Source: Pirellula staleyi DSM 6068 (GTDB lineage: Bacteria; Planctomycetota; Planctomycetia; Pirellulales; Pirellulaceae). From it: 46,060 nucleotides of DNA. The number at the start of each line of letters is the position of its first letter. Positions within the stretch are counted from its first letter, which is position 1. The stretch covers positions 1-46,060 of the forward strand of contig CAMBSL010000013.1 in assembly GCA_945870455.1 (NCBI GenBank), written 5' to 3'. Below the pieces are notes generated by a model that ran no database searches, was not told where the DNA came from, and worked only from the letters and a program-made list of their open reading frames with translations. The translations under genes were made by a program, and so were the position numbers. Of this stretch, positions 1 to 46,060 are shown piece by piece.

Positions 1-563
1 CCTGCACCTGCACCCCCTGTACCTGCAGCTTGCGTTGGCACTGGAACGTTGATCTGGATATTGGCCGTGTTGATATCCCCTTGGACGCTGGCTTCGGCTG
101 TCGTTTGTTTTGTCTCGTCCGCTTGACGTGTCTGCTTGTCCGCTAGAAATTTTTTGGGATTCTGTACCAAGGCGAGCCGGGCACGCTCCTCGAGCACCAT
201 TTTGTTGGCGCGCTCTGGATCGATTTGGGTCCAACTCTCACGAAAACTTCGACTTGTAATTTTCCGCACCAAGCGTTGGTCGTTATCAAACCAATCCACT
301 TGATATCGCTGCGTTTCTACGTTTTTCACAGGTCGGCGACTAAGGTTATCCCTATCCTCAATGAGGCACCATGCTCTCACTTGAAAGCGACCGGTTTCAG
401 GCGACTGCTCATAGAATATCACCTGATCGTAAACATGACGACCTTGATGATCGTAGAAATGATTTAACTCAATCAGATCGACATATTCTTCGGCAGTGTT
501 GGTGCCCTTAGAAGATGACAGTGCAAAAACGCACAAACATAAAGTGAATGTGTTTGTAAACAT
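1..563 (-). CDS. Secreted hypothetical protein, 3' part runs off the window
   Basis: Continuous minus-strand frame from ATG at 563 (MFTNTFTLCLCVFALSSSKGTNTAEEYVDLIELNHFYDHQGRHVYDQVIFYEQSPETGRFQVRAW...) to the window edge; hydrophobic N-terminus, Gly/Ala-rich end. Not in the ORF track because it has no stop in the window. Confidence 0.7.
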   Translation of the reverse strand, partial: MFTNTFTLCLCVFALSSSKGTNTAEEYVDLIELNHFYDHQGRHVYDQVIFYEQSPETGRFQVRAWCLIEDRDNLSRRPVKNVETQRYQVDWFDNDQRLVRKITSRSFRESWTQIDPERANKMVLEERARLALVQNPKKFLADKQTRQADETKQTTAEASVQGDINTANIQINVPVPTQAAGTGGAGA

Positions 564-1023
564 GACCGCGAACCCTCAACTTGAAAACTCCTAAGGTAGA
601 TCGATGTCTTGTGAGACTATCGAGGAGATCACATGAGACGCGATGAATCACGCGGTGGTCCAAGAGTCCAACGAATGCCCGTGCAAACGAAGAGGCTATT
701 AAACCGAGAGGGTGGAGAGTTTCCGCGTTACATCATCGAACGATTCTGCAATGCAATCACCTCATATTAAGATAGAACTCTGATCCACAACGATCGGAAA
801 CGAACTATTTGTGGAGAATCCGAACCGAAGATTGAATCCCTGCTTCGTAGCGCGATTCGAATCCATCCGGACTCATCAATAGCAATTTATCGGAACCTAT
901 GTCCATAGTAGTTAAGACAAAACCGTAAGCCAAGGAAATCTTTTTTCAGAATCGTTAGATTGCCCAACGCAACCTACCTGCCGAACGTCTTTGGAAGCGA
1001 CCGTAATGGCATGAGATAGTCCC

Positions 1024-1089
1024 GTAGCACAGGCTGCTAGCCTGTGCTTTTGACAATTACAGGCTAGCAGCGCTAGCAGCCTGTGCTAC
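1024..1089. repeat. Intergenic palindromic element
   Basis: GTAGCACAGGCTGCTAG (1024-1040) is the exact reverse complement of CTAGCAGCCTGTGCTAC (1073-1089); the left side also contains a nested hairpin AGCACAGGCT-GCT-AGCCTGTGCT. Confidence 0.9.
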
Positions 1090-1281
1090 GTGAATTCCCA
1101 ACCGAGACGGACAAAATTTGACCACCGCCGGTGTCGTCTTTTTTAAGGGCGAGCCTATACTTAGGGCGTGCCTCCACTTAGGATCGTTCGAACAATCAAC
1201 GTCTGATCCTAAAGAAACGGATTGGTCCGAATTAAGAACACGAAACCACGAAACAACCTCCAATCGAACATAGGTCAAGCC

Positions 1282-2376
1282 ATGAAACCAGCGAATTTCC
1301 TTGCCTGGGCTGCTGCCATTGCTGTTTCCACGTTCGCGGTATCCATCACCACCGCAGAGGAGTCGGCCGATCGAAAGGCGATGATCGAAAAGGCTGTCGG
1401 CTTCCTAAAAACCGTTGGCCAATCGGAAAATGGTTCTTTCAGCAGTAAAACGGGACCTGGCGTGACTGGGCTGGTGACAGCCGGACTACTGTCGGTCGGA
1501 CTCCCTGACACCGATCCCTTGGTTGCTAAATCGCTCAAGTATCTTGAAAGCACACGTCACGAAGACGGTGGACTTTATGCACCTGAATCCCGTCACGCAA
1601 ATTACGAAACTTGCCTTGCCATGATGGCCTTTTCCAAAGTGAACTCAGACGGTCGCTACACCGAGCTAATCAAGGGTGCCGAGAAATTTGTTAAGTTGCA
1701 ACAGTGGGACGAAGGGGAAGGGCTCAAGTCCGATGATAACGCATACGGTGGTGCGGGCTACGGCAGTAAATCGCGACCGGACCTGTCCAATACAGGGTTC
1801 TTGATCGAGGCACTTCGAAACGCGGGTTGTCCCGAGGACGATCCCGCTATCCAACGAGCGCTGGTCTTTGTATCCCGCTGCCAAAATCTAGAATCGCCAG
1901 CGAACCGAACCGAGTTCGCGCCCAAAGTCAACGATGGCGGCTTCTATTATACACCCGCCGCCGGAGGTGAATCCTTTGCGGGCAAGGAAGAAAACGGCGG
2001 ACTGCGTTCCTATGCATCCATGACGTATGCTGGTCTCAAAAGCATGATCTTCGCGGGTGTTGACAAGAACGACTATCGTGTCAAAGCCGCGAAGAATTTC
2101 CTTTATAGCAATTACTCTGTTTCCACCAATCCTGGAATGGGAAGTTCCGGTTTGTATTATTATCAGCAAACGATGGCAAAGGCCCTGGATGCCCTGGGTG
2201 AACCAGAATTCAACTCGAAAGAAGGACCTCGCAACTGGAAATCCGATTTGCTAAAGTACTTGTCGAAGCAGCAGCAAGAGAATGGATCGTGGACAAATCC
2301 CGACGCGCGATGGATGGAAGGTGACCCGAACTTGGTGACCGGATATGTGCTGCTCACTTTGTCGTATTTGAAGTAA
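1282..2376 (+). CDS. Secreted prenyltransferase/squalene-oxidase repeat (terpene-cyclase-like alpha/alpha fold) protein
   Basis: Signal-peptide-like start MKPANFLAWAAAIAVSTFAVSITTA; repeated motifs such as ENGSFSSKTGPGVTGLVTAGLL, DGGLYAPESRHANYETCLAMMAF, NGSWTNPDARWMEGDPNLVTGYVLLTLSYL. Confidence 0.8.
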   Translation: MKPANFLAWAAAIAVSTFAVSITTAEESADRKAMIEKAVGFLKTVGQSENGSFSSKTGPGVTGLVTAGLLSVGLPDTDPLVAKSLKYLESTRHEDGGLYAPESRHANYETCLAMMAFSKVNSDGRYTELIKGAEKFVKLQQWDEGEGLKSDDNAYGGAGYGSKSRPDLSNTGFLIEALRNAGCPEDDPAIQRALVFVSRCQNLESPANRTEFAPKVNDGGFYYTPAAGGESFAGKEENGGLRSYASMTYAGLKSMIFAGVDKNDYRVKAAKNFLYSNYSVSTNPGMGSSGLYYYQQTMAKALDALGEPEFNSKEGPRNWKSDLLKYLSKQQQENGSWTNPDARWMEGDPNLVTGYVLLTLSYLK

Positions 2377-2644
2377 TGGACCGACCCGCCGCCGGCTCGC
2401 CCCCAGTTGGCACTCACTTCGCCGATAGGCTGTGAGTTTTTGGATGGCAGTTTGGTAACCCGTTCCCGTAACGGCTTGTTGCTTTAATGGATTGTGAGAC
2501 GGGGTATTCGAAAGTGGCATGGGCGCGCTCGCGGGGTAACCCCAGGGGCATTCAATGCATGCCATCTGGCTTTATGCCAGTGGTAATTGACCTTCGCCCT
2601 AGCATGACGGTAATGATCCCCAGTGGTAAACCGGTGCCACGCAA

Positions 2645-2706
2645 TGGTAACCCGAAGCGTGAGCGAGGAGCCGAGCGCAATCCCTCGCTCACGCGTCGGG
2701 TTACCA
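2645..2706. repeat. Intergenic long palindrome
   Basis: TGGTAACCCGAAGCGTGAGCGAGG... pairs with CCTCGCTCACGCGTCGGGTTACCA with one mismatch. Confidence 0.85.
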
Positions 2707-2834
2707 TAGCCTATCCTAGGGCGAACGCGTACTTTCGCAGAGCGAAAGGCGACGATGATAAATTCACAGCCTCAGCGGAACAGCGCAAGCTGTCCGGTGA
2801 GGATTCGGAAGTTACCACTCCAATTAGATCGACT

Positions 2835-4649
2835 TTAAATCAGTTCATCAAGCTGCTCGACCAGGCTTGCAAACCGACTTAAGGCTGTTTCAACGGGCTC
2901 GGGTTGGGTCATATCTACACCCGCTCCCCGCAACAGTTCGAGCGGATCTTGCGAGCATCCTCCCTTGAGAAATCCAAGATAGTCGTTGAGTTCGGATTGC
3001 CCTCCCTCTAAGACCCGTCGCGATAATGCGATCGCCGCCGACAAACCGGTTGCATACTTATACACGTAAAAACCGCGATAGAAGTGCGGGATGCGGAAAC
3101 ACTCAAGCGACAGTTCTTCATCCACTTTGAAATCGGGGCCAAAATAAGCATCGAGAAGATTTCGATAGACTGATTTCATACTCGCTACGGTCAATGGCTC
3201 ACCACTTTCCCCCATTTCATGGGTGATTTTTTCGAATTCGGCGAACATGGTTTGCCGAACCACCGTTGCGCGGATGCTATCGATTTCATGATTGATAATC
3301 GCTGCCTTTTGCTCCTTGGTGGTCGCATTGCGAATCATTTGGTGGGCAAGTAGCTGCTCATTGAAAGTACTGGCCACTTCTGCGACGAAGATGGTGTAAT
3401 TGTAATATTGAAAAGGTTGATTGGCGGCTGAGTAATAGCTGTGCATCGAATGGCCCGCTTCATGTGTGAGCGTAAAAATATCGTTGAGCACGCTTGTCTT
3501 GAAGTTCATCAGGATGAATGGATCGGCATCAAAAGTCCCGCAGCTAAAGGCACCGCTCTGTTTGCCTTGGTTGGGATATCGGTCACACCAACGTCCTCGA
3601 AGCCCTTTTTCAAGCACGTTGGTATATTCGCTCCCAAGCGGCGCGAGTGATGTCAGAATGGTCTCGACCGCTTCGTCCCAAGTGTGATGGGCTTGATCGT
3701 CTGCGAGAATCGGCACGTACGTGTCGTAATGTCGAATGTCCTTGAGACCCATCTTCCGACGGCGCATGTCGAAATAACGATGCACTGCGGGCAAGTGCTT
3801 TCGAACGGCGACAATCAAATTGTCGTAGACGCACTCCGGGATGTTGTCGGAAAAGAGCGAACTTGCACGCGCGCTGGAGTAGTTGCGCGCCTTTGCATAA
3901 TAGACATCGCCATGAATGCTGCCCGCCAACGTTGCCGCTAACGTGTTCTCGTGCGACTGAAACTGGTGGTAGTACTGATGAAATGCTCTTTTGCGAACTT
4001 CGCGGTCTGGCGAAAGCAAAAACGAGCTAAATGATGCGTTCGTCAATTCGACTGCGATTCCTTTTTCGTTAACAACCTCGCCAAACTTGAGATCAGCGTC
4101 ATTCAACTGGCGAAATGCCTTGTTGGCCGTTTGAGCCATTTCCCCTTGCATGGCTAGCAAGTTTTCTTCTGGCTGGCTCAACGTGTGTTTACGGAAGCGA
4201 TTGATTCGTTCGAGGACAAGTCGATAGGGGCTCAGACATTCTTCGGCCATCATGGCTTCTAGTTTTTCGGCTGGAATGGCGAGGATCTCAGGTCGCACGA
4301 AACTTGCCGCTTGCCCCGCCTTGGTGGCGATGTTTTGATACCGAGCTACAAAGCCTTGGTAGTGACTGTTGCTTTGGTCTTCGGTTGTCTTCAAAAAGGC
4401 ATAAGTACCAATCCGTTCTCCGAGCCGATCTAGTTTGATGTCGAACTCAAGGCACTCGGCCAACGTTGCTGCGGAATCTCCGAGTCGGCCGACAAACTGA
4501 GCAAAACCGCCCAGCTCTTGCTCGAACTGAGCCAGTGTTTCGGTCCATTCGGCATCCGTGTTGAAAAGGCTGCTCAAGTCCCAAGTGTCACCAACTTGTA
4601 CGTCCGATCGCTTTGGGTTGGCATTAGCTGGGGTGTTTTCAACGATCAT
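2835..4649 (-). CDS. pepF: Oligoendopeptidase F (M3 family metallopeptidase)
   Basis: ~600 aa with the zinc-binding motif FTLTHEAGHSMHSYYS and overall M3/PepF arrangement; likely start MIVENTPANANPKRSDV. Confidence 0.93.
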   Translation of the reverse strand: MIVENTPANANPKRSDVQVGDTWDLSSLFNTDAEWTETLAQFEQELGGFAQFVGRLGDSAATLAECLEFDIKLDRLGERIGTYAFLKTTEDQSNSHYQGFVARYQNIATKAGQAASFVRPEILAIPAEKLEAMMAEECLSPYRLVLERINRFRKHTLSQPEENLLAMQGEMAQTANKAFRQLNDADLKFGEVVNEKGIAVELTNASFSSFLLSPDREVRKRAFHQYYHQFQSHENTLAATLAGSIHGDVYYAKARNYSSARASSLFSDNIPECVYDNLIVAVRKHLPAVHRYFDMRRRKMGLKDIRHYDTYVPILADDQAHHTWDEAVETILTSLAPLGSEYTNVLEKGLRGRWCDRYPNQGKQSGAFSCGTFDADPFILMNFKTSVLNDIFTLTHEAGHSMHSYYSAANQPFQYYNYTIFVAEVASTFNEQLLAHQMIRNATTKEQKAAIINHEIDSIRATVVRQTMFAEFEKITHEMGESGEPLTVASMKSVYRNLLDAYFGPDFKVDEELSLECFRIPHFYRGFYVYKYATGLSAAIALSRRVLEGGQSELNDYLGFLKGGCSQDPLELLRGAGVDMTQPEPVETALSRFASLVEQLDELI

Positions 4650-4866
4650 TTTACGTGCGTACTTTCTATTCGATTCACATGAGCTTGTCGGAAATTGCAA
4701 CGGATCTTTTCCGTATTCGTTATGGTAGCGTACCGCGAGAAGCGGCCAACATCAGTCTTTGGGATGGATCGAAAAAGTTAGGTTGCTCCACCTATTTCGG
4801 TTCAAATTTGGATAGGATATTCAGTTCCTCGGTTGATTCTTCTCCATCAGTAAGGAATTCGGATCT

Positions 4867-5613
4867 ATGGCTGTCCAATGGATCTCAGGCAAAATTGCTC
4901 GAAAACAGATTTGGTCGGATGGCTTATTTACGGTTTCCATCCACTGCCCAGGAGTTGCCCCTTTTGAGTCTGGCCAGTTCTTGCAAATCGGAATGCAACT
5001 GCCCGAAAAACATTTGCATCGCCCTTATTCTGTCGCCTCGCCACATGGCGAGACACTTGAGTTCTTTATCGTTCGCGTGGATGAAGGTGAGTTGACACCG
5101 CGTTTGTGGGCTTTGAATGAAGGGGACGCAATCGATGTTTCCGCTAAGGCGACCGGTGGTTTTACGCTTTCGCATACGCCTGTCGCCGATTGCATCTGGC
5201 TGCTCGCAACAGGCACCGGACTTGCACCTTATATCGCAATGATGCGAGAGGATGACCTCTGGGAGCGATACAAGAATGTTGTTTTGGTGCATGGTGTCCG
5301 ATTTGCGACCGACCTCGCTTATCAAAACGAGTTGTTGGAAGTGCGTGCTCGGTTTGGCGAACGTTTCCATTCGATACCGGTTGTATCGAGAGCCGAAGTG
5401 CCGGGCGCCATCTCGGGAAGAATCACGACTGCAATCGAGAATGGTTCGCTTGAATCGCAAGCAAACCAAGCCCTTTCGGCATCGAACAGCGTGGTCATGA
5501 TGTGCGGCAATCCACAGATGCTCGACGACGTGGAGGCGCTACTCGACGCGCGCGGCATGGTTCGCCACAAGAAATCAGCCCCTGGCCAACTCGTCGTTGA
5601 ACGCTATTGGTAG
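4867..5613 (+). CDS. fpr: Ferredoxin--NADP reductase
   Basis: RPYSVASPHGETLEFFIVRV (FAD binding), LLATGTGLAPYIAMMRE (NADP binding), VVMMCGNPQMLDDVEALLDARGM; ends VERYW. Confidence 0.92.
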   Translation: MAVQWISGKIARKQIWSDGLFTVSIHCPGVAPFESGQFLQIGMQLPEKHLHRPYSVASPHGETLEFFIVRVDEGELTPRLWALNEGDAIDVSAKATGGFTLSHTPVADCIWLLATGTGLAPYIAMMREDDLWERYKNVVLVHGVRFATDLAYQNELLEVRARFGERFHSIPVVSRAEVPGAISGRITTAIENGSLESQANQALSASNSVVMMCGNPQMLDDVEALLDARGMVRHKKSAPGQLVVERYW

Positions 5614-5676
5614 TGAACGCGATGGGTCCATGCTAGACTGACCGCCTTTCAAGTTTTCCCAAGTGAACAATTTTCG

Positions 5677-6219
5677 ATGGCGATTAAATCCACCGTATAC
5701 AAAGCTGAGTTGGTGGTCAGCGACATGGATCGCAACTACTATGCAACGCACAATCTCGTTTTGGCACAGCATCCTTCAGAACCAGATCGCCGACTGCTGG
5801 CTCGATTGATTGTGTTCGCCCTGTTTGCACATGAGCAATTGGAGTTCGGACGCGGGATTAGCAACGACGAAGATCCAGATTTGTGGCGACGCGATTTGAC
5901 TGGCGCCATCGAGCAATGGATCGAACTTGGCCAGCCCGATGAATCTAGGATTCGAAAGGCGTGTGGTCGCGCGCAACAAGTTGTAGTGGTCAGCTATAGC
6001 GGTAATTCAGCCGAAGTCTGGTGGAATAAGATCGCGTCGTCTGTGGCAAGGTCCAAAAATCTGATGGTGATCGATCTCGACCCTGCCCCTTTAGACCAAG
6101 CATCGCGGTTGTTGCAACGCACCATGAGATTGAGCGCAACGATTCAAGATGGCGACTTGCACTTGAGTAACGACACAGACTCCATCGCCTTGACACCAAT
6201 GACTCGAATGCAGAAATAG
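5677..6219 (+). CDS. YaeQ-like protein
   Basis: 180 aa; MAIKSTVYKAELVVSDMDRNYYATHNLVLAQHPSEPDRRLLARLIVFALFAHEQLEFGRGIS matches my memory of the YaeQ family. Confidence 0.8.
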   Translation: MAIKSTVYKAELVVSDMDRNYYATHNLVLAQHPSEPDRRLLARLIVFALFAHEQLEFGRGISNDEDPDLWRRDLTGAIEQWIELGQPDESRIRKACGRAQQVVVVSYSGNSAEVWWNKIASSVARSKNLMVIDLDPAPLDQASRLLQRTMRLSATIQDGDLHLSNDTDSIALTPMTRMQK

Positions 6220-6252
6220 TAGTTGACGTTGTGACCTTGATCTCGTTCCCAA

Positions 6253-8514
6253 TCATCGCATACGCACCACGCGTTCCGCGAGGATCTGTTTGGCAGCCAA
6301 ACCTGGAATATAGCCTCTTACTCCTTGAATCATCACAGGCTGTTGAAGATATCTCCTTAGATTCAATCCTGCGGACGACTGCACATAGGTGATCACGTTG
6401 CCGGTATCGTCGGTCAATGCGAACTCGGGTTGACCCGGATTCGAAGTGTGGACTTGTACAAGCCAACCCGATGCGTCGCCGGCTTGACCGACTAGCTCGC
6501 TTGTTGCACGCGTAACGAGACTGTTATTGCTAAAGCCAGCAGCCGAGGCTGGCACCACGTTGTTCGGTTGGCTCGACGGATAGAGATAATTGTTTGCTGC
6601 ATTGCCGGCCGTTCGTTGAGCGATGAGAGAGGTGTCTTGAACCATACCCAGTGTCCGTTGTTGCAACGATTCGAATCGTTCGACTCGCTCCAACAGTAAT
6701 CGGGCTTCTCCGCGTACCATGGCGGTCGATCCACTCTCGATCCACTGGGCGGCTTGATTTCGAAAAGGCGTCAAGTTCCAGTTTTCGGTTGGACTTGCAA
6801 TTTCTTGGGTCAATTTTGCAAGAGCCGATTGGATCTCCGGAGTTTGAAATTCACCATGATTGGTCGAACCGTCCATTGTGTCTACTGCATCGTGGGCATG
6901 CGTTGAACTATTGGATAGAGACGAATGTGAAGTGCGCATCGATGGGCTCAAACCATGCCAAGCGGACGTGTCCTGAGGAATCGTGTTGAATTGAGCTGGC
7001 AGCGTTGCTTGGTTTCCATTCGCCGAAGGAACTCCATAGAACATTGGACCGGACGCGAGGCGTCCATCTGGCACAGGTTGCATGATGGCAGTCGCAGTTT
7101 GTTTTCCTCCAAAGAGCGGTTCATTTCCATTAATCAACCGCGAAAACGTGCTCTCGCCTTGACGATAGGGGGATGGCTGAGGCGCTGATGGGCCGGCCAT
7201 TTCGGTTCGACCAAAAGGATTCAACCGATTTGCCTCTAGCCCGGCATTCCCCTGCATGATTCCATTCGTAGACATTGGAAGTCCATCGGGAGGCATTGCC
7301 ATGGTTGGTCCGCGATAACTAGGTCGCGGCAATCGATCGAGACGGTTTGCTTCGACCGGGCCGATACGACCAAGGTTTCCTTGAGATGGGCTTGAATGAA
7401 ACGGTTGTGCGATTCGTGTGTTCGCAGGGGCTCGATCAGCCTCAACAACGCTAATCCCAATTAGTCCAAGGACGCTGCCCACAGGACCCACTCGCAGTTT
7501 TGGATTGTGGTTGGTTTGCATGGAGTCCCATTGACGCATGGAATCTGTTTGGTGCGCTGTCGCTGGCTGCTTGTTGCGAGTCGAATTCGCTGGTAATGGA
7601 CGCATTTTTCTCCCAGAGGACTTGGGGTTAGCGTTGGATGTTTCTTGGTGGGTTGCTTCGACTGGAACGCCATCTGCCACCATTTTGCGTTGAACATCCG
7701 CTTGCTCTTTTTTGATTTGTTGTTGGACTTGAGCAAGAACTTCTTGTTCGTCCGACCAGACGATTTTTCCTTCGACTTGGTTGCTTGTTTCATCCGCAGT
7801 GGGCACAGGCTCAGCGTAGCTTGCCAGCTGAGCTGCGTCCGCCTTCTTTTTAGGTTGTGTGGATTGGGTGTTGTCGGGTCGTTGCGTGGCAAGACTTGGC
7901 GGATCTGCAGGAGTGATGGAATCCGATAGTTGCGAACTCTTGATCCATCGGAATTCGCCCTGCGGTGGAGCGATACGATACCAAAGGTTTTTTTTGCCAT
8001 CGTCGTTTTCTTGCATCTCTTCGCCCAGGATCTGAACCTGCTGTGACTTCGTAAGGGACGATTGCCACATGAATTCCGACACGTTGGGTGAGTCGCTACC
8101 GATCCAAGCGGGTGTATCGACCTCGATAATCTCGGCTGACTTTCCCCCGGGCAAAAGGTAGGCAACACTTGCAGGAATCCAATCATGACTACCTACCGGG
8201 GGACGAATACCGGACCATCCATCGGACGTTTCTAGATAAACGTCGACGACCGCACCTTGCGTCAGCGTGAGCGTTGCGTAGTATTGGTCCGAAGGGCCGG
8301 AACGCACAATGGCTTTATTGGCATGAACGCCTCGAACTCGCGGTTTTTCGTGCTCAACAGCAATATACGCAGGTACCGACTTGCGTTGGGCTTTTTCCTC
8401 TGGTTCGCCGCCTCTGACACGTGGCCCATTGAATGCGATTGCAGACATCTCCGCCGAAAGAACTGAAATGAGTGCGATGCGTCCAAAGTAAGCCGGTAGC
8501 GTATGCATTTTCAA
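6253..8514 (-). CDS. Secreted hypothetical protein with N-terminal bacterial SH3-like region
   Basis: 753-aa ORF; ANKAIVRSGPSDQYYATLTLTQGAVVDVYLETSDGWSGIRPPVGSHDWIPASV is SH3b-like; central low-complexity region. Confidence 0.7.
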   Translation of the reverse strand: MKMHTLPAYFGRIALISVLSAEMSAIAFNGPRVRGGEPEEKAQRKSVPAYIAVEHEKPRVRGVHANKAIVRSGPSDQYYATLTLTQGAVVDVYLETSDGWSGIRPPVGSHDWIPASVAYLLPGGKSAEIIEVDTPAWIGSDSPNVSEFMWQSSLTKSQQVQILGEEMQENDDGKKNLWYRIAPPQGEFRWIKSSQLSDSITPADPPSLATQRPDNTQSTQPKKKADAAQLASYAEPVPTADETSNQVEGKIVWSDEQEVLAQVQQQIKKEQADVQRKMVADGVPVEATHQETSNANPKSSGRKMRPLPANSTRNKQPATAHQTDSMRQWDSMQTNHNPKLRVGPVGSVLGLIGISVVEADRAPANTRIAQPFHSSPSQGNLGRIGPVEANRLDRLPRPSYRGPTMAMPPDGLPMSTNGIMQGNAGLEANRLNPFGRTEMAGPSAPQPSPYRQGESTFSRLINGNEPLFGGKQTATAIMQPVPDGRLASGPMFYGVPSANGNQATLPAQFNTIPQDTSAWHGLSPSMRTSHSSLSNSSTHAHDAVDTMDGSTNHGEFQTPEIQSALAKLTQEIASPTENWNLTPFRNQAAQWIESGSTAMVRGEARLLLERVERFESLQQRTLGMVQDTSLIAQRTAGNAANNYLYPSSQPNNVVPASAAGFSNNSLVTRATSELVGQAGDASGWLVQVHTSNPGQPEFALTDDTGNVITYVQSSAGLNLRRYLQQPVMIQGVRGYIPGLAAKQILAERVVRMR

Positions 8515-8522
8515 GAATTCCT

Positions 8523-9356
8523 TTATCGATGGTTGTTGGTGGTGCTTCCAAAAGCCAACAACACTTGGCTGATCTGTTCGACGATTGCGCTATCTGGTTC
8601 CCGCAGCTCCAGCATGCGCAGCGTGTGGATCGCGTTGGGATTCGACATGAGGCCTAATAGCGAAACGGCTTTCCTTCGCACTTGGATATCAGACTGTTCC
8701 GCCATCCAGACAAGCCATGGGATCGGATCGATATCTTGATCCCGAACCAATCGATCCATTGCCATCGTTCGTTGCTCGATGTTTCCCTGGGCCAAATCGA
8801 TTGCCAATTCAAGTTGCGGTGCGCTCATTCCTCGTTGGACCAGTTCCTTCGATGCCTCTTGAACGATTTTCGGCAGCGTGCTCGACAGAAGCGGGAACAA
8901 TTTTTCGATAGGAAGCTTTTCGATACCGCGAATTGTCGTAAGTGCCTGATTCCCAGGAATCGATTCGACAGCCGGTTTCTGCGACCGGAATATGTCATTG
9001 GGGGTGTTTGGATGTAGCTTGCTAGACTGAGGCAACAGCGTTATGCCCGCAACGGCTAGCTGCTCAATCGCGGATTCACTGTGTTTTGGATCGAGGTCAT
9101 TGAGTGCCAGCAGGCTTGGCAAGATATCTTCGGATGAATTATTTTCGGGTCGGCTCAATTGCTGTTTCCAGTCCAACGGAAGCCACTGCCTCGATACATA
9201 TGGCCAGCTCCAAACTGCCGCGACAACGAAGCCTAGCGGCAAGACGATTCGAAGGAACGATGAACGACGGGGCAACGGTCGATCCATCGATTCGCCGAGC
9301 AGCCAATCCGCATCGATCTGCACAAGTTCTTTATTACCGTTCTTTCGGCCTGCCAT
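8523..9356 (-). CDS. Hypothetical membrane-anchored protein with HEAT-like repeats
   Basis: One N-terminal TM segment (SSFLRIVLPLGFVVAAVWSWPYV) then helical repeats; directly upstream of and co-directional with the SH3b-like gene. Confidence 0.6.
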   Translation of the reverse strand: MAGRKNGNKELVQIDADWLLGESMDRPLPRRSSFLRIVLPLGFVVAAVWSWPYVSRQWLPLDWKQQLSRPENNSSEDILPSLLALNDLDPKHSESAIEQLAVAGITLLPQSSKLHPNTPNDIFRSQKPAVESIPGNQALTTIRGIEKLPIEKLFPLLSSTLPKIVQEASKELVQRGMSAPQLELAIDLAQGNIEQRTMAMDRLVRDQDIDPIPWLVWMAEQSDIQVRRKAVSLLGLMSNPNAIHTLRMLELREPDSAIVEQISQVLLAFGSTTNNHR

Positions 9357-9548
9357 AGAAAGGGATTCGATCGCCTACAAAAGGGACAAGCAGCGACCAC
9401 TCACTGCCGAAATTTTTTCGTCAAAGATCGCATATAAATTAAAGTCCTCCCGCGATTCAACCCCAACTCAAATAGAAGTGTACAATTGGGCTAGGTGGGA
9501 AAGCTGGCGAGCTGAGCTGCTAAGAAAAAAGATTTTGGAACAGTGCCA

Positions 9549-9693
9549 TTGGGCGCTTGCCGCGCTAGCCCCGGTTCTCTTAGCCGTCGGGCGCTAGCCC
9601 CGGTTCTCGACGAATGTCTTAGCCGTCGGGCGCTAGCCCCGGTTCTCGAAGAATGTCGAGCAATTAAAAAACCGGGGCTACTGCCCAACGGCT
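9549..9693. repeat. Cluster of GCTAGCCCCGGTT repeats plus inverted copy
   Basis: GCGCTAGCCCCGGTTCTC occurs three times (from ~9563, ~9591, ~9630) and is followed by AACCGGGGCTACTGCCCAACGGC on the other strand (from ~9670). Confidence 0.9.
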
Positions 9694-9729
9694 CTATCAG
9701 ATTTTTAACACCGCGTGAAAGTGAACAAT

Positions 9730-10812
9730 CTATCGTTGCACGCGAGCTGAGCCGCCTTTGGCTAGCGCCTCGACTTCCGGTAGTTTCGCCATCGTGGTGT
9801 CGCCGGGGAATGTTGTGATCAAGGCACCATGCGCCCATCCCAGCCGCAATGCTTGCTCGGGTTCTTTGCCCGTTAGCATGCCATAAATCAATCCGGATGC
9901 AAAACCATCTCCGCCACCGATGCGATCGACCACGTCGAGACTGCAGGTCGGGCTAACATAGCGTTTGCCGTCGTACCACAAAACAGCAGCCCAGTCGTGG
10001 CGATTGGTCGAATGCACTTCTCGCAAAGTGGTTGCGACCATCTTGACATTGGGAAATTTTGCAACCGCACGCTCAATCATCTTAAAGAAGGAATCGGGAT
10101 CCAGTGCGCCTTTGGATTCCACGTCATGCCCTTCGATGCCTAAACTCTTTTGAAGATCCTCTTCATTGCCAACAAGCATGTCCACATTCTTGACGATCTT
10201 GCTAATCATCTCTTGCCCCTTGGCTGCACCGCCGATGGTAGCCCACAATTTGGCTCGATAGTTTAAGTCGAACGAGGTGACAGCACCGGACGCTTTGGCC
10301 GCTTGCATGCCTTCGACAATCACTTCGGAAGTGGTTTCGGAAAGGGCTGCGAATATACCGCCGGAATGGAACCATCGTACGCCTGACGCGAAAATAGACT
10401 TCCAATCAAAATCGCCTGGCTTGAGCATTCCTCCCGCTTCGTTGGCTCTGTTGTAGAACACGACCGGTGGACGAACTCCCTGACCACGATCGGAGTAAAC
10501 CGTGGCAATGTTGGGGCCGCGTACACCATCGTGCTCAAAGTGCTTGTAAAATGGTTTCACTCCCATTTCACGAACTCGGCCTTGTACCATTTCGCCGATG
10601 CCGTAGTTCACCATCGCCGTGGCGACACCGGTCTTGAGTCCGAAACAGTCGGCGAGATTGGCTGCAACATTGTACTCACCCCCAGAGACGTGAATATCAA
10701 ACGATTTAGCTTTGCGAAATGGGATGATTCCTGGATCCAATCGGTGGACTAGTGCGCCAAGGGCCAGGAAGTCGAGATCACACGAATCGGTACGAACACT
10801 GAGTTGCGCCAT
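9730..10812 (-). CDS. kdgK: PfkB-family sugar kinase, probable 2-dehydro-3-deoxygluconokinase
   Basis: VSGGEYNVAANLADCFGLKTGVATAM and DVVDRIGGGDGFASGLIYGML (PfkB signatures); likely start MAQLSVRTD. Confidence 0.82.
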   Translation of the reverse strand: MAQLSVRTDSCDLDFLALGALVHRLDPGIIPFRKAKSFDIHVSGGEYNVAANLADCFGLKTGVATAMVNYGIGEMVQGRVREMGVKPFYKHFEHDGVRGPNIATVYSDRGQGVRPPVVFYNRANEAGGMLKPGDFDWKSIFASGVRWFHSGGIFAALSETTSEVIVEGMQAAKASGAVTSFDLNYRAKLWATIGGAAKGQEMISKIVKNVDMLVGNEEDLQKSLGIEGHDVESKGALDPDSFFKMIERAVAKFPNVKMVATTLREVHSTNRHDWAAVLWYDGKRYVSPTCSLDVVDRIGGGDGFASGLIYGMLTGKEPEQALRLGWAHGALITTFPGDTTMAKLPEVEALAKGGSARVQR

Positions 10813-10886
10813 TATATCTCCATCAGATGCAATACGAGTTAGGGAAACCCACTCCAACGAATGGGTTCTAGATTAACGATTGGGTT

Positions 10887-11699
10887 CTAGATTGTCGTTG
10901 CGGAAAAACCACCATCAACGACCAAGTTATGGCCAGTAATAAACGAAGAGGCCTCAGACGAAGCCAAAAACACAATCGCTCCAGCCAGTTCGTGCGAATA
11001 TCCAAATCTTCCGGCTGGCGTATGATTGATGATTTGCTGCCCACGTGGTGAGAGGCTTCCATCGGGGTTATAGAGCAGCCCGCGGTTTTGTTCGGCGGGA
11101 AAAAAACCGGGACTGATGCAATTGACTCTCACACCGCGTGAAGCCCATTCGCGAGCCAAGAATTGAGTCAGATTGATCACCGCAGCTTTGGCCGCAGAAT
11201 AGGCTACCACCCGAGACAAAGGAATGATGCCCGACATGGAAGCGATGTTGATGATACTCCCTGAATTCCTAAGCAGCATGGTTTCGCCAAACACTTGACA
11301 TGGAAGCACTGTGCCGCCGATCAAATTGAGGTCAAAAACCTGTTGCCAAGCTCTTATGGGTAAGTTGCAGAAATCATCTCCGGGTTGCAAAGTCGCTTCG
11401 GCTTGATTCCCGCCGGCGGCATTGATGAGGATTTCGATCGGTCCAAGCGAACGTTCGATCATATCCCGCGCTCGAACGAGGGAGTCGTGGTCTAACGCGT
11501 CGGCCGAGTGAAAGACAGCTTCGCCACCATCGCGACGAATTTGTTCCGCTCGATGCATTCCGCGTTCGGCGCTTCGTCCAAGAATGGCCACGCGGGCACC
11601 GCTTGCCCCTAGCGCTTCTGCCATCGCACCACCGAGGCTGCCGGTGCCGCCCAAGACAACGGCTGTTCGGTTACCTAATTGAAAAAGACTGTTACTCAT
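10887..11699 (-). CDS. SDR-family oxidoreductase (fructuronate/mannonate-type)
   Basis: GGTGSLGGAMAEALGASGARVAILGR; NAAGGN; YSAAKAAV; GHNLVVDGGFSATTI. Confidence 0.88.
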   Translation of the reverse strand: MSNSLFQLGNRTAVVLGGTGSLGGAMAEALGASGARVAILGRSAERGMHRAEQIRRDGGEAVFHSADALDHDSLVRARDMIERSLGPIEILINAAGGNQAEATLQPGDDFCNLPIRAWQQVFDLNLIGGTVLPCQVFGETMLLRNSGSIINIASMSGIIPLSRVVAYSAAKAAVINLTQFLAREWASRGVRVNCISPGFFPAEQNRGLLYNPDGSLSPRGQQIINHTPAGRFGYSHELAGAIVFLASSEASSFITGHNLVVDGGFSATTI

Positions 11700-11761
11700 G
11701 ATTTTTTATTCTTGCGAGCATTTCGCGCTGCCGGAAAGATTTCCGTCCGGGTGTTCACCAG

Positions 11762-11803
11762 CTTTGATTTCGGTGATTGGATCTTTGATTTCGGTAATTG
11801 GAT
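11762..11803. repeat. Two-copy 21-nt tandem repeat
   Basis: CTTTGATTTCGGTGATTGGAT followed directly by CTTTGATTTCGGTAATTGGAT. Confidence 0.85.
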
Positions 11804-11842
11804 GGAATGGAGTTCGCTGTGACAAGGGGGCTTGGCTGAATT

Positions 11843-11923
11843 AAAACCGCCACACACCGCCACACACCGCCAAATAAAAACCGCTAAATAAAAACCGCCA
11901 GGAGCCAAATAAAAACCGCCAGC
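11843..11923. repeat. Degenerate tandem repeat (AAACCGCCA / AATAAAAACCGCCA units)
   Basis: aaaaccgccacacaccgccacacaccgccaaataaaaaccgctaaataaaaaccgccaggagccaaataaaaaccgccagcgg. Confidence 0.85.
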
Positions 11924-12167
11924 GGTCCGTGGAATGATTTCGCCCAAGGAGCGTAAAAGCGGACGCTCGCTTTTTTGATCTTTTTCGCGGTCGGCTTGGA
12001 GTCAAGTGGGCAAAGTTGGACTGCAGGATCTGGTTTTGAAGGCTTGCAAGCATCGGGTTTGCCGATAGAATCCTTTTTCGACGCCTGCTTTTGGGAATTT
12101 GCTATTGTGGGGCGTAAAAATCAACTGAGCGGATTGGGGCATGCAAATACCCTGTGATTTCGTTCAA

Positions 12168-12241
12168 GCACCCATAGCTCAACTGGATAGAGCATCGGCC
12201 TACGAAGCCGAAGGTTTCAGGTTCGACCCCTGATGGGTGTA
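12168..12241 (+). tRNA. tRNA-Arg (anticodon ACG)
   Basis: GCACCCATAGCTCAACTGGATAGAGCATCGGCCTACGAAGCCGAAGGTTTCAGGTTCGACCCCTGATGGGTGTA folds as a cloverleaf: acceptor GCACCCA/TGGGTGT, anticodon stem TCGGC-CTACGAA-GCCGA, T-loop GTTCGACCC. Confidence 0.96.
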
Positions 12242-12288
12242 CTTTTATTGACTAGCTGAGAGACGCAATAGATCAATACATCACGGTC

Positions 12289-12540
12289 ATGCACCGTCGC
12301 AAGACCTTTGGCAGACGATTGAATCTCCACGAAATTGTCGCCATTCTCAAGCTGGATGATGTCCTGGCTCTTGGTCGGTACGTGGACCTCCCCGACGAGG
12401 AAGACGGATTCGATTTTGCCGAACGCTTTGCAGCACTCAAAGCAGAGTTCGAAGCACAGCTTCAGGAAAAAGCCAAGCTCAATCAAGCCACAGCCGAGAA
12501 CCTAGCCAAAGTAAAAATACCGGAGGGCAAGGAGCCATGA
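12289..12540 (+). pseudogene. HsdM (type I restriction methylase) C-terminal remnant
   Basis: NLHEIVAILKLDDVLALGRYVDLPDEEDGFDFAERFAALKAEFEAQLQEKAKLNQATAENLAKVKI resembles the HsdM C-terminus (...LTPGRYVG...FEEKMARL...L...I..NL). No catalytic region upstream; the tRNA ends 48 nt earlier. Confidence 0.72.
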
Positions 12541-13667
12541 GCGATATCATCAAGTCCGATGAATACCGGCAATGGATCGTTTCGATCAAGAAACGGATCC
12601 AGGCGTCGCAAATCAAGGCCGCCATCGCCGTCAATCGCGAGCTTCTTGAGCTGTATTGGTTTATGGGGCAGCAGATAATCGAACGTCAGGAGTCTGCCAA
12701 ATGGGGTGACGGATTCTTGGTTCAGATGAGTGACGACCTACTAAAAGAATTCCCTGAAATGAAAGGATTTTCACATCGCAATCTGAAGTCGATTCGCCAA
12801 TGGTTTCGGTTTTGGAATTCCGCGTTAGAAATTGGGAAACAGCCTGCTGCCCAATTGCCTCCAAAAGGGAAACAACTTGTTTCCCAAACAGAAACAAAGC
12901 AGCCACTGCCGAATTCGCCGATAACTCCAATTGCGCCACAACTTGTTTCGCAAATTCCTTGGGGTCACAACATTCTGATAATTCAGAAGTTGAGCGATCC
13001 AAAAGATGCACTTTTTTACGTCCAAGGAACGATCGAAAACAATTGGTCTCGAGCCGTTCTGACCCATCACATCGAATCCAACCTGCACCTGAGGGAAGGG
13101 CGTGCGATCAATAACTTTGCTGCGACCTTGCCCGAGCCTGAGTCCGATTTGGCAAAGCAACTCCTTCGCGATCCGTACAACTTTGACTTTCTGACGTTAA
13201 CGCAGCGACACAACGAACGCGAACTGGAAGACGGTCTCATCGAGCACATCACCAAGTTCTTGTTGGAACTCGGAGCAGGCTTTGCTTATGTCGGGCGACA
13301 ATATAAGATCGAGGTCGACGGCGACCAGTACAGCATCGATCTGCTGTTCTATCACCTGCGATTGCACTGCTATGTGGTAATCGATTTGAAGGTCGTAAAA
13401 TTCAAACCCGAGTTTGCGGGGAAACTGAACTTTTACGTCTCCGCAGTCGACAGCCAGATTCGCAACGAAGGCGATGCTGCCACGATCGGCATTTTGATCT
13501 GCAAGAGCAAGAGCGACATCAAGGTCGAGTACTCGCTAAGAGACCTAAACAAGCCGATCGGGGTCAGCGAATACCAAATCACGCAGAACCTGCCTGAACA
13601 GTTGCGATCTTCGCTACCGAGCATCGAACAGATCGAAGCTGAAGTTGGTGATTGGGGGGCGGAATGA
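12537..13667 (+). CDS. YhcG/DUF1016 family PDDEXK nuclease domain protein
   Basis: QIPWGHNILIIQKLSDPKDALFYVQGTIENNWSRAVL and FAYVGRQYKIEVDGDQYSIDLLFYHLRLHCYVVIDLK; ATGA overlap with the HsdM remnant. Confidence 0.92.
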   Translation: MSDIIKSDEYRQWIVSIKKRIQASQIKAAIAVNRELLELYWFMGQQIIERQESAKWGDGFLVQMSDDLLKEFPEMKGFSHRNLKSIRQWFRFWNSALEIGKQPAAQLPPKGKQLVSQTETKQPLPNSPITPIAPQLVSQIPWGHNILIIQKLSDPKDALFYVQGTIENNWSRAVLTHHIESNLHLREGRAINNFAATLPEPESDLAKQLLRDPYNFDFLTLTQRHNERELEDGLIEHITKFLLELGAGFAYVGRQYKIEVDGDQYSIDLLFYHLRLHCYVVIDLKVVKFKPEFAGKLNFYVSAVDSQIRNEGDAATIGILICKSKSDIKVEYSLRDLNKPIGVSEYQITQNLPEQLRSSLPSIEQIEAEVGDWGAE

Positions 13668-13689
13668 GTGTACTCTGGAAAATGACGAC

Positions 13690-14390
13690 ACTCGCAGATG
13701 CGGCTCGATGGTATTCCGGGGGTACACCATCCCGGATGCGCTCGATCACCAATGCCAGAATCACTGGTTTGTAACTCGTTGCCGTTTGCATCCCATCAAT
13801 GAGCGTTATGAATTGCTCGGTCGCCCTGGCGGGATCCTCGAATAGAACAGCCGTTTTTCGGTCTGCAGCCACTGATCGAAGGTCTCGAAGTCGGATTCAC
13901 CAGGACCTACCTTCCATCGTTTGCGCAAGGTCCATCCTCGAGCAACCGTTGCTCCGATTTCCTGACGCAGTTCAAGCGGCAATCGCTGCAATCCAATTTG
14001 AAACTGAGCCAGTGCAATCTCGCTTTTCTGCCGAGTCTCAACGTTGTTGATCTGTCCAGGTCCTGAACCAAGGCAAAAACCAATCTCGACGCCGGGTCCC
14101 CAGACAATTAAGGCCACTTGCAATCCATATGACTTATTGGGAACGACCTTTGGACATACACAGCTCCAGAACTATTTGGGCGTCCGGCCCATCGGCGTTG
14201 GATGCGAAGAGAACTCCTTAAACTTCGTTGATCCCGAGTACCGCCGAGCCGCTCCAATCGCCACGCTTTTCAGGCGATTCCACAAATCCTTGATGGCGTT
14301 GCGATCGCTCTCTTCCGCATCCTTCCAAGGCTTGCTCTCTTGATAGCGAGCGAGTAATTGGCAGTCCTGGGGCGTACATGGCATTCGCAC
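13690..14390 (-). pseudogene. Decayed minus-strand gene, possibly restriction-associated (family not identified)
   Basis: ORFs 14390..14172 and 14123..13806 are in one frame separated by an in-frame TAG (14174-14172), reading ...HPTPMGRTPK*FWSCVCPKVVPNKSYGLQVALIVWGPGVEIGFCLGSGPG...; after ...FDQWLQTEKRLF the frame shifts to EDPARATEQFITLIDGMQTATSYKPVILALVIERIRDGVPPEYHR. Confidence 0.65.
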
Positions 14391-14516
14391 TCTATTTTTT
14401 TCTTTTGTCTTGCCGTAGTCACCGCAAACATTTGAACTCAGTTGTGCACTATGCTATCAAAACGCTGTAGACTTCGATAGACTTTAGTGCTTCGACTCAG
14501 GGTTCAGTAGGACTGG

Positions 14517-14765
14517 ATGATGAAAACAAGACTTAGCGAGTACGTAAAGGTCGCCGAAGCCGCAGAGATTCTTGGGGTCTCGCAAGGGACGGTTCGGGCT
14601 TGGGCGGAAACGGGCAAGATTCCGATGCAGAAAAACCCAGCGAATGGATACAGATTGTTCTTACGAGGGGATTTAGATTCGTTCTTGGAAAAATGTGCCA
14701 GGCCCGTTAACAAAAACGCTCTCACTTCTGAAAGGTCAATTTCGGCTCGGAAGCGAGCAAAGTAG
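14517..14765 (+). CDS. Excisionase/MerR-type helix-turn-helix protein
   Basis: SEYVKVAEAAEILGVSQGTVRAWAETGKIPMQKNPANGYRLFLRGDLDSFL. Confidence 0.85.
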   Translation: MMKTRLSEYVKVAEAAEILGVSQGTVRAWAETGKIPMQKNPANGYRLFLRGDLDSFLEKCARPVNKNALTSERSISARKRAK

Positions 14766-14851
14766 AAAGCGACTTTACATCAAGAACATCCTTGTCGGCG
14801 TTCAATCAAAGCCACCAACTACGCTACAGCTCCCAATCGCCAAAAACATTT

Positions 14852-17800
14852 ATGACCACGCCATCATCATTCAACTCACCTAACTTCGGCTTCCTTGCGA
14901 AGCATGATGTTATTTTGGTGAAGCATGCCGCTCTTGCTGAGCGATATGTATTTGGTGATGCAAATTTATCGCTGATCAAGCTGCGGCAATTCGCTGAGTT
15001 GTTGGCGGAGCACTGCGCAGCCTATGCAGCTATTACCGTTGACGAGCAAGATTCTTTTCTTAACGTGCTCGACAAGCTTTGGAATGCAGGAGTTTTAGGG
15101 GCGCAAGTTAGCCAACTGTTTCATGGCATTCGAAAATCTGGCAATGAAGCGGCTCATGGACACACAGGCGATCGTCGCGAAGCACTGCATCAACTGCAGA
15201 TGGCAAGGAAGCTTGCCATCTGGTTTCATCGAACTTTCGGCAACGACAAGACCTTCGAGGCAGGCTCCTTCATCGTTCCTCCCGATCCTGCAGCAGCGGA
15301 AAAGGAACTACTCGACGAGCTGAATCGACTTCGAGAATCTGAGGTTGCTGCCGCCAATCAAGCAGCGGACTTGAAAGCCACGCTTGAAACTGAGCTTCGT
15401 CAAAAAGCTGAGGCTGAATCGAAGGCAAAACTCGCGTATGACGACCTTGACGCAGCTTTGGAGCTCGCTGCAGAAAGTGAGCAGCAACTCGCAACTGAAC
15501 GGAAGAAGTTCCACGAGCGTTTGAACGAGCTACTAGCCAAGACCGCGGCAGAGCCAGCTGACAAACGAAACGCGACGATGACGACCGCGCTCGCGCAGGA
15601 TGCAAGTCTCGAACTTGACGAACAAGCAACCCGACACATCATCGATTCGCAGCTTCGCGAGGCGGGCTGGGAAGTCGACTCACTGACATTGCGCCACTCC
15701 AAAGGAACACGTCCCGCCAAAGGTCGGAACATCGCGATTGCTGAATGGCCGACAAAGAACGGACCAGCCGATTACTTGCTCTTTGTCGGACTCTGCCCGG
15801 TTGCATCTATTGAGGCCAAAAAGTTCAAAGTCAGTGTCGCCAGTCGCGTTGATCAAGCTGCCCGCTACTCGAAAGGGTTCCAAACTGAATTGAGTTTCGA
15901 ATCCAACGGCGGCCCATGGCGAGAATATCATGTGCCTTTTGCTTTTGCCTCGAACGGTCGGCCCTACCTTCCCCAGATAAAAGAACAATCAGGCGTTTGG
16001 TTTCACGATCTTCGCGAGACAACCAATAAGCCACGCGCTCTGAAAACCTGGTACACACCCCAAGGTTTAGCTGACTTACTCGCCCAAGATATTCCCCAGG
16101 CCGAAGAAAAACTCACAGTTGAGCCGCTGGACTACTTACCACTCTACGACTTTCAGAAAGCCGCGATCGAAGCAGTTGAAACGCATCTCGCCGCCGGTCA
16201 TCGCCGAATCTTGATTGCAATGGCAACCGGTACCGGCAAGACACGTACCTGCCTTGGTATGTTGTACCGATTCATCAAATCCAATCGTTTCCGTCGAGTT
16301 CTATTTCTTGTGGACCGAACATCGCTGGGTGAGCAAGCCGAGGGAACCTTCGAAAATGTCCGGCTCGAGAACCATCAATCGTTCGACGACATCTATGACA
16401 TCAAGAAGATGGGAACACTCAAGCCAGATTCTGATACGAGGCTTCAAGTCGCAACAGTGCAAGGAATGTGCAAGCGTATTCTCGGCAGCGACGATACCGA
16501 GCCCGTGCCGGTTGACTGGTACGATTGCATAATTGTCGATGAATGCCATCGAGGTTATGCCCTCGACATGGAGATGTCGGAAACGGAGATGCAGTTTCGC
16601 AGCCCAGCCGATTATTTGAGTCGCTATCGCCAAGTCCTCGATCATTTCGATGCTGTTCGAATTGGGCTTACAGCAACGCCGGCACAACACACATCACAGA
16701 TCTTTGGACCCCCGATCTTCGAATACAGTTATCGACAAGCCGTGATCGACGATTATCTTTGCGACCACGAGCCACCCTATCGATTCATAACCGACTTGGC
16801 TACTAGCGGAATGGTATGGCAAAAAGGTGACGAAGTTGAGGTCTTTCATTCCGGCGATAAGTCGGTCAAGAAATTCCAAACACCTGACGAAATCAAGATC
16901 GAGGTCGCGGAATTTAATAAGCGAGCAATCACCGAAAATTTCAATCGAGTGGTTTGCCGCGAACTCATCAATCACATCGACTTTGATGGCTCTGGAAAAA
17001 CGCTAATCTATTGTGTGAACGACGATCACGCCGATCGTGTCGTTCGAATTCTCAAGGAGGAGCTGGATGACGCCTTTGGCGCATTCCCCAATGATGCAGT
17101 GAAGAAAATCACAGGTAGCATCGACAGGCCATCCGAGACGATTCGCCGATTCAAGAACGAGTTTGATCCTCGCGTTGCTGTTACCGTTGACTTGCTGACC
17201 ACGGGCATCGACGTTCCTAAAATCACGAACTTAGTTTTCCTAAGACGAGTCAGCAGTCGTATTCTCTACGACCAGATGCTCGGCCGCGCGACGCGAAAGT
17301 GCCCAAATCTGTATGGCGATGGACAACATAAAACAGCGTTTCGTATTTTTGATGCAGTAGACCTCTACAATGCTCTATTGCCGATGACCGACATGAAACC
17401 AGTGGTGGCTCGTCCCAATCTAACATTCGGTCAACTCATAACCGAGTTGCGCGATATCGAGGACGTCGAATTCACCGAAGAGTCGAAGCGGCAATTGCTC
17501 GGCAAGCTGCGACGCCGCAAGCTAACGGCAAAGCAAGAAGAGAAGATGCAGTCCCTTTTAAACGTAGCTTGGGACCATTGTCCCGAGCAAACACACCAAC
17601 CGATTGAGCAGGACGGGACAATGGTCCCATCCTACGGCTCAACTCGAAGATTGTCACAAGCAACGAACCAATTGTGTGACTTGTTGAATTCAAAAAATCC
17701 AAAGCAAATAGCGGAGTGGTTCGACACAAATGGGAACGTGCTCGCAATTCTTGACGACACGACATCTGCGGGCAGTTACGTGTTTATCTCAAAGCACCAA

Positions 17801-18346
17801 GATATCGTACGATCCGTCGAGACCGGATACGGCACAGCGACAAAACCCGAGGATTACATCGAGTCCTTCCGAAAGTATGTGACTGAAAACCAAGACACGT
17901 TACCAGCATTGATCGTCGTGACCACTCGACCACGTGATTTGACCCGTGCTCAGTTGCGTGAACTGAAGCTAGTCATGGACGAAGCGGGTTTCACCGAGCA
18001 AAACTTGCGTGTTGCAGTGCGAGAAACTACGAATCAAGACATTGCAGCGTCGATCATCGCTTACATTCGCCACGTTGCACTTGGTCAACCATTGGTTCCC
18101 CATTCTGATCGTGTACAATCCGCCATGAAAAAAATCTTGGCAAGCCGACAATGGACCGAACCACAACGAAAGTGGTTGGAGCGGATTGGCAAGCAGCTGG
18201 AGCATGAGATCATCGTCGACCGCGATGCACTCGACGCCGGCCAGTTCAAAGAAATGGGCGGCTTTACTCGTTTGAACAAAGTGTTCAAGGGTGAACTAGA
18301 AACAATTCTCCGCGACATCGCCGACGCGATGTGGGTAGCCGCGTAA
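14852..18346 (+). CDS. hsdR: Type I restriction endonuclease subunit R
   Basis: IEAKK nuclease-region motif, ILIAMATGTGKTRTC (Walker A), VDECHRG (DEAH-like), RIGLTATP, LLTTGIDVPKITNLVFLRRVSSRILYDQMLGRATR. Likely start MTTPSSFNSPNFGFLAKHD. Confidence 0.95.
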   Translation: MTTPSSFNSPNFGFLAKHDVILVKHAALAERYVFGDANLSLIKLRQFAELLAEHCAAYAAITVDEQDSFLNVLDKLWNAGVLGAQVSQLFHGIRKSGNEAAHGHTGDRREALHQLQMARKLAIWFHRTFGNDKTFEAGSFIVPPDPAAAEKELLDELNRLRESEVAAANQAADLKATLETELRQKAEAESKAKLAYDDLDAALELAAESEQQLATERKKFHERLNELLAKTAAEPADKRNATMTTALAQDASLELDEQATRHIIDSQLREAGWEVDSLTLRHSKGTRPAKGRNIAIAEWPTKNGPADYLLFVGLCPVASIEAKKFKVSVASRVDQAARYSKGFQTELSFESNGGPWREYHVPFAFASNGRPYLPQIKEQSGVWFHDLRETTNKPRALKTWYTPQGLADLLAQDIPQAEEKLTVEPLDYLPLYDFQKAAIEAVETHLAAGHRRILIAMATGTGKTRTCLGMLYRFIKSNRFRRVLFLVDRTSLGEQAEGTFENVRLENHQSFDDIYDIKKMGTLKPDSDTRLQVATVQGMCKRILGSDDTEPVPVDWYDCIIVDECHRGYALDMEMSETEMQFRSPADYLSRYRQVLDHFDAVRIGLTATPAQHTSQIFGPPIFEYSYRQAVIDDYLCDHEPPYRFITDLATSGMVWQKGDEVEVFHSGDKSVKKFQTPDEIKIEVAEFNKRAITENFNRVVCRELINHIDFDGSGKTLIYCVNDDHADRVVRILKEELDDAFGAFPNDAVKKITGSIDRPSETIRRFKNEFDPRVAVTVDLLTTGIDVPKITNLVFLRRVSSRILYDQMLGRATRKCPNLYGDGQHKTAFRIFDAVDLYNALLPMTDMKPVVARPNLTFGQLITELRDIEDVEFTEESKRQLLGKLRRRKLTAKQEEKMQSLLNVAWDHCPEQTHQPIEQDGTMVPSYGSTRRLSQATNQLCDLLNSKNPKQIAEWFDTNGNVLAILDDTTSAGSYVFISKHQDIVRSVETGYGTATKPEDYIESFRKYVTENQDTLPALIVVTTRPRDLTRAQLRELKLVMDEAGFTEQNLRVAVRETTNQDIAASIIAYIRHVALGQPLVPHSDRVQSAMKKILASRQWTEPQRKWLERIGKQLEHEIIVDRDALDAGQFKEMGGFTRLNKVFKGELETILRDIADAMWVAA
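17563..17636. repeat. Palindromic element inside hsdR, read in frame
   Basis: CGTAGCTTGGGACCATTGTCCCG...CGGGACAATGGTCCCATCCTACG: ~23-bp inverted arms (3 mismatches) inside the hsdR frame, encoding approximately NVAWDHCPEQTHQPIEQDGTMVPSYG. Confidence 0.9.
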
Positions 18347-18358
18347 TAGCTATCCAAC

Positions 18359-18425
18359 GTAGGATGGGACCATCGTCCCGTCAGTCTATGCGCTCGGAAT
18401 AATGGTCCCAAGCTACGGATCCTAC
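18359..18425. repeat. Second copy of the GTAGGATGGGACCAT palindromic element
   Basis: GTAGGATGGGACCATCGTCCCGTC...GGAATAATGGTCCCAAGCTACGGATCCTAC begins 13 nt after the hsdR stop; same two-arm structure as the copy inside hsdR, opposite orientation. Confidence 0.9.
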
Positions 18426-18444
18426 GCGTTTCGCCAACGATCTG

Positions 18445-18538
18445 CTAGTTCAGCCTTCTTGACTAATCCCCGCCTCTAGTCTAGAAAATGGCGAATTCGT
18501 GGATTAGTGTGGTGCGTTGGTATAGAGGGCTGAACTAG
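18445..18538. repeat. Inverted repeat spanning the hsdR-fic intergenic region
   Basis: CTAGTTCAGCCTTCT (18445-18459) pairs with AGAGGGCTGAACTAG (18524-18538), 14/15 bp; inner ACTAATCC / GGATTAGT also complementary. Confidence 0.85.
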
Positions 18539-19752
18539 TGAATGAATCGGACTTCCAGAAAGATTTCCCTGGGAAACTGGTCACAACCTGTCTCACCGAA
18601 TACTTGAACGGGCCAATGGAGCCCCCAATTCAGACAAAAACGTTTGCATTCGTTCCGGATCCCCTTCCTCCCAAAATTGATTGGAAGGCTTTGCAGCTAG
18701 AGCATTTCGATCGCTATTCCGAAACGCTCTTGGCCTTAGGAAAAATCAACGGACTACACAAGCGAGTTGGGAACGCTGCGGGAATGTTGCGAACCTTGTG
18801 GATGCGTGAAGCAAAGCTATCCTCGGAAGTAGAAAACATTCACACCACGGCAGAAGAGCTTGTATTGGCGGGGGCAGGACGATCCTTGAATCCGCGTGAT
18901 AGCAGTCTCGAAAGTTGGAACTATGTCCGAGCGCTTGAACATGGGATCCATTCCGAGTTCTCTTTTACGAGAGAGCGTGAAATAAGAACTCGGCCAACTC
19001 GGCCATTCCCATCACTGAATGGATGAATGGTTTCAAATTGATAATGAGTGAGGGCGACGGCAAAGAGAGGAGGAATATACTCGTGAGAATTGTTCACGAA
19101 GACTTCGAGATCGCGAATTGCATTGAGCCAATCATCTCCGGGAGGCATTGGAATAAACCGGGCGTGTCGAGCTCCGGGTAGCGGCCCACTCAAGTAGACA
19201 CCTTTGTCGCGGAACAGACCTGGGCGATGATGCTTGCCGCGAACGCTTTGTAGCAAGATATCGTGCATTTCCCGAATGAGTCGAGATGACCATGGCAAAC
19301 TGCTCGAGCACCCTGTCGTCTACATGAGTGCTTACATCAACGAACATCGCAAGCAGTACGTCGACCTTCTTTTAAGAATCAGTCAACAAGGAGGTCAAGC
19401 ATGGTCTGACTGGATTGGTTTCTTTCTGGAAGCTATTCGAACTCAGTCTCTCGACGCTATTTGGCGCAGCGAAGAATTGATCAACCTGCAGGTTCGTTTT
19501 CAGGACCTTCTTAAAACAGACGGCGCACCGACAAGGTTGTTTCCCGTTGTCGATTCATTGTTTGCTTCTCCTGCAATCAATATTGCAGATCTCATGAAAC
19601 ATACAGAAACCACTAAAACAACCGCAGGAAAAGACATGGAGCGTCTCGAACGTCTTGGTATCGTCCGAGAGATTACCGGACGCGAACGCGAACGCGATTG
19701 GCTTGCACAAGACATCGTCAACGTCATCTCCAAGGAATCGCCGCAACAATGA
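18538..19752 (+). pseudogene. Fic-domain protein gene interrupted by an internal inversion
   Basis: N-terminal part on + (MNESDFQ...SSLESWNYVRALEHGIHSE), Fic core on - (LPWSSRLIREMHDILL...HPFSDGNGRVGRVLISRSLVKE), C-terminal part on + (KLLEHPVVYMSAYINEHRKQYVDLLL...). Reverting 18958..19298 gives a single 404-aa ORF. Confidence 0.92.
18958..19298 (-). other. Inverted internal segment of fic
   Basis: Breakpoints by frame reconstruction: GAG(18957)+TTGCCATGG... and ...GTAAAAGAGAA+A(19299)CTGCTCGAG; 2-nt TT/AA ambiguity at the ends. Confidence 0.9.
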
Positions 19753-20213
19753 CCACAACACAAGACATCGTCGCAAAACTCTGGTCGCTGTGCCACGTCC
19801 TACGTGACGATGGCATTACGTATCATGAGTATGTGACCGAACTTACATTTCTCCTCTTCCTTAAGATGATGAAGGAGACACAGCAAGAAAAGCTGCTGCC
19901 GGCTGGGTATCGTTGGGATGATCTGACAGCGAAAGATGGCGTCGATCAATTGGCTTTCTATCGATCGTTGCTTGTACATCTGGGCAATGAAGGCTCCGGT
20001 CGAGTACAAGCAATTTTCGCCAACGCCAATACCTCATTACGCCAACCAAAGAACCTTGCCAAGATCGTTGGCGACATCGACAAGCTAGATTGGTACTCGG
20101 CTCGCGAAGAAGGGTTGGGTGATCTGTACGAAGGCTTGCTAGAAAAAAACGCGAGCGAGAAGAAGTCGGGGGCTGGTCAATACTTTACGCCGCGACCATT
20201 GAGCAGTATGTGA
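19749..20213 (+). pseudogene. HsdM (type I restriction methylase) N-terminal remnant
   Basis: MTTTQDIVAKLWSLCHVLRDDGITYHEYVTELTFLLFLKMMKE...DLYEGLLEKNASEKKSGAGQYFTPRPL then stops; GAGQYFTPRPL is the conserved pre-catalytic HsdM motif and everything beyond it is missing. ATGA overlap with the fic stop. Confidence 0.93.
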
Positions 20214-20496
20214 CTCCATTGATCTTCGCGGCTGCACTTGCCTCATGAGGATCTTCCAATCGCTCCAAAGGGAGGAGACTCAGGACTGCTGCCCAATGCT
20301 GGTTGCGTCCCATTACTTCCTTGGAAAGATTGGCGTTGAAGCCCAAGATCTTTGTCCCGTCGTTTTCAGACCACTTCGGGTGAACCTCAGTAAGCAGCCA
20401 TACATCGCATTCTTGACCGAGAATCAAGTCCCGGTGCTGCTCCGTCATAAGCCGATTTTCTACATTCCAAGTTCCGATTCGCATGGTGCCTTCCAT
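20200..20496 (-). pseudogene. Endonuclease/exonuclease/phosphatase-family protein, N-terminal remnant
   Basis: MRIGTWNVENRLMTEQHRDLILGQECDVWLLTEVHPKWSENDGTKILGFNANLS...WAAVLS...GVTYCS, then runs into antisense hsdM sequence and stops. Confidence 0.8.
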
Positions 20497-20497
20497 C

Positions 20498-20550
20498 AAG
20501 CTTTTGCCAGGGTTCTAGGTGGACGGCACATGGAATGTGCCTACTACTTT
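20498..20550. repeat. 53-nt palindrome-bearing repeat, copy 1
   Basis: AAGCTTTTGCCAGGGTTCTAGGTGGACGGCACATGGAATGTGCCTACTACTTT with GGCACAT-GGA-ATGTGCC hairpin; flanked by TTCGCATGGTGCCTTCCAT at 20478-20496 and 20551-20569. Confidence 0.9.
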
Positions 20551-20743
20551 TTCGCATGGTGCCTTCCATTCTGTCCGTGTTTAGTTTAGTCGTGGCCGAA
20601 AATCACTTTTCTTATCGGTGCTGTGAACGACCATTGCTTCTACCGCCGATTACTGCCCGCAGAGCCCATTGTCCGCCACGGGCTATCGCAAAAGATACAG
20701 CCCACTAGAGTAGCAGGCACGATCCGCCGTGCCGTTCGCAGTT

Positions 20744-20796
20744 AAGCTTTTGCCAGGACTCTAGGTGGACGGCACATGGAATGTGCCTACTGCTTT
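20744..20796. repeat. 53-nt palindrome-bearing repeat, copy 2
   Basis: AAGCTTTTGCCAGGACTCTAGGTGGACGGCACATGGAATGTGCCTACTGCTTT, three mismatches to copy 1. Confidence 0.9.
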
Positions 20797-20994
20797 GACT
20801 TTTGTCGGCTGAGCTCGGACGCTATCACAAATATGCGAGAATGACATAAGGACGGGCTGAAATCCGACAAAACCTTTGTCGCTTCTCGGCCGCTATACCA
20901 ATATGATGTTTCAAGACATTGTTGTTCTGGCCATCCAACCATGCTTGCGTTGGGATAAACCCATCGTGAGAATTTTGAGAAGACTTCGGATCCC

Positions 20995-22569
20995 ATGTAT
21001 CGACGCGATTTTACTCTCTCCTCCGTTGCTGCTCTGCTTTTTCAAACTCGCTGTCCCAGCAGACTCCTATCGCAGATTCCATCCGACCCAAAAGCCGATA
21101 TCACAACAGGCAACGGACTGTCGGGACCCGCTGCAGGTCCTTGGCGACGGTTGTTTCTCGATGCAACTGTCGTCGAAGAACAGCAAGGCTTAACCCGGCA
21201 ATTTCATTCCGCTGAAAAGCATAGCAGCAACCCAATTATCATTGCCGATCGGCCCTGGGAAGGTACCTCCGCAATTACTGGTCCGTACGTTTACGGGACT
21301 GTTTTGAAAGACGGACAGCGTTACCGAATGTGGTACCAAGTGCTGTTTCAAGGCAACCATGTAGGCTATGCCGAGTCAGATGACGCTATCCATTGGCAGA
21401 AACCAGCGCTCGATATCATTCATTATGAGGGCCAATCCACTAACTTCGTCGTGTCCGAATTCGACACCGAAAAGTCTGGTGGTCGATGCCACAATCCCAA
21501 CGTCATTCTTCGACCAAATGACCCCAACCCCGAGCGGCGATATGCACTCTATGGATTCGATGGAAAAGCCGGGCACGCACGAGTCGCTTTCTCCGCCGAT
21601 GGTTTGAACTGGCGGTATCCTCCCGAGAGTGCACAGCAACCTCTGTTCACTTCGTCGGATGTCGTAAACTTCGGCTACGATCCGTATCAAGATCGTTACT
21701 TCAGCACTTGGAAGACACGGGATCGACGCGGCCGAGCTGTTGGGATCGCTTGGTCTAAGGATGGTGAGAAATGGAACAAACCCTTCGATGGGCCGGTTTT
21801 TGTGGCCGATGACTTGGACCCAAGCGACACGCAGATTTACGGCATGCCTGCCTTTGCATATCAAGGTATGTATATCGGCTTGCCCTGGATGTATCGGGCT
21901 CGCTACTTTCGTTATGGCGAATACAGCGTTGAGAAGCTGCATGAAGCCCAATCCGATTCACCGCGAACCATGGAGGTGCAATTGGCTTGGTCATGGGACC
22001 TTGTCAATTGGACTCGCCCTCCCGAGCGGAACCAATTCATTCCGCGTGGCCAAGCTTCGGATTGGGATCGCGGCATGATCGTGACAGCTTGTGCACCCAT
22101 TGTGGTTGGAGACAAACTCTATTTCTATTTTGGAGGCACCGATCGAGTGCATGATGAAAAACGAGTTCAAACTGCGATCGGTTTAGCAACCTTGCGATTG
22201 GATGGATTCTGCTCCATGTCAAACCTTGACTCCAAGGAAGGCTGGTTGATCACGCGACGGGAGCCGTTTCGAACTCCAATCGTCACGATCAATGCTCGCA
22301 CACAACCGAGCGGCTCAATCTCGGCCGAAATCCTCGACCGAAAGAACAAGGTGGTCGCTGGTTTTTCTCGGAATCAATGTATGCCATTTCAAGGCGACTC
22401 GGTCCGACATCGTTTGCAATGGACGACAAAGAACTTTCCGGAAGGTGCAATGGCGAGCGATTTCAAAATTCGCTTTTGGCTAAAGGATGCGGAGCTGTTT
22501 TCGTATTTACCCGAATCGCTCGACCCAAACCAAAGGGACTTGGCGAGATTCCCAAGCACGGGTCCATAG
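20995..22569 (+). CDS. Secreted protein of glycosyl-hydrolase five-bladed beta-propeller type
   Basis: 524 aa; MWYQVLFQGNHVGYAESDDAIHWQKPALDI, YALYGFDGKAGHARVAFSADGLNWRYP, VGIAWSKDGEKWNKP: repeated DG/W blades typical of GH32/43/68-like folds. Confidence 0.7.
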   Translation: MYRRDFTLSSVAALLFQTRCPSRLLSQIPSDPKADITTGNGLSGPAAGPWRRLFLDATVVEEQQGLTRQFHSAEKHSSNPIIIADRPWEGTSAITGPYVYGTVLKDGQRYRMWYQVLFQGNHVGYAESDDAIHWQKPALDIIHYEGQSTNFVVSEFDTEKSGGRCHNPNVILRPNDPNPERRYALYGFDGKAGHARVAFSADGLNWRYPPESAQQPLFTSSDVVNFGYDPYQDRYFSTWKTRDRRGRAVGIAWSKDGEKWNKPFDGPVFVADDLDPSDTQIYGMPAFAYQGMYIGLPWMYRARYFRYGEYSVEKLHEAQSDSPRTMEVQLAWSWDLVNWTRPPERNQFIPRGQASDWDRGMIVTACAPIVVGDKLYFYFGGTDRVHDEKRVQTAIGLATLRLDGFCSMSNLDSKEGWLITRREPFRTPIVTINARTQPSGSISAEILDRKNKVVAGFSRNQCMPFQGDSVRHRLQWTTKNFPEGAMASDFKIRFWLKDAELFSYLPESLDPNQRDLARFPSTGP

Positions 22570-22861
22570 CGATTGACAATGCGAAAACCCTTGCGACGAT
22601 CAAGATGATAAACTTCCGACTTTTCACATTGGATGAGCAAGCCGATGCATTCTGCCTAAACGGGAAAGACTATCTCTCTGGGGTTTACGGATATTCTGTG
22701 GCGGGATGACTTCCAGCGAAGCCATTTCACCAGGTAGTGGACCGGATTTTGGTACTGCGATTAAATCCTGCTGCCGCCAATCGAGAGCTTGCTGGACGAA
22801 CAGCGACAGATCAAGAACTTCGGAGACAATGTTGCCGGCTTCGTCACTAGCCAAGCATCCC

Positions 22862-23047
22862 AGGAACCGGGCTAGCCCCGGTTTTCTTGACGCAGACGGA
22901 TCGGAACCAGATGAAAAACCGGGGCTGATCAGGGAACCGGGGCTAGACTTAGAACCGGGCTAGACTGAGAACCGGGCTAGGCTTAGAACCGGGGCTAGGC
23001 TTAGAACCGGGGCTAGGCTTAGAACCGGGGCTAGCGCCCAACGGCTC
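22862..23047. repeat. GAACCGGGGCTAG tandem array and flanking copies
   Basis: Six consecutive units from 22934, e.g. GAACCGGGGCTAGGCTTA (17-18 nt), preceded by a divergent inverted pair and closed by GCGCCCAACGGCT. Confidence 0.92.
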
Positions 23048-23266
23048 GCTAAGATCTGCTCGCGACCTGCGGTATGCGTTTGCAAGGTTTACATGAAATA
23101 ACAAGTTTGTTTTAAATCGTGCGCCCAAAATGATTCAGAACCGTGCCTCGTGTGTTGGGACTATTTTGGCCCAATGTAACTTTGCGTTCGGCATAATGCC
23201 TCTATCCATGGATTTTGCGTTGATCTGCTTCAATGATACTTTGCTCGCACAAATTGGGTGTCTTCC

Positions 23267-23563
23267 ATGATTGAACTGAAAAATGAAATTGGGCAGATTC
23301 TTCTGAGTCTTGACTGCGGCCTGATCAAGAACAGTCAGGGACAAACGATCGGCTCGACGCGTGGGAATGCCCTCTTGAATCTGCAGGGGCAAGTGCTGGC
23401 TGAGGTGACTGAGGGGTGCGTCTATAGCGTCTCAAAAGAGCTTCTGCTCGAAACGCGTGGCAATGAGATTCTCAATTTGAAGGGTCAGCGACTGGCCACG
23501 GTCGATGGAGGAGAGCAACTTGAACGCGGCCTGTTGGCTGCGGCTTTTCTCTTGTTCTGCTAA
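23267..23563 (+). CDS. Small hypothetical protein with internal repeats
   Basis: 98 aa; GLIKNSQGQTIGSTRGNALLNLQGQVLAEV and ELLLETRGNEILNLKGQRLATV are two related units. Confidence 0.55.
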   Translation: MIELKNEIGQILLSLDCGLIKNSQGQTIGSTRGNALLNLQGQVLAEVTEGCVYSVSKELLLETRGNEILNLKGQRLATVDGGEQLERGLLAAAFLLFC

Positions 23564-23635
23564 ATGGTCGCGTGGCCTACGAGCGTGCGGAGGTACGTGT
23601 CATTCCCGTCTACTCGAAATAGACGGGATTCCTGA

Positions 23636-23739
23636 GTAGGATGGGACCATTTGTCCCGTCCAAACAAAGGCCCATTTGTCCCGTTGTCCCGTCCAAACAA
23701 AGGCCCATTTGTCCCGTTGTCCCGTCCAAACAAAGGCCC
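23636..23739. repeat. GTAGGATGGGACCAT half-element followed by a 33-nt tandem repeat
   Basis: CCCGTCCAAACAAAGGCCCATTTGTCCCGTTGT at 23655-23687, 23688-23720, and partial at 23721-23739. Confidence 0.92.
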
Positions 23740-23836
23740 GGACATTGTTGGCTCATGGCCTGTGATTTCTTGCCAACCACGGTTTTTGAGGTTATCGTTA
23801 ACGAACGAAAACGACCTCATTTTTGTAAGGACTTGC

Positions 23837-24256
23837 TTGAATCCACAAACATCCGACTCCAAAGATCCTCGCGTTGATCTTGCACATGAGCGAACCGATA
23901 TGGCCAACTACCGTACGCAGTTGGCATTGGACCGAACTACGCTGGCGTGGATCCGAACTTCACTGACGTTTGCAAGTTTTGGATTTGGAATGGTCGGATT
24001 TTTTCGGTCTCTTCCTCATGATCCGTTGAAGCGGGACCCAAGTCGAGTTCATGCAGCGGCCATTCAATTTGGAACAACGCTGATCATCATTGGAATTGTA
24101 GCGATGGCGCTTTCGAGCGTCTCGCATTGGCGAGCTCTTCGAAGATTGCGGCGAGGAGAGCCACCCATACTGACTGTCTGGCCATTGAGCATCGTGGTCG
24201 CTACCTTGGTGGCGGTACTTGGGCTGGCTGGTCTTTGGGCAATTTTTTTCATATGA
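23837..24256 (+). CDS. DUF202/YidH-family membrane protein
   Basis: NYRTQLALDRTTLAWIRTSLTFASFGFGMVGF plus two further TM segments; probable TTG start at 23837 (the ORF-track start lies in the repeat). Confidence 0.78.
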   Translation: MNPQTSDSKDPRVDLAHERTDMANYRTQLALDRTTLAWIRTSLTFASFGFGMVGFFRSLPHDPLKRDPSRVHAAAIQFGTTLIIIGIVAMALSSVSHWRALRRLRRGEPPILTVWPLSIVVATLVAVLGLAGLWAIFFI

Positions 24257-24437
24257 ATTGAGGCTATTTCCAGGCAGAATCAACCATTATTCGTGCGACC
24301 TTGCACGAAGACAATCGCTATACTGGCAGACGTGAGGCGCAAAAGCGAACCTGTCTAACTATCTCGCCCCTTTTTCTTACGGGCTTGCAATGGCTGCGTC
24401 GACGACATTTCGCTTCTAATTGAATAGGGGACAAGTC

Positions 24438-25988
24438 ATGAATCGTGAACGACGAGAGTTTTTGTCGGACGTCGGTAAAGGGAAGCTCGTAGCGACCATA
24501 GGTACATCGCTAGCAACCGAATTGGGTCTTGAGCAAGTGGTCGCTCGCGATGTGGACGATCATCTCAAGTTCGGTAACATGGAACCACTTGTCGACATGA
24601 TGGAGAATACACCGGTCGCGAAACTGCAACAGACTGTTGTGGCCAAGCATCGAGCCGGAGCGGATTTGCGATCCCTGACTGCGGCAGCGGCACTTGCAAA
24701 CGCGAGAGCATTCGGTGGTCAAGATTACGATGGCTACCATACGTTCATGGCGTTAGGACCGGCCCTGGAAATGGCGAGAGAATTGCCGGACGATCGCAAA
24801 CTTCTGCCGCTACTCAAGGTCTTTTACCGCAATACCAATCGAATTCAAACAACGGGCACAAACGAAAAGGAAGTGCTGCGCCGTATCGAAGTCGCGCAGC
24901 GAGCAGGCAAACGTCCTGACGGCGAAATGCTTAGACAAGCGACGCGCGATGCCGATTTCGATCATGCCGAAGAGTTGTTCGCGGTATTGGCAGATGCGCC
25001 GCCGAACGAGGCTTACAATCATTTGCAGTTCGCGATCCAAGACGAGGTCGACGTCCATCGAACGGTGCTAGCTTGGCGGGCATGGATGATGTTGGATGTG
25101 ACCGGCCCGCAATATGCGCATACGCTCTTGCGGCAATCTGTTCGGTACTGCGTTGATTCGGAACAAAGTCGAATCAAACGAAATACCGCACCATCGGGTG
25201 TTCGAGACTTGTTGCCGAAATTGCTTGACGAGTACGGCTTGGTCGGAAAAACGTTAGGCCAACGCGAGCCAAGCGACTCAAGCCTCGACGAACTCGTTCA
25301 GATTGTCTTCAGCGAGGATCGAACTCAAGCGGCGACGGCCGTAGCCGCAGCTCTTGCAGATGGCGTTTCACCGGAATCGATTGGTGAATCACTATCACTG
25401 GCTGCAAATCGACTGCTGCTGCACGATCCAGGAAGAACTGCGCCCCAAGCATCGAAAGAAAAGCCTGTCGGCAGTGTGCATGGCGCCAGTGTTGGAGTTC
25501 ACGCAATGGATTCCGCGAATGCTTGGCGAAACATTTCAAGAGTCAGCAATCAACGCAATCAAGTTGCTAGCTTGATCGTCGGTGCCTACCATACGGCCGG
25601 CCAGACCAAGTCTGTCGGATCGCAGCCGCTGGAATTCGCGACTGCATCCGATGAATTGAAGTCACTTGATTCGTCCAAACTGCTTGCAGAATTGGCGTTG
25701 TCCGTTCGCGATGGCAATCAGCTTCGCGCGTGTTCGGCAGTCTTTGAGCTCAATCGCAAAGGCACCGGCCCTGAGCCTGTTTTCGCGGCGCTGCTACCCT
25801 TTGCCGTGAGTGAAGACGGAGCCTTGCATGCTGAGAAATTTTATCGCACGGTCCGAGAAGAATTCATAGCAACGCGACCATCGCAGCGGTGGAATCATCT
25901 CATCGCGCTTGCAAGGGTGACGGCAAGCGAATACGGCAACCCGGCACCGGGTCGGGACGAAGCCATCCAATTGCTTGGACTCGGATAG
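24438..25988 (+). CDS. Conserved hypothetical, all-helical protein
   Basis: Long ORF starting MNRERREFLSDVGKGKLVATIGTSLATELG; no motif I can name with confidence. Confidence 0.65.
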   Translation: MNRERREFLSDVGKGKLVATIGTSLATELGLEQVVARDVDDHLKFGNMEPLVDMMENTPVAKLQQTVVAKHRAGADLRSLTAAAALANARAFGGQDYDGYHTFMALGPALEMARELPDDRKLLPLLKVFYRNTNRIQTTGTNEKEVLRRIEVAQRAGKRPDGEMLRQATRDADFDHAEELFAVLADAPPNEAYNHLQFAIQDEVDVHRTVLAWRAWMMLDVTGPQYAHTLLRQSVRYCVDSEQSRIKRNTAPSGVRDLLPKLLDEYGLVGKTLGQREPSDSSLDELVQIVFSEDRTQAATAVAAALADGVSPESIGESLSLAANRLLLHDPGRTAPQASKEKPVGSVHGASVGVHAMDSANAWRNISRVSNQRNQVASLIVGAYHTAGQTKSVGSQPLEFATASDELKSLDSSKLLAELALSVRDGNQLRACSAVFELNRKGTGPEPVFAALLPFAVSEDGALHAEKFYRTVREEFIATRPSQRWNHLIALARVTASEYGNPAPGRDEAIQLLGLG

Positions 25989-26038
25989 ACGACTGCAACG
26001 TTCTTGACGGGAACGTCTCTGCAAGCTTCAATAGGGCC

Positions 26039-26911
26039 ATGAGCAAACCAAAAATCTTGATTCAACTGGACACCGATTCCCAGGCCAGCGTTTTTGATGC
26101 CGTGGTGGCAATCGATTCGGGCGTCGACAAGTTACTCCAATACTCCAACGTGAGTCCTGACGAAGTTCGAGCATTGGTCCACGGTGCCATGTATACGCGT
26201 GGACCTGCCGACCTCAAGAATACGGCAATTTTTGTGGGTGGCAGCAATGTGAGCGAGGGGGAAGCCATCGCAGCCGCAGCCAAGGGGACTTTGTTCGATC
26301 CATTCCGGGTCTCAATCATGCTCGATAGCAATGGCGCGAACAGCACTGCGGCTGCAGCCGTGCTTTGTGCAAAAAAACACCAGTCGCTCGAGAATTCGAC
26401 CGCGCTGGTGCTGGCTGCAACAGGCGCTGTCGGCCAACGTATCTGTCAGATTTTGGCGAGCGCGAACTGCAACGTCATCGTCGCGTCACGACTGCTCGAA
26501 CGTTCCCTCGAATGCATCGAAAGATTGGTAGCCAACGGCAGCGCATCCGATCGCTTCACCCCGATTTGTTCAGCGGATACGCTCGCTCTGGGCGAAGCCC
26601 TAAACAATTGCCACATGGTGTTTGGTTGCGGTGCAACCGGAGCAAGGCTGCTGCCATCCAAACAGCTCGCAGATGCAAAGAAACTACGGGTTGCCATCGA
26701 CCTAAACGCAGTTCCGCCGAGCGGCATCGAGGGGATCGAGTTGATGGACAAAGGAACGCAACGAGGCGACCGATTCGACTACGGGGCGCTGGGAGTTGGC
26801 GGATTGAAGATGAAAATCCACAAAGCTTGCATCTCCTCGTTGTTTCAATCCAACAATCAATTCCTGGATTGCCGGGAGATGCTGGCGATAGGCGAACAAA
26901 TTCTTGGCTGA
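26039..26911 (+). CDS. NAD(P)-dependent methylene-tetrahydromethanopterin dehydrogenase
   Basis: MSKPKILIQLDTDSQASVFDAVVAIDSGVDKLLQYSNVSPDEVRALVHGAMYTRG and ALVLAATGAVGQRICQILASANCNVIVASR (MtdA/MtdB/MtdC-like). Confidence 0.85.
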   Translation: MSKPKILIQLDTDSQASVFDAVVAIDSGVDKLLQYSNVSPDEVRALVHGAMYTRGPADLKNTAIFVGGSNVSEGEAIAAAAKGTLFDPFRVSIMLDSNGANSTAAAAVLCAKKHQSLENSTALVLAATGAVGQRICQILASANCNVIVASRLLERSLECIERLVANGSASDRFTPICSADTLALGEALNNCHMVFGCGATGARLLPSKQLADAKKLRVAIDLNAVPPSGIEGIELMDKGTQRGDRFDYGALGVGGLKMKIHKACISSLFQSNNQFLDCREMLAIGEQILG

Positions 26912-26924
26912 TTGCTGAGCTTAC

Positions 26925-26962
26925 TATGCCAAGTCTTGCTATGGCAAGTCTTGCTATGGCAA
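26925..26962. repeat. 15-nt tandem repeat downstream of the dehydrogenase
   Basis: TATGCCAAGTCTTGC / TATGGCAAGTCTTGC / TATGGCAA. Confidence 0.85.
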
Positions 26963-27119
26963 TGAAGGCATCAGAGACTAAGGTTGAATTCTTGCTTCCC
27001 TCGCCTCGAAGCGGCAACGCTGTGAAGCATTTTCGTCAATGAAATGGAACGCTATTTGAATTTAAGCCTTCCGTTCGGGCTTGTCCCGACGGAGGCAACA
27101 GTAGCCACCAATTATCGCC

Positions 27120-27140
27120 CCACTGGCATAAAGCCAGTGG
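27120..27140. repeat. Intergenic hairpin CCACTGGC-ATAAA-GCCAGTGG
   Basis: Perfect 8-bp arms; a related sequence CCATCTGGCTTTATGCCAGTGG occurs at ~2562-2583. Confidence 0.85.
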
Positions 27141-27319
27141 TAGCGAATCGCAGGAAAATATGCTTCACAGCGTTGCCGAAGCGGGGCGAGGGGGAGAAAA
27201 CTGGCTGGGATCGCGCAAATGCATTGGGATTTCGAGTCTAGCGTGCTGCGAAATGTGGGTAAAGATGAGGCTATCGCCCTTCGGCACTCAGTTTGTTTTC
27301 ATACCGATGTGCCACACCT

Positions 27320-27823
27320 TCACTTCTTGTCGAGCCTGCGCTTGTTCTCAAAGAATTCCGTCAGCATGCGTCCGCATTCCAATGCGAGAACGCCGCTGGT
27401 GATATCGCACTGATGATTGAGCCTTGAGTCCGATAGAAGGTGAAAGAGCGATTCGACCGCTCCCGCCTTGTTGTCTATCGCGCCATAGATGACGCGTGGA
27501 ATCCTCGACTGTAGAATTGCGCCGGCGCACATCGGGCATGGTTCAAGTGTCACGTACAATTCGCATTCGAGCAGTCGCCATGATTTTAGGTAGGCTGCTG
27601 CTTGCGTGATCGCGATCATCTCGGCATGTGCGGTTGGGTCCGCCAAGTTCTCTCGCTGATTGTATGCCGCAGCGATGATACTGTGCTTGTACACGATGAT
27701 GGCTCCTACAGGCACTTCGTTCTCAGTAGCCGCCTGCTGAGCCAATTCAATCGCCCGTCGCATAAAATGCTCTTTGCCAAATAGCAGCAGGGATGCTGCA
27801 TCGTCATCGTCTCGGAATTCCAT
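27320..27823 (-). CDS. tadA: tRNA-specific adenosine deaminase
   Basis: [15 protein letters not shown] and [25 protein letters not shown] deaminase motifs. Confidence 0.93.
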
Positions 27824-27856
27824 GTGGTCTTGGTCTTGTTGCGTGATAATCTGAGG

Positions 27857-30739
27857 CTATTTCAATTGAATGGGAGTCGCCGCTCGTGCTGGTACGTCTG
27901 GGTTGGCTGGACTAGGCAGTGAGTTTGTATCGAACAGCACTGGCGGAACCGCTTCGAGAGTCCCGGTCGGTTCACACCACATCATTGGACCATTTTCCAT
28001 TCCGCCTTGTTGCAACCCGCTGGAGTTCGCGGCACCGAAACCGTACGCTTCCGACGTGATTGCACCTGGATCAACCCAAATGTTATCCGCGTCGACTCGG
28101 ATTGTGCCAAGATCTTGGTCAAGATTTCTGCGTTGGGCTTCGTAAAAAACCCAAACTCCCTGAAATGTATTTTGTGCCGTGAGCAAATCCTGCAAAGCAG
28201 ACACGCTATCTCGTGCCGCAGTTGGGCCCGACGAAAGGCTCAGCGTTTCACGAATTTGACGCAAGTCTTCGTTGATCGTGATTTGCTGTGCGGCAATGCG
28301 AACTGCATAACGCTGTAATTCGAAGTTATATTGGTTGTAACGAATGTTTCGCAGTTGCGAACGCAATGTTTGCCAAACAAGATCTTCGAATCGATAATAG
28401 TTGCGTTTGGCTTGCTGGTACTCGATGAGTACTTGGCGATACTGATTGCGTTCTTGCATTCGGGTCAAGGGGGAATCCCACTGCAAACCTGCTCGCAAGC
28501 GTCCCGTTTTGGCTTTCAGTGAAAACGGGTTGTCGTTTGCATTTTGCACATCCCCGGAGAACACCACATCAAGACTGCTTTCCAAGCTATCCGCTACGAC
28601 TTCGATGGCTCTCCACGAGTCGACAAGACTGGCTCGACTGTTCATCCAGTCAAGTCGATTGACGCGGGCGATTTCGACAGCTTCCTCGGCTGAGAGGTCC
28701 ACAGGCGGTAGCATTACGCTTTCGATTCTCGTTCGAGCCTGTAACACCTGAAGCGCCAAGACGTCTTCTGCGAATTCGGAAAGAATACTCTGGCTAGGCA
28801 AGAGGGCATTGTCTCGAACTGACTCGAAAATCGCCTTGGGATTTGATCGATCTTGGTTCGAAAGGATCTTCTCTAAATTGATATCGAGCAAATTGATCTT
28901 TTGTTCGCGCTCTTTGAACCGAGCTTCCAACTTGTCAAGCTCCTCGGTCAAGTTCGTTGGCAAAGATCGAATTTGACCGGAATCCAACAACGCTATGTCC
29001 AAGGTCGCGGTTGGCAATAAGCTGCATACGGTTCCGCGTTCTTGCTCATAGAGTTGTCGCAAGCGAGCCAACTCCTTTTCTCTTGGGCCAACGATGCCCT
29101 TAAGCTTCTCGATGTCGGCTCGTACCTCGGGAAAGTCTCGACCTAAAATGGTTCGACGAAGCGATTCAATGGAATCGATTTTCCCTCGAATTTCGCTGAT
29201 TGCTTGCGCCGTGTCCTTGTTCCAGGGCATCGAGCGGGACTTGTTGCCAGTCGCTGCGTCTATTTCAATGGGACTCAGCTCTAGCAATTTACTGTTGCTA
29301 TTGCCAACCGCTTCGCGCAAGTCGTTGGCTCTTGAGCGTCGTTCTTTCAGTTCGTCGCTGATTAAATTGAATTGATCAAGAATAGGGTCCTTGATTTCAA
29401 CACACACATACGGAGGCAGGCCAAGGGTTAATTTGAAGGCGTCCAGCGATTGCTCGTAATTGAATTTTTGTTGCAATAGACTTGCTTGCAGCGAATTCAA
29501 TGCTTGCCTGGTTTGTGAAACTTGCAATTGTTGGCTTGGAATCGCATCTTGAGTCGCGGATACGACGGTTAGTTGTTCTCGGAGAGCATCCTCGAATCGA
29601 GCCACGTTTTCACGCAGTCTTGCAACGTTTTCTTCGACATTTCGAATCTGCAATTGGTTTTGGACTAAGCCTAGGAATCCGCCCACGGTTGGCACCCCGC
29701 CACCGCCACCAAATCCAGCCGCACCACTCGTCTGTACGTTCCCAACGGTACCGAAGCCCCCACCCAAACCCGTAAAACCTTGGAGACCCGCACCGCCAAA
29801 CAATCCTCCTCGACGCGTTGGGCCTGGTTCGGCTGCTCTTCCGACTGTGATCGTCGTGTAGAATCCGGTCCGGTATCTCTCGAAGGAACGCACATTATAG
29901 AGCAACGTACGCTCGGCCAACGTCAAGCGTTCCATGATCAAATCGCGTCCGCCGCCTCTCAACAACGGTTGAATTAAGCTGAAATCGAGCAGCGTCGTGG
30001 CCGATTGTGTGTCTGGGCCAGCAAATTGCCATGTCATCGAATTAGCAAATCCGATGATCATATCCGCACCGTTCGTAAACTGTCGCCGGAACGCGATTGG
30101 ACGTGCTCCCCTTGAAAAGGTCGATCCGTTCAAGGTCGAACTGCTGTTCCCACCGGCACCGCGTCGCAGAGCGCCATCGGCGGTATAGAAGGTTGAGTAG
30201 CCAGCATAGAGCTGGTTTCCCAGGAAAAAGCGTTCCGTGCTGACGTCCAACGCAGACAAGTAAAGCGTTTCTATTTCGGACTGATAGGACGTATTGTGAA
30301 GCACCGCTGTTCTGACTGCCGTATCCGCGTCGAGGACAAGTACGCCTCGCTCATCGAGTGGCAGATACTGCCACCAAATTGGGTTCTCGGCTGTGTTGGT
30401 CTTGCCGTTCACGTCCCAAAGCGGATAGCCCTTTTTGCCGTTAAGCACCTTCATATATTGATGGGAGACATTGTCATCTTCGGGCATCGGCGGGCGATCC
30501 GGATTGAACGGATCGAACATTCGTGATGCGCGATTGACTTGAATATCGCGGATCTCGGGCGAACATGCATCTGCGATTTTTTCGCCGATGAGATTCGTGA
30601 CTTCTTGGTCGGCCCGATTGCGGTAGTGGGCTCGATTGCAGCCCGTCGACGATGAGATCGATTGTGCTGCAAGCAACGTGACACACGCGATGCGCAGTGT
30701 TTTTCGCAACCAATTGCGTTTTTGAGTTTGATCACTCAT
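27857..30739 (-). CDS. TolC-family outer-membrane lipoprotein
   Basis: 960 aa; N-terminus VTLLAAQSISSSTGCNRA (lipobox-like), long coiled-coil helices, SLIQPLLRGGGRDLIMERLTLAERTLLYNVR typical of OEP repeats. Confidence 0.8.
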   Translation of the reverse strand: MSDQTQKRNWLRKTLRIACVTLLAAQSISSSTGCNRAHYRNRADQEVTNLIGEKIADACSPEIRDIQVNRASRMFDPFNPDRPPMPEDDNVSHQYMKVLNGKKGYPLWDVNGKTNTAENPIWWQYLPLDERGVLVLDADTAVRTAVLHNTSYQSEIETLYLSALDVSTERFFLGNQLYAGYSTFYTADGALRRGAGGNSSSTLNGSTFSRGARPIAFRRQFTNGADMIIGFANSMTWQFAGPDTQSATTLLDFSLIQPLLRGGGRDLIMERLTLAERTLLYNVRSFERYRTGFYTTITVGRAAEPGPTRRGGLFGGAGLQGFTGLGGGFGTVGNVQTSGAAGFGGGGGVPTVGGFLGLVQNQLQIRNVEENVARLRENVARFEDALREQLTVVSATQDAIPSQQLQVSQTRQALNSLQASLLQQKFNYEQSLDAFKLTLGLPPYVCVEIKDPILDQFNLISDELKERRSRANDLREAVGNSNSKLLELSPIEIDAATGNKSRSMPWNKDTAQAISEIRGKIDSIESLRRTILGRDFPEVRADIEKLKGIVGPREKELARLRQLYEQERGTVCSLLPTATLDIALLDSGQIRSLPTNLTEELDKLEARFKEREQKINLLDINLEKILSNQDRSNPKAIFESVRDNALLPSQSILSEFAEDVLALQVLQARTRIESVMLPPVDLSAEEAVEIARVNRLDWMNSRASLVDSWRAIEVVADSLESSLDVVFSGDVQNANDNPFSLKAKTGRLRAGLQWDSPLTRMQERNQYRQVLIEYQQAKRNYYRFEDLVWQTLRSQLRNIRYNQYNFELQRYAVRIAAQQITINEDLRQIRETLSLSSGPTAARDSVSALQDLLTAQNTFQGVWVFYEAQRRNLDQDLGTIRVDADNIWVDPGAITSEAYGFGAANSSGLQQGGMENGPMMWCEPTGTLEAVPPVLFDTNSLPSPANPDVPARAATPIQLK

Positions 30740-30938
30740 TATCGTTTCGCCGCCAAATAAAGGGACTGAATGAAACCCAGCTTTCCCCTCTTTCGGCTTT
30801 TAACGATCCTGTTGTTGATTCCCGTAATACCAGCTCTGCACGAACTACGGATTTTAACTGTCTTAACAGTCTTGCCGATTATGTAGCTAGCATTGCGAAT
30901 GTTTTTTGCGAGCGAATGTCTACTGTGCACTTTAGTTA

Positions 30939-30961
30939 CCAGGCTCTGCGGCAGAGCCTGG
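30939..30961. repeat. Perfect palindrome CCAGGCTCTGC-G-GCAGAGCCTGG
   Basis: 11-bp arms, 1-nt centre. Confidence 0.9.
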
Positions 30962-31094
30962 GAGCGAGCATAGCCTGGGCGACGAGTAATCTCCTGGGCG
31001 ACGTTCCTTCCAATCAGTGGCAATAGGGCGCCCGAATCCACGCCCGTCGCTCACCGGGATTGTTGATTAAATAGATTTGCCGTTAGGCAAACCG

Positions 31095-31163
31095 GTAGGA
31101 CGGCCTTTCCAGGCCGTCGCGAGCATTTACGCAGCTTTCGACGGCCTAGAAAGGCCGTCCTAC
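31095..31163. repeat. Long inverted repeat
   Basis: GTAGGACGGCCTTTCCAGGCCGTCG / CGACGGCCTAGAAAGGCCGTCCTAC. Confidence 0.9.
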
Positions 31164-31195
31164 AAACAAGCCGTCACGCTATGGGTTACCATCGG

Positions 31196-31243
31196 GTGGC
31201 ACGAGCGCGCTCGTGAATTCATGGGCGAGCGTGCCCATGCCAC
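31196..31243. repeat. Nested palindromes
   Basis: GTGGCACGAGCGCGCTCGTGAATTCATGGGCGAGCGTGCCCATGCCAC: outer GTGGCA/TGCCAC, inner CACGAGCGCGCTCGTG. Confidence 0.85.
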
Positions 31244-31269
31244 TTTCGAATACCCCGTCTCGCAATCCA

Positions 31270-32376
31270 TTAAAGCAACGAGCCGTATTGCTCTGGGTGT
31301 GCCACCCCGGGAATGGTGCCGCCGTCCCGCTTAACGGCAAATCGAAGTTTGGCGGATGAGGATCTCGGATTGGCTCGTTGCTCTTGCATGGATGGGCGAA
31401 TGATCTCCTCGGAAATTTTCGCGTACATGCCGTTGATCAGTCCTTGTTTGAACGCATGCTTCACTCGTCGATCCTCACCCGAGTGGAACGTCATGATAGC
31501 AACTCGACCGCCAGGCACCAAACATTCTGGGATCTGCTTGAGCAGCGCATCCAAGACCGAGAACTCATCGTTCACTTCAATCCTCAACGCTTGAAAAACG
31601 CGGCGCACCGTGTCGCTGGATTCGTCTTTATCGTATTGGCGTTGCGACGTCACCGACGACCGAATCACTTCAGCCAACTTGAACGTGGAATCGATGGGCA
31701 AGCGCGCGTGAGCATCGAGAATGGCTTTCGCAATACGCATCGCCTTCGGTTCATCCGAATTGATCTCAAGCAATAGGGCCAACGATTCTGTTTCCAAAGC
31801 TGTTAGCAACTTGGATGCAGATCGGCCTCGCAACGGATTCATCCTCATATCCAAAGGACCATCCGTCTTAAAGGAAAAGCCTCGCGATGGATCATCGATT
31901 TGCATGGAGGAGAGGCCTAAGTCAGCCAGAATGATTTGCACACCCTCGGGTGCCTCCATGGCAAGGATTTGGCTGAGGCTAGCGAAGTTCGTGCGATGCA
32001 CAGCGATCGAATCGTCCGGATAGCCTAGGGAACGCAATCGTGCCTCGGTCTTTGGCAGTTCGATTGGATCGGCATCCAAGCCGACGAGATGGCCATGGGG
32101 CTGGATAGCAGACAACAGCGACGTAGCATGTCCGCCATAACCCAGCGTGCAATCGACAGCGAAATCGCCCGGCTTTGGATCGAGCACTTCGAGGATCTCT
32201 CGGACCATGATGGGGCGATGTGAACCGGCGGGTGTCCTGCCACCTGCCAGTACTTTGGCGATGTCCAAGGGGTACTTTTCAGGCTGCTGTTCTTTGTATT
32301 TTTGTTCGAATCCACGAGGGTTCTTGCCTCGATATCGCTCGCGACGCGGTGGCTTTTCTGGATCAGGTTCCGTCAT
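31270..32376 (-). CDS. rsmH: 16S rRNA (cytosine1402-N4)-methyltransferase
   Basis: HRPIMVREILEVLDPKPGDFAVDCTLGYGGHATSLL; DPSRGFSFKTDGPLDMRMNP; FHSGEDRRVKHAFK. Confidence 0.95.
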   Translation of the reverse strand: MTEPDPEKPPRRERYRGKNPRGFEQKYKEQQPEKYPLDIAKVLAGGRTPAGSHRPIMVREILEVLDPKPGDFAVDCTLGYGGHATSLLSAIQPHGHLVGLDADPIELPKTEARLRSLGYPDDSIAVHRTNFASLSQILAMEAPEGVQIILADLGLSSMQIDDPSRGFSFKTDGPLDMRMNPLRGRSASKLLTALETESLALLLEINSDEPKAMRIAKAILDAHARLPIDSTFKLAEVIRSSVTSQRQYDKDESSDTVRRVFQALRIEVNDEFSVLDALLKQIPECLVPGGRVAIMTFHSGEDRRVKHAFKQGLINGMYAKISEEIIRPSMQEQRANPRSSSAKLRFAVKRDGGTIPGVAHPEQYGSLL

Positions 32377-32585
32377 AGCGCGACTTGGCTCAAACGAACC
32401 GCAGGAGTTTTCAACATGTGATTAGCATACTCTCGATTGCGTTTTTCTGCTCAATCATGAACTTGCGTTTCGGCGATTAATTGTGAATGCGACTGGAATG
32501 ACGTAGAATCGGGTTGGTTGGTTTATCCTCCCCGCAAAGAATCCCTTTCGCAGAAAACTCCTTTCTGCCTCGAAAGCATCCACCT

Positions 32586-34700
32586 ATGCAACGTTTGAGA
32601 TTCGCTTTCCTAGCCACCTTTTTATTGGCGAGCGTAAACGCCCGAGCAGATGGCCCCACCGATAATCAAATCGCATCCGTGCGACCCGTGCCACCTCCAG
32701 GCGTGATGATTACCTCCGACGAACGAAGCAAGCTAGAGACCGATCTCAAATCGCTCAACGAAGCAATCGCTAAGCTTCGAAACAACAAATCGCCACAGAT
32801 CCAAAAGTACTTGCCTGACGTGGAAGTCTTCGCGCGTGCTGTCGATCTAGCATTAAAAGAGGACGGATTCTTCGAAGCAAAAGATGCGAGCCGCGCCGTC
32901 GATGTTTTGAGCGAGGGATCACGTCGGGCCAAAGCCCTGGAAAAAGCCCAGGAAAAAGCACATTTGCCGGTCTATTGGCTCATGCAATCAGGTCCTGTCG
33001 TTCGCGGCTACCGTTCAAAACTGGACGGGACTGTTCAGCCTTATGGCGTCGTTTGGGACGGGCCAGTCATTAGCCCCGGAGAGCATCGCGCAGACATTTG
33101 GTGCCGCGGTCGAAGCGAAAAGGGGCTCGAACTGCAATTCATTGCAACTCGTATGACGAGCTCGGATCCCCTTCCAGCCAAAAATACGATCATGATTCAT
33201 CCCTTCGGTCGCTATTGCAACGCCAACAAACTAGCTGGCGAAGTCGACACGCTCGAGGTCCTCGAACACGCACTGCAAGACTACCCGATCGATCCCGAAC
33301 GAGTCGCCATTCGCGGTTTCTCGATGGGTGGAGCTGCTGCTTGGCATCTGGCTGTCCACTATCCAGACAAATGGTTCGCGGCTAATCCAGGAGCTGGCTT
33401 CTCGGAGACGCCACAATTTCTTAAGGTGTTTCAATCAGAAGATCTCAAGCCGACTTGGTATGAGCAAAAGCTTTGGCAAATGTACGACTGCCCAACATGG
33501 GCTCGCAATCTCAGAGTGTTGCCAACCATCGCGTACAGCGGCGAGATCGACAAACAAAAGCAAGCAGCCGATGTGATGGCGGAGGCGTGTTGGAATTTGC
33601 CGGAGGGTGAACGCTTTGAGCTGACGCACATCATTGCCCCAAGGACAGCCCACAAAATCGACCCAACGGCCCGCATCGAGATTGAAAAACGATTGGCAAC
33701 GCTCGATCGTATTCGAACAAATGACGCTCCAACCAAACTCTCGTTTACGACGACTACACTTAAATACAACCGATCGCATTGGATTACGGTCAATGCAATG
33801 GAAGAACATTGGAAACCAGCGATTGCAGTCGCGAGAAGTACACCCAACGCCATAGGCTCCATAGTGATCGCAGTCGAAAACATATCGGATGTGTCGATCG
33901 ATTTCGCAGCCGATCAAATGCTAGAGATCAATCAGGTGGCGATCGTTCCCTACCAAGAACTCCTTTTGGCAAAAGGGAATATAAGGATGGAATGGTTGTC
34001 CTCTCCCGAAGTTTTTCGAGCATCGGCACCCCGGAAATCAGACCGCTCCTGGGGCGTCCGTCTGCGAAATACGGGTAACAAGTGGGAGCAAGTCTCACCC
34101 ATCGAGCCCGCATCCACACAACTTGTCAAAAAGCACGGCCTTCAAGGCCCCATCGACGATGCCTTCATGGAGAGTTTTCTCTTCGTTAAGCCGTCCAAAG
34201 CTGGGCGTCATCCGGAAGTGGACAAGTGGGTTGAATCGGAATTCCAACACGCGGTGCGAGAATGGCATCGACAAATGCGAGGCGACGTGCGAATTAAATC
34301 CTCCGAGGATCTCAAACCGGAAGATATCGAAAACAACAATCTGATCCTTTGGGGCGATGCGCAAAGCAATCCAACGCTTGCAAAAATTGCGGACAAACTG
34401 CCAATCCAATGGGGCGGAGAGCAGATCGTCATTGGCGATCGCAAGTACGCTTCCGAAACACACTCACCCGTTTTGATATACCCAAATCCGCTCAATCCCG
34501 AACGGTATATTGTTCTCAACAGTGGCTTTACGTATCGTGAATACGACTACCTCAACAATGCACGCCAGGTTCCAAAGCTTCCCGATTGGGCTGTGGTGGA
34601 TATTACAACTCCCCCTGATTCTCGTTGGCCCGGCAAAATTGCGGACGCGGACTTCTTCGGTGAGAAGTGGGAGTTAAAGCCTGCCAGAACGATCAAGTAA
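32586..34700 (+). CDS. Secreted alpha/beta hydrolase (prolyl-oligopeptidase-like)
   Basis: Signal peptide MQRLRFAFLATFLLASVNARA; nucleophile elbow VAIRGFSMGGAAAWHLAVHYPDKW. Confidence 0.8.
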   Translation: MQRLRFAFLATFLLASVNARADGPTDNQIASVRPVPPPGVMITSDERSKLETDLKSLNEAIAKLRNNKSPQIQKYLPDVEVFARAVDLALKEDGFFEAKDASRAVDVLSEGSRRAKALEKAQEKAHLPVYWLMQSGPVVRGYRSKLDGTVQPYGVVWDGPVISPGEHRADIWCRGRSEKGLELQFIATRMTSSDPLPAKNTIMIHPFGRYCNANKLAGEVDTLEVLEHALQDYPIDPERVAIRGFSMGGAAAWHLAVHYPDKWFAANPGAGFSETPQFLKVFQSEDLKPTWYEQKLWQMYDCPTWARNLRVLPTIAYSGEIDKQKQAADVMAEACWNLPEGERFELTHIIAPRTAHKIDPTARIEIEKRLATLDRIRTNDAPTKLSFTTTTLKYNRSHWITVNAMEEHWKPAIAVARSTPNAIGSIVIAVENISDVSIDFAADQMLEINQVAIVPYQELLLAKGNIRMEWLSSPEVFRASAPRKSDRSWGVRLRNTGNKWEQVSPIEPASTQLVKKHGLQGPIDDAFMESFLFVKPSKAGRHPEVDKWVESEFQHAVREWHRQMRGDVRIKSSEDLKPEDIENNNLILWGDAQSNPTLAKIADKLPIQWGGEQIVIGDRKYASETHSPVLIYPNPLNPERYIVLNSGFTYREYDYLNNARQVPKLPDWAVVDITTPPDSRWPGKIADADFFGEKWELKPARTIK

Positions 34701-34716
34701 TCGACTAATTGGAATG

Positions 34717-34765
34717 GCAGGCAGAGCCTGCGATTCAGTGGGTTCCAAGGCAGAGCCTTGGAACC
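34717..34765. repeat. Two palindromes with an AGA loop
   Basis: GCAGGC-AGA-GCCTGC (34717-34731) and GGTTCCAAGGC-AGA-GCCTTGGAACC (34741-34765). Confidence 0.92.
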
Positions 34766-34813
34766 AGTCGCTGAGTACGACATCGAAAAACAAAAATTAC
34801 AAAACACTGCGAT

Positions 34814-36160
34814 ATGTCTCAATCGTCAATCAAACCCGTTGAGCCCATTGCAGAGTACCCTGTTCCTTGGGCGCATGTCTTACCGAGTCTGTTGGGGCAT
34901 ATTTCTTTCCGGGTTGAACACTCCTCCAACCGGATCCCTCCTCGATCATGGCTTGCCGTTGTCTCCTCGCACAATTCCCAGTTTGGGTTCACAAGTTCTG
35001 TTTGGCAATTGTCGTTGCAGTCGGCATTGCACCTAGCTCAACAGCAGGGTTGGGGAATCCTATGTGCAACGAATACGCCGTACTCCGAGTCAATCCTTCA
35101 CGCTTGCCGCCGGATGCATGTGCCATGGCTCGAAATCGAAATCGACGATCATGCTGGCCGAACGAAAATCAACCACGGACCCACAGAAAACCTCAACCAA
35201 TCTTGCTTTCAAGGCAGGATCGTTTTGGGTAGGGATCCGCAGGACGCGAGCCCAATTCCGCTGCAGGACCGAGCGGCCGTATTTCTGTCGGACCATCTGT
35301 TCGCGTTGAACGTGCGAGAGGGAGGTAAGATCGCGCAGCTCATCGAGACGCGGTTAGAAAAGGGTGAGTTCAAGGACGCGTCAACGTATGTTTCCTTAAG
35401 CTCGGTGAAGCCAAGAACATCGACAGCCAGTTGTCCCGACTGGCTGCAGCGCGGAGCGATTGGCTGGATTGCGATTGACCGAGCGGATGACCATCCGCAT
35501 ACGGAGGCAGCCGTTCAGTCGACTTGGCAGCCCATCCTGCCTTTGCGAAGTTTGATTGGTTCGAATCGCAAGTTCCTGATCCATTGCACACGCGCCAGAC
35601 GTGGCCCTTGGCCAGATCAATCTCTCGATCAATTTCATGACGAGTTGCTGCATTCCCCTTGGTTGCAATATCCTGAAGTTATCACATCGCTAAAGCGTAT
35701 CTTGTCGCAACAGCGACTTCTTGCGACTAGGAATTACCGTAGAGGAGATATCGAAACGGTTTGCTTCTCGGAAGTACCCATAGACCAATTGTTGGCGAGG
35801 CGGCGTTTTCAATCTCATTTGTCGAGATGGGATTGGGAGCCTTATGGCATCATGATCGATCAGGAGTGGTTGATGGAGTTTGGAGTCAAGCAGGTAAGTT
35901 ATGTCGATCGAGAGCAAGCGAAAAAGATGAGCGACGGAGAGTTGACTTATAGCCAAATCGTTTCGAATCGAACTAACTCGCAAGACTGGACCGCAGAAAA
36001 AGAATGGCGTCTGGCAGGGGACCTAAGACTCACCCATGTCCCTTTCTCGAAAGCTTTTGTCTTTGTGCCAAGCATGGCAGAAGCGGTTGCGATTCAGCAT
36101 TTATCGCGCTGGCCGATCGCGGTATGCGATCATTCTCACACGTTTTCGTCGCTATCTTAG
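34814..36160 (+). CDS. Conserved hypothetical protein
   Basis: 448 aa continuous ORF; CFSEVPIDQLL...YGIMIDQEWLMEFGVKQVSYVDRE...DWTAEKEWRLAGDLRL in the C-terminal half. Confidence 0.7.
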   Translation: MSQSSIKPVEPIAEYPVPWAHVLPSLLGHISFRVEHSSNRIPPRSWLAVVSSHNSQFGFTSSVWQLSLQSALHLAQQQGWGILCATNTPYSESILHACRRMHVPWLEIEIDDHAGRTKINHGPTENLNQSCFQGRIVLGRDPQDASPIPLQDRAAVFLSDHLFALNVREGGKIAQLIETRLEKGEFKDASTYVSLSSVKPRTSTASCPDWLQRGAIGWIAIDRADDHPHTEAAVQSTWQPILPLRSLIGSNRKFLIHCTRARRGPWPDQSLDQFHDELLHSPWLQYPEVITSLKRILSQQRLLATRNYRRGDIETVCFSEVPIDQLLARRRFQSHLSRWDWEPYGIMIDQEWLMEFGVKQVSYVDREQAKKMSDGELTYSQIVSNRTNSQDWTAEKEWRLAGDLRLTHVPFSKAFVFVPSMAEAVAIQHLSRWPIAVCDHSHTFSSLS

Positions 36161-36164
36161 CTCT

Positions 36165-36211
36165 CGTTACCAAGCTCTGCTTGGTAACGACATTTTGGAA
36201 GCTCTGCTTCC
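36165..36211. repeat. Two palindromes with a TCT loop
   Basis: CGTTACCAAGC-TCT-GCTTGGTAACG (36165-36189) and GGAAGC-TCT-GCTTCC (36197-36211). Confidence 0.92.
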
Positions 36212-36269
36212 CGTCCCACGTAGGGTTTTCGGGTGCCGATGATCGGAACCATCACACTCCGCGTAATTT

Positions 36270-36485
36270 CTAGAACGACTCGCTCTCGAGGGCCTGGGTT
36301 AACGGGTCGAGTTTATTTGCGCTCGGAATGACTTGGGTCACGCTCACTTTGCCTCGCTTCAGCTCTTCGATTTGGGCCGCCATGCGTTGGATCAAGGAAG
36401 CGATTTCGTTCCCTGCGCTTTCTCCCAAATGGACGGTTAACGCTTTGCGAGCGCTATAGGACAAACTTAAGTCGTCTTTTTTCAT
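36270..36485 (-). CDS. Small hypothetical protein
   Basis: 71 aa, MKKDDLSLSYSARKALTVHLGESAGNEIASLIQRMAAQIEELKRGKVSVTQVIP; directly downstream of glmS. Confidence 0.6.
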   Translation of the reverse strand: MKKDDLSLSYSARKALTVHLGESAGNEIASLIQRMAAQIEELKRGKVSVTQVIPSANKLDPLTQALESESF

Positions 36486-36501
36486 GACAATGATCCTTGG
36501 T

Positions 36502-38397
36502 CTATTCTACTGTAACGCTCTTGGCTAAATTTCGCGGCTTATCCACATTGCAACCGCGTAAGACCGCAATATGATAAGCTAAAAGTTGGAGTGGAATCGA
36601 CGCCACAATAGGTTGCAGAAAATCCTCGACGTACGGGATTTCAATAAAGTCATCGACAAGACCAGCTAACTTGTCATCGATTTGGTCGACGATTGCAATG
36701 ACCGGGCCTCGGCGTGCCTTGACCTCTTGGAGATTGCTCATGACTTTGTCGTAAACGTGTGATCGAGACAGGATGAAGACCGACGGGGTATGTTCGTCGA
36801 CCAAGGCGATTGGTCCGTGCTTCATTTCAGCAGAAGGATAGCCTTCGGCATGGATATAGCTGATTTCCTTTAGCTTCAACGCACCTTCAAGTGCTGTCGG
36901 GAAGTTGTAATGACGACCGAGATAAAGAAAATTGGTCGCGTCCTTGTATTTTTCTGCGATGGAACGGACTGCGGCATCGCAACCGAGTGCATGTTCGACG
37001 ACGGTGGGCAGATTTTCAAGTTGATCAATGATATGAAGGCCAGCTTCAAAGCTCAGGTGCCGCAGGCGGCCAAAGTACAATCCCAGCATCGTCAAAACGC
37101 ACAGTTGCGATGTGAAGGCTTTTGTCGACGCGACCCCGACTTCAGGGCCTGCGTGCAAGTAGATTCCACCATCTGCTTCCTGTGCAATACTGCTCCCAAC
37201 GACGTTGCAAACGGCGAGTGTATGGTGTCCTTTTCGCTTCATCTCGCGAAGGGCCGCTAATGTATCTGCCGTTTCCCCGCTTTGAGTTATTCCGAAGATT
37301 AACGTGTCATGCTCAACGGGTGGATTGCGGTATCGCAACTCGCTTGCGTATTCGACTTCGACCGGCATACGAGCGAACTCCTCAATCAAGTACTCACCCA
37401 CCAAGGACGAGTGCCACGAGGTTCCGCAAGCGGTCAAAATGAGGCGATTCACGCCCCTCAGTTGTGCGGGAGTCAGGTTCAAGCCACCGAACTTAGCTGT
37501 CGCGTTCTCGCGATCCAGTCGACCTCGCATGGCATTGCGAAGTGAAGTTGGTTGCTCGTGAATCTCCTTGAGCATGTAGTGTGCATAACCTTCGCGTGAG
37601 ACCTCTTCGCCGCGATCTTCTAACATGCGAACGTCCGGTCGTATTCGGCCTTGATCGCGATGCGTGACTTGGATTGCATCCTTTGTTACGACGGCGATTT
37701 GATGGTCGGCAAGATAGATGATGCGTTCTGTATGTCCGACGAGTGGTGAAGTGTCGCTTGCTACGAATTGTTCGCCACGTCCGACACCAAGCACCAGCGG
37801 GCTACCGAAACGTGCTGCCACAAGCAGGTCGGGCCGGTCGCGAAACATCACCACGAGCCCGTAAGTGCCTCGCAACAATGGCAGTGCCGCTCGAACGGCT
37901 TCCACAAAGACCGCATTCGGTCCTCCAGTCCCCAAATTCGACTGTTCATCCCTGCTGGCGGGCGAATCGAGAAGCACTTTCAGGTTGTCGGCAACCAGAT
38001 GGGCAATAACTTCTGTATCGGTTGCCGACTGAAAGATGTATCCCTTTTCAATGAGAGCCTGTTTGAGCACTTGATAGTTTTCGATAACGCCGTTGTGAAC
38101 GACAGCAACCAAACCGCGACCTCCTAAATGAGGGTGTGCATTCTCGGTTGTGGCAGGACCATGCGTTGCCCATCGGGTATGACCAATTCCCGTAAAGCCA
38201 TTCATTGGATTTTTGGCAATTTGGTCTTCCAAGTTATCGACATGACCGACAGATCGATTTAGTTGAAATGCGCTGCCTGATGTTCCCAACGTTGCAATTC
38301 CTGCGCTGTCGTAACCTCGGTATTCAAGCCGCCGAAGTCCCGCTACAAGAAAGGGCGTCGCTTCTTTTTTACCAACATAGCCTACAATTCCGCACAT
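36502..38397 (-). CDS. glmS: Glutamine--fructose-6-phosphate aminotransferase (isomerizing)
   Basis: Starts MCGIVGYVG; GHTRWATHG; ITQSGETADTLAALR; ends PRNLAKSVTVE. Confidence 0.97.
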   Translation of the reverse strand: MCGIVGYVGKKEATPFLVAGLRRLEYRGYDSAGIATLGTSGSAFQLNRSVGHVDNLEDQIAKNPMNGFTGIGHTRWATHGPATTENAHPHLGGRGLVAVVHNGVIENYQVLKQALIEKGYIFQSATDTEVIAHLVADNLKVLLDSPASRDEQSNLGTGGPNAVFVEAVRAALPLLRGTYGLVVMFRDRPDLLVAARFGSPLVLGVGRGEQFVASDTSPLVGHTERIIYLADHQIAVVTKDAIQVTHRDQGRIRPDVRMLEDRGEEVSREGYAHYMLKEIHEQPTSLRNAMRGRLDRENATAKFGGLNLTPAQLRGVNRLILTACGTSWHSSLVGEYLIEEFARMPVEVEYASELRYRNPPVEHDTLIFGITQSGETADTLAALREMKRKGHHTLAVCNVVGSSIAQEADGGIYLHAGPEVGVASTKAFTSQLCVLTMLGLYFGRLRHLSFEAGLHIIDQLENLPTVVEHALGCDAAVRSIAEKYKDATNFLYLGRHYNFPTALEGALKLKEISYIHAEGYPSAEMKHGPIALVDEHTPSVFILSRSHVYDKVMSNLQEVKARRGPVIAIVDQIDDKLAGLVDDFIEIPYVEDFLQPIVASIPLQLLAYHIAVLRGCNVDKPRNLAKSVTVE

Positions 38398-38586
38398 TTC
38401 ATTGCCCTGTTCGTTGCCCTGATAAGGACGTTCAAACTCTAGATGGATTGAAAAAGTGTACGCCATAAATTAATTCGCTGGCGGACCTGAATGCATGCTG
38501 CGCATTCTATACCATTGCCACATCCTATTCAGTCCATTTTATCGTTAAGATTGTTAAGAAACGTGGACCGCGTTACCAACAATGCC

Positions 38587-39297
38587 TCAGTGGTTCAAAA
38601 ATGGTTGTCGTGGTGGCTGAACGTTAGAAACACGCCCAAGAATTTCGCGAAGCAATCGTTGCTCAAGATCCGCATCATTTTCCTGGCGAATCCATCCTAG
38701 CGTAATCGGTTGACCAGCTAAGTTGGCACCGGTTCTGACAATGGTACCATCATGGCGTGCGATCGCGGACCCTTCCGAGGAGAATTGGGAACGATCTACG
38801 TCCTCCAACTCTTTAATGACCTCGATGCCAACGCTGAATCCTTCGTTCGTTGGAATCACTCGTATATTGGCGGTGCGTCTCATCGTTTGCAATGTGCTTT
38901 GCCATCGTTGGTAGCCTTCCACTGCGTCTTTTCGCCACGGTTCTAAGTAAGTGGCTCCTATCTGAGGAAACGTCTCCAGCCGACCTTCGTACCATTGTGC
39001 GTTGTCGCGAGTAGGACGCTGTTCGCTTTTGATCTGGAAGTAATCTTCCACGGTGTCAACGATTTGATTCCATAGAAACTCGGAATCTTGCGTGTTGACG
39101 TTGATCGGGTTTGCTAAATTTGTCTTTCGTCCTAGCTCTATCGATGGAATAGACAACGTCGTCGCTGGCACTTGGCCCAATTGACTACAGCCAGCGAACA
39201 AAAACAAGACAACGGCCCAAGCCAAGCGAACACGTATCCATGAACTCTTGCAATAGAGCCAGCGGGCCAAAAATAAACGAACGAAAAAAGTGAGCAT
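38587..39297 (-). CDS. Hypothetical lipoprotein
   Basis: Lipobox VLFLFAGCSQ; 236 aa. Confidence 0.65.
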   Translation of the reverse strand: MLTFFVRLFLARWLYCKSSWIRVRLAWAVVLFLFAGCSQLGQVPATTLSIPSIELGRKTNLANPINVNTQDSEFLWNQIVDTVEDYFQIKSEQRPTRDNAQWYEGRLETFPQIGATYLEPWRKDAVEGYQRWQSTLQTMRRTANIRVIPTNEGFSVGIEVIKELEDVDRSQFSSEGSAIARHDGTIVRTGANLAGQPITLGWIRQENDADLEQRLLREILGRVSNVQPPRQPFLNH

Positions 39298-39306
39298 CGC
39301 TTGAAG

Positions 39307-39576
39307 CTACGACGCCGGTTTGGGTTGCTCGATATCCCGCAGAGAACGCCCTAATCGCTTCCGACCCGTGGAGCTGGGCAATTTGCGAGGACTGGCTTCC
39401 TCCATGCGAACGTTGGAAGCTGAAACACTCTGCTTCGCAAACGACATCAAGGCTGGATTCAGCTCGCGAGGATCGTCGGGTGAACCAATGGTGTCAATCG
39501 CATCGCTGACCCCAAGAAGTACCGACTGCTTGACCCCGTCGCGAATCCAACCAAATAGACCCAATCCGTTGCTCAT
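39307..39576 (-). CDS. Small hypothetical protein
   Basis: 89 aa, MSNGLGLFGWIRDGVKQSVLLGVSDAIDTIGSPDD; directly upstream of the lipoprotein gene. Confidence 0.55.
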   Translation of the reverse strand: MSNGLGLFGWIRDGVKQSVLLGVSDAIDTIGSPDDPRELNPALMSFAKQSVSASNVRMEEASPRKLPSSTGRKRLGRSLRDIEQPKPAS

Positions 39577-39687
39577 GACTATGGACTCCTATGACTTTGC
39601 TACCATTCTTCGATACCTCTGGGAAGAATAGCGATCGGCGAGCCAAGAAACCATATCAAAAATCGCAGAACTACGAGTGTCCAAGCG

Positions 39688-42600
39688 TCAGTCTATCGTC
39701 TGAATGGTGATGCCCATCACGACTGGGGCTGTGATGTCATCCCCCTTGATCAGCTCGATCTTGGCTAGCGAATCGCGAGTCTCGGGCCGAACTGCCAAAT
39801 ATCGGATCTGGCGGCCACCCAAGTCGAACGCGAACTCGCTCTTGGGAACATCCACTCGCCGAATGTAATCTGCGAAATGTTGGCCATTGATCATTTTATG
39901 ATCTTCGGTTTTCCCATTCGCATAATGCAAGCGAACGATCATGGATAATGTTCCTTCCTTGGATGCGGGGAACGACCAGCCGCCAACGCCACTCAACAAA
40001 TGGATGGCAACCGCCGAAGTTTGGCAGGTCAGCTCAACTTGTTTTGGCATCTTCGGTGCGAAATTCCCCTGCGAACCGTATAGCATGATTGCATTCGCAA
40101 CTCGGTCGCCCTGCGGATCCACCAACACAAACGGAACATCCTTGAATACCTTGGGAGACCAGTCGGAAAAGGTTAACCTTTCCGCTCGATTGTTCTCTTC
40201 CCAAAACATACCTTTGGTGGTTATCGAAGTCGCGACACTATCGATGGGTAACGGGACATACTTACCCTTGCTCGTAAGAAACTCCAAAAGATCGGTCATT
40301 TCTGCACGACTCATTTGTCCTTCGAAGCCCTCTGGCATGAGCGACTTCTTCGACGCGATCAATTCTTCTATATCCTCTCGCAAAACAACTTCTTTCTTAC
40401 CTTGCGAATTGACGATCTCGATCGAAGTCTTGCTCTCGCTGGCTAACATACCTGTCAACACGAGGTTGTCCGTAGTGCGAATGCTATACGTACGGAAATT
40501 GGCTTCGACGCTGCGACTTGGGTCAAGGATATTCATAAGTAGTTCGGCTTTTGGATGAACTGCCATACCTGTCAGATTCGGGCCGATGTTGATTCCTAGG
40601 CTGCCATGAATATGACAAGCTGCACAGTGCTTTTGATACATGGCCTTCCCGCTCGCAACGTCGCCCGATTCGCGAGTGACGTCGAGCCAAGCGTCAAGGA
40701 CCTTCTGTCGATCGCTGTTAGGAACACCTCCGCTCGATTTCATGATCGCAAGGGCTCGATTGCGAACCGATTCCTCCGGGTGTTCGCGAAGGGCTTGCTT
40801 TTGGTCCAATTGCAGATCGCTCAGTGTGAGCTTTCCAGCTTCGATCGAATCCAATAGTTCGAGCGTGGATTGAGGTCGACTCATGAGCAACCGAATCGCG
40901 CTCTTTCGGAATTCGGGAGTCAAGTTGCGGCTGCGTTCCAAAAGCAACTCTCCTAAACCCTTGAGCCGTGAACTTGTTAACGACTGCAGCATGCCAGCCG
41001 AGAACTCAGGGGAGGATTGGGCCGAAATCTGCGCGAGTACCGCAGTTGCGATTTCGCGATTTTCCGGCTGAAGCACAACCGATTGCTTTGCCGCGGCAAT
41101 ACGGCTCGATTCGTCCTTGGATGCGTCGGCAAACACCTTGCTTAGTTCGCTTTGGATTTTGGCGATGCCGGGACCAAGATCTTTGATGCCGACGGTCGTG
41201 GCAAGTTGCAAAACCTGACTCTTGACTTCAATCGGAAGCTCGTTCTTGAGCCATGCGTTGATGAATCGGTCTTGGCCGGCTTTGGCGATGTTCAGCTCGT
41301 AGTCTTTTGGCCAACCTGCGACCAAACCATTGATCAATGTGGTTCCAACCGCCGGATTGTTTGGGGCAACGAGGATTTGCTCAAAGCCGCTTGCATCCAG
41401 TTTGGACCGGGCCGCATGCTGAGCAACAATGCCAATATGCTTGAGCACGTCCGCGGATGGATTCCAATCCTTCTGAGATAGCACCAATGGTAACACCTCG
41501 CGTGCGTGACCAGCCGAAGCACTTGTCCACGCGTCCAAGAGCCATCGATCGGTCGAGACCTCTTTGCCCGTCGTTACTTGCGTTAACTGATCAGGTCTAG
41601 ATAGCGCGATTCCGAGATCGTTCGTGTATGCTGGGATGTCGGCAATCTTGAGCAACGCGGCCAATCGTACTTGGAGGTCAGAATCGTTCAGGTTTCCTGC
41701 GGCAAGCATGGCATTGAGAGTTTGTTCGTTATTTGCTGCGACAATGATCGCATTGCGACGAACTGCAGGACTCTTGTGTTGGAAGGCCGACAGCACCGAG
41801 CTATCCGGCTTGGCTTGTTGAGGAACGGCGTTAAAGGAAACGGACTTGGTTTGCTTAACAGCGTTGAGAACCCACATCGCATGAATGGCACCTACATTGA
41901 GCCCATTGCTATCGACGCTCGAATCCTCCAGCAATGCCAGGAGCGAGTTGATGGTTGTTGGCGTTAGCACTTGCCTTTCGATCAAAAGACGCTGAGCCGT
42001 TTTGCGCCACAGCATGGTTGGGTGTTTGAGCGCGGCTACGAGAGCGGCTTCGTCGTTGGGATCGAGTCCGTTGAGGATCGACTTGTCGGCCGCTTCTTGA
42101 GCCTTTGCGTCTAAACCTTCGTTACCGTTGTAGACAACGCGATAGATACGTCCATATTTTTTGTCCCGCAATTCGTTTTCGTATGCGTTTCCCTTGCCTG
42201 TTTGGAATCCTTGCGGCGTAGGGTTATGCTGAATGATGAAGTTGTACCAATCGATTACCCAAACGTTTCCATCCGGTCCCACCTCGGCCATAGTCGGGGC
42301 CGCCCACTCATCATCGCTTGCAACAAGATTGAATGGGTTGGCACTTTCGTAGCCAGCTCCAACGCGATCGAGGACAAAGGTTCCGACCAAGTGCCCAGTT
42401 GGCTCGCATACAAAGGCAACTCGATTCCACCAACTCTTGGGATACTTGCGAGCAGTATAAAGAGCATGGCCTGCACCAGCGGTGTAACCGCCGTGCCAGT
42501 CAACTTGGCGAACATTTGGCGTGGCAGCCTTGAACATGTAGGTGTTTGCGATGGGCTTTAAGACGTCTGGAGACCAACCGTTCACGCTTTCGTAGTAGCG

Positions 42601-44286
42601 ATTGGGGATCGGCATGAATCCACTGGGATTTCCGTTGGCGGTCGAACCAAAGATGAGCCCTTCTTCGCTGATTCCAAGCCCCCACGTGTTGTTGTTGGTG
42701 GAACGCATGAACTCCAGCTTACTAACGCGAATGGAGTGGCTGTCGAAATCGTCCGTCCGTTTGTCCATCGCTCTGCCATCTTTCAGCGCGAAAACTGGCG
42801 CTGTCTCACTGGACGAGCCTGGTTCCACCGCAAATCTCCAGAAGCCTTGTCGGAATCGCTGTTGACGTTCCCCGTTGATGACAGGCGTCGAATCGTTGTA
42901 ACCTTGCATGGCCCAAATCCAGTTATCGAGCCCGTACTGAAAATTGCTCACGCCGCCATGCGTATCGGTTATCCCCCAACCGGTGATGAGTTCCTGACGC
43001 ATATCCGCCACATCGTCGCCATTGGTGTCTTTAAGGTATACCGTGGTTGGGCCGTCTTGAATGATGGCTCCACCGCGATAACAAACGATCGCCGAAGGAA
43101 TGCTCATGTGCGTTGCAAAAACAGTGAACTTGTCAGCTACGCCATCGTGATCGGTATCTTCGCATATTCGAATACGGTCGCGGCCTTTGCCCGGTGGTTG
43201 CAACTCGTTCGGGTAATCGATTGTTTCACAAAGCCACAATCGACCTCGATGATCCCAATTCATGGCCAGCGGTTTGCCCGCTAGGCCCGCATAGGATTCG
43301 CCTTTAGTATCGATTTCCGATGCCCAAATCTTCATCTCAAACTGCTTGGGTGTGACGTAGTGTTTGACGGAATCTTGCGGCGAAACGGGATCTTGCATCC
43401 GCGTGATCGGTTTACCCTGCCCACCCCGACCGGGCATATAATTCGGAATCTTTTCGCCGACTTCCGTGTACGTAAACTTGGGAAGATCTCCAGAGATCGA
43501 AGTCGTCTCTGGAACCGGGACTCGACTACTATCCGAAAAGGCCGCAACGTCCTGGAGCGATTTACCGGCAGCCCACTTGACACCACGTTCCAATAGATTG
43601 ATAAAACCAGGTTGCTGCCAAGTATCGAGATTGTGTCCCCATGCTGTGTAAAAGACTCTCCCTTTTTCGTGCGTCCGAATCCAAGTCCAAGGTTCTGCAG
43701 TCGTACCGGCAGCTAGTTTTCCTTGGCGACGTTCCTCTAAAACGATCCTGTCGATTGGATTGTGTTTGTGATGAATATAGGTTTCATCCCAGCTTTCGAA
43801 CCCGCCGAAGCCTTTCATGATTTCATGGTTTGGTGCGACGATTTGAGTTGCAAATCGTTCGCCACCATGTTCCTTGAACTGCCCGCCGACAAGCTCGACA
43901 TAGGCATCCGAATTGCGAAAGCAGAACGTTGCGCAATGCAACGGAACCAGACCTCGGCCACCCGCGACGTAGCTGAGCATGGCTTCTTCCTGGCCCTTGC
44001 TGATGGTATCGATGTTGGCATAGATCAGCAGTGCATCGAATTGCTTAAGTCGCTCGCTGTTGAGAGTGCCGTCCAAGTCATCGCTGTATTCAATGTCGAT
44101 ACCGACGGCTGCGAGCGGTTTTTGGATGGCTCGATAGAGCGAGGCCGGTTGATGATGCCCTTTGTCTCCGAGCATGATGACCTTGGTTCGATCCGCCGAC
44201 AGCCCGATTTTTGGGCAAACCAAAGAAGTCAATGACAAAACAAACAAGAACGGAATCGTAGAGAGAAGTTTTCTTGGTGAACGCAT
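39688..44286 (-). CDS. Secreted PVC-type protein: ThuA-like domain, membrane-bound dehydrogenase (beta-propeller) domain, HEAT region, cytochrome c (CxxCH) domain
   Basis: Start MRSPRKLLSTIPFLFVLSLTSLVC; ThuA-like VIMLGDKGHHQPASLYRAIQKPL...GGRGLVPLHCATFCF; GKAMYQKHCAACHIHGSLGINIGPNLTGM haem site. Confidence 0.88.
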   Translation of the reverse strand: MRSPRKLLSTIPFLFVLSLTSLVCPKIGLSADRTKVIMLGDKGHHQPASLYRAIQKPLAAVGIDIEYSDDLDGTLNSERLKQFDALLIYANIDTISKGQEEAMLSYVAGGRGLVPLHCATFCFRNSDAYVELVGGQFKEHGGERFATQIVAPNHEIMKGFGGFESWDETYIHHKHNPIDRIVLEERRQGKLAAGTTAEPWTWIRTHEKGRVFYTAWGHNLDTWQQPGFINLLERGVKWAAGKSLQDVAAFSDSSRVPVPETTSISGDLPKFTYTEVGEKIPNYMPGRGGQGKPITRMQDPVSPQDSVKHYVTPKQFEMKIWASEIDTKGESYAGLAGKPLAMNWDHRGRLWLCETIDYPNELQPPGKGRDRIRICEDTDHDGVADKFTVFATHMSIPSAIVCYRGGAIIQDGPTTVYLKDTNGDDVADMRQELITGWGITDTHGGVSNFQYGLDNWIWAMQGYNDSTPVINGERQQRFRQGFWRFAVEPGSSSETAPVFALKDGRAMDKRTDDFDSHSIRVSKLEFMRSTNNNTWGLGISEEGLIFGSTANGNPSGFMPIPNRYYESVNGWSPDVLKPIANTYMFKAATPNVRQVDWHGGYTAGAGHALYTARKYPKSWWNRVAFVCEPTGHLVGTFVLDRVGAGYESANPFNLVASDDEWAAPTMAEVGPDGNVWVIDWYNFIIQHNPTPQGFQTGKGNAYENELRDKKYGRIYRVVYNGNEGLDAKAQEAADKSILNGLDPNDEAALVAALKHPTMLWRKTAQRLLIERQVLTPTTINSLLALLEDSSVDSNGLNVGAIHAMWVLNAVKQTKSVSFNAVPQQAKPDSSVLSAFQHKSPAVRRNAIIVAANNEQTLNAMLAAGNLNDSDLQVRLAALLKIADIPAYTNDLGIALSRPDQLTQVTTGKEVSTDRWLLDAWTSASAGHAREVLPLVLSQKDWNPSADVLKHIGIVAQHAARSKLDASGFEQILVAPNNPAVGTTLINGLVAGWPKDYELNIAKAGQDRFINAWLKNELPIEVKSQVLQLATTVGIKDLGPGIAKIQSELSKVFADASKDESSRIAAAKQSVVLQPENREIATAVLAQISAQSSPEFSAGMLQSLTSSRLKGLGELLLERSRNLTPEFRKSAIRLLMSRPQSTLELLDSIEAGKLTLSDLQLDQKQALREHPEESVRNRALAIMKSSGGVPNSDRQKVLDAWLDVTRESGDVASGKAMYQKHCAACHIHGSLGINIGPNLTGMAVHPKAELLMNILDPSRSVEANFRTYSIRTTDNLVLTGMLASESKTSIEIVNSQGKKEVVLREDIEELIASKKSLMPEGFEGQMSRAEMTDLLEFLTSKGKYVPLPIDSVATSITTKGMFWEENNRAERLTFSDWSPKVFKDVPFVLVDPQGDRVANAIMLYGSQGNFAPKMPKQVELTCQTSAVAIHLLSGVGGWSFPASKEGTLSMIVRLHYANGKTEDHKMINGQHFADYIRRVDVPKSEFAFDLGGRQIRYLAVRPETRDSLAKIELIKGDDITAPVVMGITIQTID

Positions 44287-44388
44287 GTTTTTGTGAGTTC
44301 GATTGAGATGGTGAGGAATGTTGCAGAGCAGCGGGCAAATTGCCTGCTTTCGACTGGAAGTTGGATAGGTTGCCAGCGCTGCCAGCCT

Positions 44389-44454
44389 GTTAAGCTGAAA
44401 AAGACAGGCTATTAAGCTGAAAAAGACAGGCTGTTGAGCTGAAAAAGACAGGCT
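44389..44454. repeat. Three-copy 22-nt tandem repeat
   Basis: GTTAAGCTGAAAAAGACAGGCT / ATTAAGCTGAAAAAGACAGGCT / GTTGAGCTGAAAAAGACAGGCT. Confidence 0.93.
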
Positions 44455-44669
44455 AATGCGTCGTTGCAGTTCCCGGCGGCCAAAACCTAAACTCCAACGC
44501 TGCTCCCCAAGGCTCATCCAAGGTTTAACCCGCCGTTACGTAGCTTACTTTAACCTAGATCTACTGTTGCTGGGAGTGTGTTAGCGCCGCAACTACGGTA
44601 AAATATTGATCGCCTTGGATTTGATTGGTTGGATTCCTCGCGACTAATTATTAAACTGACTAAAAAAAC

Positions 44670-46060
44670 ATGAACATCGAATTCGATCCGAGCTCACCGA
44701 AAACCGAACTTCGTCGCCAATTCTTGAAGTCGTTGACCGCAGCCAGTGCAGCCGCGATGGCTGTCCGAGAGCCTCGATTATTGTTGGGAGCGGATCGCGA
44801 GCCGATCGATCATCCGCGACCAACAGCCGACGCCTGTATCTTGCTTTGGATGGGTGGGGGAATGGCCGCACCGGATACGTTCGATCCGAAACGGTACGTG
44901 CCATTCGAGGTCGGAGTGCCAGTAAAAGATGTCGAAAGTACATTTCCCCAAATCGACACTGTCGTCGACAACATCAAGATCACGCAAGGGCTTGAAAATA
45001 TCGCTCAAGTGATGGATCGCGGGACGTTGATCCGATCCCACGTCTTGCCAGACTTGGGCAGCATTTTGCATTCAAGACACCAGTATCATTGGCATACAGG
45101 CTACGTGCCGCCGCAAACCGTCGCATGTCCACACATTGGAGCTTGGATGGCGCGTGTCCTGGGACCTCGTAATCCGGTCATCCCACCATTCATCACGATT
45201 GGGCAACGGCTAGAGGGAGTTGGCGAATCGGAAGAGCTCAAGGCCTTTACGACCGCTGGGTTTTTCGGAAGCGAGTTCGGACCGATGGTGCTGCCCTATC
45301 CAGAAGTAGCCGCTCAGTCGGTTCGCCCACCCAAGGGTATGGAACCGGGGAGGTTTGACAATCGATACAAGCTCTACCAACGCCTCATTGACCAGAACCC
45401 TCACCGAGAGCTCATGAGTGACTATCAGCAACAATCGATGCTGAGGTCGATGGACAACGCCTACCGATTGCTTAGTTCCAAAGATCGGGCGGCGTTCGAT
45501 ATCTCGCTTGAACCCAAGGATAGTTATGCCAAATACAACACCAGCCAGTTCGGCCAAGGCTGTTTGTTAGCCAGACGTCTCGTTGAGGCTGGAGCTAGAT
45601 TCGTAGAAGTGACCACGGAGTACGTTCCGTTTCTCAATTGGGACACTCACGCCAACGGCCACGAAACGTTGGTACGGTTGAAGAAAGACATCGACCAACC
45701 GATAACGCAATTGATTCGAGACTTGGAAGAACGAGGCTTGCTCGACAGAACATTGATCGTGCTCGCCAGTGAATTCAGCCGGGACATGATCATGGAGGGC
45801 AAGCCGGGTTCGACTGCGAACGACCAGACTACGTTCCCTGTCGATAAGTTGCAAGAGATGAAGCACTACGGTCAGCATCGACATTTCACCGGCGGCTCCT
45901 GTGTGCTGATGTTCGGTGGTGGCATCCAGCGCGGGTTGCTCTACGGAGCTTCTGCTAACGAGCGTCCGTTTGTCGCAATTGAAAATCCGATTAGCGTCAT
46001 GGATCTACACGCCACAGTGCTGTCGGCGATGGGAATCAGCCCCAAGACAGCGTTCGACAT
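44670..46060 (+). CDS. DUF1501 domain-containing protein, 3' end runs off the window
   Basis: Continuous frame from ATG 44670 (MNIEFDPSSPKTELRRQFLKSLTAASAAAMAVREPRLLLGADREPIDHPRPTADACILLWMGGGMAAPDTFDPKR...), Tat-like start, DUF1501 core. Absent from the ORF track because it has no stop in the window. Confidence 0.88.
   Translation, partial: MNIEFDPSSPKTELRRQFLKSLTAASAAAMAVREPRLLLGADREPIDHPRPTADACILLWMGGGMAAPDTFDPKRYVPFEVGVPVKDVESTFPQIDTVVDNIKITQGLENIAQVMDRGTLIRSHVLPDLGSILHSRHQYHWHTGYVPPQTVACPHIGAWMARVLGPRNPVIPPFITIGQRLEGVGESEELKAFTTAGFFGSEFGPMVLPYPEVAAQSVRPPKGMEPGRFDNRYKLYQRLIDQNPHRELMSDYQQQSMLRSMDNAYRLLSSKDRAAFDISLEPKDSYAKYNTSQFGQGCLLARRLVEAGARFVEVTTEYVPFLNWDTHANGHETLVRLKKDIDQPITQLIRDLEERGLLDRTLIVLASEFSRDMIMEGKPGSTANDQTTFPVDKLQEMKHYGQHRHFTGGSCVLMFGGGIQRGLLYGASANERPFVAIENPISVMDLHATVLSAMGISPKTAFD

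Follow-up and report, generated by a model that had tools for sequence, protein, structure and literature searches.

The reading frame of hsdR in the window (the whole 46,060-nucleotide stretch of DNA analysed here) runs through a palindromic repeat, which raises the question of whether a mobile, non-coding element has become protein sequence without breaking the gene that it entered. To our knowledge, few mobile non-coding repeats outside Rickettsia are well documented to have turned into protein, and the functional consequences are almost untested. An initial annotation had placed an element of about 74 nt with inverted arms inside the hsdR frame, and the arms were found at 17563-17585 and 17614-17636 (23 nt, 91% complementary). 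The element is real, and the exact mobile unit is 72 nt long, with borders GTAG...CTAC that were set by comparing copies and outside of which the sequence is unrelated between copies. Very probably it is a dimer of GTAG-tagged REP units, a non-autonomous substrate of a REP-associated tyrosine transposase (RAYT), that inserted in frame into hsdR and was tolerated. The features at the insertion site are as follows.

14792..18346, + strand: hsdR, type I restriction endonuclease R subunit (PRK11448-type), 1184 codons, with the reading frame open through the repeat
17564..17635, + strand: REP dimer (BIME-like), 72 nt, in frame in hsdR, two 25-nt GTAG-headed units with their GTAG ends outward
17564..17588, + strand: left REP unit, GTAGCTTGGGACCATTGTCCCGAGC, outer stem GCTT/GAGC
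17611..17635, - strand: right REP unit, GTAGGATGGGACCATTGTCCCGTCC, outer stem GGAT/GTCC
17636..17656, + strand: about seven extra codons 3' of the repeat, likewise missing from orthologs in the multiple alignment

Both units of the hsdR dimer (GCTT and GGAT) are perfect. The window contains the core GGGACNATNGTCCC three times, where 0.06 occurrences would be expected, and the repeat folds into a hairpin (z = -5.7) that none of 200 shuffled sequences equalled. The hsdR copy starts with GTAG and ends with CTAC and has no TIRs outside the dimer, which sets it apart from MITEs with their TIRs and TSD. Within the gene, the dimer makes up 24 codons in codon phase 0, inserted after codon 924 (AAC) and before a GGC codon, and encodes VAWDHCPEQTHQPIEQDGTMVPSY as HsdR residues 925-948. 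The translated peptide first proposed is in frame, and the N and G at its ends belong to host codons. Three of the six frames of the dimer are open; the GTAG tag supplies a TAG stop in one frame per strand, and a TGA shuts another. The 72 nt are divisible by three, which the common 58-nt dimers are not, and the hsdR frame survived because the length is a multiple of three and the dimer landed between codons in an open frame.

The REP unit of this family has 25 nt, GTA[GNNT-GGGAC]CATT[GTCCC-GNNC], with a 9-bp stem and a 4-nt loop. Nearly all of the 45 exact-core units extracted carry the GTAG head that defines GTAG-REPs, and their outer-stem versions are all compensated (GGAT/GTCC in 16 units, GATT/GATC in 9, GTTT/GAAC in 8, GCTT/GAGC in 4, and GGCT/GGCC in 2). 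Among 18 distinct units, 98% of the pair cells are paired, and the covariation score is 0.301 against 0.086 in shuffled alignments (reached in 0 of 500 shuffles, a figure that is not a probability, as units of one family are related). Shifting the stem partner by any step, a control that retains the relatedness of the units, abolishes the covariation, and compensatory changes at the two outer stem pairs amount to 19 cells against 7.0 after shuffling, as expected of a stem under base-pairing constraint.

That the repeat is dispersed and mobile had been suggested from the window alone and holds at the scale of the genome and the genus. A genome-wide search with the originally proposed pattern, allowing up to three mismatches, returned 34 + 34 matches, compared with none for the reversed control, and a covariance model located the family at 41 places in the genome, mostly as dimers and mostly between ORFs. 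The family is patchy: REP matches were found in 11 of 27 genomes of the genus, with 17-122 matches in seven of them (the window's genome included), one or two in four, and none in the rest. Two further members lie in the window.

18359..18416, + strand: second REP dimer, 58 nt, just 3' of the hsdR stop, with opposite subtype order, one unit being decayed and carrying mismatches
23636..23739, + strand: variant REP unit with a 5-nt loop (CATTT) that leads into a 33-bp tandem repeat of 2.7 copies

The former corresponds to the reversed copy already noted after the hsdR stop, whose subtype order is reversed as described, while its span is the 58 nt given here and it is partly decayed. The supposed half-copy at 23636 is a REP unit with a longer loop that leads into the tandem repeat at 23651-23739. 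This unit and the 33-bp repeat stand at the 5' end of a 201-aa ORF, the real start of which is probably further downstream.

HsdR has the architecture of a type I R subunit. It matches NCBIfam NF008521 with 1465 bits over residues 29-1182, profile searches identified the Pfam domains HSDR_N, ResIII (the SF2 helicase part) and EcoEI_R_C, and the set of helicase motifs is complete. The helicase part ends at about residue 836 and EcoEI_R_C starts at 1020, with the insertion site between both, so that the insert lies in a variable linker ahead of the EcoEI_R_C domain. One scan of genome contigs with the HsdR protein yielded no relative. In tblastn searches, the alignments with relatives end at residues 910-922 and restart at 956-962, with few residues of the relatives in between. 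The multiple alignment included 12 orthologs that all cover the site (about 50-58% identity before it, 37-64% after it; L241, where the longest ORF is not a homolog, was left out), and all 12 have nothing opposite the repeat, the alignment breaking at about 921 and restarting at about 958. The peptide is therefore an insertion, as had been supposed, and not a segment conserved among orthologs, since the alignment breaks precisely at the repeat. A closely related hsdR with a base-exact empty site was not found among the orthologs; even in the C-terminal part, where conservation is highest, their identity does not exceed 64%. The idea that the repeat became protein sequence fits the unbroken open frame and 24 of the 31 residues missing in orthologs; the following seven, about GSTRRLS, are not repeat and may represent either natural linker length or sequence brought by the insertion.

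A candidate source of mobility was found in sister species. In G147 (contig C54) and G202 (contig C22, 67% identical), a Y1 transposase gene has REPs of the hsdR family on both sides, and in G203 (C307) a broken copy of the transposase, 87% identical and interrupted by TGA, lies between two REP dimers. On the strength of this gene neighbourhood, the hsdR repeat is assigned to a RAYT/REP system. The arrangement of a Y1 (RAYT) gene flanked by its own REPs was seen in these sister species and not in the window's genome itself (G000), where the 92.5%-complete assembly yielded no cognate RAYT and only paralogs of 40-42% identity. None of its 13 Y1_Tnp genes has an hsdR-family REP within 900-1000 bp, where a flank that long exists; other GTAG hairpin families accompany four of them, and the closest two paralogs (C357, C4) have yet another. 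The cognate RAYT of this genome has either disappeared or is encoded in the 7-8% that the assembly lacks. An ORF of 230-235 aa between two REPs on contig C19 was considered as a REP-flanked transposase and rejected, as it reads by eye as methyltransferase-like.

RAYT paralogs elsewhere in the genus adjoin different GTAG hairpins. Paralogs with their own GTAG hairpin families occur at L127, L128, L129, L131, L137 and L139, and further ones at L211, L212, L215-L218 and L222, with hairpins such as GTAGCCATGGGC..GCCCATGG, GTAGTGTGGGCCTCTGAGCCCGCAC and GTAGGACGGCCTTTCCAGGCCGTC. Such diverse paralogs, each with its own hairpins, are good material for studying RAYT/REP specificity.

The insertion in hsdR has a counterpart in the same genome. 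At C182:8603-8660 (L103), a REP-bearing insert lies in frame in a 1331-codon membrane protein, and the site is empty in the sister genome G196, with continuous reading and protein identities of 89% and 86% on the two sides. The net insert of 129 nt consists of a 126-nt element with GGCGAGCGGCAG inverted ends carrying a REP dimer, plus a CTA target duplication, and this structure implies that REP dimers also travel within a larger MITE-like unit. Where enclosing ORFs were checked at the examined REP places, only the C182 copy, besides that of hsdR, was well inside a conserved gene, so that verified intragenic copies number only two among the 41 places. In-frame capture has occurred at least twice. 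Seemingly intragenic copies at the N-terminal ends of ORFs in L090 and L112 were left out of the count, as the true starts are probably downstream. At L112:2393-4594 (contig C213 of the window's genome), a 734-aa ORF has an element like that of C182 at its 5' end. The right end of this element reads NHLSIVSFLPLALIVLSLGVV and resembles part of a signal peptide; the repeat may have contributed either a start codon or a portion of a signal sequence.

In the mechanism that we favour, the dimer of GTAG-tagged units would have served as the non-autonomous substrate of a Y1/HUH transposase of the RAYT type, which would have catalysed its insertion between codon 924 (AAC) and the GGC codon of hsdR. 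With no stop in the landing frame, the 72 nt would then be read through and translated as the 24-residue peptide. Tolerance may be owed to the position of the insert in a variable linker, with the helicase part before it and the C-terminal EcoEI_R_C domain after it, to an RM operon that was already losing function, or to both. The second of these leads to the most serious alternative, which bears on why the insert was tolerated and does not conflict with the REP insertion as such, and it draws on the genes 3' of hsdR.

18538..19752, + strand: fic, 3' of hsdR; inversion of the central third, about 18956-19293
19698..20213, + strand: hsdM, truncated after the first N6_Mtase motif (profile positions 2-151 of 487); the start is that of the listed ORF, the true one probably being near 19750

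hsdM ends at about residue 171 and is followed by unrelated sequence, hsdS is absent from the locus (PF01420 matches occur in contig C27 only), and the core of fic is inverted in place, the SoFic profile matching 6-107 on the + strand, 113-216 on the - strand and 215-359 on the + strand. The RM operon seems to be dead or rearranged. HsdR is active only together with HsdM and HsdS; with one partner gene cut short and the other missing from the locus, the repeat-bearing HsdR may be inactive unless it works with a different methylase. It is accordingly conceivable, though we would put it at somewhat less than an even chance, that hsdR is a decaying pseudogene of a dead operon in which the REP is a neutral passenger and the open frame is luck. 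However, the 1184 open codons, the full set of helicase motifs and an identity to the best two orthologs of 62-64% after the insert, compared with 57% before it, give no visible sign of decay. The inverted core of fic includes a HPFSDGNGRVGR motif and may reflect rearrangement or misassembly; only short, imperfect inverted repeats were found around it, and none at both breakpoints.

Transposition into hsdR by a RAYT has to be weighed against local copying, by homologous or template-switch exchange, from the dimer at 18359. A distance of 720-800 nt separates the two GCTT/GGAT dimers, and each has AAC...GG as its flanks, but their subtype order is opposite, their spacers differ (72-nt and 58-nt dimers), their wider flanks differ, and the hsdR spacer is at least as similar to that of a RAYT-flanking dimer of G147, which makes local copying very unlikely. 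REPs are known RNA-processing and transcription-modulating elements, and the RNA form of the hsdR repeat would fold with about -39.6 kcal/mol, so the repeat could act in hsdR DNA or mRNA as a control hairpin (a processing site or a pause) that damps restriction; as the insertion is conserved in no other genome, such a role is very unlikely. We hold it to be very unlikely that the insert has been domesticated, with the 24-residue peptide as a working linker of an active HsdR or with the hairpin tuning restriction after loss of the cognate methylase, which, if true, would mean that a mobile repeat has been co-opted inside a defence enzyme. An ordinary lineage-specific HsdR linker that is palindromic by chance can practically be dismissed: although the linker is variable among orthologs, each of the two 25-nt units matches a family that is found at 41 places in the genome and gives no hits in the reversed control, and these dispersed copies refute it.

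Insertion of a REP dimer in frame thus stands as the preferred reading, and it has precedents. According to Di Nocera et al. (2013, BMC Genomics 14:522, PMC3733652), GTAG-tagged REPs are known from the PVC superphylum, in-frame GTAG-REP dimers encode 20-30 aa, many of them in DNA-processing genes, and the GTAG of REPs gives TAG stops to adjacent ORFs. The present case shares with these intragenic dimers the GTAG stem-loops, the dimeric arrangement, the in-frame insert of 20-30 aa and the TAG stops. The main text of that paper makes no mention of hsdR or restriction, and, as a further difference, the insert was here tested against orthologs and the cognate RAYT was located in sister species. 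The Rickettsia palindromic elements (RPE), as cited in the same source (PMC3733652), form in-frame parts of numerous protein genes within a single lineage. The hsdR insert is likewise palindromic, in frame, absent from orthologs and flanked by a frame kept on both sides. RPE-4 and RPE-6, in contrast, are of the CGTC type without an associated transposase, while the repeat in hsdR is of the GTAG type with a RAYT, and the many RPE-bearing genes compare with two verified intragenic copies in this genome. In the RAYT/REP (TnpAREP) systems of Enterobacteria and Pseudomonas (PMC2817692, PMC8266576), a Y1 gene lies between GTAG-headed palindromes; this organization and the dispersal of opposite-orientation REP dimers in the genome are shared, whereas the genus considered here is planctomycete-like, judging from the gene content of the window's host, and the cognate RAYT is seemingly lost or unassembled in the window's host. 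The in-frame REP in hsdR is a fresh and clean example of a known but uncommon phenomenon and not a new kind.

One genus displays the full chain of transposase with REP, dispersed copies, REP-free genomes, two genes that carry in-frame inserts, and an empty site that is nearly exact. Because the whole chain is visible within one genus, the determinants of insert survival (length modulo three, reading frame, linker position, and whether the gene was already dispensable) become directly testable. At other places, the TAG of the GTAG tag terminates adjacent genes, such as the methyltransferase-like ORF of C19 and a 578-aa ORF of C210, as other GTAG REPs do (PMC3733652). At 2487-2882 of the window, an ORF peptide, NPKRERGAERNPSLTRR, resembles another translated dispersed repeat.
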